From contig CAMYJD010000015.1 in the NCBI GenBank assembly GCA_947258655.1, forward strand, positions 1-52,379: a stretch of DNA of 52,379 nucleotides. Direction: 5' to 3'. The position numbers and the translations under genes were made by a program. Shown here piece after piece: positions 1-52,379 of this stretch; position 1 is the stretch's first letter, and each line of letters starts with the position of its first letter. The stretch comes from an uncultured Gammaproteobacteria bacterium. GTDB lineage: Bacteria > Pseudomonadota > Gammaproteobacteria > JAADHQ01. Below the pieces are notes generated by a model that worked only from the letters and a program-made list of their open reading frames with translations, did not search any database and had not been told where the DNA came from.

Positions 1-1540
1 GGGCATTATTGGTCGACAGGCCGGAGTTGTTGACGCCATACAGGACATTGATGGCACCGGCATCGGCGATACCACCGACATTTTCATAGGGCGTGCCGAT
101 GACCAGGTCGGTCTTGTTGTCGCCATTGAAATCGCCGGCATTGAGGGTGTAGGCAAACCAGTCATTTTTTTCCGCATTATCCTGGATCGCGCTATCATTC
201 TGGCTGAACAGTTGATTGCCGGCACTCTTGATTCGGTTGGCGGTGCCATACAGAATGCTGACCGAGCCCGCGTTCGTGGCACCCGAGATATTATCCAGCG
301 GTCCACCGACGGCGATGTCATCAAAGCCGTCGTTGTCGAAATCGCCGGCCGCCAGTGACCAGCCCCAGCGCGCGCCGGTATTACCACTGCCGAGAATACC
401 GCTGCTGTCGCGGTGCCAGAGTTCGTTAAAATTTATATTACTCGCACTCAAGCCACCTGATGACTTGCCATAGAAAACGGCAACCGCGCCGGCGTCAGTG
501 CCACTGTTGATGTCCTGTTCTTCTCCGGGTACGCCAATGGCCAGATCGTCATTGCCGTCTTTGTTAAAATCGCCGACGGCAAGGGCATGACCGAAGGCAT
601 CATTGGCATGGGCAAAACCGACGACACCGGTGCCCCACTGACGAAGGTATTCGGCACCGGCGCCGGTCAGGCCGACACCGGCCTTGCCATAATAGACGCT
701 GACGGCCCCCTGATTGCGACCCGGTATGTCGCCACCGCCGGTATGTTCACAGGGTACGCCGACGGCCAGATCCGCGGCGCCGTTGCCGTCAAAATCACCC
801 GCGGCGAGGCTGGAACCAAAACAGTCATGTATTTCCACCCAGCCGTCATAACCGGTGCCGCGGTCCTGATGCCAGAGCTCGTTGCCGGCGCTCTTGAGTC
901 CGTTACTACCACCGAAGACCAGGTTGACGATGCCGGCATTGAGGCACACGCCGTTTTTACAGATCGAGCCATTGCCGTTGGGCGGACCGACGTCGGGGAA
1001 ATCCTCACCCGGGACGCCAATGGCCAGATCATCGAAGCCGTCCTTGTCGAAATCGCCGGCGGTCAGCGCCGCGCCGAAACGGTCATCGTTCTGGGGTGAA
1101 TCGGCCAGTACACCCTGGTCCCAGACCTGGTCATTATTGGCATTCAGGCCAGCATTACTGCCATACAGCACCAGCACCTGCCCCTTGCTATTGTTTTTAA
1201 ACGGGATGCCCACGGCGAGATCGGCAAAGCCGTCATTATTGAAGTCCCCGGCCGTGACGGCAGAGCCGAAGCCGTCACCACTGGCGGCATTGAGCTGTAC
1301 GCCCGTACTGTCGAGATGCCAGAATTGGTTGTTCGCGCTATTGATACCAGCGGCGCTGCCGTATAACACCTGCACTGCGCCGGCATTGGAAATACCGCCG
1401 ATGTTTTCATCGGGAATGCCGAGGGCAACATCGTCAAAGCCATCGCCATTGAAATCGGCGCGCACAGCGGGATTGGCAGAGGCAGTTTGAAACACCATGC
1501 CCAGAAAGCAAATAATTACAAAAAAGATGACTCGATGCAT
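1..1540 (-). CDS. Secreted FG-GAP repeat (integrin-like beta-propeller) protein, C-terminus cut by window edge
   Basis: The minus frame is open from an ATG at 1540 to base 1, about 513 codons without a stop. It begins with a signal peptide (MHRVIFF...TASA) and then repeats a module of roughly 60-75 residues built around calcium-loop motifs: DFNGDGFDD, DFNNDGFAD, DFDKDGFDD, DFDGNGAAD, DFNKDGNDD, DFDNDGFDD and DFNGDNKTD. Each is followed by a '(D)xAxGxP' strand and a 'VxVxYG' strand. This is the FG-GAP/integrin alpha-propeller pattern, so the mature protein should be an extracellular calcium-binding beta-propeller of at least seven blades. An in-frame ATG at 1552 is an alternative start; a purine-rich AGGGA lies just upstream. 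The long frames on the other strand here are shadows of the repeats. Ligand and function are unknown; a cell-surface or matrix role is inferred. Confidence 0.85.
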   Translation of the reverse strand, partial: MHRVIFFVIICFLGMVFQTASANPAVRADFNGDGFDDVALGIPDENIGGISNAGAVQVLYGSAAGINSANNQFWHLDSTGVQLNAASGDGFGSAVTAGDFNNDGFADLAVGIPFKNNSKGQVLVLYGSNAGLNANNDQVWDQGVLADSPQNDDRFGAALTAGDFDKDGFDDLAIGVPGEDFPDVGPPNGNGSICKNGVCLNAGIVNLVFGGSNGLKSAGNELWHQDRGTGYDGWVEIHDCFGSSLAAGDFDGNGAADLAVGVPCEHTGGGDIPGRNQGAVSVYYGKAGVGLTGAGAEYLRQWGTGVVGFAHANDAFGHALAVGDFNKDGNDDLAIGVPGEEQDINSGTDAGAVAVFYGKSSGGLSASNINFNELWHRDSSGILGSGNTGARWGWSLAAGDFDNDGFDDIAVGGPLDNISGATNAGSVSILYGTANRIKSAGNQLFSQNDSAIQDNAEKNDWFAYTLNAGDFNGDNKTDLVIGTPYENVGGIADAGAINVLYGVNNSGLSTNNA

Positions 1541-1652
1541 GACCACAGGCATTCCCTGGTATGAATAAATATCCGACATATCGCTTTCCCCATAATCACT
1601 ATAATAATTATATTCCCTATTTATATGTTTAACAGAATTAGAGCGATAATAG

Positions 1653-1666
1653 TTGATTTGGATCAA
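1653..1666. promoter_or_regulatory. FNR/Anr-type operator, perfect palindrome
   Basis: TTGATTTGGATCAA matches the FNR-family consensus TTGAT-N4-ATCAA exactly. It lies 113 bases upstream of the FG-GAP gene start on the minus strand, with TATA-rich sequence (1605-1635) placed where a -10 box could be. Oxygen-responsive activation of the FG-GAP gene is an inference. Confidence 0.5.
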
Positions 1667-1789
1667 TGTTTAGTATTATTTTACATAAATCCAATAAAGA
1701 ATTAATATCTAGATGTGTTTCATTAGTCGCTATCACTAATATTAATGCCTAATATTTATCTGTTATTCATATAGTTAGAGAGCTTGATA

Positions 1790-2085
1790 AAGGCGAAGCC
1801 CGATTGCTGTTGGACGAAGCAGGTCTATATTGATTTTGCGACACGAGAAGATGACATCGCACGGGTACGTAATGCGGGAGTTACCCCAGCCCGTGAAAAT
1901 CATACGGTTGCAGTTTGCACGTCAATGCCAGCAACAGCGTGCAGGTGTGGTTACCCAACAGGATTCAGCATTGACTGGCACGCACATGTGATTGTTTTGA
2001 CTGATCGATTAGTGAAATGATCCTGCATAATAGGAGGAGGTGTAGCATAGTCGGAATCGAGTCCATGGGACTGGTATTTACAGAA
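1790..2085 (+). mobile_element. Candidate decayed IS30-family 3' fragment
   Basis: Aligned by eye with the IS30 copies at 23021-24094 and 30961-31811, this stretch keeps the same order of short matches: GACATCGCA near 1852, GTGGTTACCC near 1949, and an ATCGAGTCCATG...GACTGGT block near 2057-2076 that parallels the transposase C-terminal coding end. No terminal inverted repeat is recognisable. A pairwise DNA alignment is needed to confirm it. Confidence 0.35.
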
Positions 2086-2551
2086 AGAATAGCGAATACA
2101 GGTATACAATAATATCGGAGTCTATCCCCAGGGTGACCCTATGTCATTCATCTATGGATCTTTTCGAATAGGAACAATACCCGGTGCGCAAATATATAAG
2201 CAATAACATGGATACGAAACCTGGGTTTATAGCCCCGATTTTTAGAAACGAGATTAAATTCCGTGGCCAGATAATAATCCCGTCATAAGCAGAGCCCATA
2301 ATTGGACAGTTTATATGTATTTTAATATAGATAAAACTATTGATTTTAATGAATTTTTATATAATAAACAGCTTGATGCTGTCGCTAGACTCGTAATTAA
2401 TGTAATGTATTCCTGTAAGTAGACGATATATGGACATTAGTTTATTAATCCGTCGGTGCGATTAATCAATATTTAAATTCATACTGTACGTGAAGTAGCC
2501 TGCCTTGCAGATTATTAACGCGCTTGTATTAATTTGTGAATCGAATAGGTC

Positions 2552-3529
2552 ATGAGTCAGTCACAGCCCCTCATCAGTGTCGTTACGCCAGTTTATAATG
2601 GAGAAGCCTATCTTGCAGAATGTATTGAGAGCGTACTGGCGCAAACGTATACCAATTTCGAGTATATAATCGTCAATAATTGCAGTACGGACCGAACCCT
2701 GGAGATAGCTGAGCAATATAGAGAAAAGGATTCGCGTATTGTTATCTATAATACCGAAGAGCTTATATCTGCACTGGAAAATCATAATATTATATTGAGT
2801 AAAATCAGCGCTGAAAGTCAATATTGCAAGATAGTACATGCAGATGACTGGTTATATCCTGAATGTATTCAAAGTATGCTGGAGTTGGCACTCGACCATC
2901 CAAATATAGGTATTATCGGGTCGTATAGTATATTTGGAAAAAAAATAAAGTGCGGTGGTTTGCCGTTTGAGGAAAATGTGTTTCCGGGGCGAGAAATTGG
3001 CCGGCTTTGTTTCCTAGGTACGATATATCCATTTATTTCTCCTACATCTACGATGATACGATCCGATCTGATTCGGAAGCGGGAAAAGTTTTACGGGGAG
3101 GATCATTTGCACGGTGACCTGGATGCGATGTACCAGATTCTCCAGGAAAGTGATTTTGGCTTTGTGCATCAGGTGCTTACATACATAAGGGTGCATGCTG
3201 GATCGGCAACAGCGACAAAGGCCAAACCCCTGAATACCATTATCTGGTCAAACCTGTGTTTGCTGGTTCAGTATGGGCACAATTTTCTTGACGAGCAGGA
3301 ATTCAATATCAGGCTTAATGCGCGTCTTCGAAAGTATTATAAGTTACTGGCTGAGTGTTTTTTTGAAGGTAGAAGTCAGGAGTTCTGGGATTTTCACAAG
3401 ACCGGCATGGCCCAGCTTGGCTATCCTTTTAGTTACCGCCTGTTGGCAGGTAGGATAGTAAAGATGCTTGCATGTAAACCAGCGCTGTCTCTGAAAAGGC
3501 TTATATCAAGGATATGGGCCAGGCGCTAA
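2552..3529 (+). CDS. Family 2 glycosyltransferase (GT-A fold)
   Basis: This 325-residue protein opens with the classic GT2 start ISVVTPVYNGEAYLAECIES (residues 8-27), followed by the nucleotide-binding region ending in IIVNNCSTDRT and an Asp-rich HADDW (residues 96-100), which corresponds to the DxD metal/nucleotide-sugar site. A later segment at about 200 (GDLDAMYQ) fits the catalytic half. Such enzymes add a sugar from a nucleotide donor at the cytoplasmic face of the inner membrane. It is 27 bases upstream of a second glycosyltransferase on the same strand, so the two are probably co-transcribed. Donor and acceptor cannot be read from sequence. Confidence 0.9.
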   Translation: MSQSQPLISVVTPVYNGEAYLAECIESVLAQTYTNFEYIIVNNCSTDRTLEIAEQYREKDSRIVIYNTEELISALENHNIILSKISAESQYCKIVHADDWLYPECIQSMLELALDHPNIGIIGSYSIFGKKIKCGGLPFEENVFPGREIGRLCFLGTIYPFISPTSTMIRSDLIRKREKFYGEDHLHGDLDAMYQILQESDFGFVHQVLTYIRVHAGSATATKAKPLNTIIWSNLCLLVQYGHNFLDEQEFNIRLNARLRKYYKLLAECFFEGRSQEFWDFHKTGMAQLGYPFSYRLLAGRIVKMLACKPALSLKRLISRIWARR

Positions 3530-3556
3530 GGATGATATGTCGAGCAGATTTTTATA

Positions 3557-4708
3557 ATGGATAAACGGATATTAATAATTTCTCCTGTGCCGACACATCC
3601 GCATACCGCCGGTAATCGTGCGCGCGTAAGCATGATGTTGTCCAGTTTGATGCAAATGGGCTATGACGTTCAGTTTATGCATGTTGAAATGGAGCATGGT
3701 GATGTTGCGGAAATGCAGCGGGAGTGGGGTGAAAGCTATCATGCTGCTGCATATCAGAAACCAGAAAAAAACCACATTCAGCGGCTGGTAAGAAAGCTTA
3801 GGATTTTAGTGAACAGTGAAAACCGTTATATTTATGCCGCAGATGAATGGTGGGATAAGTCAGTTGATCCTGTGATCCGGAAATTAAATGCAAAATTCAA
3901 ATTTAATGTTGTTATTGTTGAGTATATATTCTTTTCAAAGGCGCTGAATTTATTTGATTCGAGCGTCATAAAAATGATCGACACGCATGATATTTTCAGT
4001 AATCGCCATAAGTTATATTTGCAAAAAAATATGAAGCCAGAGTGGTATTCTACGAGTGAAAAACAAGAAGCAAAAGCGCTAAACCGTGCGGACATAGTAA
4101 TTGCCATTCAGAACAGGGAGGAGGAGTTTTTTAGAAAATTGACAACAAGCAAGGTAATAACTGTGGGGCATGGAGTGACGGTGATCCCCCCTGTGGCGAA
4201 AAATATCACGAACAAGATTCTATATGTCGCATCACAAAATCCGATGAATCTTGAATCGATTCGCTGGTTTATCGATAAGGTTTTAGTATTGATCAAGAAG
4301 AAAATACCCGATGCGGAGTTGCTTTTAGTAGGTAGAATATGTGAATGTGTGGAAGCATCGGAAGGTGTTGTCAAACTGGGAGTGCTGGATAAACTGGACA
4401 TGGCTTATGAGCAATCCGATGTGGTGATCAATCCTGTGCTGTGTGGCACGGGGCTGAAAATAAAAAATGTAGAAGCCATGGGTTACTCAAAAGCATTGGT
4501 AACGACTCCGCTTGGCGCAGAAGGTCTTGAAGATGTGGCCGGAGAGGTTTTTCTTGTCGGAGATGATGAAAACAGTTTTGCAGCTAACGTAATGAGGGTT
4601 TTACTGGATAGGCAATACAACGAGGAGCTGGCAAATCGTGCTTTCAATTTTACGACAGCATGGAATGCGGGAATTATGTCCGGTCTGAAAGAGGCGATTG
4701 AGTCCTGA
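3557..4708 (+). CDS. Glycosyltransferase, GT4-like (GT-B fold)
   Basis: The protein has 383 residues. The N-terminus ILIISPVPTHPHTAGNRARV is typical of the acceptor-side Rossmann domain of GT-B enzymes. The C-terminal half contains ILYVASQNPMNLESIRWF, LLLVGRI and NPVLCGTGLKIKNVEAMG, the donor-binding pattern in which the conserved acidic residue is the E of VEAMG. It follows the GT2 gene with a 27-base gap and precedes the CDP-sugar operon by about 200 bases. It probably adds one sugar of the repeat unit; the specificity is unknown. Confidence 0.85.
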   Translation: MDKRILIISPVPTHPHTAGNRARVSMMLSSLMQMGYDVQFMHVEMEHGDVAEMQREWGESYHAAAYQKPEKNHIQRLVRKLRILVNSENRYIYAADEWWDKSVDPVIRKLNAKFKFNVVIVEYIFFSKALNLFDSSVIKMIDTHDIFSNRHKLYLQKNMKPEWYSTSEKQEAKALNRADIVIAIQNREEEFFRKLTTSKVITVGHGVTVIPPVAKNITNKILYVASQNPMNLESIRWFIDKVLVLIKKKIPDAELLLVGRICECVEASEGVVKLGVLDKLDMAYEQSDVVINPVLCGTGLKIKNVEAMGYSKALVTTPLGAEGLEDVAGEVFLVGDDENSFAANVMRVLLDRQYNEELANRAFNFTTAWNAGIMSGLKEAIES

Positions 4709-4912
4709 TGAATATATAATTTCTGTTTGTCTGTGCCTCGTCCCGACAGGGTTATATGATATGCGTTTATCTGGCCTTATTTGGCTTCGTTCTGATAGAT
4801 GAGGATATTATACGACGCGAAAATGCGTGAAATAAATTTTTTATAAAAATCAACATATTTGACGACAAAGGTAGTGGAATTTATGGTGCATCTGAATTAC
4901 TATAGGGGGGTA

Positions 4913-5686
4913 ATGAAAGCCGTTATATTAGCAGGTGGTTACGGGACTCGCATAAGCGAGGAAAGTGGTGTGCGTCCAAAACCCATGGTCGAGATTGGAG
5001 AATTGCCAATTTTATGGCATATCATGAAAATATATTCTGCCCATGGGATTAACGACTTCATTATTTGCTGTGGATACAAGGGTTATGTAATTAAAGAATA
5101 TTTTGCAAATTATTATTTGCACAGGTCAGATGTCACATTCGACTTGCAAACTAATGGCATGGAAGTACATCGTAATTTCTCCGAGCCCTGGAAGTTGACC
5201 CTGATTGATACCGGTGAGGGTTCCATGACTGGCGGGCGACTGAAGAGGGTCAGGGAATACATCGGCGATGAAACATTTTGCCTGACATACGGTGACGGCC
5301 TCAGCGATGTCAATATCACCGATTTGATTGCCTTTCATAAACAACAGAATACGCTGGCCACGCTGACTGCCGCGCAACCTCCAGGACGGTTTGGCGCCTT
5401 TAATCTGCCGCATGAGGAAGCACACATTGCAACATTCAAGGAGAAGCCGGAAGGTGATGGTGCCTGGGTGAATAGTGGTTTCTTTGTGCTTGAGCCGGCT
5501 GTAATCGATTACATAGAGGGTGACAAAACGGTGTGGGAGAAGGAGCCCATGGAACGATTGGCGCAGGATGGTCAACTTTGTGCATATAAACATACCGGTT
5601 TCTGGCAGCCGATGGATACCTTGCGAGACAAGCAGGTGTTGGAAGCGCTCTGGAATGGTGAAAAGCCACCATGGAAGATTTGGTAA
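4913..5686 (+). CDS. rfbF: Glucose-1-phosphate cytidylyltransferase
   Basis: This enzyme makes CDP-glucose from CTP and glucose-1-phosphate, the entry step to CDP-linked deoxysugars. From the ATG at 4913 the product is 257 residues, the usual RfbF length, and starts directly with the nucleotidyltransferase motif [13 protein letters not shown]. It then shows RPKPMVEIG (uridylyl/cytidylyl-transferase signature), [10 protein letters not shown] (metal-binding Asp) and [12 protein letters not shown] near the C-terminus, typical of RfbF. A TTG at 4859 would add 18 unrelated residues; the A/G-rich AGGGGGG just before 4913 supports the later start. It is the first gene of a seven-gene operon and is followed after 7 bases by the FAD oxidoreductase. 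Confidence 0.92.
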
Positions 5687-5693
5687 GTAAGTA

Positions 5694-6893
5694 ATGGCAT
5701 CGGATTTTGTCGTTATTGGCGGGGGGATAATCGGAATAAGTATCGCGAGGGAGCTTAAACGTAGATACAAAGACTGCAATGTCAATCTGATAGAAAAGGA
5801 AAAAGAATGTGCAATGCACGCCAGTGGTCGCAATAGCGGCGTATTGCACGCAGGTTTCTATTATACCGCGGATAGTCTTAAAGCACAGTTTACACGCGAC
5901 GGCTGTCGGGAGATGACGGAATATTGTGAATCACATAAAATTCCGATTAATAAATGCGGAAAGCTGGTGGTTGCCAAGAATGCCGCCGAGCTTGATTCAC
6001 TGGATGAATTGCTCACCAGGGCTGAACATAACGGCGTAAAACTGGAGTCAGTTTCGGCTGATGATGCTAAATCGATTGAGCCGCGCGCAATTACATATGA
6101 ACGCGCACTTTTTTCACCGACAACTGCCTCAGTCAATCCGGTGACTGTCGTCAGGAGTATGGAACAACAGGCACGCAATGAAGGGGTGATATTCAATTAT
6201 GGTGAATGTTACCGGATGCGGGGAAAAAATGATGACATTGTCACCAGCTCAGGTAAACATATTACTGGATATGTCGTTAATGCAGCGGGTTTGTACGCGG
6301 ATAAAATTGCCCGGGATTTTGGTTTTTCCAAGCGCTATAGCATTTTACCGTTCAAGGGGCTCTATTTGTATTCAAATGAACCCAAAGGTGCTATCAGGAC
6401 GAATATTTATCCAGTGCCTGACCTGCAGAATCCCTTTCTCGGCGTGCACTTTACCGTGACGGCGGATAACGATGTAAAAATTGGCCCGACTGCTATCCCG
6501 GCTTTCTGGCGTGAGCATTATAAAGGATTTCAAAATTTTAAATTAGCGGAGTTTGCAGAGATTATCGTCAGGGAATTGAATCTGTTTGCATTCTCAAATT
6601 TTGGCTTTACGAAATTGGCATATGAGGAAATGAAGAAACATTCCCGGAAATACATGGTTAGTTTGGCTGCGCAACTTGCGCAAGGTATGGAAGCTTCAAA
6701 CTTTACCCGTTGGGGTAAGCCGGGCATAAGGGCGCAATTGGTCGATCTTGAGCAACGCAAGCTGGAAATGGATTTTGTGCTTGAAGGCGATGACAGATCG
6801 ATGCATGTCCTGAATGCAGTGTCGCCCGCTTTTACTTGTAGTCTTCCATTTTCCCGTTATGTGTGCGATCTAATATCAAATGAAATTAAATAG
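5694..6893 (+). CDS. FAD-dependent oxidoreductase, LhgO-like (DAO superfamily)
   Basis: The 399-residue protein begins with the FAD-binding Rossmann motif VIGGGIIGISIARELKRRY and then HASGRNSGVLHAGFYY, a segment characteristic of the L-2-hydroxyglutarate dehydrogenase LhgO group. The length also fits that group. Here it sits between the cytidylyltransferase (7-base gap) and an extended SDR (11-base gap), so an oxidation within nucleotide-sugar biosynthesis is more likely than central metabolism. That could be oxidation of a sugar hydroxyl or of a small hydroxyacid used for decoration. This role is inferred from context; the family alone does not define the substrate. Confidence 0.8.
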   Translation: MASDFVVIGGGIIGISIARELKRRYKDCNVNLIEKEKECAMHASGRNSGVLHAGFYYTADSLKAQFTRDGCREMTEYCESHKIPINKCGKLVVAKNAAELDSLDELLTRAEHNGVKLESVSADDAKSIEPRAITYERALFSPTTASVNPVTVVRSMEQQARNEGVIFNYGECYRMRGKNDDIVTSSGKHITGYVVNAAGLYADKIARDFGFSKRYSILPFKGLYLYSNEPKGAIRTNIYPVPDLQNPFLGVHFTVTADNDVKIGPTAIPAFWREHYKGFQNFKLAEFAEIIVRELNLFAFSNFGFTKLAYEEMKKHSRKYMVSLAAQLAQGMEASNFTRWGKPGIRAQLVDLEQRKLEMDFVLEGDDRSMHVLNAVSPAFTCSLPFSRYVCDLISNEIK

Positions 6894-6904
6894 GTGAGGT
6901 CTCT

Positions 6905-7945
6905 GTGAAAATATTATTGACTGGAAATATGGGTTATATAGGCCCTTGTGTAATTGATCAATTGAAGTCTTCTTATCCCGATTCAAGCATTATAGGTTAC
7001 GATATGGGCTACTTCGCTCATTGTATTACCGGTGCGCCAGTTTTGCCTGAAACCCGGCTGGATGTGCAGTATTTTGCCGATATGCGGGACATTTCATCAG
7101 ATGTCCTGCAAGATGTTTATGCCGTGGTTCATCTCGCCGGCATCTCCAATGATCCTATGGGTAATGCATTCGAAGAAGTAACAACCGACATTAATCTGAA
7201 GTCCAGTGTCAGGCTGGCTGAGTTATCCAAGGAATGTGGAGTAAAAAAATTCATTTTCGCTTCCAGTTGTAGTGTCTACGGTTTTGCCGAAGGCGGCCCT
7301 CGCAAGGAAGAGGATGAGCTGAATCCATTAACAGCATACGCGCGCTCAAAAATAGGCACAGAGCAGGAAATTGAACATCTGGCAAGTGATGATTTTGTCA
7401 TTACTTCATTACGTTTTGCTACCGCCTGTGGCATGAGTGAGCGTCTAAGGCTGGATCTCGTGTTGAATGATTTTGTCGCGGGGGCGGTCACATCCAATCA
7501 GATAACAATTCTGAGCGATGGTACCCCATGGAGACCCTTGATTCATATCGAGGATATGGCGCGGGCAATCGACTGGGGTATTTCGCGCGCAGCGGATAGT
7601 GGCGGTGCTTTTCTCGCCGTAAATACGGGCAGCGATGAATGGAACTATCAGGTCAAGGATCTGGCCGAAGCGGTTGCGGAAGTCATGCCCGGTGTGGAAA
7701 TATCTATAAACAAGGACGCCATGCCTGACAAGCGATCCTACAAGGTTGATTTCACCAAATTCAGAACCCTGGCGCCTGATTACCAGCCTAAAGTTGATTT
7801 GATATCGGCAGTAAAAGGGCTGAAAGACGGACTGGAAAATATGAATTTCGATGTAAAGAATTTCCGCAATTCCCACTTCATGCGTCTGAAGGTACTCACG
7901 CATTTGCGTGAAATAAAAGTGCTCAATGATGAGCTCAAGTGGTAA
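6905..7945 (+). CDS. Extended SDR: NAD-dependent sugar epimerase/dehydratase family
   Basis: A GTG start at 6905 is supported by a GTGAGG Shine-Dalgarno (6894-6899) and by the frame opening directly with the NAD(P)-binding motif ILLTGNMGYIGP. The 346-residue product has VVHLAGISNDP, the SSCSVYG strand and the catalytic Tyr/Lys pair in YARSK. The active-site neighbourhood is the epimerase/reductase form (S-x-S-V-Y-G); the T-D-E triad of sugar 4,6-dehydratases is absent. It is therefore not an obvious CDP-glucose 4,6-dehydratase, although the operon would need one. It may be a 4-reductase or epimerase acting on the CDP-keto-sugar. Confidence 0.85.
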   Translation: MKILLTGNMGYIGPCVIDQLKSSYPDSSIIGYDMGYFAHCITGAPVLPETRLDVQYFADMRDISSDVLQDVYAVVHLAGISNDPMGNAFEEVTTDINLKSSVRLAELSKECGVKKFIFASSCSVYGFAEGGPRKEEDELNPLTAYARSKIGTEQEIEHLASDDFVITSLRFATACGMSERLRLDLVLNDFVAGAVTSNQITILSDGTPWRPLIHIEDMARAIDWGISRAADSGGAFLAVNTGSDEWNYQVKDLAEAVAEVMPGVEISINKDAMPDKRSYKVDFTKFRTLAPDYQPKVDLISAVKGLKDGLENMNFDVKNFRNSHFMRLKVLTHLREIKVLNDELKW

Positions 7946-8027
7946 CTGCTTCGTTTTATATAGATGTTCTAGATCAGCTGTGGATGGGATATCAATAATT
8001 GCATAATCAGCTTTGTGGAGTAATGTA

Positions 8028-9269
8028 ATGTCAGAAAATAACAATCAATGCCGTTTTTGTAATGCGCCACTAAACAGGTCGGTTGCAGATTTGGGTATGT
8101 CGCCTTTGGCCAATTCCTATGTTAAACATGATCAATTGCACGCAATGGAGCCGTTTTTTCCGTTGCATGCTTATGTTTGTGAGTCATGTCTGCTGGTGCA
8201 GCTTGAGGAGTTTGAGAGTGCCGAGAATATTTTCAGTGATTACAGTTATTTCTCGTCATACTCCGAAAGCTGGCTGAAGCACGCGAAAAATTATACCCAG
8301 ATGATGACGGAAAGATTCGGTATTGATAAATCATGGCAGGTCATGGAGATTGCCAGTAATGATGGCTACCTGTTGCAATATTTCAAGGAACAGGATGTTC
8401 CGGTATTGGGTGTCGAGCCGGCCGAAAACGTGGCCAAGGTTGCGCAAGATGCGGGAATAGAGTCGATTGTCAAATTCTTCGGTGTCAAAACAGCAACAGA
8501 ACTGGTTGCGGAGGGCAGAAAGGCCGACCTGTTGTTGGGTAACAATGTATTGGCACATGTGCCTGATTTAAACGATTTTGTTGCAGGTGAGAAGATTGTT
8601 CTGAACGAGGGCGGGATCATCACAATGGAGTTTCCGCATTTATTACGTCTGATTGAAGAGAATCAGTTCGATACCATATATCACGAACACTTTTCCTATT
8701 TTTCATTCTTGACGGTAGAGAAGGTGTTTGCGGCACATGGCCTGGTATTATTTGATGTTGAAGAAATACCAACACATGGCGGATCACTGCGAATTTTTGG
8801 CAGGCATGCTGACGATGACAGTAAGCCTGTAGAGGCGCGTGTCGAAGCGCTAAAAGAGAAGGAAAGAAAGGCGGGTCTGGCCGAAATGGATGTTTATGAT
8901 AATTACGCTGAAAAAGTAAAAGAAACCAAACGTAAATTGCTTGAATTCCTGATCAATGCAAGGCGTGAAGGGAAAAGTGTCGTTGGCTATGGTGCCGCAG
9001 CCAAAGGAAATACGCTGTTGAATTATTGCGGCGTGCGTAATGATTTCCTGGATTATGTTGTTGATTTAAGCCCGCATAAGCAGGATCATTATCTTCCCGG
9101 TACGCGTGTGCCTATTTTTGCACCAGACAAGATCAAGGAAACAAAGCCGGATTATGTGCTGATTCTGCCCTGGAATCTCAGGAATGAAATAATGAGTCAG
9201 ATGTCATATATACGCGAATGGGGCGGAAAATTCGTTGTCCCGATACCGGAAGCGCAAGTGTACGAATGA
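8028..9269 (+). CDS. SAM-dependent sugar C-methyltransferase (Methyltransf_13/14 type)
   Basis: From the ATG at 8028 (Shine-Dalgarno TGGAG, 7-base spacing) the protein has 413 residues, the standard length of NovU/TylC3-like C-methyltransferases. It carries the N-terminal zinc-binding pairs CRFCNAPL and CESC, then SAM motif I in VMEIASNDGYLLQYF, YHEHFSYFS in the catalytic middle, and the C-terminal domain VVGYGAAAKGNTLLNYCG. These enzymes add a methyl to a carbon next to a keto group of an NDP-4-keto-6-deoxysugar, giving a branched sugar. Its stop overlaps the next start by four bases (ATGA), indicating translational coupling. A TTG at 8013 is a poorer start. Confidence 0.9.
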   Translation: MSENNNQCRFCNAPLNRSVADLGMSPLANSYVKHDQLHAMEPFFPLHAYVCESCLLVQLEEFESAENIFSDYSYFSSYSESWLKHAKNYTQMMTERFGIDKSWQVMEIASNDGYLLQYFKEQDVPVLGVEPAENVAKVAQDAGIESIVKFFGVKTATELVAEGRKADLLLGNNVLAHVPDLNDFVAGEKIVLNEGGIITMEFPHLLRLIEENQFDTIYHEHFSYFSFLTVEKVFAAHGLVLFDVEEIPTHGGSLRIFGRHADDDSKPVEARVEALKEKERKAGLAEMDVYDNYAEKVKETKRKLLEFLINARREGKSVVGYGAAAKGNTLLNYCGVRNDFLDYVVDLSPHKQDHYLPGTRVPIFAPDKIKETKPDYVLILPWNLRNEIMSQMSYIREWGGKFVVPIPEAQVYE

Positions 9270-9799
9270 TTTTTACCCAGACGAAGTTACCGGGTGCATA
9301 CACTATTGACCTGGAGCCTCATCATGATGAACGGGGATTTTTTGCGCGTGCATGGTGTGAAAATGAATTTGCAGAGCAGGGATTAAATCCCTGTATCAAG
9401 CAATGCAATATCTCATTTAATCCCAATGAAGGGACCCTGAGGGGAATGCATTACCAGGCTGATCCACATGGAGAAGTAAAACTGGTGCGATGCACAATGG
9501 GCAAGATCTATGATGTCATTATAGATATACGCCGTGATTCGTCGACATATAAACAGCATTTTGCTGTTGAACTCAGTGCAGAAAACAGGCGCATGTTGTA
9601 TATTCCGGAAGGATTTGCGCATGGTTTTCAAACATTAACGGATAATGTCGAAGTGTTCTACCAGATGGCCCAGAGTTATGTCCCTGGCGCTGCACGTGGT
9701 ATCAGATGGAATGATCCTGTATTCAAGATCGAGTGGCCGGAGGTATCAAGGAGAATTATGTCTGAGCGCGACGCACAGTACCCGGACTATCAGGATTAA
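9266..9799 (+). CDS. NDP-4-keto-6-deoxysugar 3,5-epimerase (RmlC/RfbC family)
   Basis: The product is 177 residues, a normal RmlC length, when started at the ATG overlapping the methyltransferase stop. It shows the cupin signature EHDERGFFARAWC-like segment (HHDERGFFARAWC), LRGMHYQ with the catalytic His, and YIPEGFAHGFQTL, all RmlC hallmarks. In this operon the substrate would be a CDP-linked keto-sugar rather than the dTDP sugar of rhamnose synthesis, because no dTDP genes accompany it. An upstream in-frame ATG at 9218 lies inside the methyltransferase and adds 16 residues without family support. Confidence 0.9.
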   Translation: MIFTQTKLPGAYTIDLEPHHDERGFFARAWCENEFAEQGLNPCIKQCNISFNPNEGTLRGMHYQADPHGEVKLVRCTMGKIYDVIIDIRRDSSTYKQHFAVELSAENRRMLYIPEGFAHGFQTLTDNVEVFYQMAQSYVPGAARGIRWNDPVFKIEWPEVSRRIMSERDAQYPDYQD

Positions 9800-9830
9800 A
9801 CACAACAGATTATAGAAGGTTCATTGGAAT

Positions 9831-11138
9831 ATGTCTGATAGCGGTAAAATAGGCCAGAGAATGTACGCTCTCGTTGAGGAGTTATATCCGATATGCCGAA
9901 GTATTACCGGCAATGGCGTGCGCTCTACTCTGGAGATTATCAAGCAATCGACGCCAATTACGATACATGAAGTCAAGACAGGGACGCAGGTTTTCGACTG
10001 GACTGTCCCCAAAGAATGGAATATCAATGATGCCTATATTATAGGCCCCGATGGGGACAAGATTGTTGATTTTAACGAGAATAATCTGCATGTTCTGAAT
10101 TACAGCGCACCTATCAATACTACTGTGCCGCTGGACAAACTCAAGGAGCATCTCTATACCTTGCCTGAGCATCCGCAATGGATACCCTATCGTACTTCCT
10201 ATTATCAGGAGAAGTGGGGCTTTTGTCTGAGTCATGATCAGTATACCAGTCTCAAGGAAGGTGATTATGAAGTTGTCATTGACTCGACGCTCTCTGACGG
10301 TCATCTTACCTATGGCGAGTACCTGATAAAAGGTGAAACAGATGATGAGATATTGCTCTCGTGTCATATCTGTCACCCATCTCTGTGTAATGATAATTTA
10401 TCCGGCATTGCGCTTATGGCGCAACTAATAGATCACTTGCATAAGCAGAAGTTACGCTATTCCTACCGATTCTTATTTATACCAGGGACAATAGGTTCTA
10501 TTACATGGTTAAGCCGTAACGAAAATACAGCTGCAAAAATAAAGCATGGACTGGTTGTGGTTTGTGTTGGAGATCCGGGGTCGTTTACCTATAAGCGCAG
10601 CAGGGATGGCGATGCGGAAATAGACAGGGCGGTGCTAAATGTGCTTGGCGATATCGAAACAGATTTTAATGTGATCGATTTTTATCCTTATGGATACGAT
10701 GAACGTCAATACTGTTCGCCAGGGTTTAATTTAAAAGTGGGTAGTCTGTCCCGGTCAACCCATGGTTGTTTCCCCGAGTATCATACATCGGCAGATAACC
10801 TTTCATTCATCACACCTGATGCGATGGAGGAATCACTAAGCGTCTATATTTCGGTAATGGATATTCTTGAAAACAATAAGACATATATTAATACCAGCCC
10901 GAAATGTGAGCCGCAACTGGGTAAGAGAGGTTTATATGATAGTACAGGCGGTACACATACCAACGACAAAAATTTCCAAATGGCTCTACTGTGGATTTTA
11001 AACCTCTCTGACGGCTCTTACTCTCTACTGGATATTGCAGAGCGCTCACAAATACCTTTCAGTACCATAAAAGCGGCAGCAGCTGCCCTGTATGGTACGG
11101 ACCTCTTGAAAGAAACACCTGTAACTGATCCAAAATGA
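9831..11138 (+). CDS. DUF4910 protein: M28-aminopeptidase-like fold with C-terminal winged helix
   Basis: The 435-residue protein matches the polysaccharide-operon family with an N-terminal DUF2172-like insert (DWTVPKEWNINDAYI), a zinc-peptidase-like core and a C-terminal winged helix (LLDIAERSQIPFSTIKAAAA). Candidate metal ligands are in SCHICHPSLCNDNLSG (about residues 181-196) and PEYHTSADN (about 317), arranged as in M28 peptidases. Members of this family recur in nucleotide-sugar and surface-polysaccharide clusters, but I know of no established reaction. The stop overlaps the next gene by four bases. A deacylase or amidase acting on the sugar is one hypothesis; it is not shown by the sequence. 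Confidence 0.8.
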   Translation: MSDSGKIGQRMYALVEELYPICRSITGNGVRSTLEIIKQSTPITIHEVKTGTQVFDWTVPKEWNINDAYIIGPDGDKIVDFNENNLHVLNYSAPINTTVPLDKLKEHLYTLPEHPQWIPYRTSYYQEKWGFCLSHDQYTSLKEGDYEVVIDSTLSDGHLTYGEYLIKGETDDEILLSCHICHPSLCNDNLSGIALMAQLIDHLHKQKLRYSYRFLFIPGTIGSITWLSRNENTAAKIKHGLVVVCVGDPGSFTYKRSRDGDAEIDRAVLNVLGDIETDFNVIDFYPYGYDERQYCSPGFNLKVGSLSRSTHGCFPEYHTSADNLSFITPDAMEESLSVYISVMDILENNKTYINTSPKCEPQLGKRGLYDSTGGTHTNDKNFQMALLWILNLSDGSYSLLDIAERSQIPFSTIKAAAAALYGTDLLKETPVTDPK

Positions 11139-11872
11139 CACAAGTTAACAATCATGTTGCAGTTGTGACGGGTGCGAGTAGCGGTATTGGTCGCGCGATT
11201 GCATTGATGCTGGCATCCGAGGGAATGGCTGTATATTTATTGGGTCGTAGCGAATCAAGATTGGAGCAGCTGGCAGATGAAATTAACAGCCTTGGCGGCA
11301 AGTCCTATGTATACGCACTGGACCTGACAAATGAGACCGAAGTTGCAGACTTTCGCTTACATCTAGAAAAAACATATGATGGTATCCAGGTTCTGGTTCA
11401 CTCTGCTGGTGCTATTGTATTGAATGATATACAGGCTGCTTCTATTGAAGAATTCGATATGCAGTATCGGGTCAATTTGCGTGCGCCTTATCAATTGACC
11501 CAGGCCTTATTGCCACTGATTATCTCCGGTCAAGGTCAAATAATATTTATAAACTCTTCAGCGGGTTTAATGAGTGCCAAGGCAGATGTCGGTCAGTATG
11601 CGGCGACAAAGCATGGTCTGAGAGCATTTGCCGATAGTTTAAGAGATGAACTTAACAGTAAAGGCGTGCGCGTGCTAAGTGTCTACCCGGGTCGTACAGC
11701 AAGCGCGATGCAGGAAGAAATACATAAAGAAGAAGGTAGAGAGTATAAACCGGAAAACCTTATGCAGCCGGAGGATGTTGCTACCGTCGTTAAAACGGCG
11801 ATAAATCTTCCGAGTACGGCTGAAATGACCGATGTTAGTATAAGACCAATGATAAAATTAAAGTCAGATTAA
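11135..11872 (+). CDS. Short-chain dehydrogenase/reductase
   Basis: A classical SDR of 245 residues. The cofactor motif is VTGASSGIGRAIA (residues 11-23) and the catalytic Ser and YxxxK lie in INSSAGLMSAKADVGQYAATK. It starts at an ATG overlapping the DUF4910 stop (ATGA), so it is translationally coupled and closes the operon. The likely task is an NAD(P)H-dependent keto reduction of the sugar or of a decorating group. A spacer of 161 bases follows before the first sulfotransferase. Confidence 0.88.
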   Translation: MTQVNNHVAVVTGASSGIGRAIALMLASEGMAVYLLGRSESRLEQLADEINSLGGKSYVYALDLTNETEVADFRLHLEKTYDGIQVLVHSAGAIVLNDIQAASIEEFDMQYRVNLRAPYQLTQALLPLIISGQGQIIFINSSAGLMSAKADVGQYAATKHGLRAFADSLRDELNSKGVRVLSVYPGRTASAMQEEIHKEEGREYKPENLMQPEDVATVVKTAINLPSTAEMTDVSIRPMIKLKSD

Positions 11873-12033
11873 AATGTCAGGTTGTATAGTTTGTGTTAAT
11901 TAAGAAGACTGCTCCTTTAATTCTTTTTTGGATACCTTGAGTCATTTTTAAAATATAGTAACAATGAACGCATGATGGATTTATTAATTTGTATGTCATG
12001 AAATAGGCTGTCTACGCGTAAAATGGTGATTAT

Positions 12034-12894
12034 ATGAAATTACGATCAATTAAAAAGATTGCGATAAATAATCCAGTAACAGCTTATGTTAAACGGACCA
12101 TGAATAATCCATTTTATGATAAATCAGATTTTGTCATTATTCATACTGCCCATCATAAGATTGGTACATCATGGTTCAGTAAAATATTTAATCTCATTGC
12201 CATTGAGTTTGGTCTGCCGATTGCTTCAAATGATCTTTCTCTGCTGCCCAAAGGGCGCCCGGCAATATTTTTTCAAACGAGGGTGTATGTAATTCCTGGT
12301 TCTCTAACCAATTATCGAGGATCGCATATGATTCGTGATCCACGGGATGTGGTGCTGTCAGGTTATCATTATCATTTATGGACAAATGAGGAGTGGTGCA
12401 ACAAAAAAATCAAAGATTTACCTGCTGATATGGAGAAAGTATGGCCGCTGTTGCCGGTTAACGAAATTAAGGAAATGTCATATAAGGAATATCTGAACTC
12501 ACTTTCTACTGAAGAAGGAATCTTGGCGGAAATGAAACGTGCATCTACAACATCGATCAAAGGTATAGTTGAGTGGAATTATATGGACAAAAATATCTTC
12601 GAGTTTAAATACGAGGATATTATGCAGAATGAAGATAAATATTTCAGATTGTTATTTCAACACTACGGTTTTAAAGAGAAAGCAATGGAAAAGGCCTTGA
12701 AAATAGCGCAGTCTTGTAGTTTTAGCAATCGAACCAAGCGTGATATTGGTGATGTTGATAGCAAGTCTCATTTAAGGTCGGGTAAGTTGCAACAATGGAA
12801 AGATGAATATACTGAAAAACATAAAGAATGTTTTAAAGAGTTGCATGGTCAGGATTTGATCAGGCTCGGTTATGAGTCTGAATTAAACTGGTAG
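12034..12894 (+). CDS. Sulfotransferase (cytosolic-type fold, PAPS-dependent)
   Basis: The 286-residue protein has the 5'-phosphosulfate loop in HTAHHKIGTSWFSK (residues 37-50) and the 3'-phosphate-binding segment in RDPRDVVLSGYHYH (101-114). The C-terminal SGKLQQWKDEYTEKH resembles the RxGKxGxWK PAPS-binding motif of Sulfotransfer_1 enzymes. It would move sulfate from PAPS to a hydroxyl or amine of the glycan or a lipid. It lies 161 bases after the sugar operon on the same strand and faces a convergent acyltransferase gene. First of eight sulfotransferases in the region. Confidence 0.85.
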   Translation: MKLRSIKKIAINNPVTAYVKRTMNNPFYDKSDFVIIHTAHHKIGTSWFSKIFNLIAIEFGLPIASNDLSLLPKGRPAIFFQTRVYVIPGSLTNYRGSHMIRDPRDVVLSGYHYHLWTNEEWCNKKIKDLPADMEKVWPLLPVNEIKEMSYKEYLNSLSTEEGILAEMKRASTTSIKGIVEWNYMDKNIFEFKYEDIMQNEDKYFRLLFQHYGFKEKAMEKALKIAQSCSFSNRTKRDIGDVDSKSHLRSGKLQQWKDEYTEKHKECFKELHGQDLIRLGYESELNW

Positions 12895-13049
12895 CAAGTA
12901 TTGGGATTATTGTGATTTATATCTGGATATGAGTCCGGCGCCGGTGAATAAGCAGTATTACTTCTCATGATGTCGTCCGTCGTTGTTCCTAGGCGTCTCA
13001 GTAATAAAGTCGTGACCATATTTCGGTGTAATGTCTTGCTAATAAAGGC

Positions 13050-13070
13050 CTTTACTATTATATAGTAAAG
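13050..13070. terminator. AT-rich hairpin between convergent genes
   Basis: CTTTACTA (13050-13057) pairs with TAGTAAAG (13063-13070) around a 5-base loop. It lies between the convergent ends of the sulfotransferase at 12034 and the acyltransferase at 13114. The stem is weak and no strong T-run follows, so this is only a possible terminator. Confidence 0.3.
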
Positions 13071-13113
13071 ATAGATATCTTTGGACAAAAACTGGGGTTC
13101 CCTGTCCCTGGGA

Positions 13114-13806
13114 TTATTCAGCTACACGGTTTTTGATAACACGAGCAGGGGAGCCAGCAACTATCGAATTTTCCGGTATAGATTTGGTAACGACGGAGCC
13201 TGCGGCAATTACAGCGCCTCTACCGATAGTGATGCCATCTAGAATGATTACGCCAAATCCAATCCATACATCATCCTCTATTATAATTCCACCTTTGGAG
13301 GATATTGGTTGATCGGCAATAAGCTCACCAGGTTCGATGCCATGATTATATGAATAGAATGCACAATTTGGGGCAATTTCGACCTTGCTGCCAATGGTTA
13401 TGGAAGACAGATACGCGTTAATTTGACACCTGGGTTGTATATGCGTTTTGCTGCCAATAGTCAGAGTTCCGCCGTGGCCGGTCTGAATAATCGTGTCACG
13501 ATGCAGGTGGACCTTGTCGCCGAAACGTATCTTTCCGCCACCCGCTTCAGATCTGGCGAAATTGTCCTCATATATCAATACTCGGTCGTCTATATAAATG
13601 TTGGAGCCATACTGAAAATTGCTATGACTTAGCTGTGCATTCGGTGATATAAATCCCCCGGTATTTATCCTCGCCAGGGCTATGCGATGATAGTAAGGTG
13701 GAATGCCGATGCAGGCCAATTTGCGAGCTATTTTTCCAAAAGCAGGCAGATGTGAGAAGCGTAATAAAAACTTAATCCATTTTTTTCTTGGTCCGGTCAT
13801 ATGCAT
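13114..13806 (-). CDS. Hexapeptide-repeat O-acyltransferase (left-handed beta-helix)
   Basis: The 230-residue protein has a basic N-terminus followed by imperfect hexapeptide repeats, for example ITIGSKVEIAPNCAFY, IIIEDDVWIGFGVIIL and ITIGRGAVIAAGSVVT. The end IPENSIVAGSPARVIK is the standard close of LbetaH acetyltransferases (WcaF/Maa-like). It probably transfers an acetyl group from acetyl-CoA to a sugar hydroxyl. Two ATGs lie at 13806 and 13800. It stands alone on the minus strand between two plus-strand sulfotransferases, so it is probably a separate transcription unit and a decorating enzyme of the same glycan. Confidence 0.88.
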   Translation of the reverse strand: MHMTGPRKKWIKFLLRFSHLPAFGKIARKLACIGIPPYYHRIALARINTGGFISPNAQLSHSNFQYGSNIYIDDRVLIYEDNFARSEAGGGKIRFGDKVHLHRDTIIQTGHGGTLTIGSKTHIQPRCQINAYLSSITIGSKVEIAPNCAFYSYNHGIEPGELIADQPISSKGGIIIEDDVWIGFGVIILDGITIGRGAVIAAGSVVTKSIPENSIVAGSPARVIKNRVAE

Positions 13807-14358
13807 AAGCTTGACTCGCTTGTATTGCTAAATTCAATGATATCCGTGAACATCATAATTATTCAGTATTGTTGCTTTAATAATATCAGTCTTGTCCATA
13901 AGCGAAAATAGCTGGTGAATTGCTGTCCAGATATATATATTATATGTAAATACAGACAAAATATAGATAGTGAATAGATAAAAACACACCGTTTTTTAGT
14001 AACATAGAGGCCGCCTGATAACCGCAACCTGATTTAATGCGGGGGTGGCTGCATAGGTGTAAAGTGGATTCGAGATATCATGATAGTCGATCTGTATATT
14101 CCTTATGTAGGGGATAGGGCATGCTCGGTTATGTAATGTTGGTTCAGTCAAAGGCCATCCCCGGTCAAATTTATTAATGTTATTGCTTTGTAATTATGCA
14201 ATCAGGAGATGGTTATGAAAGGGTGTGTACCGGAAAAAACAATATTGTTTAGCCATTAATACTGGGTTCATTTAAAATAATCTTTCATACCAAATACACT
14301 TGAATTTATGTAAGATAATGCCAGTTAATATTATATTTATGTGCTTTCGAGGTTGACA
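13807..14358. other. AT-rich spacer between divergent genes
   Basis: This 552-base stretch separates the starts of the minus-strand acyltransferase and the plus-strand sulfotransferase, so it should hold both promoters. I see no gene. ACTTGAATTTATG near 14297 is identical to the right end of the IS30 relic at 31811, but no longer alignment could be made, so it is not called as a relic. Confidence 0.5.
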
Positions 14359-15303
14359 ATGTCGGGAAAATATTTAAAGAAACTCAAAAGATATGTATTC
14401 GGTACAGGGAATAAAACCGATTTGAATGGATATTCTCTTGACTTCCCGGAAGCTGATGTCAGTGCACATGCATGCACTGTTGCTGAAGAAATTCGCGGGG
14501 AAGATCGTAAACCTGCAATTATTATTCACGGGGTTATGCCCAGATCCGGAACCGTTTATGTCGGGGAATTATTGAGATTGCATCCTGACTTGCAAGCCTA
14601 TCCAAATGATATATGGGAGTTTCCATTTTTGCAATTGACGGGAACCTTGGATGCTGCGCAGGAACAGTTTTTCAAAGCATATAAATACAATATGGGGAAA
14701 ATCGGTGAAGACGATTTTTTGCAAATCTTCGGGGCATCTATAATCGCATATCTTTATAAATATCTTCCGAGCGATAAGCGCTTGTTGATAAAAGTCCCGG
14801 ATGTGTGTTATTTGAATTATTTCGAGACAGTGTTCCCGAATGAAAACCTTCTTCTGCTGATGCGTGATGGTAGAGATGTCGTTAGCTCGACAATTCGAAC
14901 ATGGCCGAAGAAAAAATTTAGCGATGCCTGTATACGTTGGGATTTGAGCGCAAAAATCGCATTGAAATATGACGATGTCAACGGCGGAGAGAAAAATGGT
15001 TTCTTGTTGGCCCGGTACGAGGATGCGTTTAAAGATCCAGTGTCGTTTGTAACAGATGCCTGTAATTATATGGGTCTTGACGTCAATCGTTACCCATTCG
15101 ACAAGATGGATGAAATCCGTGTTATCGGGTCATCATCACATAAAAAGGACGGTAAAGTTACCTGGGAAGGTGAGGGAAAGCCAAAGGACTTCAAGACACA
15201 AGGGCGCTGGGAAGACTGGTCAGAGAAAGATAAGGATACTTTCAAAAAAATCGCAGGTGAATCGCTAATAAAATCCGGTTATTGTGATAATCTGGATTGG
15301 TAA
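14359..15303 (+). CDS. Sulfotransferase (PAPS-dependent)
   Basis: Started at the ATG at 14359, which has a GAGG Shine-Dalgarno six bases upstream, the product is 314 residues; the GTG at 14341 is less likely. The 5'-phosphosulfate loop is HGVMPRSGTVYVGELL (residues 57-72) and the 3'-phosphate segment is LMRDGRDVVSSTIRTW. The C-terminus QGRWEDWSEKDKDTFKKIAG resembles the GxW motif of eukaryotic-type sulfotransferases. It leads a plus-strand run with a GT4 enzyme 108 bases downstream. Confidence 0.83.
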   Translation: MSGKYLKKLKRYVFGTGNKTDLNGYSLDFPEADVSAHACTVAEEIRGEDRKPAIIIHGVMPRSGTVYVGELLRLHPDLQAYPNDIWEFPFLQLTGTLDAAQEQFFKAYKYNMGKIGEDDFLQIFGASIIAYLYKYLPSDKRLLIKVPDVCYLNYFETVFPNENLLLLMRDGRDVVSSTIRTWPKKKFSDACIRWDLSAKIALKYDDVNGGEKNGFLLARYEDAFKDPVSFVTDACNYMGLDVNRYPFDKMDEIRVIGSSSHKKDGKVTWEGEGKPKDFKTQGRWEDWSEKDKDTFKKIAGESLIKSGYCDNLDW

Positions 15304-15411
15304 GCGTTATTTTTGCATAATAATGATTCTTATTACCAGCAAACATAAACTTCATGTTGCTAATATTTTTATGTCCGCTCGCAATTAGAGAAAATCGATA
15401 GCCAGAATAAC

Positions 15412-16464
15412 ATGAATAATTGTAAGATCAATATAATAACAAAGAGGATGAAACATCACGCTGGGCATTCGGGATATGATCAGCTTATAGATTATATCGA
15501 TGTGGACAGGGTGATTGCGCCAGCAAAAGCTACACCGATGCAAAAAGTCATGGCATATTTTGCCAGGCCGGCCGTGAAAAATTCGGGTTTGAAATGGTAC
15601 CATCGGATTAATCTGGTTGCTGAAGTCCAAGCTGGGAGAATCTGGTTAAAAGATAGCAATCAGATCTTTCATTATTTATATGGCGAAAACTCATATCGTT
15701 ATCTTGGTATGCTAAAGGGTTTAAAGCGTAAAAATAATAAAATAATATGCACATACCATATACCGCCATACAGATTCCCGGAGATAGTGAAGAATACAGG
15801 TCATTTCTCGCAAATTGATGCAGCCATCGCAGTTTCTACCATGCAGCTAGATTATCTCTCCGAGCTTGTTGGTAGTGAACGCGTATTTTATGTTCCTCAT
15901 GGAATTGATGTGGATTACTTTCGGCCTAGTGATGTTGTTAAATATGAGGCAGGCCATTTTAAATGCCTTTTTGTAGGTACGCATCTGAGGGATTTTGAAA
16001 CGCTGGCTGAAACTGCAAGTTTGCTTGAAAGGTTAGGAGAGCAAATAGAGATAATAGCAGTTACATCACCGACAAATAGAGCGCTGCTTGATGGGCATGA
16101 AAATATCACTATGTTATCGAATATTAGTGATGAGGAATTGTTACGTTTATATCAGGAGTCAGACATATTGTTATTGCCGTTGCTTGGAGCGACAGCAAAT
16201 AATAGTATTCTGGAGGCTGTAGCATGCGGGCTTCCAATTCTTGTTACAGATTTACCGGGAGTCAAAGATTATGTTACTAGTGATATTGCGGTGTTTGTCG
16301 GTATGAGTGACGCGAATGCATTGGCGGAAGAAGTTATCCGTCTATACAAAGACCGAGAGCAGCTCAAAAGAATGTCTGTTGCATGTAGGGAACATGCGCT
16401 GAAGTTCGGATGGCGAGAGGTCGCAAAAAAAACTATTGAGATATATAATCAGGTTCTGTCATGA
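15412..16464 (+). CDS. GT4-family glycosyltransferase
   Basis: This 350-residue GT-B protein starts INIITKRMKHHAGHSGYDQL, a pattern seen in GT4 enzymes of exopolysaccharide clusters. It contains VPHGIDVDYFRPSD at the domain linker and the donor-binding E motif in NNSILEAVACGLPILVTDLP. It ends in a normal C-terminal helix region (WREVAKKTIEIYNQVL). It is preceded by a sulfotransferase on the same strand and followed almost at once by IS30-derived debris. Sugar specificity cannot be read. Confidence 0.88.
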   Translation: MNNCKINIITKRMKHHAGHSGYDQLIDYIDVDRVIAPAKATPMQKVMAYFARPAVKNSGLKWYHRINLVAEVQAGRIWLKDSNQIFHYLYGENSYRYLGMLKGLKRKNNKIICTYHIPPYRFPEIVKNTGHFSQIDAAIAVSTMQLDYLSELVGSERVFYVPHGIDVDYFRPSDVVKYEAGHFKCLFVGTHLRDFETLAETASLLERLGEQIEIIAVTSPTNRALLDGHENITMLSNISDEELLRLYQESDILLLPLLGATANNSILEAVACGLPILVTDLPGVKDYVTSDIAVFVGMSDANALAEEVIRLYKDREQLKRMSVACREHALKFGWREVAKKTIEIYNQVLS

Positions 16465-16469
16465 AGTAT

Positions 16470-17196
16470 TTTATGGTGTACATTGCTGCTTCAGCAATTG
16501 CTACGATCCCGAAAAAATCTCATTCATTATGTTGCGTAGGTTCTCTTCTATTTCCTGCATGTAGCGAACAGATCGAGAGCTTTAACGGGGAGTAACTGGA
16601 TGGTCGTATCAACGCCTTATTCGCCATTTTCGGATGGCCATGGCATATTAAATTTTAGGCGTGATTTTCGATCACCCAGGGTCGCGAATGCGTGCTTGAC
16701 AATCTACTTACGCAGGCAATCGATTTTATCGCACTTTTTACGCTGTTTATGACTGCATCGAAGCATGTATAAGGTGTTACCGGATTGTCTATAGGTATGG
16801 ATATATTGGTTGATCCGTGTGCCACTGATGAATAGACATTTTGGATTGCAGCGTTAGGTGAATGAGCTCCGGGCATCAATCATCGTTGGCCTAGCGCGAT
16901 AGAGGCCTGGAATGATTGTTCGATACGAGGGTTGACTTGCTGAACCCGTTAGTCTCTCAGGCCGGAATTACCTTAAATTTGATTGCTTATCGAGGACTTA
17001 TGGGTATACATTATTCGGAAGATATTCTAATCTATTCTACTTGCTTCCATAAGGATAAAATCAGGTATCATTGTTCGTGATCAAACCGAGTGTTGCCTCA
17101 GTTGTGCTCCCTTGTCTTGTCCGATTCAGGGACACACATTATGCCGCTGCTTGCCCATTATCCTGGCTATAAATTTACACTTACGAATTGAGTTGA
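16470..17196 (-). mobile_element. Decayed, nearly full-length IS30-family copy filling the spacer
   Basis: Read on the minus strand, this spacer aligns by eye with the IS30 copy at 23021-24094 over most of its length. An eroded left end is at 17172-17196 (TACACTTACGAATTGAGTT against the IRL complement). A left flank shares AAGACAA(A/G)GGAGCAC and ATACCTGATTTTATCC with the relic at 30961. The middle keeps GGCCTGAGAG and TATTCATCAGT-like blocks, and a right end keeps GAATGAGATTTTTTCGG against the coding end. All frames are broken. The left edge lies about ten bases from a glycosyltransferase stop and the right edge twelve bases before another start. Confidence 0.7.
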
Positions 17197-17208
17197 AATA
17201 TAGTATAT

Positions 17209-18456
17209 ATGCACCCTTATCATAAAACTACATTACTGAGCATAAACAACTATTATTATCGCCGTGGCGGGGCGGAATTTGTGTTTTTGGAACAAAATAG
17301 ACTATTTAATGAAATAGGCTGGGATATTGTTCCTTTTGCAATGCGGCACAAGGATAATCTCAGTAGCGAATGGTCTGAATATTTTATTGATACTATTGAA
17401 TTTGGCGAAGAATATTTATTCATGGAGAAACTGATTAAGGTGCCCAAGGTCATTTATTCATTTGAAGCAAGAGAAAAACTAAGCCGTTTACTTGATAAAA
17501 TAAAGCCGGATATTTGCCATGCACATAACATCTATCACCATATATCCCCATCTATCTTTAGTATCCTCAAGCAGCGCGATATACCCACTGTACTAACGCT
17601 GCATGATCTGAAGCTTGCTTGTCCAGCTTACAAAATGTTGAGTCACGATGGTATATGTGAACGATGTAACAATGGCACGCTTCTAAATGTTATCAAGCAT
17701 AAGTGCGTAAAGGATTCTCGTGTACTCAGTGCAATAGTATACCTTGAGTCTGTAGTAAACAGATCGTTAAAAAGCTATGTGAACAATGTAAATAAATTTG
17801 TAGTACCGAGTAAATTCTACCTTGAGAAATTTGTTGAGTGGGGTTTCAATCGTAAACAATTCATCCATATACCCAATTTCATCGATATCCATAAATATCA
17901 GCCGGATTTCAGTGCCGGTAATTATTTTGTATATTTTGGCCGGCTTGGTCATGAAAAAGGTCTGACCACACTGCTGAAAGCTGCTGGGAATACACAAGTC
18001 CCATTGGTTATAGTCGGGACCGGCCACGAAGAGGAGAGTTTACAGAAATTAGCGCAGGAACTAGGCGTCAGAGTCGATTTCCTTGGTTTCCAGTCCGGCG
18101 AAAAATTGCATGCGGCAATCCGTTCGGCACGGGCGGTTGTATTACCGTCGGAGTGGTATGAAAATGCTCCTATTTCCGTTATGGAAGCCTATGCCTTGGG
18201 AGTGCCGGTGATCGGAGCTGACATCGGCGGTATCCCTGAGCTGATTCAAGAGGATATTACCGGTATCCGCTTTGCCAGTGGGTCGGTAGAAAGTCTTGGC
18301 CAGGCATTACAGCGGATGTCAAATCTCCCTGATTCCAGGATAGAAGAGATGGGGCGGGCAGCTCGTAATTGGGTCGAGTCCGAATATACGGCAGATCTGT
18401 TCCGCGAGCGACTTCTGGAGCTTTATCAATCCCTTGGAGTATCCGTGAGTACATGA
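17209..18456 (+). CDS. GT4-family glycosyltransferase
   Basis: The 415-residue protein has the N-terminal pattern NNYYYRRGGAEFVFLEQNR, the acceptor-domain HAHNIYHHISPSIF and TLHDLKLACPAYKM, and a Cys-containing loop (CERCNNG...KHKC) that recurs in a GT4 subgroup. The donor half has YFGRLGHEKGLTTLLKA, IVGTGHEEE and the E-x7-E motif in ENAPISVMEAYALGVPVIG. No clear Shine-Dalgarno precedes the ATG, whose upstream DNA is the eroded end of an IS30 copy. It is followed by a second GT4 gene 75 bases downstream, probably in the same transcript. Confidence 0.9.
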   Translation: MHPYHKTTLLSINNYYYRRGGAEFVFLEQNRLFNEIGWDIVPFAMRHKDNLSSEWSEYFIDTIEFGEEYLFMEKLIKVPKVIYSFEAREKLSRLLDKIKPDICHAHNIYHHISPSIFSILKQRDIPTVLTLHDLKLACPAYKMLSHDGICERCNNGTLLNVIKHKCVKDSRVLSAIVYLESVVNRSLKSYVNNVNKFVVPSKFYLEKFVEWGFNRKQFIHIPNFIDIHKYQPDFSAGNYFVYFGRLGHEKGLTTLLKAAGNTQVPLVIVGTGHEEESLQKLAQELGVRVDFLGFQSGEKLHAAIRSARAVVLPSEWYENAPISVMEAYALGVPVIGADIGGIPELIQEDITGIRFASGSVESLGQALQRMSNLPDSRIEEMGRAARNWVESEYTADLFRERLLELYQSLGVSVST

Positions 18457-18531
18457 GCCTATTTAAATATCGGGGAAATATTTCAAATATTGTATAATAT
18501 TCATAAATATTAATAGTAGAGAAATCCATTT

Positions 18532-19641
18532 ATGAAAATAATGGTAACCGGTTTGAGAGGTATTCCCAATGTGCAGGGAGGTGTTGAAACACATGCCGAG
18601 AATCTGTACCCACTATTGGTTGAAATGGGCTGTGATGTTGAGGTTATAGTACGATCAACACATTGCACTAAAGGTCTTGAAACCTGGCGCAGAATCAGAC
18701 TGCGCCAGATATGGACGCTAAAAACAGTCGGCCTGGAGTCGTTTTTGCACACGATGTTTGCCGTACTATATGCCGGTTTGAAACGGCCTGATATTCTACA
18801 TATTCATGCCGTCGGTCCGGCTATAATGACGCCATTGGCGCGCTTGCTGGGTCTACGCGTAGTTGTCACTCATCATGGACCTGATTACGATCGTGAGAAA
18901 TGGGGTAATTTTGCACGATGGGTTCTCTATACCGGAGAAAAACTGGGTATGAAATGGGCCAACAAACGAATCGTTATTTCAAATGTAATTCAGCAAATGA
19001 TTAGGGACAAATATGACCTTGATTCTACGTTGATATTCAATGGCGTGAATTTACCCGAAATCCTGGAAAGCGTCGCCACACTAGATCAATTCAATTTACA
19101 AAAAGGTAAATATATATTACAGGTCAGCCGCCTCGTCCCGGAAAAGCGACAAATAGATCTGATCAAGGCATTTATTGCATCTGAGTTGTCCGGATGGAAA
19201 CTGGTTATTACTGGAAGGCTCGAGCGGAAAGAATCATACACGCAGTCACTACTGTCTGCTGCAGATGGACGTGATGATATTATATTTACTGGTTTCCAAA
19301 GTGGAAGTGCACTGCATGAGCTTTATGCCCACGCCGGTATATTTGTTTTACCTTCCTCTCATGAAGGTCTCCCGATTGCCCTGCTGGAGGCATTGAGTTT
19401 CGGCCTGCGAGTAGTTGCGAGTAACATCCCTGCAAATCTGGAAATAGGTCTGCCCGGGGAGCAGTATTACCCGCTCGGTGACATAAATAGATTAAGCAGT
19501 ACTATCCAGCACTTCTCAGACAAGCCAATAAATGATGATGAGCGCATCAAGATCCGTAACTGGGTAAACGAACGATATAACTGGAAAGAAATCGCCAAAC
19601 AAACTTTATCAGTTTACGATCAGTTATTAACTAAAAACTAG
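18532..19641 (+). CDS. GT4-family glycosyltransferase (DUF1972-type N-terminus)
   Basis: The 369-residue protein begins IMVTGLRGIPNVQGGVETHA, the signature of GT4 enzymes with a DUF1972-type N-terminal domain. It has HIHAVGPAIM and VVTHHGPDYDREKW in the acceptor domain. The donor domain shows LQVSRLVPEKRQIDLIKAF, LVITGRLER and the E-x7-E pair in HEGLPIALLEALSFGLRVV. It ends the plus-strand pair that starts at 17209; the next two genes run the other way. Confidence 0.9.
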   Translation: MKIMVTGLRGIPNVQGGVETHAENLYPLLVEMGCDVEVIVRSTHCTKGLETWRRIRLRQIWTLKTVGLESFLHTMFAVLYAGLKRPDILHIHAVGPAIMTPLARLLGLRVVVTHHGPDYDREKWGNFARWVLYTGEKLGMKWANKRIVISNVIQQMIRDKYDLDSTLIFNGVNLPEILESVATLDQFNLQKGKYILQVSRLVPEKRQIDLIKAFIASELSGWKLVITGRLERKESYTQSLLSAADGRDDIIFTGFQSGSALHELYAHAGIFVLPSSHEGLPIALLEALSFGLRVVASNIPANLEIGLPGEQYYPLGDINRLSSTIQHFSDKPINDDERIKIRNWVNERYNWKEIAKQTLSVYDQLLTKN

Positions 19642-19775
19642 TTACTAATAAGCAATCTGGAACGATTGACTGTGAGTGTCTCTATGTTTTATCAGGTGCT
19701 TGATATTATATAATTATTTTGCATTCAGCATGTGTCAGGAAGATGCAGGCAGGCCAGTATTCGAATTAAGGTCGC

Positions 19776-20960
19776 CTAAGCTGATCTATCGATTAATTCC
19801 CGGTATACCTCGATATATCTCTTTGTAATGTTTTCCCAGCTATATACTGCAGCAGTCTCGCGTGATGCGGCTCCAAATTTTTCCCTTGTTTCCGCATCCG
19901 ATAACAACTTTATGATCATATTGGCCATATCGAGATCATCACCAGGTCTGACCAGGTATCCATTGCCATCATGCCTGACTACATCATTATTACCGGAAAT
20001 ATCAGTAGCCACAATGGGTAATCGAGCTCCCATTCCATCCATAAGCGCCAACGACAGTCCTTCTGCACCGGACGCCATGCTGGAACTGATATACAGATTA
20101 CTTTGTGTATATATAGCAGCCAGCAGGTCCTCACTCTCCTGCATAAATGGTGGAATTATCTGGCCTAACAGTTTGACATTAGCGCTAATACCATGGCTAT
20201 TAATTCGATCCATTAAAACATCTGTATCCCTGCCAGCAATCAACAAGTAGCAGTTTTTAACTTCTGCGCAAACCCGGGCGAATGCATCAACTAGATGCTC
20301 ATAGCCTCTTTTAACATGATAACTTGCAACCGACAGGACAATTAGCGAATCATCAGGTAGATTATATTTCCTTCTTACATCAATAGAATATTTTTTGTCG
20401 AACCTCTCAAGATCAATGCCATTTGGAATTTCTACAATTTTTTCCTGTTTTGCGCCTGCATCCAGCAGAGAATTTTTTACATCTGTACTGATTGCTGTGC
20501 AAGCATCAGCCCTTAAAAGCGATTGTGTGATTTTTCTATCTTTTACCGGGTCCATCCTCAGGCCAAAATTTATTTCCGGGATAATATGTATATCCTCACC
20601 ATGTGGTGTCACAATCAATGGGGTCTTGTTCAACGCATTGAGCTGAGAAACAAAATATCCATTAGGATAAGTGCTATGTGCATGGATTAGGTCTGTTTTC
20701 CAGATTTTTGTGTCAAGCAAGAGGCTGGCTTCTTTTACTTGCTCAACTAGCCGCCCCCTAAGTGTTGGCCAGCGATGCACAGGGTATTCAAATTTATACT
20801 TTCTGCTTTTGAGCCAGCCTGCCGGCCCTACGACACGTGGATTATGGCCCAACCTCTTTAGCCATTTTGCAAGATAATGGACAACAACTTCTCTTCCTCC
20901 AATCGTAGGAAAGAAACTAATCACATAAAGCATGATATTTAGCGGTCTATCATTTTTCAT
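19776..20960 (-). CDS. GT4-family glycosyltransferase
   Basis: This 394-residue GT-B enzyme opens LNIMLYVISFFPTIGGREVV and includes HAHSTYPNGYF, VTPHGEDIHI and EIPNGIDLERF at the linker. In the E-x7-E region it reads GAEGLSLALMDGMGARLPIV, so the second acidic residue is Asp. It is the second of two minus-strand glycosyltransferases, 267 bases downstream of the gene at 21228-22334. Confidence 0.9.
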   Translation of the reverse strand: MKNDRPLNIMLYVISFFPTIGGREVVVHYLAKWLKRLGHNPRVVGPAGWLKSRKYKFEYPVHRWPTLRGRLVEQVKEASLLLDTKIWKTDLIHAHSTYPNGYFVSQLNALNKTPLIVTPHGEDIHIIPEINFGLRMDPVKDRKITQSLLRADACTAISTDVKNSLLDAGAKQEKIVEIPNGIDLERFDKKYSIDVRRKYNLPDDSLIVLSVASYHVKRGYEHLVDAFARVCAEVKNCYLLIAGRDTDVLMDRINSHGISANVKLLGQIIPPFMQESEDLLAAIYTQSNLYISSSMASGAEGLSLALMDGMGARLPIVATDISGNNDVVRHDGNGYLVRPGDDLDMANMIIKLLSDAETREKFGAASRETAAVYSWENITKRYIEVYRELIDRSA

Positions 20961-21086
20961 TCTATATATAAGCCTGATAAATCAATAAAAATAAATAAAA
21001 TAGACCTTGTTGAAATGGATATGTTAAAAGTTTATCAAAGTTGACCAGTATGAATATTATGCAGGATATCAGACGGCATAACTATC

Positions 21087-21112
21087 ATGAAGTCCTCGTT
21101 ATCGGACTTCAT
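21087..21112. terminator. Possible hairpin terminator
   Basis: ATGAAGTCC (21087-21095) pairs perfectly with GGACTTCAT (21104-21112) across an 8-base loop. It is about 116 bases downstream of the minus-strand glycosyltransferase that ends at 21228. No T-run follows on either strand, so its function as a terminator is uncertain. Confidence 0.3.
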
Positions 21113-21227
21113 TGTACTATAGTTGCAGAAATCAATCACACATTGGATATTGAATATGTCTTTACCAGAGATTATACGGGGCTGAATCTGTATATTATTC
21201 TATACAAGGCTATTCTGGGTATCCATA

Positions 21228-22334
21228 TCAGCTCTCAAAAATTTCAACCAGTCTTTTGACTTGTGCATCTGCTGAAAAATTAGCGAATGCATACTCCTGA
21301 GCGGATGCGCCGATCTCATTTCTTAGCTCATGGTTCTTGATCAACTCAATAACATGATCACGCATTTGTTCATAGCTACCCTGCGCAAAATAACCGAGAT
21401 TGCCCTTGTCAAATATACCATCAGGATTAACATCTAGACTTATCACAGGCGTTTTTCTCATCCATGACTGCATATATGTATGTGGGAAACCTTCATCTCG
21501 ACTGGTATTAACGAAAATATGTGAATCAGCCAGTAGTTTGTTTACCTGGTCCTGGCTGCATTCCCCGAGATAGGTCAGATTTTTTGTAGCATCGATCTTT
21601 GGTTTGAGTTCAGCGAAATTTTTCTTCATTGGTCTGCCGCACATAATGAATTCAACATCTTCAAAAGTCTGCAGGTCTCTGGCTAATTCAATGAAAATTT
21701 CCGGTCGTTTCCATTCTTTTAAATTTGCAACCCACGCTATTTTTATAGGTAGCGTCTTGTTGATATCTTCCTTAGGGTTAGGATGAAAATTCGGAATTAT
21801 CGCAGTCGCCTTCCTGTCATAATATTTATTGAGCAGTTCATTCTGTACTTCGCTCTGGGCAACTATTTTATTAGCGTTCTTAATTCCATAATCAAGTATT
21901 TTGTTATCGATGTAATTACAAAATGGTATTCTGGAGAAATTCCATCCTGGCGGTGAAACATCTCGGTCATGTTGTACTCGCCATACCATATTACAATCAT
22001 TATGTTTGCAGTAATATGCTGCAATACCAGTATATGCACCTGCAACTAATTGATAGATGATATGAGGTTTTAGATCACGTAATATTTTCAACAGTTTGCC
22101 AGCATCTACAAATTCCCCAAACCGCCGCTTGCCATCTCCATGTGATATTTTTACCAGTGAATAGCCTTCTGTAGGGTAGCCATCTACGCAACGCCTCGTA
22201 ATATAGAAAATCTCATACTGCTCAGTTTTATTCAGGGTTTCTATTAAAATTTTGGACTCGTAGGGTGAGCCGCCCATTATTTCTGACCAATGATTCAGAA
22301 CTAAAATACACAAGCGCTTTTTTTCTTTTTTCAT
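21228..22334 (-). CDS. GT4-like glycosyltransferase
   Basis: The 368-residue protein starts LCILVLNHWSEIMGGSPYES and has the GT-B donor half: IAWVANLKEWKRPEIFIELA, FIMCGRPMKKN, LTYLGECSQDQV and RDEGFPHTYMQSWMRKTPVI. In the last motif the first acidic residue is kept but the second is Gln, a variation on the usual E-x7-E. It is the upstream member of a minus-strand pair of glycosyltransferases. Upstream DNA (22335-23020) is partly IS30 debris. Confidence 0.87.
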   Translation of the reverse strand: MKKEKKRLCILVLNHWSEIMGGSPYESKILIETLNKTEQYEIFYITRRCVDGYPTEGYSLVKISHGDGKRRFGEFVDAGKLLKILRDLKPHIIYQLVAGAYTGIAAYYCKHNDCNMVWRVQHDRDVSPPGWNFSRIPFCNYIDNKILDYGIKNANKIVAQSEVQNELLNKYYDRKATAIIPNFHPNPKEDINKTLPIKIAWVANLKEWKRPEIFIELARDLQTFEDVEFIMCGRPMKKNFAELKPKIDATKNLTYLGECSQDQVNKLLADSHIFVNTSRDEGFPHTYMQSWMRKTPVISLDVNPDGIFDKGNLGYFAQGSYEQMRDHVIELIKNHELRNEIGASAQEYAFANFSADAQVKRLVEIFES

Positions 22335-22660
22335 AAAGATGAAATTTATTGATGATGTGGTTATGTACAGTTATATATGTCGAATATTAATATATCGCGA
22401 TGTCTAGATATTTTCGTAAACCTATGTATCGTCTAAACTAATAATATAGAATTATCGATATCATGACAAATTGACCTGATAAACTTGATGCAATCCCGAT
22501 ATTATGATGCTAATAGTTCAATGTTATGTTAAATCAGCTAATACATGCAACTCAATATTTGGGCTAAAACAGGCTCTGTTAATGTTATTATAGTAACATT
22601 GAAAATTATGAGGACGTTGACTTTATGCTTGTAAGGAATTCTGTGCCGTGCTCATGGTAA
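22335..22660. other. AT-rich spacer upstream of a minus-strand glycosyltransferase
   Basis: No gene is supported. It should contain the promoter of the gene at 21228-22334. A small palindrome, AATGTTA (22581-22587) with TAACATT (22594-22600), is present; its significance is unclear. Confidence 0.4.
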
Positions 22661-22990
22661 TGCCTGCAACAATTTCTCAATGTTGGTCTTGATATACCTG
22701 TGCCACTAAACATAACCATTAACCTGACACATGTATAGGTACAACTTCCAGCTTAGTCGAATTACATTGTCCATAGCCGCATGTTCCTGTGAATGGCTGT
22801 CTAATCGTTGCATGCTTTATGAATAATAGTGGATTTTCAGGCGTTCGTCTGAATTAAGTCATCTTATTGTCATAAAGCATAATCAAATTGATCGTGTGAT
22901 AGATAAACGAGACCATCGGATACACTAGTAGTCTGAATCTATATTTTTATTTAATTTCATGAACATAAAATATGAAAAATACAATCTTAT
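22660..22990 (+). mobile_element. Decayed IS30-family 3' fragment next to the younger IS30 copy
   Basis: Aligned by eye with codons around the second catalytic Asp to the C-terminus of the transposase at 23119-24087, this stretch keeps the order of matches: CCGCATGTTCCTG near 22782 against the CCTTATGCTTCCTG block, ATGAATAATAGTGGATTTTC near 22817, and CAAATTGATCGTGTGATAGA near 22885 against CAAATCGACCGGGTAATGGA. Frames are broken. The younger copy at 23021 begins just to its right. Confidence 0.55.
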
Positions 22991-23020
22991 TAGTTATTTT
23001 CTATAGGACTTAATTTATTA

Positions 23021-23045
23021 CGTGAATTCAATTTGTAAGTGCAAC
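23021..23045 (+). repeat. IS30 left terminal inverted repeat
   Basis: This 25-bp sequence begins CGTGAATTCAATTTG and ends GTGCAAC. It recurs without a single change at 30961-30985 and, reversed, at 42411-42435 (the outermost CG included), marking two decayed copies. Confidence 0.9.
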
Positions 23046-23118
23046 TCAAGAGCTCGGAAAGAGGGGCAAGCTGCGATAGCATGTGTGCTTTTCGTTCCGG
23101 CAAGAATGAGAGGCACTA

Positions 23119-24087
23119 ATGAGATCCTATACACAGCTTACCCAGGACCAAAGATACCAGATTTATATATTAATGAAAGCCAGCCATACACAATCTGACA
23201 TAGCCGACTTGATCGGGGTTGATAAATCCACGATCAGTCGAGAACTTCGCCGTAATAGTGGCCTGAGAGGCTATCGCCCCCAACAAGCGCACCGGCTTTG
23301 CCTCGAAAGGCGTAGTCATAAGGCTGTACCCCGAATAGAACAGTCCATCTGGGCACTGGTCGAACGCCTGATCCGCGAAGAATGGAGCCCTGAGCAGGTC
23401 AGTGGGTGGCTACAATCTGAATACCAATATTCCATCAGTAACGAATGGATTTACCAATATCTCCTGACAGACAAACAAAATGGCGGCACCCTGTATAAGC
23501 ATCTACGCTGCCAGAAGCGGCGTAAGAAGCGCTATGGCACCTATTCCTACCGGGGCCAGATACCTGATCAGGTTTCCATTGAGCAACGCCCTGCCATCGT
23601 CGATGCCCGTACACGCTACGGTGACTGGGAGCTGGATACCGTTATTGGCAAAAACCATCAGCAAGCTCTCGTTACGTTAGTGGAACGGAAGTCTCGCCTG
23701 ACATTGATCGCTAAGGTGATCCGCAAAACAGCTGAGAACGTATCCGATGCCATTGTCAGCCTGCTGTCAACGCTAAAGCCTTGGGTCCATACACTAACCG
23801 CTGACAACGGAAGAGAGTTTGCCTGGCACACTGACATCGCAAAGAATCTATAAGCCAAATTCTACTTCGCGCACCCTTATGCTTCCTGGGAACGTGGCCT
23901 CAATGAAAATACCAATGGCCTGATACGACAATACTTCCCGAAGAAACATGATTTTACCACCATCACCCAGAAGCAAATCGACCGGGTAATGGATAAATTA
24001 AATAACCGCCCTCGAAAATGCCTTGGATTTAAAACGCCTAATGAGGTATTTTTCGGAATTAAACCAACTGTTGCACTAGCAACTTGA
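23119..24087 (+). pseudogene. IS30-family DDE transposase with internal stop
   Basis: The frame from ATG 23119 runs 244 codons to a TAA at 23851-23853 and then continues in the same frame to TGA at 24085-24087, 322 codons in all. The N-terminus has the IS30 helix-turn-helix (SDIADLIGVDKSTISRELRR). The catalytic core shows the first Asp in GDWELDTVIGK and the second in LTADNGREFA; the third, Glu of ASWERGLNENTNGL, lies after the stop. The truncated product would lack the catalytic Glu, so this copy should be inactive unless the stop is read through. The simplest explanation is one point mutation, for example GAA to TAA. Confidence 0.9.
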
Positions 24088-24094
24088 ATCCGCG
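24070..24094 (-). repeat. IS30 right terminal inverted repeat
   Basis: Read on the minus strand it begins CGCGGATTCAAGTTG and ends GTGCAAC. It matches the left repeat at 20 of 25 positions. The minus strand also encodes the last residues (ADSSC) and the stop of the interrupted sulfotransferase. Confidence 0.9.
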
Positions 24095-24843
24095 TTATAA
24101 TTATTTATACTATATCCGAACTTATTTGCTCGAATCTCATATTCATCAGGCAAGATTCCAAATATGCGTCTCATAATCCTGATTTTATCTTTTTCCCACA
24201 TGTTAAAGTATTTCTCATTCACATTACTGCGAATAACATGGGTAATTTGTTTGGGTTCGAGGTCCAGATATTCATAAATTCTATCAATCTGTTCCTGCGG
24301 CTCCTGAACAAAATCTTCATACTTGAGAATATATACTGAATTCAAATATTCAAGATCTTTAAATAATATTTCATATGCGAGCAAGGAATGATCTACTAAT
24401 GATCTGATCGAGGATAGTTTTTTCCATTTCTTTGTAGCGTAAGCAATTGCAAGCGGATGTCTTAAGATAATAATAAATTTACTACCAGGGAATAATTTCT
24501 GTAAAAATCTTGTCCTCACGATGTTGGGGGGAGATTTCTCAATCAGATAACGACAAGACAGGTCAAGATGTTTACTCCATTGGCTGAAAATCAACTCTGC
24601 ATTTTCTTTTGTTGCCAAAGGATGTGACTCATCCATGTAAGACCTTTTGTCAAATGCAAATTTTCCTGGCCCACCATATGCCTTGGCAGGTTCGTATACA
24701 GTTTGAATATGCTGCCCCTCATCTTCTGCCGCACCAGCGACATCCTTTATGCCGCTGATATCCACATGTTCCCGTAATATCTCATGAAGCAATGAAGTAC
24801 CACTACGATGCAATCCAGCCAGAAATACAAATTTGTCTTCCAT
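24076..24843 (-). CDS. Sulfotransferase, C-terminal codons replaced by an IS30 end
   Basis: The 255-residue protein has the 5'-phosphosulfate loop in FLAGLHRSGTSLLHEIL (residues 7-23), the EKSPPN segment (102-107) and the 3'-phosphate motif IILRHPLAIAYATKKW (125-140), as in Sulfotransfer_3-type enzymes. Its last codons come from the IS30 right inverted repeat. Removing the element and one TTA joins the frame to KLSPIENN and a stop at about 22986-22988. The insertion therefore swapped eight residues for five (ADSSC) beyond the usual C-terminal 'GYS' region, and the enzyme may still work. Confidence 0.85.
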   Translation of the reverse strand: MEDKFVFLAGLHRSGTSLLHEILREHVDISGIKDVAGAAEDEGQHIQTVYEPAKAYGGPGKFAFDKRSYMDESHPLATKENAELIFSQWSKHLDLSCRYLIEKSPPNIVRTRFLQKLFPGSKFIIILRHPLAIAYATKKWKKLSSIRSLVDHSLLAYEILFKDLEYLNSVYILKYEDFVQEPQEQIDRIYEYLDLEPKQITHVIRSNVNEKYFNMWEKDKIRIMRRIFGILPDEYEIRANKFGYSINNYNADSSC

Positions 24844-25094
24844 CCGCTATTCCTATTAACTGATCCCAGGATATTACTTAGCTCAATATGCCCTCAAACC
24901 GGGATCATTTACTGAAAATCTATCACGCGCGTATGTTTAAGCTCATACACACAATTTATCGTGCCAGTGTGAAATTCTGATCAGCGGCCCGTTATTGGCC
25001 ATTGCTCATACAGTAAGTTTTATTATCAAAGAGCACCAAAAAATTATATAAGCTGCTGATTATTAAGTATATAGATATCAAGCTTTGCGTACTC
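24844..25094. other. Spacer upstream of a minus-strand sulfotransferase
   Basis: No gene is supported. It probably carries the promoter of the sulfotransferase at 24076-24843. IS30 debris begins to its right. Confidence 0.4.
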
Positions 25095-25960
25095 CGTACC
25101 GGCGCTAAAGCTCAATGCTGTTGCCAGTATATAAAAACCCGAATATCAAATGTGCTTTAATTCTACCCCAATAAAACACCAAAGAATACCAGATTGAACT
25201 GGACTCTTTGCCTTGTATTTTAAACTGGGATTTATAAATGATTTCACTGAGACCGATTTGCGGTCTTCGACAGCGCTGGAGACATCCATAAGATACTTGA
25301 TCAGATGCCTCCCTGCCAGGGCTGGTATCTATCGTGCCTGGTGCAGAGTTTAATATTCTGTTAGTTCCTGCAGCTGTAATCACAAGCCTTGAGAGACCCT
25401 TCTGTTTCAGGCTTAGCCAAGGCTCTCGAATAATATATTGTAAGTCAATAGATCGACCCTATCCATGCCATCCGTATCTGGAGGTTTGATGATATCGGTA
25501 TCATCAAGCCGGACATCAGATTGCCCTGGTCGTCACAGGTGTGGTCTGTTGTTATATGGTCGTTAAGAGCTTGCCTTATGGCACAATACAGGGAATTATC
25601 CAGGCAGTTGCCAATCACTGACGTCTAATGTCGAGGGCATGAGCCCGATTCACCTTCGGCTTCATGCAGGCAGATTTTATATCCGGGTGCTTATGATGAA
25701 AATCATTCTTCTGTGCCAACTCACCAAGTCTGGTATGCAATCCTTAGCGGGATTGTTTTTTTTGCTGTGCATGGCTTCTGTGTGCATACGAATAAGCTAT
25801 CTATTTGATCCATTAGCTGATTTTAGTATATCTGGATGTGCTTCTGACATGCCTACACGGATCTGTTTGTGCAGTAGTAGCATATTATTTTTAATGTTTG
25901 CCAAGCTCGCTGCCGCTCTGAGTCCGGTTTAATTATGCAACTTTAGGTCTCATGCTGTTG
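25095..25960 (-). mobile_element. Decayed, nearly full-length IS30-family copy
   Basis: Read on the minus strand it aligns by eye with the IS30 copy at 23021-24094. Near 25240-25270 it keeps GACCGATTTGC against the codons around KQIDRV. Near 25560-25650 it keeps AAGAGCTTGCCTTATGG, ATCCAGGCAGTTGCCA and GAGGGCATGAGC against the codons of IVDARTRYGDWELDTVIGKN..ALVTL. All frames are broken. Short open frames at 25105-25383 and 25639-25932 lie within it and are not genes. Confidence 0.65.
25486..25507. repeat. Perfect 9-bp inverted repeat with 4-base loop
   Basis: TTGATGATA and TATCATCAA flank TCGG. It lies within decayed IS30 DNA and is not followed by a T-run, so it is probably fortuitous. Confidence 0.4.
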
Positions 25961-26129
25961 TGCGGTGATATATAAACTACCTCATGTTATCGCTAATGAA
26001 ACTGGCACAGTTTCTGGGATTACTTCTTTTGGCGCTCATTGCATTATTTTTCATCAGCAGGCATCATATATTAATAATTTCCTGAATATACATATCACTG
26101 TACATGACTTAAGTAGAGCAGAATATAAG

Positions 26130-27005
26130 ATGAAAACAACATTTATTGTTGGTACCGGTCGTTGCGGCTCAACACTTTTACACGAAATTCTCGCGAAGCA
26201 TGAAGATGTCAGTTTTTTTTCAAACTTTGAGGATGATCACCAGCGTCTCGGATATATCGGAAAATGGGGTGGAGCCCTGTACAGAAATAACCATCTTGCC
26301 TTAACCAGGGCTGGTAAAAAGCGTTTTGCCCCATCCGAAGCCTATAATCTGATCACAAGAAAGGTTTCTCCCATCTATGTACAGCCATACAGAGATCTGA
26401 CGCGGGAGGATGTCACGCCATGGATGAAATGCAAATTCTATGAGTTCTTTAGTGAAAAATATGCCTTGTACGGTAAGCCAACCTTGATTCATAAATATAC
26501 CGGTTGGTCGCGGCTGGGATTCTTCTCTGAAATCTTTCCAGAAGCAAAATTTGTACATATAGTCAGAGACGGTAGAGCTGTAGCAAACTCATGGCTACAG
26601 ATGACATGGTGGGGTGGATATGAAGGGATAAGCAACTGGCTATGGGGTGAATTATCTGATGAACACAAGGAAGAATGGAGAAACAGCGGTTATACCTTTA
26701 TCACACTCGCTGGCATCAGCTGGAAAATCCTTATGGAGTCTTATGAAGCAGGAAATGCCCTTGTTGATCAAGGAAGATATATGACAATCCGATATGAGGA
26801 TTTTCTCGACTCACCAGAGGAGCAAATGAAAAAAATATTGGAATTTTCAGAGATTGAATGGACTGACTCTTTTGCAAAAAAGTTTGCACAATTCAATATA
26901 CGGAAATCCAGGCTTAAGGCATATGAAAAAGATTTGAATCCGAGTCAGGTAGAGGAGCTGGAAAAGAGTATTGCCGACATGCTGGCTCGATATGATTATC
27001 TTTAA
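26130..27005 (+). CDS. Sulfotransferase (Sulfotransfer_3-type)
   Basis: The ATG at 26130 gives 291 residues beginning MKTTFIVGTGRCGSTLLHEI, where the 5'-phosphosulfate loop GTGRCGST starts at residue 8, the normal position. The open frame extends upstream to 25965, but that part has no family match. The 3'-phosphate motif is HIVRDGRAVANSWLQ. A Trp-rich stretch (MTWWGGYEGISNWLW) follows and may shape the acceptor site. It stands alone on the plus strand, with its 5' spacer full of IS30 debris and a convergent polymerase gene 146 bases downstream. Confidence 0.85.
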   Translation: MKTTFIVGTGRCGSTLLHEILAKHEDVSFFSNFEDDHQRLGYIGKWGGALYRNNHLALTRAGKKRFAPSEAYNLITRKVSPIYVQPYRDLTREDVTPWMKCKFYEFFSEKYALYGKPTLIHKYTGWSRLGFFSEIFPEAKFVHIVRDGRAVANSWLQMTWWGGYEGISNWLWGELSDEHKEEWRNSGYTFITLAGISWKILMESYEAGNALVDQGRYMTIRYEDFLDSPEEQMKKILEFSEIEWTDSFAKKFAQFNIRKSRLKAYEKDLNPSQVEELEKSIADMLARYDYL

Positions 27006-27151
27006 CTCGATCCTTAAGCCGGACTGGTTCGAGTGACGCCCGCGCTCATGATATATTTACTGTACTAATATCCGTATTGCTGATGGGCAGGCAAGCCTTT
27101 TGTATCATATGCTGTATATTTGATAGCAGTCCATCCCTGTGAATTGCTTTA

Positions 27152-28540
27152 TTATTTAACTATCCTTGAATATCCGGATATTTCATTATTGTTTGTTGTG
27201 TTGTGTTCCTGGAGTCTAATTCTGTAATAACTGCTAGCGATATATCCGGAATAATACCAGAACAGAAAAGAGATGGCATTAAAGCCAAGTACATTCTTGT
27301 ACGGGAGCGATAATGTAAATATTACCGTAACAGCAAGCCAGCCTGATGCCAATACCCCTGAAGATATATTATATTTAGATAAACGGCGGGCATCATTGAA
27401 AATCATAACAATAAAAATAATAAACATCGTCAATCCAAGTATTCCGGTTTCCCACGTTAAAAAGCCAATCGCAGTCTCTCCTGCGCCAACTACCTTGCTT
27501 AAATATGAATATTCGCCCATTAGATCAACGCGCTTTGTAGGAGCTACGTTGCCAGCACCAAGACCGAATAACAGTTTTACTGGCTGGTTTGATAGTAAAG
27601 AGAAAGGTGCGGCTATCATATCAAGACGTGTATTATTCTCATGTTCCTTTACATGAGATGTTGCAAGGACTGCGCCGCCTTTCTTCGGTATTAGAAGATC
27701 TGGATTAAATTCTTGTCCTCTGTACAGGTACTTTATGAACCTATCCGGGTCAGTCAGAAATTCTCCTATACCTACTCGTTGCCTGTCATCTGCCATAAAA
27801 AATATGTTATATGCGCCCGCAAAAATGAAGCCAAATAATGCTGTTATAACCATTACGCTGGCAATTCTCTTTTTTACTTCGCGGCCCCCAGATGAAAAAA
27901 ATAGCACAGTAAAGACTGCAAATGGTAATAATACCAGTGTGCCTTTCGTTTCATTTATCGTGGTCGGTAAAAAAAGAAGCAGCCCCATGGCGATTAAAGT
28001 TTTTGCGGATAAACGTTTTTTTAAATAAAAGGCTAGCAAAACCACGATTACAGATACCAGTAATATGGATAAAGCGGAGGAAGTTTCCAGTGTCCCTCTG
28101 ACTACATCGCCTGAATATTTACCTTTGAATTGAATAAATTTCTGGAAAAATGCGATAGGAAATTGCACGAGTGCCAAAACAAGCAGCAGCTTGAGCTGTG
28201 ACGCTATTTGTTTGTCTGAAAACTCATAGACTGCTGGCAATAGAAAGAATGGTATTAATTTTAAATAAATCCTTGCGCCTAGAAAGATTGAACCTGGTGA
28301 TTCATTATTAATGATTACGCCGAATATTAGATGTGTCAGATATAAAGTAAATAACACGATATATCCCGGCGGAAGGAAGAATGATCTGGTCTGAGAAATT
28401 CGCAGAATAATAAATATGAAGAGCATTGCACTTATTAATTCAGACAAATAGGTAAAACTATAAGGCAATATGTGCAGCTTAGTAGCCATATAGTCAATAA
28501 TCAGTACAGATAAGAGTAGAATGTATGGTACTTTATTCAT
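27152..28540 (-). CDS. O-antigen polymerase/ligase-like membrane protein (Wzy/WaaL family)
   Basis: The 462-residue product is very hydrophobic, with about ten to twelve predicted membrane segments, e.g. YILLLSVLIIDYMA, LISAMLFIFIILRI, ALSILLVSVIVVLLAFYL, LIAMGLLLFLPTTINETKG, VMVITALFGFIFAGAYNIFF. It has a large loop at about 245-340 and closing segments FLTWETGILGLTMFIIFIVM and FNAISFLFWYYSGYIA. A long periplasmic loop flanked by helices is typical of Wzy polymerases and WaaL ligases. The NETKGT motif resembles that in O-antigen ligase-like proteins. It is the only such gene in the window and would polymerise or ligate the glycan at the periplasmic face. Polymerase versus ligase cannot be decided from sequence. 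Confidence 0.78.
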   Translation of the reverse strand: MNKVPYILLLSVLIIDYMATKLHILPYSFTYLSELISAMLFIFIILRISQTRSFFLPPGYIVLFTLYLTHLIFGVIINNESPGSIFLGARIYLKLIPFFLLPAVYEFSDKQIASQLKLLLVLALVQFPIAFFQKFIQFKGKYSGDVVRGTLETSSALSILLVSVIVVLLAFYLKKRLSAKTLIAMGLLLFLPTTINETKGTLVLLPFAVFTVLFFSSGGREVKKRIASVMVITALFGFIFAGAYNIFFMADDRQRVGIGEFLTDPDRFIKYLYRGQEFNPDLLIPKKGGAVLATSHVKEHENNTRLDMIAAPFSLLSNQPVKLLFGLGAGNVAPTKRVDLMGEYSYLSKVVGAGETAIGFLTWETGILGLTMFIIFIVMIFNDARRLSKYNISSGVLASGWLAVTVIFTLSLPYKNVLGFNAISFLFWYYSGYIASSYYRIRLQEHNTTNNNEISGYSRIVK

Positions 28541-28708
28541 AATTATACATGATATAGATTACATAGATGTCAATATAGAAATTACAATAGGATCTCAAAT
28601 TGAATTTATCCAGTTAAATATTGGTTAGAGGTCATTAAGAAATAATGTCAGTATCGTAAATATCATTCTGCCTCTATCTTTTCAATTTTCACACCATACA
28701 AATCCTGA

Positions 28709-29962
28709 TTATTTTCTTTCAACTTGAAGCAGCTTCCTGTACCTGTCTTCAACGATCTGCGATAAATGCTTGTAGGTCCTATACTGTGTAACGTAGTTAT
28801 AGCCCTTATCTCCCATGGCTATGGCCAACTCTTTATCTGACAGAATATCTATGATTGCCTGTGCAAATGCCTGTTCATTGTATGGTACACATATGCCTGC
28901 GCCACTTTCCCTGATGACAAGACTTTGCTCGGGGTGGTCATTAGCCACGACCGGTTTACGTAACGCCATATATTCGATCAGCTTCGTCGGGGAAGTTGAA
29001 TTTAAAATGGGAGTTGGGTAAAAAGGTGAAACGCATACATCTGCCTTTTTCACATAATCAAGGGCCTCATTTCGTGGGAGATTACCAGTGAATATTACAT
29101 TGTCTTGTATGTCGAATATTTTGGCCTCATTTTCGAGTAATTCGATATCACGTTGCTGTTCCGTAGATCCTATCATATATAATTCTGTTGCTGGTATTGC
29201 TTTGTTCACTATAGCAAATGCCCTGATCAAAAAATCAAGTTTTCGTGTGCCCAGGAGCGTGCCCAGGTACACGATCATAAGTTTTTCATGATTACAATCG
29301 ACATTTTCGCCAGCGTTAACCTGCTGAAACATCTTCAGCGAGATGCCCATAGGGACAGGTGTCAGTTTATCTTCAGGAACTCCGTTTGCCATAACATCTT
29401 TTTTCATCTGTTCACTTTGCACAAATATATGATCAGAAAATTTTGCAATTATTCTGTATAAGATAAATTTGAATGCATACCCTCTTATCAGATATAGGGC
29501 GGAATATCGGGCAATACCAGCGCGAGCCTCATATATAGATGCCTCCGGAAACGGATAGGAGAGCCAGTATACGAATCTGCAATTATTCAATTTCGCCGCA
29601 ATGATGGCAAACAGTGCAGATAGAAACTTGTCCTTAACCTGAATAAAATCATAATTATTGGTCGAAGTGAGTTTGAATACCTTGAAGTCATTGGCGACGC
29701 CCATTAAATGCTTTTTGATTCTACTCAAACGCGACTCGCCATTATCAGTCGCACCGACAAATACTCTTGAGGATCTCCATTCCGTTACATAGCTCTTGTT
29801 GCAGGCTTCTTCGGATTGCAAAATCCAATCTATATTATGGCCCTTATTAACCATTTCCTCTGCAAACAATTCGGTGACATCGACGCGAAATGGCGGATAT
29901 GTATCAGCAGAAATAATCAGATAATTAAAGGCTTTCTGCTCGTCTCTAGTTTGATTATCCAT
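28709..29962 (-). CDS. GT4-family glycosyltransferase
   Basis: The 417-residue GT-B protein has ISADTYPPFRVDVTELFAEE at the start. The acceptor domain has FVQSEQMKKDVMANGVPEDK, followed by the linker PVPMGISLKMF. The donor domain has IVYLGTLLGTRKLDFLIRAF and the acidic motif in TSPTKLIEYMALRKPVVAND. It belongs to the minus-strand series that includes the polymerase-like gene (168 bases downstream) and a sulfotransferase starting 35 bases upstream of its own start, so it is probably co-transcribed with that sulfotransferase. Confidence 0.9.
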   Translation of the reverse strand: MDNQTRDEQKAFNYLIISADTYPPFRVDVTELFAEEMVNKGHNIDWILQSEEACNKSYVTEWRSSRVFVGATDNGESRLSRIKKHLMGVANDFKVFKLTSTNNYDFIQVKDKFLSALFAIIAAKLNNCRFVYWLSYPFPEASIYEARAGIARYSALYLIRGYAFKFILYRIIAKFSDHIFVQSEQMKKDVMANGVPEDKLTPVPMGISLKMFQQVNAGENVDCNHEKLMIVYLGTLLGTRKLDFLIRAFAIVNKAIPATELYMIGSTEQQRDIELLENEAKIFDIQDNVIFTGNLPRNEALDYVKKADVCVSPFYPTPILNSTSPTKLIEYMALRKPVVANDHPEQSLVIRESGAGICVPYNEQAFAQAIIDILSDKELAIAMGDKGYNYVTQYRTYKHLSQIVEDRYRKLLQVERK

Positions 29963-29997
29963 AACTAAAACAATCTACTATGCTCTTTTGTAGGTAT

Positions 29998-30783
29998 TCA
30001 ATAAGCAAGATAGTTTCTCGCTTTTTCGTAAACGGGAATACATAGTTCTTCAATTGACGATTTTTCCCGCTCTGATAGCTTGCTTGCTTTGTCCAGACTA
30101 CGAGTGCTGATGGATTCTGCGTATTGCGTCTGATAGGGCAAGTCTATAAATCTGTAGATCATCGGCAGAATTTCATTTTTATTTATTACCAGTTCATTGT
30201 AGTCAACAATCATGACTATATCCTCGCCGACTTTATCGAGCAGTTCATAAACCTGTAATATCTTTGCATTGTACGAATAACATGCTCTTTCAAGTCTGCT
30301 GATACCCAGATAGCCATATCGATCAAATCGTGCTCGAATTTTATTGGGTAACAACTCGTATCCACAGCCACAGAATAATTCATTCAAGGCAAAGCGGCTC
30401 CAGTTATGCAGTAGTGAGTAAACGACTGAATAAGGATTTCGCAAAAGCCAGATTAATTTAAATGATGGCTGGTGCTCAAAGTATTCAGGGTAGCATTCGT
30501 TCAAGTAGGTAGTCTGAAAGCAATATCGGCCATCTTCTTTGGCGTGATCCTTATACCCGGATAAAATCTGGGCACCATCCAGCTCGTCATCCTTACTCCA
30601 GGCAAAATCGATCATGCCATTACTATGGGTTATTACGTTGGACAGCATAGTGCCCCCGGAACGTTGACATCCGCTAATAAGTACAGAATCTGGAAAATCA
30701 TTAATTCTCTTTAATAAATGACATCCCCTTGATCTGACATGTTTTCCGAATTTTTTCCAACTCCTGATGCGCGGCTGTGACAT
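29998..30783 (-). CDS. Sulfotransferase
   Basis: Started at the ATG at 30783, the protein has 261 residues; the open frame reaches 30912, but those extra 43 residues show no family feature. The 5'-phosphosulfate loop is SVLISGCQRSGGTMLSN (residues 33-49), with GG in place of the usual GT. The 3'-phosphate segment is WLLRNPYSVVYSLLHNW. The C-terminus is YEKARNYLAY. It ends 35 bases before the start of a GT4 gene on the same strand. An IS30 relic lies 180 bases upstream of its start. Confidence 0.8.
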   Translation of the reverse strand: MSQPRIRSWKKFGKHVRSRGCHLLKRINDFPDSVLISGCQRSGGTMLSNVITHSNGMIDFAWSKDDELDGAQILSGYKDHAKEDGRYCFQTTYLNECYPEYFEHQPSFKLIWLLRNPYSVVYSLLHNWSRFALNELFCGCGYELLPNKIRARFDRYGYLGISRLERACYSYNAKILQVYELLDKVGEDIVMIVDYNELVINKNEILPMIYRFIDLPYQTQYAESISTRSLDKASKLSEREKSSIEELCIPVYEKARNYLAY

Positions 30784-30960
30784 AAAAAACTCTATTACTC
30801 CAGATTTGTAAATTAATTGATACCGACAACATATTAAATATAAACAGTGAATAATGTTAAAATTGCAATGAAAACAACATGTTTTCAATGCCAGATCAAC
30901 GGTGCGCGTCAAATTAGATTCTATCTGGCCTCATTAATGAATAATCGCTAATCAATATTA

Positions 30961-31811
30961 CGTGAATTCAATTTGTAAGTGCAACTTTATACATCTACAA
31001 TGTGTTCGATCTCAGGCACGTTGTGTGCTCCCAGGCCTGGTAAGACAAAGGAGCACAGGAAAGGCAATACACCCAGCTTGCTCAAAAATAGGGATACCTG
31101 ATTTTATCCAATTCAATGCAAGTAAAACACAATGGAATGTCAGCGCTATTATTGCTGTTCACGAATCATCGTTTAGTCGCGATATTCGCATAATTCCGGT
31201 CTGGGAGCTATCGTTCTCGGCAAGTCCAATATCTCATGTAAACCAGGCCTATTATCAAATCATTGACCTGAGCCCTTACCGGATCAGAGCAGTGCAATAA
31301 GTGCTACGGGATCCATTTCAGGCATGGCTAGGTACCTATTCAGGTGTCGAATCAACATCGGTTCAGGGTCATCAATAGTCGCAGCTCTCAGGATGGCTGG
31401 GTACAGCTGCCGTCATTGGTAAAATCATCAGTGTGCTTTGGTGTGCCGGCTCGTACGGAAATGATGCCCTGCCTTAATTCCCCGTGTTCTACCAAGAATC
31501 AGCATGCAGCGTATCTAATACGAATATCCAGTTATTCTGTTATCTAACTGGCCTTAGATGTTGGACCTTAAACTGTGTATGACATGGAAATCGCAACAAG
31601 GTAGATGGATAGCGTTTGTATTGAAAACAACAATGGCCGCATTGAGCAGTGGTTGCCCAGGTGGAAAGTATTGTGGCTTTTACTCGTAAGCAAATCGAAC
31701 TTGTTATGGATATATAAAACAAACAAGTGCGTAAATACGCTAGATTCAATAATCCTAATGAGGATATTTTTGTGATTGAGACCATGATTGAACTGGGAAC
31801 TTGAATTTATG
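30961..31811 (+). mobile_element. Decayed IS30-family copy with intact left terminal repeat
   Basis: The first 25 bases are identical to the left terminal repeat of the IS30 at 23021. The interior is badly eroded: near 31070 ATACACCCAGCTTGCTC parallels ATACACAGCTTACCC, and at 31673-31803 a broken frame still reads FTRKQIELVMD, NPNEDIF and IELGT-stop, parallel to the transposase C-terminus. The right end at about 31811 keeps AACTTGAATTTATG. It is about 220 bp shorter than the complete copy, so it has internal deletions. Flanks are TTA on the left and TTT on the right. Confidence 0.82.
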
Positions 31812-31883
31812 TTTTATCGTAGATCTATCAGTGATAAGTCAGTAATCTTAATAGGTAACAGATCAAGTATAAATCGAACAATA

Positions 31884-32861
31884 TTACCAGTCGTAACTCT
31901 CACCTATTAATTTATATAATTTCTCATTGTATGGGCGGAAATAATCGTCTAAATATTTATAGATCTCGGGGTCGATCTTGCTTCTGTTGCTTGATACATT
32001 AAGTGGTTTTAAATCTTTAATGTGATATCCACTATCAACCCCAACAAATTCAAAAACACGTTTGAGAGTATCCAGTGGTTCACTAAAGAATTTTTCACAA
32101 TTAAGAATCAATATCTGCTCTCGTGGAAAATACTTGAGATATCTTTCAATCTGCTCATGATATACTCCACGCTTCTTGTAGGAGTAATGTCCAAACATAT
32201 TATTCTTGTAATCCTTGTTCTTCAGGATAGGGTCCAATCGACTCTCTTCTGCTTGAAGAGCTTCAAGTACAGGTAGGGTTTCCATTGGGCCGCGCTCTTC
32301 ATGAAAATAGTGAGATAGAGCTCGTTCTGTAGGATTCCTCAATATCGCTATTAGCTTAACCTGCGGGACCATCTCACGAATTCGTTTTGGTGCGAGAGGA
32401 TGAAATAAATAAAGAGGCGACGCTTCAAGTGTTTTTCCGTTTACGCCTAGTTTTCTTTTTAATGGAAAATGGGCGCGATACCACGCGGGTCCCTTGCTGT
32501 AACTATCTGCTTCTTGTTGAAGCCCGCCATCAAAAAAATGTATTTCCTTATGATAACCGGGGAAGATTTGTGGATGTTGGGCCATGTAGTTATATAAACT
32601 GGTGGTTCCGGCCTTTTGAGCCCCTAAAATAAGGATATGAGGTGGTGATCGCCATGGCCAGACAAGCTGTCGAGAACGTATGACAATGCTCCGTAAAAAT
32701 TCCTTCATCCAGCCGGGTAAACTGTGCTTTAAGCCTGGGTACTTTTGCTTTACTTTATTTTCTAGGGTGGCCAAGGAGAATTCCGGTTTAGTTCGATCTT
32801 CATTGATTATCGTATGATAATCAATGAAGATTTTAATTAAGATTACCATATATCCTGCCAC
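31884..32861 (-). CDS. Sulfotransferase (heparan-sulfate-type Sulfotransfer_1)
   Basis: The 325-residue protein carries ILILGAQKAGTTSLYNYMA (residues 76-94), the 5'-phosphosulfate loop with the Lys used by heparan and glycan sulfotransferases. It is followed by HPQIFPGYHKEIHFFD and the 3'-phosphate motif AILRNPTERALSHYFHE. The later YLKYFPREQILILNCEKFFSEP and the C-terminal KLYKLIGESYDW are typical of this glycan-specific branch. Starts at 32861 and 32849 are possible. It belongs to the minus-strand sulfotransferase run and is the member most like known glycosaminoglycan sulfotransferases. Confidence 0.88.
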   Translation of the reverse strand: MAGYMVILIKIFIDYHTIINEDRTKPEFSLATLENKVKQKYPGLKHSLPGWMKEFLRSIVIRSRQLVWPWRSPPHILILGAQKAGTTSLYNYMAQHPQIFPGYHKEIHFFDGGLQQEADSYSKGPAWYRAHFPLKRKLGVNGKTLEASPLYLFHPLAPKRIREMVPQVKLIAILRNPTERALSHYFHEERGPMETLPVLEALQAEESRLDPILKNKDYKNNMFGHYSYKKRGVYHEQIERYLKYFPREQILILNCEKFFSEPLDTLKRVFEFVGVDSGYHIKDLKPLNVSSNRSKIDPEIYKYLDDYFRPYNEKLYKLIGESYDW

Positions 32862-33127
32862 GTATTTATTGTGATTACAAGATCTGAATGATCTCTAGAA
32901 AAGAACATAGCCTGCATCATTCCTAAGCAAGACACGCGGGCCAAGCACCCTGAACTCACCAATTGTTTATTCGGATTTGTTTACTCTATGATTCTTTGTT
33001 CATGGGTGAGCTAGTCAGATGATATGATTTTTTCATATCTTCAGTTTCACTGTGCATCTATAAGCATTCACAGTGCGCGATATGTATTACATCATGAATA
33101 ACGGCGGGAAGTACAGAATCTAGCGTA

Positions 33128-34144
33128 TCAATAACGATTCATTTTATTCTGGATCAATGAATCTTTGATGCGCTTGTACAATACAAGTATGTATTTCGGA
33201 CCATACATCTTGAATTCCTGTATAGTGGAATTTATCTTGTCGCGCAAAAGCCAGAGGGTAAGCTTTGTACGAGTTGGATTGACGCTACCATTAGGATTGG
33301 CAACATTGTAGCCCAAGCTGTGAAGCGTTATGCCGGCTATATCCTCCAGGCGGGTTGCTTCTGCAGCGGAAAAGTATTCGGCCCATTTACCACTATTTTT
33401 GACAATTTGCTTGGATTCTGCTTCTCCCTTGTTATCCATGAAAGGCATGGATGAGACAAGTACTTTGGGGTCGAAAGGTAGATCCAGAAAATCACAGATA
33501 GCAGCCAGGCTTGCCTCTGGTTCATTCGTAACCTGTTCATAGGCTACCTCGAAATAATGATTGTCAGGCAATCCAGCCGCTTCGGCTCGCGCAGCTTCGA
33601 TGGTTCGTCGCCATCTATATATGGTGCGCTCCGGTTTTAGTCGCCAACGCCGGTGCATTGACTGCGCGACATCTCTACCATCGCGGTATATATGGATGAA
33701 TTTTGCTTGCGGGAAGACTGTTGAAAGGGTTCTCATGTGCTGGATATACATAGGTGTCTTGTCGCACCACCTGGTCTTCCCCTGGGGCTGAGAGAAGTAG
33801 CGGTAGATGCCATCAATAACACTCGCGAGTCCGTAACCCGTAAGAAATTCGTCGGGGAGTTCTACTTTTTTACCGTCATTAATCGCCCAATATGCTTTGT
33901 GCTGAACTATGGCATTTGCCAAGCTCTGCCGATTTTCCAAATATTGTAAATCGCCGAAGCGACTCGCCTCCTTGATGTAATACGGTAACACATAGGTTTC
34001 GTGGGGCAGCATGTACAGATCGGGATGATGCCCCAAGCAATCGGCAAGCATTGTGGTGCCAGAGCCATTCATGCCCACGACGAAGACAGGTTTGTATTCG
34101 TTTGAATCTGACATTGGAAGACTTGCCTCTTGTTTGGTCATCAA
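33128..34144 (-). CDS. Sulfotransferase (Sulfotransfer_3-type)
   Basis: The 338-residue product has VFVVGMNGSGTTMLADCLGH (residues 20-39) followed by HPDLYMLPHETYVLPYY, and WCDKTPMYIQHM with the conserved K-TP segment. The 3'-phosphate motif is HIYRDGRDVAQSMHRRW. This set is standard for PF13469-like bacterial sulfotransferases. The C-terminal 60 residues are basic and may bind membrane or polyanion. It is separated from its neighbours by 266 and 837 bases, the longer spacer being IS30-like debris. Confidence 0.88.
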   Translation of the reverse strand: MMTKQEASLPMSDSNEYKPVFVVGMNGSGTTMLADCLGHHPDLYMLPHETYVLPYYIKEASRFGDLQYLENRQSLANAIVQHKAYWAINDGKKVELPDEFLTGYGLASVIDGIYRYFSQPQGKTRWCDKTPMYIQHMRTLSTVFPQAKFIHIYRDGRDVAQSMHRRWRLKPERTIYRWRRTIEAARAEAAGLPDNHYFEVAYEQVTNEPEASLAAICDFLDLPFDPKVLVSSMPFMDNKGEAESKQIVKNSGKWAEYFSAAEATRLEDIAGITLHSLGYNVANPNGSVNPTRTKLTLWLLRDKINSTIQEFKMYGPKYILVLYKRIKDSLIQNKMNRY

Positions 34145-34289
34145 TGAAATGTTCTGTCTGTGAAATGATATGTTGATAGGATAGCGTGCATAAATATGTC
34201 AGGTATATCACCAGGATTAATTCCAGGTTTGTCCATTGTTGTAATGGAAAAGCAAATTGTTTTACTCGATATCTGTAACATGATTTAGC
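34145..34289. other. Spacer upstream of a minus-strand sulfotransferase
   Basis: No gene is supported; the promoter for 33128-34144 should be here. The rest of the 837-base gap is treated as candidate IS30 debris. Confidence 0.4.
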
Positions 34290-34950
34290 AGACCTGTTTG
34301 CTTACTGGGTCTTTTTCTAGGCGCTTTTGAATTAAACTGTATCAAAAATGGTCGTATCCACCCCTGGTCAACATAAGACAGGATTCTCCTTATGCACTCT
34401 CGCTATAGACCGTTTTCGTAACGATACCCGATAAAAGCCGAGTTTGCTCTGACTAGCATGCTATTCACTAAGGATTCAATTAGAGTATTATTATAGGCGC
34501 ACTTTTCCTTGTTGATCAATGGGTAATACATGGAAAAGATCATGCTTGTCGCGACATTACCGAGGATAAAATATTATAGTCCAGTCCGGTCGATCCGTAT
34601 ACCCTTTTCTCAGCATAATATTTCAGCTGTTAACGGAGCCATTAAAAGAATTCGACCCGGCTGTCTCAGGTCGGTAGTAGTCGGGTGCATGGTAATGTCC
34701 AGCGGATGAAATATGCCGGTCTTGCGCAGGCAGGACTATAATCGAGCAGGTAAACGGGTAACGTACACTAACATAGAAACAGGTCTGCCTATGCTGGTTG
34801 TTATTCCGCTCAAGGTGTTGACTGCGATACCAGTCACCTGTCTGCATTTTATGAGAAAACTCTGCTGTTGAGAGTCATTGATCTTTTGGTGGAAACATGA
34901 TGTCTGTCTGATGTAAAGTCAGCGTCGTTTCAAATGATCAATAACTTTCC
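34290..34950 (-). mobile_element. Candidate decayed IS30-family copy
   Basis: Minus-strand alignment by eye to the IS30 copy gives ordered matches. TTCTAGGCGCTTTTGAAT near 34315 parallels the complement of the codons for TPNEVFF. TGGTCGTATCCACCCCTGG near 34350 parallels the complement of NGLIRQY and is shared with the relic at 16470. ATGGTAATGTCC...GATGAAATATGCCGGT near 34690 parallels the NEWIYQY region. Frames and terminal repeats are lost. Similarity is lower than for the other relics. Confidence 0.45.
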
Positions 34951-34981
34951 TCTTAGGTGGTGATAAAAAATCGCAGTAAAT

Positions 34982-35968
34982 TTAATCGTTATAGTTTTTT
35001 ATCTTATATTTAATTCTAAGATCAGATATTATGTCACGCAGTTTTTTTGTTTCCAGCTTGCGTTTTATTTCTGTAAGCAGGTATTTCATTTTCCATAATA
35101 TCGTTATCCTGGCAGGTTGTTGTGAGACTGGTAAGTAATTGTAGAAATTCATCTCGTCCCAGCAGGCAGATTCTATGTGGGAAAGCTTGAGTGCTGGTGT
35201 TGACTTCCATGCTTCAAGTCTGTCGCGATCAAATTCCTTACTCTGCTTGACATGAAGTTTTTCCAGATTCTCTGACAATGCATGCTGAGATTTTGCTCTT
35301 TGACTTTTTTGTAGCATCAGTGGGTTGAATTCCACGCCCAAGTATGCGCATAAGCTCTTCGTTGTCTCTTCAGGCTTATTTACCAGATCTTCGAATGTAA
35401 TTGTCATATTGTTTTCGTGTTTTAATTTTTCAAATGAGAATCTTGCATTGTTGATTTTTGTACGCCATAGCTTTGCTGCGCGATATGCGGTCATAGGTCC
35501 CCAGTCGGTTTTCTCCCAGGATAATGCTACAGGCCGTGGATCTCTTACAATATTTATAAATTTTGCATTCGGAAACAGACTAGCCAGATCATCAACCTGA
35601 TCGGTATATCTCGGATTCTTGTCACCCCATATTATTTTACCGAGATTACTGCATCGATCGCTATAGGCTTTCGAAACCAGGTCGCTGAAAGATTTGTTAC
35701 CTGTCCGCGCCTTGTTCCTCATGTATTCATAATACTTTTCCTTTTCTGAAATCATTTCACGACGATACAGTTTCTCGATTAAGGCATCCAGGCCCTGGTT
35801 GTCATATATCCATTTAAGAGGGTAAATGATGCCCTCTTCATATGTAATAAATATATCAGGATGTGCATTAAGGATGTTTTGCAACAATGTTGTACCGGAC
35901 CGATCGCAGCCTAGAATGAACACACATGACGCCTGTTTGTCGCCTGTATATCCTGATGGTGTTGACAT
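34982..35968 (-). CDS. Sulfotransferase (Sulfotransfer_3-type)
   Basis: The 328-residue protein has VFILGCDRSGTTLLQNILNA (residues 16-35), HPDIFITYEEGIIYPL, the WGDKNPRYTDQV segment and the 3'-phosphate motif NIVRDPRPVALSWEKTDWG. A basic C-terminus (KRKLETKKLRD...KYKIKNYND) resembles that of the neighbour at 33128, which suggests the two are related or act at the membrane. It is the outermost of the minus-strand sulfotransferases; a 1.7 kb spacer separates it from the beta-helix genes. Confidence 0.88.
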   Translation of the reverse strand: MSTPSGYTGDKQASCVFILGCDRSGTTLLQNILNAHPDIFITYEEGIIYPLKWIYDNQGLDALIEKLYRREMISEKEKYYEYMRNKARTGNKSFSDLVSKAYSDRCSNLGKIIWGDKNPRYTDQVDDLASLFPNAKFINIVRDPRPVALSWEKTDWGPMTAYRAAKLWRTKINNARFSFEKLKHENNMTITFEDLVNKPEETTKSLCAYLGVEFNPLMLQKSQRAKSQHALSENLEKLHVKQSKEFDRDRLEAWKSTPALKLSHIESACWDEMNFYNYLPVSQQPARITILWKMKYLLTEIKRKLETKKLRDIISDLRIKYKIKNYND

Positions 35969-37697
35969 TGTATCTCCCGATGATTTTGCTGGCGATTAAT
36001 TCTATACGTTCACGCTGGATACTGTGGTAAACGTTATGATTTATAATATTATCATGCCAATATTATAGTAAAAAGCACTAAAACAACCATGATACATGAA
36101 GATTATAGGCACATGAAGGTGTAGCTGCCTAATCGATAGAATGAAGGTATGGTAGGGCGCATAATCGATTTGAAGCGCTGTCTATTGCAATAATTGTTCT
36201 GGGCCTGACAACAGATATTAATTAAATTGGCGTAATAGTATTCTTCATTGTATTTTTGCATGAAACAAGTTGGAATTTTCTTTCAGATAATTTAATTAGT
36301 ACAAACTCGATAAATATATTTGTTACGAGGCGGTTTAGCGAATATTTATCGCAATCAATTCATTTTCTCAATCTCATGTCCGTCAATATGATTTGCCCAA
36401 TTTAATGCACTCATTAGAAGTTCTCCAATATACTACCGTGGCCACCAGCACATTTACTGCGGTTTCTCATAATGTAGCCAATGATACAATGTTAATACAG
36501 TGGCGATTGATATATTGTAGCGGATGATTACACGATGCAATCGTTGCCGTTATCCTTTAAGATATAAATCTGTCTATCATCATATTGTCGCCATACAATT
36601 TTGTGTTATTTGCGGATGTTGATGAAGCCGTCTGACTACTTGATGAATTATGTGTAATTGAAAATGGCAAATAATCATTCTGCCAACTGTACTCTGGACT
36701 CGTTGTTTGCACGTATATGTGTATGGGCTGTCCTCGTGTGCAAGCAGCTACAATAGAAGCATAACCGCTGATATCTATAAACTGCACAGTTCGATCCCTA
36801 TTGAAGAATAACGCGCGATTTTTTTAAACGAATCCTGTTGATATGATGCCGTTTCCATTCGGACATGGTATGGAGCTATTATCAGGGCGCTTGATACCAT
36901 TTGATTTGAAGCGACCGCTCCAGGACGGCCTAAGGCAATCAATTGAATTCGCTGAAGATATGGATGTGGACGTGGCGGCTGTAAAATCATTCAAAACATA
37001 TTTGTTGGCATCAATGAATAAAGTAAATAATATTTAACATAGGCAATCGATTGTCATAACTCTCGACTCCAGTAGGCGCACTTAGTCGTCTTGGAAAGCC
37101 GTCCTATACGTTTTCGTTATAATCCCCAAAACATGATCCAATTTCAGTGCTATTGAATGCAGCGATGAAAAAAAATACTAAATAACAGGGGCTTGCGCCA
37201 GGCCTTGGCGTCTGATAGCATCGGTGGGGGCATGCACGCGCAGCTATCTTTACCTAGTAGAAATATCAATGTGTATCGCTTTCCGTTTCAATGCAATCGA
37301 GTTCACATTTTACGCATTAATCCATCTGAATCATTCAAGCAGGACCGACGTCAGGCCGAAATATAGCTTAGTGCAAAATGTTGCATAATGTTGAAAAGTT
37401 GGGCTGGAAAAGTTTTCATTTTTGTCGATAGGTTCACATTAGGTTATTTTACTTTATATTAACATCATGCCTTTGCATGACTTATAAATTTCAGACTAAT
37501 CAGTTAATTAACTGCAGAATATGAGTACATTGGCTGGTCTGGTTTTTGGCCGCATCGATTTGTAATTTAACGAGCGGATTTGATATCGAGTATATGGATA
37601 TGAATCATAATACCTATGGTCTAAGGAAAAAACCACGATATTGTTTAATGGTAATAGCGATTGATTAAGTAATATTTAAATTGCTTAGAGGTACTAT
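35969..37697. other. Long AT-rich spacer, no supported gene
   Basis: This 1.7 kb stretch separates the divergent sulfotransferase and beta-helix genes. Part of it (about 36560-36880) weakly resembles the minus strand of the IS30 transposase region around NEWIYQY, but without terminal repeats. A 64-codon frame at 36843-37037 has no recognisable domain. CAGTTAATTAACTG at 37501-37514 is a perfect palindrome within 200 bases of the beta-helix start and could be an operator. Otherwise nothing is recognised. Confidence 0.45.
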
Positions 37698-39326
37698 ATG
37701 AAATATTTAAAATTGGCAAGTTTCCTGGTTATCGTGCTACTGGGTAAGAGCGTTCTGGCAGCAACCTATTATGTCAAGCCGGGTGGTAGTGACAGCGCTG
37801 ATGGTAAAAGTCACGCAACTGCCTGGAAGACAATAGGCAAAGTCAATTCTCATTCATTCAAGACCGGAGACGATGTTTATTTCCTTGCCGGTGGTTCGTG
37901 GAAACTGGAAAAACTACAAATCGATTGGAGTGGTACGGCCACTAACCGAGTGATTGTTGGTGCCTATTTCATGAACAACAGTGGCAACGAAACGCCGGGT
38001 GTGCCGTCCGGCACGGGTAAGCCCAGGATCATTGGTTCCTATACCGGAAAATGTCCCGGTACAGTGGTAGGATCATGTATTGATGTAAAAAGTGCCGTAC
38101 CATCCGGGGTCTGGACTGGCTTGGTGGGGATCAGCGGTAATTACGTGACCTTGAGGAATATGCGGGTACAGAATTCAGCCGGCAGGGGAATAGTCGTTAA
38201 TAATGATTATTCCTACGCAATCCTGGAAAACAACGAGGTTTATTATACTGCTGCAAATAGCACTATATTCAACAGGGGCTCGTCACATAATATTTTTCGC
38301 AATAACGATACCAGCTATTGTGCTATGGGATGGAGGCATGGGGATTGGAAAAAAATAGCCAAACACTGGCCTACCTGTAATAGCGCGGTTACCAGCAATT
38401 ACAATATATTTGAGGGCAATTATGTTCACGAGTCCTATGGAGAGGGTATCGTGATGCTGAAGGATGCTCAATATAATATTATTCGGGACAATAAAATAGT
38501 GGCGGTGCGTTCTGCTAATATCTATCTTGATAATTCCTCAAATAATATTGTTGAAAATAATATCATGGTAGGCGACAGGGATGGCGAATTTACACATGGC
38601 AAGGCTGCTGACGGGCATAAATATGGCGGAGGGCTTACAATCAGGGTCGAGGGTTATAACAATGCGACTGATGCTGTAAATAATATTGTCAGAAATAACC
38701 TATTGGTTAGAAGTGGTGGCATAGTCATGTCTATATTTGAAAACGCCAAAGTGCAGGGTCGAAAAGTTGGTGGAAAAATCTTCAATAACACTTTAATTGA
38801 AACCAGGAAGTATCTGGCACTAAATGAAGGTAGCGAATTTTATGGGCCTACCGAAATAGCAAATAATATATTTTTTGGCGCCCCTCTGGCTGATGGAGCA
38901 TGTACTATAACTCCAACAGGAATAAACGTGCATCATAATCACTGGAGTCACGTTCAGAAAAATGCCAAATGCAACGATGGCTCTGGTGATATTGTTGGCA
39001 ATCCAAAATTATCGCGTACAGACTGGAAGGCCGTTGGTGTAGGCAAAATACCCAAGCCCAATGACTTCAAGCCAAAAGCAGATTCATCTGTAATCGGTCA
39101 AGCGAGCAAACAGACTGCACAGGTGTTTACAAAAGGCTTTTCCCATTCAGTTAATCTGACTGGAAACTGTACACTGGATTTGACAGAAGTTTCGCAGGAT
39201 TTTTTCTGTGGCTCACGTATTGCCCAAAATGACATGGGGGCTATCAATGTCAATTCCGTAAGTGCCACTAGTAATGTGGTGCCACCTGTCGGGCTTTCAA
39301 TGACTATTATTACATCTACTAATTAA
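37698..39326 (+). CDS. Secreted right-handed parallel beta-helix protein (pectate-lyase-like)
   Basis: The 542-residue protein has a signal peptide ending ...SVLA before ATYYVKPGGSDSADG, the usual N-terminal cap of bacterial right-handed beta-helix proteins. Regular coil repeats follow: VTLRNMRVQNSAGRGIVV, AILENNEVYYTAANS, NIFRNNDTSYC, NIFEGNYVHES, NIIRDNKIVAV, NIVENNIMVG, NIVRNNLLVR. The Asn ladder is typical of polysaccharide lyases, hydrolases and epimerases of the PbH1 class. The Shine-Dalgarno AGAGG precedes the ATG. It may cleave or modify the locus glycan outside the cell; catalytic residues are not assignable by eye. A paralogue lies 934 bases downstream. Confidence 0.85.
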   Translation: MKYLKLASFLVIVLLGKSVLAATYYVKPGGSDSADGKSHATAWKTIGKVNSHSFKTGDDVYFLAGGSWKLEKLQIDWSGTATNRVIVGAYFMNNSGNETPGVPSGTGKPRIIGSYTGKCPGTVVGSCIDVKSAVPSGVWTGLVGISGNYVTLRNMRVQNSAGRGIVVNNDYSYAILENNEVYYTAANSTIFNRGSSHNIFRNNDTSYCAMGWRHGDWKKIAKHWPTCNSAVTSNYNIFEGNYVHESYGEGIVMLKDAQYNIIRDNKIVAVRSANIYLDNSSNNIVENNIMVGDRDGEFTHGKAADGHKYGGGLTIRVEGYNNATDAVNNIVRNNLLVRSGGIVMSIFENAKVQGRKVGGKIFNNTLIETRKYLALNEGSEFYGPTEIANNIFFGAPLADGACTITPTGINVHHNHWSHVQKNAKCNDGSGDIVGNPKLSRTDWKAVGVGKIPKPNDFKPKADSSVIGQASKQTAQVFTKGFSHSVNLTGNCTLDLTEVSQDFFCGSRIAQNDMGAINVNSVSATSNVVPPVGLSMTIITSTN

Positions 39327-39349
39327 TAACAAGCTTATGTGTAAAAGTG

Positions 39350-39389
39350 GACTCGAGACCAGATATGGTATTTAATCTGGTCTTGAGTC
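39350..39389 (+). terminator. Rho-independent-like terminator after the first beta-helix gene
   Basis: A 15-bp stem (39350-39364 with 39375-39389, one G-T pair) closes on a 10-base loop and is followed by TGGTTTTG. It begins 23 bases after the stop of the beta-helix gene. The T-run is short, but the stem is strong. Confidence 0.65.
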
Positions 39390-40260
39390 TGGTTTTGACA
39401 CGGTAATGCTATAGTGTTGGGATGTGGCATAGGAAGTGCTGCTACCATACCTTAGACGCTGACACCCTCATAATCCTTTCAAACGAATTCTTCCTTGTGC
39501 CTTTGCCAATAGCTCTCAAGGCAACGGTAGTGGACTGACCACCTTTGAAGCGAGTATTCGAAATATCCTGAATCTTGAAAGGTACTGCTATAAACTTTAT
39601 CCAGGAATCTGTTTGCAGTATTCTGGAATCAAGCCTTACCTACCCATGGATCGCAGTATCCGGTAATGATCCTGAAAAATTAAGGTGCTAAAATCTGGAT
39701 TTTTTCATAAAAATCTTACAAGAAGCATCCATGGTGAAACAGTTGAGATTCACAGAAAGCCAAGATCACTTAATCTAGAATCTGGCTGGAACCGGGTGTC
39801 GGTAGTTGAGTTTGTTCATTAACATTTGCATGTGTGATGCTGTCTTTTGCAACCAGCGATGCAAATACTGCGGCATGAATGAATAATAGAGGAATTAGTG
39901 TTGATCAGAACTGAACAGAAGCAGTATGATTTCTGGTTTTGGGGGGGTATTATTGATAGGGGGTAACCATGCGACATCTAGCTACTGAATGATAGCGTCA
40001 GACACGCGCTTAATCTCAGCATCTCCTTCTACACGATATCTGAGAGCTGATGTACTTGAGTACCATGTTCAGGCTTATGGCCCGCATAACTAATTGATAA
40101 TATAGATAAATTAAACAGTTCGCTCGCAGTGCCATCTATGTGGCATTGAAATTTCGTGGCATTATTTTGTATGCTCACAGTACATCCAGAGCAACAACGG
40201 TGTACCGATAATTAGATTTATCGGTATATGCTTGTTGCATAAGGTAGAGGTTCATGATTT
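39390..40260. other. Spacer between the two beta-helix genes
   Basis: No gene, RNA or IS-like segment is recognised in these 870 bases. The stretch shows no evident similarity to the spacer upstream of the first copy, so the duplication unit does not obviously include the promoter. Confidence 0.4.
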
Positions 40261-41832
40261 ATGTGCCTGATATTGAAATATTTTAAATTGGTAAGTTTCC
40301 TGGTCATTACGCTATTGAGTAAGAACATTCTGGCAACTAGCTATTATGTAAAGCCGGACGGAAATGACGGCGCTGATGGTAAGAGTCACGCAGCGGCCTG
40401 GAAGACAATAGGCAAAGTCAATGCTCATGCGTTTAAGACCGGGGACGATGTTTATTTCCTTGCCGGTGGTTCATGGAAACTGGAAAGACTGGTGATCGAC
40501 TGGAGTGGTGCGGCGACTAATCGAGTGATCGTCGGCGCCTATTATATGTTTAATGGTCAGGAGACTCCAGGTGTGCCGTCCGGGACGGGCAAGCCCAGAA
40601 TCATTGGTTCCTATACTGGGAAATGTCCCGGAGAAATAGGTTCATGCATTGATACAAGCACTGCGGTACCGGCTGGGGTTTGGACCGGTCTGGTTGGGAT
40701 CAGCGGTAATTACGTGACCTTGAGGAATATGCGGGTGCAGAATTCAGCCGGCAGGGGAATAGTCGTTAATAATGATTATTCCTACGCAATCCTGGAAAAC
40801 AATGAGGTTTATTATACTGCAGCAAACAGCACCTTATTCAACAGGGGCTCATCACATAATATTTTACGCAATAACGACACCAGCTATTGTGCCATGGGGT
40901 GGAAGCACGGAGATTGGAAAAAAATAGCCAATCACTGGCCTACTTGTAATAGTGCGGTCAGGAGCAATTATAATATATTTGAGGGTAATTATGTTCACGA
41001 ATCCTATGGAGAAGGTATCGTGATGTTGAAGGATGCTCAATATAATATTATTCGAGGCAATAAAATAGTGGCGGTGCGTTCTGCTAATATCTATCTTGAT
41101 AATTCCTCAAATAATATAGTTGAAAACAATATCCTGATAGGCGACAGGGATGGCGAATTTACGCATGGTCGATCCAGGGCTGATGGGCATAGATATGGTG
41201 GAGGTATAGCGGTAAGAGTCGAGGGCTATAAAAGGACATCTGATGCAGTAAATAACGTTGTCAGGAATAATATATTGGTAAGAACAGGGCCCTGTTTATC
41301 GATGGGGCTAATTAAAAAGGCGAAGAAATCGAAAAGTAAGATTGGAGTTAAATTTATCCATAATACTTGCGTGGAGCCAAGGTCATATATCAGTTTGCTA
41401 TCGAAATCCCGCGCTTATGCAAATACTCTGATAGCCAATAATATATTTGTTGGGAGTCCACAAGGAGAAACTTCTTGTAAGATCAGGCCTAACGCTAATG
41501 TTTTATTGGTTCATAACCATTGGAGTGAAAAGCAAATTGACAAGCGCTGTAAGGAAGAAGTGGGTGGAATAATAGGGGATCCCAAGTTGTCTAGAGTTGA
41601 TTGGGCGAATGTTGGAATACGCTTTATTCCCGACATCGGTGACTTTGTCCTGGGCCCAGGATCCAGTGCGCATAAAGCCGGAAAGAATATTCAAGATAAT
41701 ACGTATAATGGCCAGTTTCTTCAGGCAGGTCAATTAGTGACTAAATGTGGTAATAGTCATCCAGGTGGATCATACGACTTTACATGTAGGCAGCGCTCTA
41801 ATCCTCCGGATATCGGAGCAATCAGTAAATAG
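40261..41832 (+). CDS. Secreted right-handed parallel beta-helix protein, paralogue of the one at 37698
   Basis: The 523-residue protein shares the signal peptide (KYFKLVSFLVITLLSKNILA), the N-terminal cap SYYVKPDGNDGADGKSHAAA and the Asn-ladder coils of the upstream copy. The central third (about residues 150-300) is almost identical to the paralogue, even at DNA level; the C-terminal third is clearly different. The first copy's ATG corresponds to a TTG at 40273 here, so the true start may be that TTG rather than the ATG at 40261. The protein ends with C...DFTCRQRSNPPDIGAIS, a typical C-terminal cap. Likely exported and glycan-active. Confidence 0.83.
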   Translation: MCLILKYFKLVSFLVITLLSKNILATSYYVKPDGNDGADGKSHAAAWKTIGKVNAHAFKTGDDVYFLAGGSWKLERLVIDWSGAATNRVIVGAYYMFNGQETPGVPSGTGKPRIIGSYTGKCPGEIGSCIDTSTAVPAGVWTGLVGISGNYVTLRNMRVQNSAGRGIVVNNDYSYAILENNEVYYTAANSTLFNRGSSHNILRNNDTSYCAMGWKHGDWKKIANHWPTCNSAVRSNYNIFEGNYVHESYGEGIVMLKDAQYNIIRGNKIVAVRSANIYLDNSSNNIVENNILIGDRDGEFTHGRSRADGHRYGGGIAVRVEGYKRTSDAVNNVVRNNILVRTGPCLSMGLIKKAKKSKSKIGVKFIHNTCVEPRSYISLLSKSRAYANTLIANNIFVGSPQGETSCKIRPNANVLLVHNHWSEKQIDKRCKEEVGGIIGDPKLSRVDWANVGIRFIPDIGDFVLGPGSSAHKAGKNIQDNTYNGQFLQAGQLVTKCGNSHPGGSYDFTCRQRSNPPDIGAISK

Positions 41833-41849
41833 TTAAATATTCACTAGAT

Positions 41850-42435
41850 GGCTAAACTGCATTATCGCGATCGATACATTATCCGCCATTTTTCGGAAAG
41901 CCTTCATGGATAAAAATGAACGTGATTTCCGTTTGATCAGGGGCACAAAAGTATTTCGATGGTTATTGGCCATGGTGGTATACAGAATCCACTCACATAG
42001 CAGGCGTGGATATCGACGTAACAGCGCCGTTAATTAACCAATGTATTATTTGCGATCAGGCTGCGCCAGCTATGGCCTGTTGAGCCGCTATCGTAAACCA
42101 GGTATAACACGGGGGCGGGGGCCACTGAGCCCCGATAACAGGTCTGGCTTGCAGGAAGAAGCACTGGGTATGCCAGGGGGACAATATTGTATCGGGCTGG
42201 AATTACGCGAAATTAACGATCAGGCTGGGGTTTTCAACAAAAATAATATTGGCGACATTCGATTATGTCTTACTTGCTTTCATTAGGATATAAATCTGGT
42301 ATTGTTACTCTTGGGTAAGCTGCGCGGATAGTCTCACTTGTACGCGGTTATCTTGCCAAATCCGAGAACAGAAAGCATACCCTAGCCTTTTCAATATCCC
42401 GATAAGACAAAGTTGCACTTACAAATTGAATTCAC
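41850..42435 (-). mobile_element. Truncated, decayed IS30-family copy (reverse orientation)
   Basis: The right edge (42411-42435) carries the left terminal repeat in reverse, identical to that at 23021. Reading leftward on the minus strand, 42300-42330 keeps GCTTACCCAAGAG and ATACCAGATTTATATCC. Positions 41870-42010 keep TGAGTGGATTCTGTATACC, GGCCAATAACCATC and GGCGGATAATGTATCG against the codons of GDWELDTVIGKNH...ENVSD. The last third of the element, including its right repeat, is missing; homology stops within about 20 bases of the beta-helix stop. A short frame at 42041-42286 is not a gene. Confidence 0.8.
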
Positions 42436-42481
42436 GTAGTATTGCTAATCTGAATAACTGGAATTTAACCTGGTATCAACT

Positions 42482-43537
42482 ATGTATGATGTAAAAATAT
42501 ATCCTACTACACTTTCGCAATATTCTAGTCAGGTATATGCGGGATTTTTCGATTTAGCCAAGGCTGGAAAACTTAACATCAAAATCATGTCTCGATCTCC
42601 TGGTGTCGTAGTGCAGGGTATATATCCTCTTTATGTGGAAGTAGAAGAGCATAATACGGGGAAGCATCGTAAAATCCTTTTTGATCTTGCAGATACCGGC
42701 AGGTTTGATTTTTCGGAGCTAGTGCCAGATCTTGACTATATAGCCAAAAGAAGCTACTCAGACAGTTTTTTAAAAGATCTTCCCGATTCTGTGCGTAATA
42801 AAATACACCCTTATGGAATAAATTATAACTGTAGTAGTCCAAATATTCCTTTTATCAAATTATTTCTGCATCATCATTTTCTTCAATTAAAGCGAGATTT
42901 TATCGGTCATGTAAGTGGGGAAGGTTTCATCAGGAATAATATCAGGTTCCTGATGAATATCTTTAAAAATAATTATTCGCTTTTTGAAGAGGATTACCGC
43001 AGTCCGTCCGAGCCGGGTGAGCAGCATGATATATTTTTTATCACTCGCCTTTTCCCACATTCCAGATGGGAGGATGATGCAAGAATTGAGCTGATTGAAA
43101 AGCTTCGTGAAAATTTTGGCTCACGCTTTTATGGGGGCATAGAGGATGATGAAACCTCGAGAGCACGTTGCAAGCAGGAAATCCTGATTTCGAGGATGCC
43201 CAGACGTGAATATATTAATAAGATGAAAAATGCGCGCATAGTTATCGTCATTAGAGGGGCGAATAAATCCAATCCATGGAAGCTCGGCGAAAGTCTGGCA
43301 TCATCGAGTTGTATTGTTTGCAGCGATCTTGAGTTCATGCTGTCAGCTCCATTGGTAGACAATCTACATTATCGAAAATTCGAAAACGTGGATGATTGCG
43401 TTAGAATATGCAAAGAATTGTTAGACAACCCTGGCAAGATTGATGAGATAAAGAACGCAGCCAATGAATACTATGATTCTTATGTCAGGTGTGATGTGCT
43501 TGTTTCCAGGGTGCTCGAACATGCGTTTTTGAAGTAA
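42482..43537 (+). CDS. Putative divergent glycosyltransferase
   Basis: A 351-residue soluble protein of uncertain family. The C-terminal half reads like a GT-B donor domain: DIFFITRLFPHSRWEDDAR, then MPRREYINKMKNARIVIVIRG, NPWKLGESLASSSCIVCSDL, and a C-terminal NVDDCVRICKELLDNPGKIDEIKNAA helix pair. This is the layout of GT4/GT1-like or exostosin-like proteins, with E of GESLA as the candidate acidic residue. The N-terminal half (MYDVKIYPTTLSQYSSQVYAG) is unfamiliar. It starts 46 bases after an IS30 terminal repeat, which might supply promoter elements. I would not assign a substrate. Confidence 0.6.
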   Translation: MYDVKIYPTTLSQYSSQVYAGFFDLAKAGKLNIKIMSRSPGVVVQGIYPLYVEVEEHNTGKHRKILFDLADTGRFDFSELVPDLDYIAKRSYSDSFLKDLPDSVRNKIHPYGINYNCSSPNIPFIKLFLHHHFLQLKRDFIGHVSGEGFIRNNIRFLMNIFKNNYSLFEEDYRSPSEPGEQHDIFFITRLFPHSRWEDDARIELIEKLRENFGSRFYGGIEDDETSRARCKQEILISRMPRREYINKMKNARIVIVIRGANKSNPWKLGESLASSSCIVCSDLEFMLSAPLVDNLHYRKFENVDDCVRICKELLDNPGKIDEIKNAANEYYDSYVRCDVLVSRVLEHAFLK

Positions 43538-43826
43538 TAGATGCATCAATTTATTATTATACTCATGGCTGTTCGATTGCGTAATCCGATACCCCGCAGA
43601 ATAAGGGTGCCAAAACCGGGATTTTTCTATACATAGAACTATAAGTAAAATCGAGATTGCAGAAGGTCAGGTAATCGCGACTTTGAAAGAGGCTTATTCG
43701 AGTTCGCCAATTTATCAATATGATAAACCGCTATTTCCGAATATATATACGAGATAGTGTTAGTACTAATCGCTCTATCAATACCTTCCTGAATAAAGTA
43801 ATGTTTCAATATGCAGAGTAGCAAAA
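43538..43826. other. Spacer between convergent genes
   Basis: No gene is supported. A hairpin terminator is at its right end and is listed separately. Confidence 0.4.
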
Positions 43827-43857
43827 TAACCCATTCAAATTATTATTGAATGGGTTA
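43827..43857 (-). terminator. Rho-independent terminator for the large lipoprotein gene
   Basis: TAACCCATTCAA (43827-43838) and TTGAATGGGTTA (43846-43857) form a perfect 12-bp stem with a 7-base loop. On the minus strand the stem is followed by TTTTGC. It lies 49 bases beyond the stop of the minus-strand gene ending at 43906 and may also stop plus-strand transcripts from 42482-43537. Confidence 0.75.
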
Positions 43858-43905
43858 TAAGCCGCCTTAATAGTGTTTTGAGGATTAGTTTATTGCTTGT
43901 TTGTA

Positions 43906-46900
43906 TTAAATTGTACCGCATACAGCTTCCGACAGACTGGAGTTCTGGTTGTCCTTGTATGCCTGTATCTTGAAGCAAACCTGCTCGCCTGGATAGTAGT
44001 TGAGATCGCTCGTTGCAGCATATTTCAGCTCTGGTGCTGTTGGATCAATTAGTCCCGAATTCACTGTCACATCGGAAATCTTTTCGGTAGCGTTGGCTGC
44101 ATCGGGACCATAATATATCCTGTATCCGGAAATGGCCTGTGCATTTGGCAACCATTTTAGAACAATTACTTTTTCCTTGGTGCAACTATTGCAGGTTACA
44201 ATAACGGTTACTGATGAGTAAAATACGGAGCCATTGGTATCTACAAAACTGTAGATAATCGTTTCCTGGCCCTTGTAGTCCGCATTTGGCGTGTATAGAA
44301 TATTGTCATTATTAATCTCTACAGAGCCATTTGCAGGTGCGGAAACAATAGATAGTGTGCCAGATCCGCTATTGGTTTCAGGGGCCTTGATGCTTGCCAG
44401 GGCGCCATCAGTAGTCGAAATAGATGTCTGGTTTGCCATTGGTATGACTTCTATTGCAGATATTTTTGGGCTTTTAGTGTTTCTGGGGAAACGGATATTG
44501 ATTTGTTGATCGCTGACAGTAGTGATAACTGTTTTTGTCATCGCAGTATATCTGCCTACTTCGCTGACAATATCGAGGTTGTCAATCGCCAGTTGCCCTT
44601 CAACTTCTACATCAAAGATTCGGCTGACCGAGTCTGTGATTTCAGCAAAATGCAGAATAACAGCATAATCACCCGAGGGGACATTGAAGCTATACTCCAG
44701 TTCGGGCGATGCAGAATTCTGCAAATCATTATGCCAACGTTCACTCTGATACAGAGTGTCATCCAGAGTTCCGCTGATGGAATCTATTTTTGTCGAAGAT
44801 CCGCCCAGATTATAGCCATAATCAGCAGCCCACAGCTGTCCCTTGGAGTCTGCATACTCTCCACCACCTGCATTGACGCGTATCACAGGCCCATTGTCTG
44901 CCTTGACGACAATAGTGAAGCTCTGGCTTGCTGACAGTGCCGGTGAGCCGTTATCTGTGACATGGATGCTGACATCCTGGCTGCCGACCTGTGCAGCAGT
45001 AGGTGTCCAGCTGATGGTGCCATTCACTGTATTAATGGACATACCAGCCGGCGCTGCTGTTAGTTCATAGCTTAACGTATCACCCGCATTGGGATCGGTT
45101 GCATTGACATCGTAAGCGTACGCAATGTCTTCCTGGGCTGTGAGCCCGGGATTTGAAGTAATTACCGGGGCATTATTGGCCGCTGTGACTGTGATTGTGA
45201 AGCCCTGGTTGGCAGACAGTGCCGGTGAGCCATTATCTGTGACCCGGATGCTGACGTCCTGGCTGCCGACCTGTGCAGAAGTGGGCGTCCAGCTTATGAC
45301 GCCGTTGGTTGCATTGATCACCATGCCCGCAGGGGCTGTAGTTAACTCATAGCTCAGAATATTACCCGCATTAACGTCGGTTGCGTTTACATCATAGCTA
45401 TACGCAGCGCCTTCTTTAGCGGTCTGGATTGCCTGGCTTGTAATAACCGGAGCTGAATTGCCCGGGGTGGTACTATTTGCAGTCACCGCGATTGTGAAAA
45501 CCTGACTTGCCGAGAGGGCCGGTGTGCCGTTATCTGTGACGCGAACGCTGACATCCTGGTTACCTGTCTGCGCGGCTGTAGGAGTCCAGCTGATCATGCC
45601 GCTCGCTGCATCAATGGTCATGCCTGCAGGTGAGCTTGTCAATTCATAGCTTAAAACATCATTCGTATCGGTGTCGGAAGCATTGACATCATAACTGTAT
45701 GCAATACCCTCCACGGCAGTGAGGACCGGATTCGATGTAATTGTTGGTGCGTTATTGGCCGCACTAACGGCGATCGAGAATCCTTGGCTGGAAGATAGTG
45801 TGAGTGAACTACTGTCGGTAACACGCACCATAACATCAAGGGTACCAACCTGTGAGGCAGTGGGTGTCCAACTAATTATGCCGCTTGTTGCGTCGATTGT
45901 CATGCCTGTAGGTGCCGTAGTCAGTTCATAGGTTAAAATATCGCCTGCATTGGCATCGGTAGCATCAACATCGTAACTGTAAGCAGTGCCTACCCGGGCA
46001 GTCAGAGGAGCGTTGCTAGTAATCACGGGTGCGACAGGGGCAGAGCTGTGGTTATCATCGTTTATTTTTGCCAAATTCGATGTAGATGTCAGAGGTACTG
46101 CATTGATTGTTGAATCCAGTATGTCTTCTGCATTCTTTGGTAATGCAGAGTCAATATCTGCAGTAGTAGATGTTTTTGAAATGACTGCGATTGCGTTTTC
46201 CAGAGCTGTAAGTTCATCGCTCGGAGCAAAACGCTGTGCGGCGGATAAGGCTACTCGTGTCTGTATAAGCACTTTATCAGTCAGTGTGACATCGGCTGTT
46301 GTCATACTGGATGATGGCCTTGTTACCAGAATGGCATTATCGAGTTGGACTGTTGCAATGGCATTATTGACCTTGAGTTGATTGCGTAAGACTTCAACAA
46401 GGACCTGTGCTGACGCAATCTTTGCTGTTGCGGAAATTTTACTGTCGGTGTTTGTTCCTGCGCCGTTAAAAACACCGTCAGCAAGATCGTTAGCGAGCGC
46501 AGTGAGCACTGTGTCTCCATCAATATTATTGCCAGCTGTGATCATCGCATCGCGTGTTCGGCGTATCATCTCGCCTAGTGCTTCGCTAGCTTTGACAACT
46601 CCAGCAACATTGGTGTCATTGATGGTGCTGCTGATTGGGTCCGCTATTGATGCTGAATCAAGACCAAAACTGAATTTATCAAGTATGGTTTGTTTTGCGG
46701 CCGCGATATTTTCCGTGGTCAGACCGCTGCCCATTGATTTGCTCATATTAACTATGAGAGTCGAGAAAGGATTAATGTTTGCGGTACGAATTTTTGAGCT
46801 TAAATTAGCCTGCTTAAAAGCTATTGTGGCCATAGTGAAATCAGGGCTCGTTCCGGTAACGATGTCAGTACCACCGGTGGCAGTAATGGTGACCGGAAAG

Positions 46901-47211
46901 GCGGTGTCAGCCGGCACAGAAATCTGATAATTTGCAGTCGTATCACTTTGCGTGGTTCCTATGACTGCATCGTTTGCGTCTTTTATAGTAATTATTGCGC
47001 CAGTGATGGGGCCATCGCCAACACTGCCACTCAGATCAATGACATCTTCGGATGTAGTGCCTATAGCGCTACCGCCGCTGCCACCACCACCGCATCCGCT
47101 AAGTGAGATAATTGCCAATACACATATGATCTGATAAATGTTTCTGATTCCGAAACGAATCAACATATGAGTTGTGTCTAGCATTCCAGGTCGTGTCGCA
47201 GTATGCATCAA
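43906..47211 (-). CDS. Large lipoprotein with four Ig/cadherin-like repeats and a malectin domain
   Basis: The 1101-residue protein has a lipobox LSGC (Cys40) followed by a Gly/Ser linker, so it should be lipid-anchored. Order: a carboxypeptidase-regulatory-like module (about 57-115); an Ala-rich helical region (130-375); four He_PIG-like repeats (about 396-482, 487-577, 588-676, 680-770; each with 'YSYDVNATD...GD.LSYELT.AP.GM...G.ISWTPT..Q.G..DV...VTDN'); a malectin-like carbohydrate-binding domain (774-925, with YADSKGQLWAADYGYN and VILHFAEI); an Ig-like domain (about 930-1005); and a fibronectin-III-like end with CNSC, CFKIQAY and a final Cys. It probably binds glycan at the cell surface. 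Three CRP-like tandem sites lie upstream. Alternative start M16 would still keep the signal. Confidence 0.87.
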   Translation of the reverse strand: MMHTATRPGMLDTTHMLIRFGIRNIYQIICVLAIISLSGCGGGGSGGSAIGTTSEDVIDLSGSVGDGPITGAIITIKDANDAVIGTTQSDTTANYQISVPADTAFPVTITATGGTDIVTGTSPDFTMATIAFKQANLSSKIRTANINPFSTLIVNMSKSMGSGLTTENIAAAKQTILDKFSFGLDSASIADPISSTINDTNVAGVVKASEALGEMIRRTRDAMITAGNNIDGDTVLTALANDLADGVFNGAGTNTDSKISATAKIASAQVLVEVLRNQLKVNNAIATVQLDNAILVTRPSSSMTTADVTLTDKVLIQTRVALSAAQRFAPSDELTALENAIAVISKTSTTADIDSALPKNAEDILDSTINAVPLTSTSNLAKINDDNHSSAPVAPVITSNAPLTARVGTAYSYDVDATDANAGDILTYELTTAPTGMTIDATSGIISWTPTASQVGTLDVMVRVTDSSSLTLSSSQGFSIAVSAANNAPTITSNPVLTAVEGIAYSYDVNASDTDTNDVLSYELTSSPAGMTIDAASGMISWTPTAAQTGNQDVSVRVTDNGTPALSASQVFTIAVTANSTTPGNSAPVITSQAIQTAKEGAAYSYDVNATDVNAGNILSYELTTAPAGMVINATNGVISWTPTSAQVGSQDVSIRVTDNGSPALSANQGFTITVTAANNAPVITSNPGLTAQEDIAYAYDVNATDPNAGDTLSYELTAAPAGMSINTVNGTISWTPTAAQVGSQDVSIHVTDNGSPALSASQSFTIVVKADNGPVIRVNAGGGEYADSKGQLWAADYGYNLGGSSTKIDSISGTLDDTLYQSERWHNDLQNSASPELEYSFNVPSGDYAVILHFAEITDSVSRIFDVEVEGQLAIDNLDIVSEVGRYTAMTKTVITTVSDQQINIRFPRNTKSPKISAIEVIPMANQTSISTTDGALASIKAPETNSGSGTLSIVSAPANGSVEINNDNILYTPNADYKGQETIIYSFVDTNGSVFYSSVTVIVTCNSCTKEKVIVLKWLPNAQAISGYRIYYGPDAANATEKISDVTVNSGLIDPTAPELKYAATSDLNYYPGEQVCFKIQAYKDNQNSSLSEAVCGTI

Positions 47212-47355
47212 GGTAAACCTCTCAATAAATTAATACCTATGACGTGCTGTTGTTGCCGTCGTTGATTAATCTATCGTTGGAGAGAGGCCGTAAATTTGAG
47301 ACTTGCTTCACGCAAATATCAGCAGAATCGAAGACATAACTCCTGAAATGTTTTT
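47212..47355. other. Upstream region of the large lipoprotein gene
   Basis: AT-rich leader between the start at 47211 and the tandem operator-like repeats. The promoter should be here. Nothing else is recognised. Confidence 0.4.
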
Positions 47356-47424
47356 CTGTGATCTGGTTAATACATCAGCTGTGAACTGGTTAATGTGCAA
47401 TCTGTGAACTGGTTCATACGAAGA
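47356..47424. repeat. Three tandem 23-bp CRP-like operator repeats
   Basis: CTGTGATCTGGTTAATAC, CTGTGAACTGGTTAATGT and CTGTGAACTGGTTCATAC start at 47356, 47379 and 47402, exactly 23 bases apart. Each contains TGTGA-N6-T(A/C)A. The third is closest to the CRP half-site pair TGTGA-N6-TCACA and has a perfect TGAAC-TG-GTTCA palindrome. They lie 145-215 bases upstream of the minus-strand lipoprotein gene. A related single site is at 49215-49228. Confidence 0.6.
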
Positions 47425-47708
47425 AATTACGCTATTGCTGGATTACATTGAAAACGGTAGTGGCGTGAAAGGTCTGGTAAAAGGGGGATGTGGATACAAG
47501 AGCCAAGATATGAATATTTGGCATAAGCTGGCATCACTGGCCGGCAATATACATTATGTCCGGGTGGTGAAATATTGAACCAGGATGCGGGGGATACGAT
47601 TTTCGGGTTTGATCTGGGTAATGCGGGTTTGCAGGGCTATAGCATATCAATAATATGATATTTGCCGGTCGATAATTACAGGCACAGGGCCCATGCGGGT
47701 AATAGGGC
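47425..47708. other. Spacer with a short open remnant
   Basis: A plus-strand frame from about 47423 to the stop TGA near 47578 encodes roughly 50 residues (…IENGSGVKGLVKGGCGYKSQ…) without a credible start codon or Shine-Dalgarno. I do not recognise it and do not call it a gene. No other feature is seen. Confidence 0.35.
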
Positions 47709-49142
47709 TTATATTACTCCGCAAATGGGCGCTGACAAATCTGATACCTGCGAGTCTTTATATGCGCTAATTCGAAAGCATACATTGTCGCCCGGATTCA
47801 ATTGAAGGTCATTTTGTGTGGAAAATTCAACATAAGGCAAGTTAGGATCAAGACCCGTTGTTTCTGTAAGGTCAATAAGGAGCTTGTCGACATTATTGGC
47901 ATCACTGCCAGAATAAACAAGATAGCCTATAGCGGTGCCGGTAACGCTGGGATCCCAGCTAAGGCCTATTATTTTATCATTGGTGCATGAGGTGCATGTT
48001 ACATCAACAGTCACTGTGGCGATTGCCATGCTGCCACCAACTGACACCTTGTAAGAGAAGCTGTCTGTGCCTGTATAAGAAGGGTTCGGTGTATAGGTGA
48101 TCGTATTGTTAGCGAGGACGGTAGCGTTGCCATTTGTCGGGCCTCCGTCGATACTAACAATTACAGAAGATGAGATGCCGCCGTCATTTGCAAGTACCGG
48201 GATATTGACAGCCGTATCCTTTTCCGTGCTTGTATTATCAGGGTTGGCAATGAGCGGCCCATTAGGGAGCGTTGAGTCAACATCGACCGTAATGCTGGAT
48301 ATTACAACCGCGCCATTACTGGCAACGTAACTGTAAATGATGGTGTCCTGTCCAGCAAAACCTAAATTTGCGGTATAAGTGATACTGTTGCCGTTGAGGA
48401 TTGCGGTGCCGTTTTCGGGCATGCCGATGATGGAGACTTTTCCTGTGTCAGTGGCGGTCTCGGGAATTGCGATATCGATAGCACTGTCGTCGGTTGTCGA
48501 TGCATTGCTAGTATTCCTGACTTCGAGAATTTCTATAGCAGATACTTTCGGACTTTTAGCATTTCTCGGGAAACGGATATTGATTTCACCATCATTCACG
48601 GTTGTCGATATGTTTTTGCTAAGCGCCGTAAATCTTCCCGCCTCACCGACGATATCGAGGTCATCTATAACCTGCTGGCCTTCAATTTCCACATCAAAGA
48701 CACGGTTAACAGATGTTGTGATTTCTGCGAAATGCAGTATCACGGCATAATTGCCCGAGGAGACATTAAAGCGATATTCCAGCTCAGGCTTTGTTATGTC
48801 CGACCATTCGGAATGATAATGCTCGCTTTGATATAGCGCATCATCAATGGTGCCGTTAATGGCGTCCGTAGTGCTGGATGTGCCAAGTACATTATAACCA
48901 TAGTCGGCAACCCATAGCCGTCCCTGTGAATCCTGATAATCGTTCCCACCGGCATTGATTCTTAATGCGTAGGTACTGGATGTTGTAACACCCGTAGCGG
49001 AATTTGAGGAGCCGCCCCCGCCACAAGCACTTAACATGCCTAGAGCTATAATTAACAAAGGAAAAAGTAGAAATCTTTTGGTTTGCTGTGATGGGTGAAC
49101 GAGATTTAATCTTAAAAACTGATTCCGATACATAAGTCGCAT
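47709..49142 (-). CDS. Malectin-domain lipoprotein
   Basis: The 477-residue protein has a lipobox LSAC (Cys40) and a Gly/Ser linker. Next comes a malectin-like domain (about 57-210: YQDSQGRLWVADYGYN, YAVILHFAEI, INIRFPRNAKSPKVSAIEI), two bacterial Ig-like domains (about 215-290 and 300-385; GFAGQDTIIYSYV, SYTGTDSFSYKV), and a fibronectin-III-like end containing CTSC, CFRISAYKD and a final Cys. Malectin and C-terminal parts closely parallel those of the lipoprotein at 43906, so the two derive from a common module set; this one lacks the four cadherin-like repeats. Probable surface carbohydrate binder. FNR-type and CRP-type sites lie 75-105 bases upstream. Confidence 0.87.
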   Translation of the reverse strand: MRLMYRNQFLRLNLVHPSQQTKRFLLFPLLIIALGMLSACGGGGSSNSATGVTTSSTYALRINAGGNDYQDSQGRLWVADYGYNVLGTSSTTDAINGTIDDALYQSEHYHSEWSDITKPELEYRFNVSSGNYAVILHFAEITTSVNRVFDVEIEGQQVIDDLDIVGEAGRFTALSKNISTTVNDGEINIRFPRNAKSPKVSAIEILEVRNTSNASTTDDSAIDIAIPETATDTGKVSIIGMPENGTAILNGNSITYTANLGFAGQDTIIYSYVASNGAVVISSITVDVDSTLPNGPLIANPDNTSTEKDTAVNIPVLANDGGISSSVIVSIDGGPTNGNATVLANNTITYTPNPSYTGTDSFSYKVSVGGSMAIATVTVDVTCTSCTNDKIIGLSWDPSVTGTAIGYLVYSGSDANNVDKLLIDLTETTGLDPNLPYVEFSTQNDLQLNPGDNVCFRISAYKDSQVSDLSAPICGVI

Positions 49143-49214
49143 ACAAGTTCCGTCTTTACCGTTGCTGAGAACTAGAATGTCGACATCTTACCTGTATCTA
49201 TTAGTTATATTTTT

Positions 49215-49228
49215 TGAACCAGGTCACA
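49215..49228 (-). promoter_or_regulatory. CRP-like operator upstream of the malectin lipoprotein
   Basis: On the minus strand TGTGACCTGGTTCA differs from the third 23-bp repeat at 47402 by one base in 14. It fits TGTGA-N6-TCA. It lies about 80 bases upstream of the gene start and four bases from an FNR-like box. Confidence 0.45.
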
Positions 49229-49232
49229 AAAA

Positions 49233-49246
49233 TTGACTTATATCAA
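49233..49246. promoter_or_regulatory. FNR-type box with one mismatch
   Basis: TTGACTTATATCAA matches TTGAT-N4-ATCAA at nine of ten positions. It lies 91 bases upstream of the malectin lipoprotein start and may also face the PqqD-side genes. Compare the perfect box at 1653-1666. Confidence 0.4.
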
Positions 49247-49290
49247 TAAATTTAGTGTTGATTATCATTGTCATTAATTGCCAAACAATT

Positions 49291-49329
49291 GTTTAAACGA
49301 TTGAAAATTATAAATAATATCGTTTAAAC
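49291..49329. repeat. Perfect 11-bp inverted repeat, possible operator
   Basis: GTTTAAACGAT (49291-49301) and ATCGTTTAAAC (49319-49329) are exact complements, 17 bases apart, in the spacer between divergent genes. TTGGGCAAA occurs twice just to the right (about 49339-49356). It may bind a dimeric regulator. There is no T-run, so it is not a terminator. Confidence 0.45.
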
Positions 49330-49736
49330 GCATCGCTTTTGGGCAAATTTGGGCAAAAAAGCGGCATATGATTTATAAATAAGATTTATATATAAGGATA
49401 TTAATATAGATTTATTTATCTTCATCTATCCAGTCCTGATCGTACCTTAATATACTTGCGTACTTACAGGTCCGCAAGCGCATGGTTATTATTTAACAGC
49501 CTCTCATGCTCAATGCATTACGGGCTTGAATTGATAATGAGTAGCGATGGTATGCTGCATCAAAGGAGTCGTGTGTCGCTTAAATTTGGCCTCATCCGGT
49601 CGCTACAATGGTTAGAGAAAGGTTATTCACGCAGGTACCAAACAATATCGTTATTGGGTGTTCCCGTGCATATTTCTGGCTGCAAGCTGCCAACGTGCAC
49701 ATGGCCCATTTAAATTATTCAAGGAAAAAACTACCA
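49330..49736. other. Leader region upstream of the PqqD-like gene
   Basis: No gene is supported. The reading frame of the PqqD-like protein is open upstream to 49608, but those residues have no family match. A second frame at 49456-49713 is a shadow. Promoter elements are expected here. Confidence 0.4.
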
Positions 49737-50015
49737 ATGGCTGAAGCAATGTTGATAAAACGACCAGACCTCAGTGTACGTACAGTTGACCAGGAAATAG
49801 TCATCCTGGATAAAGAGACAGGTGAAGTACATCAACTCAATCAAACGGCCAGTTATATTTGGGACTTATTCGATGGTTATACGACCGTCGAGCAGGTGAA
49901 GGAGTCGCTGGCACGTGATTATGATATTGATTTGGCACAGGCATCAGCAGATGTCGTTGCAGTAGTAGAGCAGTTGAAGCATCTTAATTTGCTCGTCGCA
50001 GAGGCCAATTCCTAA
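49737..50015 (+). CDS. PqqD-family protein of an HPr-rel-A-type system
   Basis: From the ATG at 49737 (Shine-Dalgarno AAGGA at 49721) the product is 92 residues, the usual PqqD-like length. It has the family pattern: RPDLSVRTVDQEIVILDKETGEVHQLNQTASYIWDLFDG, a short three-stranded sheet then helix, followed by TTVEQVKESLARDYDID and a C-terminal helix VVEQLKHLNLL. PqqD-like domains bind leader peptides and present them to modifying enzymes. Here an HprK-related kinase, a small twin-arginine-type protein and a nucleotidyltransferase are neighbours, the composition of the HPr-rel-A set. Target unknown. Confidence 0.88.
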   Translation: MAEAMLIKRPDLSVRTVDQEIVILDKETGEVHQLNQTASYIWDLFDGYTTVEQVKESLARDYDIDLAQASADVVAVVEQLKHLNLLVAEANS

Positions 50016-50444
50016 TACACAAGCCGCTCAGTCCATAACGAGTTTCAGGCGCGATAGCCTGGAAATGTGAACTTGGACACATTCCATTCAATACATGTTA
50101 CCGCTAAATCTATAGTAATCCGTGATTTATAGAGAAATATTGGCAGGATCATATATTGCCACAGTAATACCGCTATAGATGTCTATTCGGTTGGATTCCT
50201 GTGTGGATGTCGGATTTATTTACAACGAATGACCCTGGTCAATATAAATAATTTATATGCTATTGAATATTATGGATAAAATACTTGTGGTATATAAATT
50301 GCTTTTATGTCAACAAATAATTTAATTGCCACCAGGTTTGGGTCAGGGAGCTGATATTAAACGGTCGCACAATGCTGGTTTTGCAACCTGAAGCCGTGGA
50401 ACAGGTATCTGGTTGGCAACAGATTAAAGTAGGATTCAAGCAGT
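50016..50444. other. Spacer between the PqqD-like gene and the small secreted-type protein
   Basis: No gene is supported. A good CRP-type site is at 50063-50084 and listed separately. The remainder is AT-rich. Confidence 0.4.
50063..50084. promoter_or_regulatory. CRP-type operator
   Basis: AAATGTGAACTTGGACACAT matches the CRP consensus arms (AAATGTGA-N6-TCACATTT) closely, with one mismatch in the conserved TGTGA/TCACA half-sites. It lies 48 bases after the PqqD-like stop and about 360 bases before the small-protein start. Confidence 0.45.
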
Positions 50445-50708
50445 ATGAATAAGCATGACAGTTCAAGAAGAAAATTCATCAAGGCCGCTGCATATACGGC
50501 ACCGGTGGTTATGACCTTGAATGCAGCTCCTTCTTTTGCCAAAGGCGGCTCAAACCTGAGCGGAAACATTAACTGTAAAGTTAATAAAAATGAAGAAGTT
50601 AAATGTAAGTCTACAGGTTTTACCAATCCCATGAACATTGACCAGAGTAAGAGGGAAAACGCATTTACTAAATTACTCAAGTCCATACTGAAATTATTTG
50701 GTTTTTAA
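50445..50708 (+). CDS. Small twin-arginine-signal protein, possible target of the PqqD/HprK set
   Basis: The 87-residue protein begins MNKHDSSRRKFIKAAAYTAP, a twin-arginine-type signal (SRRKFIK) with a hydrophobic stretch ending NAAPSFA before KGGSN. The mature part is about 56 residues, basic, with two Cys (NCKVNKNEEVKC), and ends in an amphipathic segment KLLKSILKLFGF. I do not recognise a named function. Placement between a PqqD-like protein and an HprK-related kinase suggests it could be the exported or modified product of this system; this is inference. A decayed relative lies at 50832-51057. Confidence 0.7.
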   Translation: MNKHDSSRRKFIKAAAYTAPVVMTLNAAPSFAKGGSNLSGNINCKVNKNEEVKCKSTGFTNPMNIDQSKRENAFTKLLKSILKLFGF

Positions 50709-50831
50709 TCTCACCTGGATAGAGTCTGGGATTAGTCGGGGATCATCACCTCTCATTGGTTAACGTGCAAATAAGTTTTATATAGAACAATTCAGACCTC
50801 GATCGTTAACTGTCGAATAATTTTACACTAT

Positions 50832-51057
50832 CTACTATAAAATATACGGTTTTGTGTTTATGTTGACCTTGGTGCTGGCCGCAGTCCCTTTTTTTACGAA
50901 AGGCGGTTCCAGCATGAGGCAGAAATGCAATAACGGTATTGGCAACGGCTAGGACTGTCATAACAGGGGTATTCGTAAGAGCATTCACCACAATTACGAC
51001 CAATTATGTGTTCCGGGAACCCTGTTAAATCGCTATAAGAAAGGAAGGAAAAAGTAG
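50832..51057 (+). pseudogene. Decayed relative of the small twin-arginine protein
   Basis: After a likely frameshift near 50860 the frame reads MLTLVLAAVPFFTKGGSS, closely parallel to VMTLNAAPSFAKGGSN of the intact neighbour. It then reads MRQKCNNGIGNG, an in-frame TAG at 50950-50952, and DCHNRGIRKSIHHNYDQ... to TAG at 51055-51057. Upstream, KYTVLCLC in another frame parallels AAYTAPVVM. No start codon or arginine pair survives. The 'CNNGxGNG' stretch recalls a motif in small secreted proteins of similar loci, from memory. It may be a broken gene or a sequencing artefact. Confidence 0.55.
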
Positions 51058-51291
51058 TAAAGCGGTGAAAATCATGCAGCAAAGAATGCGTATGATTTAG
51101 CATGATCCACACGACTCCTTTTGGTTCGGGTAATCCCTGTGCGCTTGTATGGTGTTTTATCGGCGTTAGTTTATTAAGGTACTGAAAAACCTTGCTGATT
51201 TGTATAAACTGGTCTGGTGCCAGACCCGGTTTTCTATTTATACTGCGCCAGTGCCATGCGCTATTCTTCTATAAGTAAAATATAAAAGGCG
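51058..51291. other. Leader of the HprK-related kinase gene
   Basis: No gene or clear site is recognised in these 234 bases. Confidence 0.35.
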
Positions 51292-52140
51292 ATGTTGTTG
51301 TCTGTTTTCTGGTTATCTATTTTTGATCGAAAAATACGCGTTCAGTGCGACGTGACGGAATTGCGGACATTGCTTCTGGGGGTATATGGCGGCCTGTTAC
51401 AGGCGCAGGTAGATGATCAGTGGCAGCCGGACCTGGACTACAGGATATATCATGACAATGATCCCGATCGGAAAATCTGTATGCATCGCCTCGGGCAGAA
51501 TGTTCAATATGCTGAAGATGATGGATTGTTTTTGTATTTGTTCGAGAAAGACATGACTGTCGCGTTGGAGCGAATACGCCAGGACCTGTACTTCCTTCAT
51601 GCGGCAGCACTCGAATACAGAGGGAGAATCCATTTACTGGTAGCAGAGTCCGGCGGTGGAAAATCAACTACCTGTTGGGCATTACTGCACCACGGTTTTC
51701 ATTATGCCAGTGACGAATTGGCACCAGTCGAACTGGGTACAATGTTGGTTCAGCCCTATCCGCATGCGCTGTGTCTGAAAACCGAGCCACCCCTGCCGTA
51801 CAGAATACCGGAAGAGGTCATATATACGTCACGGACCTTGCATGTCCCTGTTGAGGTTTTGCCATCCATGGTGGTCGACAGATTTGTCGCTCTGCAGTCG
51901 ATATTGTTTGTACGTTACAATCCAGCTGTACAATCGCCATCTATGCAGTCGGTCAGTACGGCCCAGGCAGCTGCCCGGGTATATGCAAATGGGCTGAATC
52001 AGTTGGCCCATCCCGGCGATGGTCTGGATGCTGCATTGCAGATAGCCCAGCACTGTAAATGTTATGCATTGGAAAGCACAGATCTGAAAGCGACCTGTCA
52101 ATTGGTTCAAGACACACTCGATAAGGATTTGAATATTTAA
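51292..52140 (+). CDS. HprK-related kinase A
   Basis: The 282-residue protein resembles the C-terminal kinase domain of HPr kinase without its N-terminal half. The P-loop is in LLVAESGGGKSTTCWALLHH (GGGKST at residues 121-126), followed by HYASDELAPVE with the conserved Asp. N-terminal residues up to about 100 (YRIYHDND...FLYLFEKDMTVALERIRQDLYFLHAAAL) fit the family. Such proteins lack a partner PTS and occur with PqqD-like proteins and an NTP_transf_5 nucleotidyltransferase. They probably phosphorylate a non-HPr target, unknown here. It ends 13 bases from the stop of a convergent gene. Confidence 0.87.
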   Translation: MLLSVFWLSIFDRKIRVQCDVTELRTLLLGVYGGLLQAQVDDQWQPDLDYRIYHDNDPDRKICMHRLGQNVQYAEDDGLFLYLFEKDMTVALERIRQDLYFLHAAALEYRGRIHLLVAESGGGKSTTCWALLHHGFHYASDELAPVELGTMLVQPYPHALCLKTEPPLPYRIPEEVIYTSRTLHVPVEVLPSMVVDRFVALQSILFVRYNPAVQSPSMQSVSTAQAAARVYANGLNQLAHPGDGLDAALQIAQHCKCYALESTDLKATCQLVQDTLDKDLNI

Positions 52141-52153
52141 ATCGGCGAACATG

Positions 52154-52379
52154 TCATTTGATAATCAGCTTCTTCAAAAATCTTGCTGTGCAGAAAAACA
52201 GCTTGCGCACGGGTGTGATTATGTAATAAACGAAATTTAAGTATGCAGGCAAATGAAAACGAAGCATATCTACTTCAGTCGGCCTCACCAGGGTGTGCAG
52301 GATGTATTTGAAACGGTCAGTATTACTGTCACAGATTGACAGAATGAATGGTTGTATTCTTAGACACTGCAGGTAAGTT
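52154..52379 (-). CDS. Nucleotidyltransferase-family protein (NTP_transf_5-like), only the C-terminus
   Basis: A minus-strand frame is open from the window edge (52379) to TGA at 52154-52156, 74 residues. It reads ...DSNTDRFKYILHTLVRPTEVD, then RFHLPAYLNFVYYIITPVRK and a basic end. This matches the C-terminal pattern ('DR..Y...TL..PT..D...LP..L..LYY...P.R') of the uncharacterised nucleotidyltransferase family that accompanies HPr-rel-A genes. It is convergent with the kinase gene, whereas such sets are often co-directional. The start and active site lie outside the window. Confidence 0.65.
   Translation of the reverse strand, partial: TYLQCLRIQPFILSICDSNTDRFKYILHTLVRPTEVDMLRFHLPAYLNFVYYIITPVRKLFFCTARFLKKLIIK

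Follow-up and report, generated by a model that had tools for sequence, protein, structure and literature searches.

A gene set for a predicted LPP-like, Tat-exported phosphopeptide in an uncultured gammaproteobacterium

Our analysis suggests that a gene set at one end of the window (the whole stretch of DNA analysed, 52,379 bp, which is the entire contig C15 of a 3.48-Mb genome in 92 contigs) encodes a small RiPP-like phosphopeptide system, an analogue of the LPPs exported by Tat, in which one N-terminal segment of the peptide would be Tat export signal and enzyme leader at once. We put the probability of this reading at roughly 0.7. The four-gene set probably adds a phosphate to one fixed Ser of the small peptide. 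HPr-rel-A-like enzyme sets would thereby gain a definite candidate substrate, and in this branch also a candidate modified residue; the LPP idea (2026, Bacillota) would be extended to Gram-negative bacteria. If true, it would be a RiPP-type pathway with a twin-arginine signal as enzyme leader. We did not find an earlier description of an HPr-rel-A substrate or of Tat leaders in RiPPs in a literature search limited to open-licence papers, which is weak evidence of absence.

Layout of the gene set

The region 49737-52379 holds, from left to right, a PqqD-type RRE, an RR peptide, a decayed copy of such a peptide, an HprK-like kinase and the 3' end of an NTP_transf_5 gene:

49737..50015, + strand: PqqD-family RiPP recognition element (RRE), 92 aa (PF05402 at 65.6 bits, cut-off 23.4; AF2 model; lasso RRE folds)
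50445..50708, + strand: precursor peptide, 87 aa: predicted twin-arginine signal (SRRKFIK) with YTAPVV inside it, followed by KGGS, whose Ser36 is invariant, and by a variable tail
50544..50552, + strand: Gly-Gly-Ser codons (GGCGGCTCA), the Ser being residue 36 and the proposed phosphorylation site (Gly-Ser invariance in the family; position compared with LppA S3, PMC13381572)
50833..50949, + strand: decayed precursor copy, RR start gone, in-frame stop after GNG (kin of an intact orphan peptide on contig C4)
51292..52140, + strand: HprK-like kinase, 282 aa, catalytic H103/K124/D141/E142
52155..52379, - strand: C-terminal 74 aa of NTP_transf_5, convergent with the kinase and running on into contig C10 (exact 99-bp overlap)

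These parts had been named in a sequence-only reading of the same DNA, and profiles, fold models and the contig overlap bear them out. Homologues favour the PqqD start at 49737 over a longer ORF from 49608. The end of the window and the start of contig C10 overlap by 99 identical bases, and C10 carries the remainder of the NTP_transf_5 gene, so that the gene is whole and convergent with the kinase; its homologue from the same genus scores 193 bits against PF14907, and with the contig join this gives the set the NTP transferase expected of an LPP system. The ORFs beyond it on C10 have a housekeeping-like appearance. TatC is encoded by the host genome (242 bits).

The set stands at the end of a glycosyltransferase/sulfotransferase locus, and the sequence-only reading had proposed a link to polysaccharide production; as a family property this did not hold up, since most relatives have no polysaccharide genes nearby (judged by eye), though a link particular to this genome may exist. 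The polysaccharide locus includes three sulfotransferase-family genes at 31884-35968 (PF00685/PF13469 confirmed; further sulfotransferase-like ORFs occur in the window) and a transposase-like, possibly truncated ORF at 23119-23853 (HTH_38 and a weak rve match). Also in the window are tandem near-duplicate secreted right-handed beta-helix proteins (37698-39326 and 40261-41832; PF13229) and, on the - strand, two related proteins (43906-47211 and 47709-49142) that resemble lipoproteins, carry malectin and Ig/cadherin-like domains and are possibly carbohydrate-binding surface proteins.

The peptide family accompanies the kinase subfamily

We searched one set of 369 genomes from the class with two profiles, A3 for the kinase subfamily (threshold >180 bits) and A2 for the peptides. 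The peptide family appeared in 10 of the 12 genomes with the kinase subfamily versus 2 of the 357 others (Fisher p about 4e-16). One of the two kinase-less peptide genomes (G353) has NTP_transf_5, PqqD and peptide at the very end of a contig, which breaks off at the place expected for the kinase; two genomes, G197 and G172, have a partial kinase match, and the peptide was not found in them. A scan of named genomes yielded 14 kinase loci, including MAGs labelled Gammaproteobacteria, Rokubacteria and Deltaproteobacteria as well as two Thiocapsa, and 12 of these loci carry a local peptide in one to three copies, mostly between PqqD and kinase. One of the remaining two (L043) is cut by a contig end, and a Rokubacteria locus (L047) has no peptide nearby. 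As the peptide family and this kinase subfamily are neighbours in many unrelated genomes, the arrangement is not due to chance, and the locus is a real, conserved set. The sequence-only reading had named a lack of such co-occurrence as a ground against its proposal that the PqqD/kinase set handles the small RR protein as its peptide; on this check the proposal holds.

Family peptides also occur away from the kinase in six kinase-bearing genomes (G000, G039, G103, G287, G318 and G360). Downstream of the set in one Thiocapsa (L054:7060-11805) we saw an asparagine synthase (PF00733 confirmed) together with acyl carrier protein-like and AMP ligase-like ORFs.

A fixed Gly-Ser behind a predicted twin-arginine signal

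The window peptide starts MNKHDSSRRKFIKAAAYTAPVVMTLNAAPSFAKGGS. All 35 distinct family peptides share the RR core (RRxF/V) and the Gly-Ser, while YxxP, and a Ser before the RR, are found in most. The Gly falls exactly at Tyr+18 in 29 of the 35 (one of these with Phe for the Tyr of YxxP), the spacing being 19 in four peptides and 22 in one, with one peptide having no Tyr; the invariant Ser is at Tyr+19 in the window peptide and in the usual family register. Three-residue insertions before the Tyr leave the Tyr-to-GS spacing unchanged, which indicates that GS is positioned relative to YxxP and not to RR. The tail past GS varies from 6 to 124 residues (median 32), is rich in Gly, Asn, Lys, Ser and Arg and is not alignable as a whole, leaving GS as the sole conserved post-signal feature among family peptides. 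By a simple AxA rule, the Ser would be residue 2-5 of the predicted mature peptide in 27 of the 35.

As a control, we looked at 48 other RR-type ORFs from the same 0.95 Mb: YxxP was present in ten, all of which are radical SAM branch peptides (see below), and GS at this place in three only. This bears on the idea that the small protein is an ordinary, unrelated Tat substrate while kinase and PqqD act elsewhere, for example on a polysaccharide enzyme. Glycosyltransferases and sulfotransferases are indeed abundant in the window, and small Tat proteins do occur elsewhere, such as the formate dehydrogenase region target, but the rarity of YxxP and GS among other RR ORFs, the genome-wide and local co-occurrence, and the Tyr-Asp match described below make this idea very improbable.

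With the TAT signal model TIGR01409, the window peptide scored 12.5 bits, just under the cut-off of 16.7, and 12 of 19 relatives matched at some level (best E 4e-4). This score, together with members that have no clear AxA site just before GS, would suit a peptide whose RR segment is an enzyme leader only and which stays in the membrane or leaves by a non-Tat route. We regard such a peptide as unlikely, given that the RR is invariant and mostly preceded by Ser, that the genome has TatC, and that the ORF lists show no exporter gene beside the set.

The decayed copy (50833-50943) matches an intact paralogue at G000:C4:92126-92410, with tblastn E 2e-9 against a 575-bp target ('FTKGGSSMRQKCNNGIGNG*'); the match is significant at the protein level, while BLASTN between the two gave chance matches only. 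The decayed relative had been put forward as a further candidate substrate; it turns out to be pseudogene-like kin of a peptide elsewhere in the genome and not a second working substrate. That C4 peptide (L024:8127-8411), an intact orphan family member with no kinase nearby, belongs to the same genome as the window, and a CapA-like PGA_cap protein (PF09587) follows it. Its tail and those of the L127, L123, L119, L028 and L034 peptides have a CNNGxGNGxxCxPPGHxxN-like stretch in common, of which the decayed window copy retains a remnant, QKCNNGIGNG.

PqqD and the Tyr-Asp match

The AF2 model of the window PqqD (pLDDT 91) has the beta/alpha order of RREs, and its best PDB folds are the lasso RREs TbiB1 and TfuB1, both solved with leaders bound; profile searches likewise matched TfuB1, TbiB1 and 9x90/9x8z. 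It is thus a discrete RRE of the kind found in LPP systems. YxxPx[VIL] is the published motif bound by lasso and LPP RREs (PMC13381572), and in crystal structures Asp70 of LppB hydrogen-bonds the leader Tyr (Popov et al. 2026, PMC13381572). Asp72 of the window PqqD aligns with this residue.

Across 41 loci with both peptide and PqqD, the position of LppB Asp70 holds Asp in 23/23 with a leader Tyr and in 0/18 without, a split that partly reflects kinship and for which the classical PqqD alignment is uncertain. Three loci stand outside this confounding by kinship. Two of them belong to the window's own kinase subfamily and have Phe (L046) or Val (L044) for the Tyr, and there the Asp is replaced by Glu and Ala, respectively; the third (L132) groups with the classical loci and has both the leader Tyr and the PqqD Asp. 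The table thus points, indirectly but specifically, to PqqD binding the Tat signal segment. Four further loci (L134, L136, L140 and L133) have PqqD and kinase, with NTP_transf_5 in three, and carry the Tyr-binding Asp in PqqD; we did not find an RR peptide at these loci, and their substrate may be of another kind.

The kinase

The best structural counterparts of the kinase model (pLDDT 94) are PEP carboxykinases and HPr kinases, which predicts a PEPCK/HprK fold. The catalytic His, Lys and Asp are invariant in 62/62 kinase sequences of three clades, and with a single exception the second acid is Glu, so that fold and residues are those of an HprK-like kinase with the catalytic residues of a peptide kinase. 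Lasso kinases differ at one point, their second catalytic acid being reported as Asp. A relation to HPr-rel-A kinases had been suggested from the sequence; this stands as a weak match to TIGR04352 (71.9 bits, cut-off 200), whereas the kinase and PqqD (19.6 bits against 35 for TIGR04353) both stay under the curated cut-offs, and in a kinase tree of three groups the window kinase clade is separate from HPr-rel-A with support 0.998.

The fold superfamily shared with HprK would also allow an HPr(Ser) kinase paralogue acting on HPr, with the peptide incidental. This is hardly credible, as a separate, full-scoring true HprK is encoded on contig C26, and the HprK-type kinases of paeninodin and of the LPPs act on peptides (PMC9266682, PMC13381572). 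We therefore rejected HPr kinase as the identity of the window kinase.

Sister branches of the enzyme set

RR-leader proteins occur at most of the classical HPr-rel-A loci sampled: about 26/33 have one, mostly of 160-260 aa, together with PqqD, kinase and NTP_transf_5, of which 18 were found by an automatic rule (regular expression) and eight by reading loci or by profile match (L029, L030, L032, L033, L132, L137, L138 and L142). Most of these proteins carry C[ST]xS[GA]xxSGN[LV]S, or a close form, just past the signal. In another class of the phylum, loci of one family (L171-L180) combine the set with a radical SAM/SPASM protein (PF04055, PF13186), a hallmark of RiPP maturation. There the RR-leader peptide is roughly 130 aa long, often Cys-rich, with YxPP and with GSCxPxACxPC or NACCPC motifs.

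The presence of RR-leader proteins in these sister branches suggests that RR-leader substrates are a general property of the PqqD/kinase/NTP_transf_5 trio. Somewhat more tentatively than the reading of the window set, though still with odds slightly in its favour, we propose that in a broad group of Pseudomonadota and Rokubacteria peptide systems, so far unrecognised, the Tat signal is itself the RRE leader. The group would have three branches (short GS peptides; HPr-rel-A proteins of 160-260 aa; Cys-rich peptides with radical SAM), and PqqD would act as a proofreading chaperone, keeping the peptide from Tat export until it has been phosphorylated and fully tailored.

Proposed mechanism

In the window set, the 87-aa precursor would be made in the cytosol, where PqqD would bind its YxxPxV, which lies within the hydrophobic core of the RR signal, and thereby hold the peptide back. 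The HprK-like kinase would then phosphorylate, perhaps repeatedly, the Ser of the invariant Gly-Ser at Tyr+19, and the NTP_transf_5 protein may put a further group on that phosphate, much as PsmN is reported to add hexose to the phosphate in pseudomycoidin (PMC9266682). LppN had no detectable effect in the test host of the LPP study (PMC13381572), and the NTP_transf_5 step is accordingly the weak one. The modified peptide would finally be released to the Tat translocase and signal peptidase would cut off the signal, giving a short peptide, typically of 10-60 aa, with a modified Ser near its N terminus. With Tat export and removal of the signal by signal peptidase, no dedicated peptidase or exporter would be needed.

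Some features sit awkwardly with this model. The YxxP segment would be bound in extended form by the RRE, yet the same segment is later needed as the Tat h-region. In addition, the Ser register is one residue off that of LppA (19 versus 18), and 6 of the 35 peptides have another spacing or no Tyr.

The peptide could also be the substrate of a different chemistry, with NTP_transf_5 nucleotidylating or glycosylating the Ser directly, or with the kinase acting on the tail; GS would then mark a site of cleavage or anchoring. Most kinase loci also have NTP_transf_5, Gly, Asn, Lys and Ser abound in the tails, and PsmN-type chemistry is not settled (PMC9266682). On the other hand, GS, the one conserved feature past the signal, is located where LppA is phosphorylated (PMC13381572), and HprK-like kinases in such an arrangement are known Ser kinases (PMC9266682). 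We consider this chemistry improbable, if a little less so than retention or export without Tat, and prefer phosphorylation at the fixed Ser.

Comparison with known systems

The closest counterpart is the LPP system, which consists of the RRE LppB, the HprK-like kinase LppK, the NTP transferase LppN, the SipW-like peptidase LppS and the exporter LppD, and has been described as restricted to Bacillota (Popov et al. 2026, PMC13381572). Its leader reads YxxPxVLxHQxIxFETxxS, and LppK phosphorylates core Ser3, 18 residues past the Tyr (PMC13381572). The window set resembles it in having a discrete RRE, an HprK-like kinase, an NTP transferase and a YxxPx[V] leader, with no macrolactam cyclase evident near the genes, and both have a conserved Ser 18-19 residues past the Tyr and one to three precursors with a constant N terminus and a variable tail. 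LPP loci are often polysaccharide loci, as is the window, whereas most relatives found are not. In the leader, YxxPxV is present, but the Ser is at +19 instead of +18 and HQxIxFET is absent from the window peptide. LPPs use a SipW-like peptidase and an MsbA-like exporter, neither gene being evident next to the window set when ORFs from 43 kb to the contig end and in the first 20 kb of C10 were read by eye, and the leader of the window peptide is a twin-arginine signal.

HPr-rel-A shares the combination of PqqD, HprK-like kinase and NTP_transf_5, and differs in its separate kinase clade and in its partner protein, which is mostly 160-260 aa, usually has a C[ST]xS[GA]xxSGNxS-type motif and no leader Tyr; its genes are usually co-directional. 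With both curated cut-offs missed, we rejected membership. The lasso peptides paeninodin and pseudomycoidin (PadeK/PsmK, PsmN) also combine an RRE, an HprK-like Ser kinase and a nucleotidyltransferase-like partner, but in the window peptide the Ser is near the mature N terminus and not C-terminal, and no lasso genes were seen at the locus. We rejected a lasso peptide, as the genome has zero matches to the B2 leader peptidase (PF13471). The SynChlorMet cassette (ScmC kinase-like, ScmD PqqD, ScmE/F radical SAM) likewise pairs PqqD with an HprK-like protein and resembles the radical SAM branch, while the window set has no adjacent radical SAM gene and scores far under the cassette cut-offs. The formate dehydrogenase region Tat target (TIGR02811) is another very small Tat-signal protein; the example at L182 adjoins a formate dehydrogenase subunit-like ORF and has neither YxxP nor GS nor a PqqD/kinase partner, and with the signal alone in common we rejected it as a relative. 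Since the window set would work much as LPPs do, yet falls outside the strict definitions of both LPPs and HPr-rel-A, we regard it as a variant: an RRE-guided, probably phosphorylated peptide with a twin-arginine leader.
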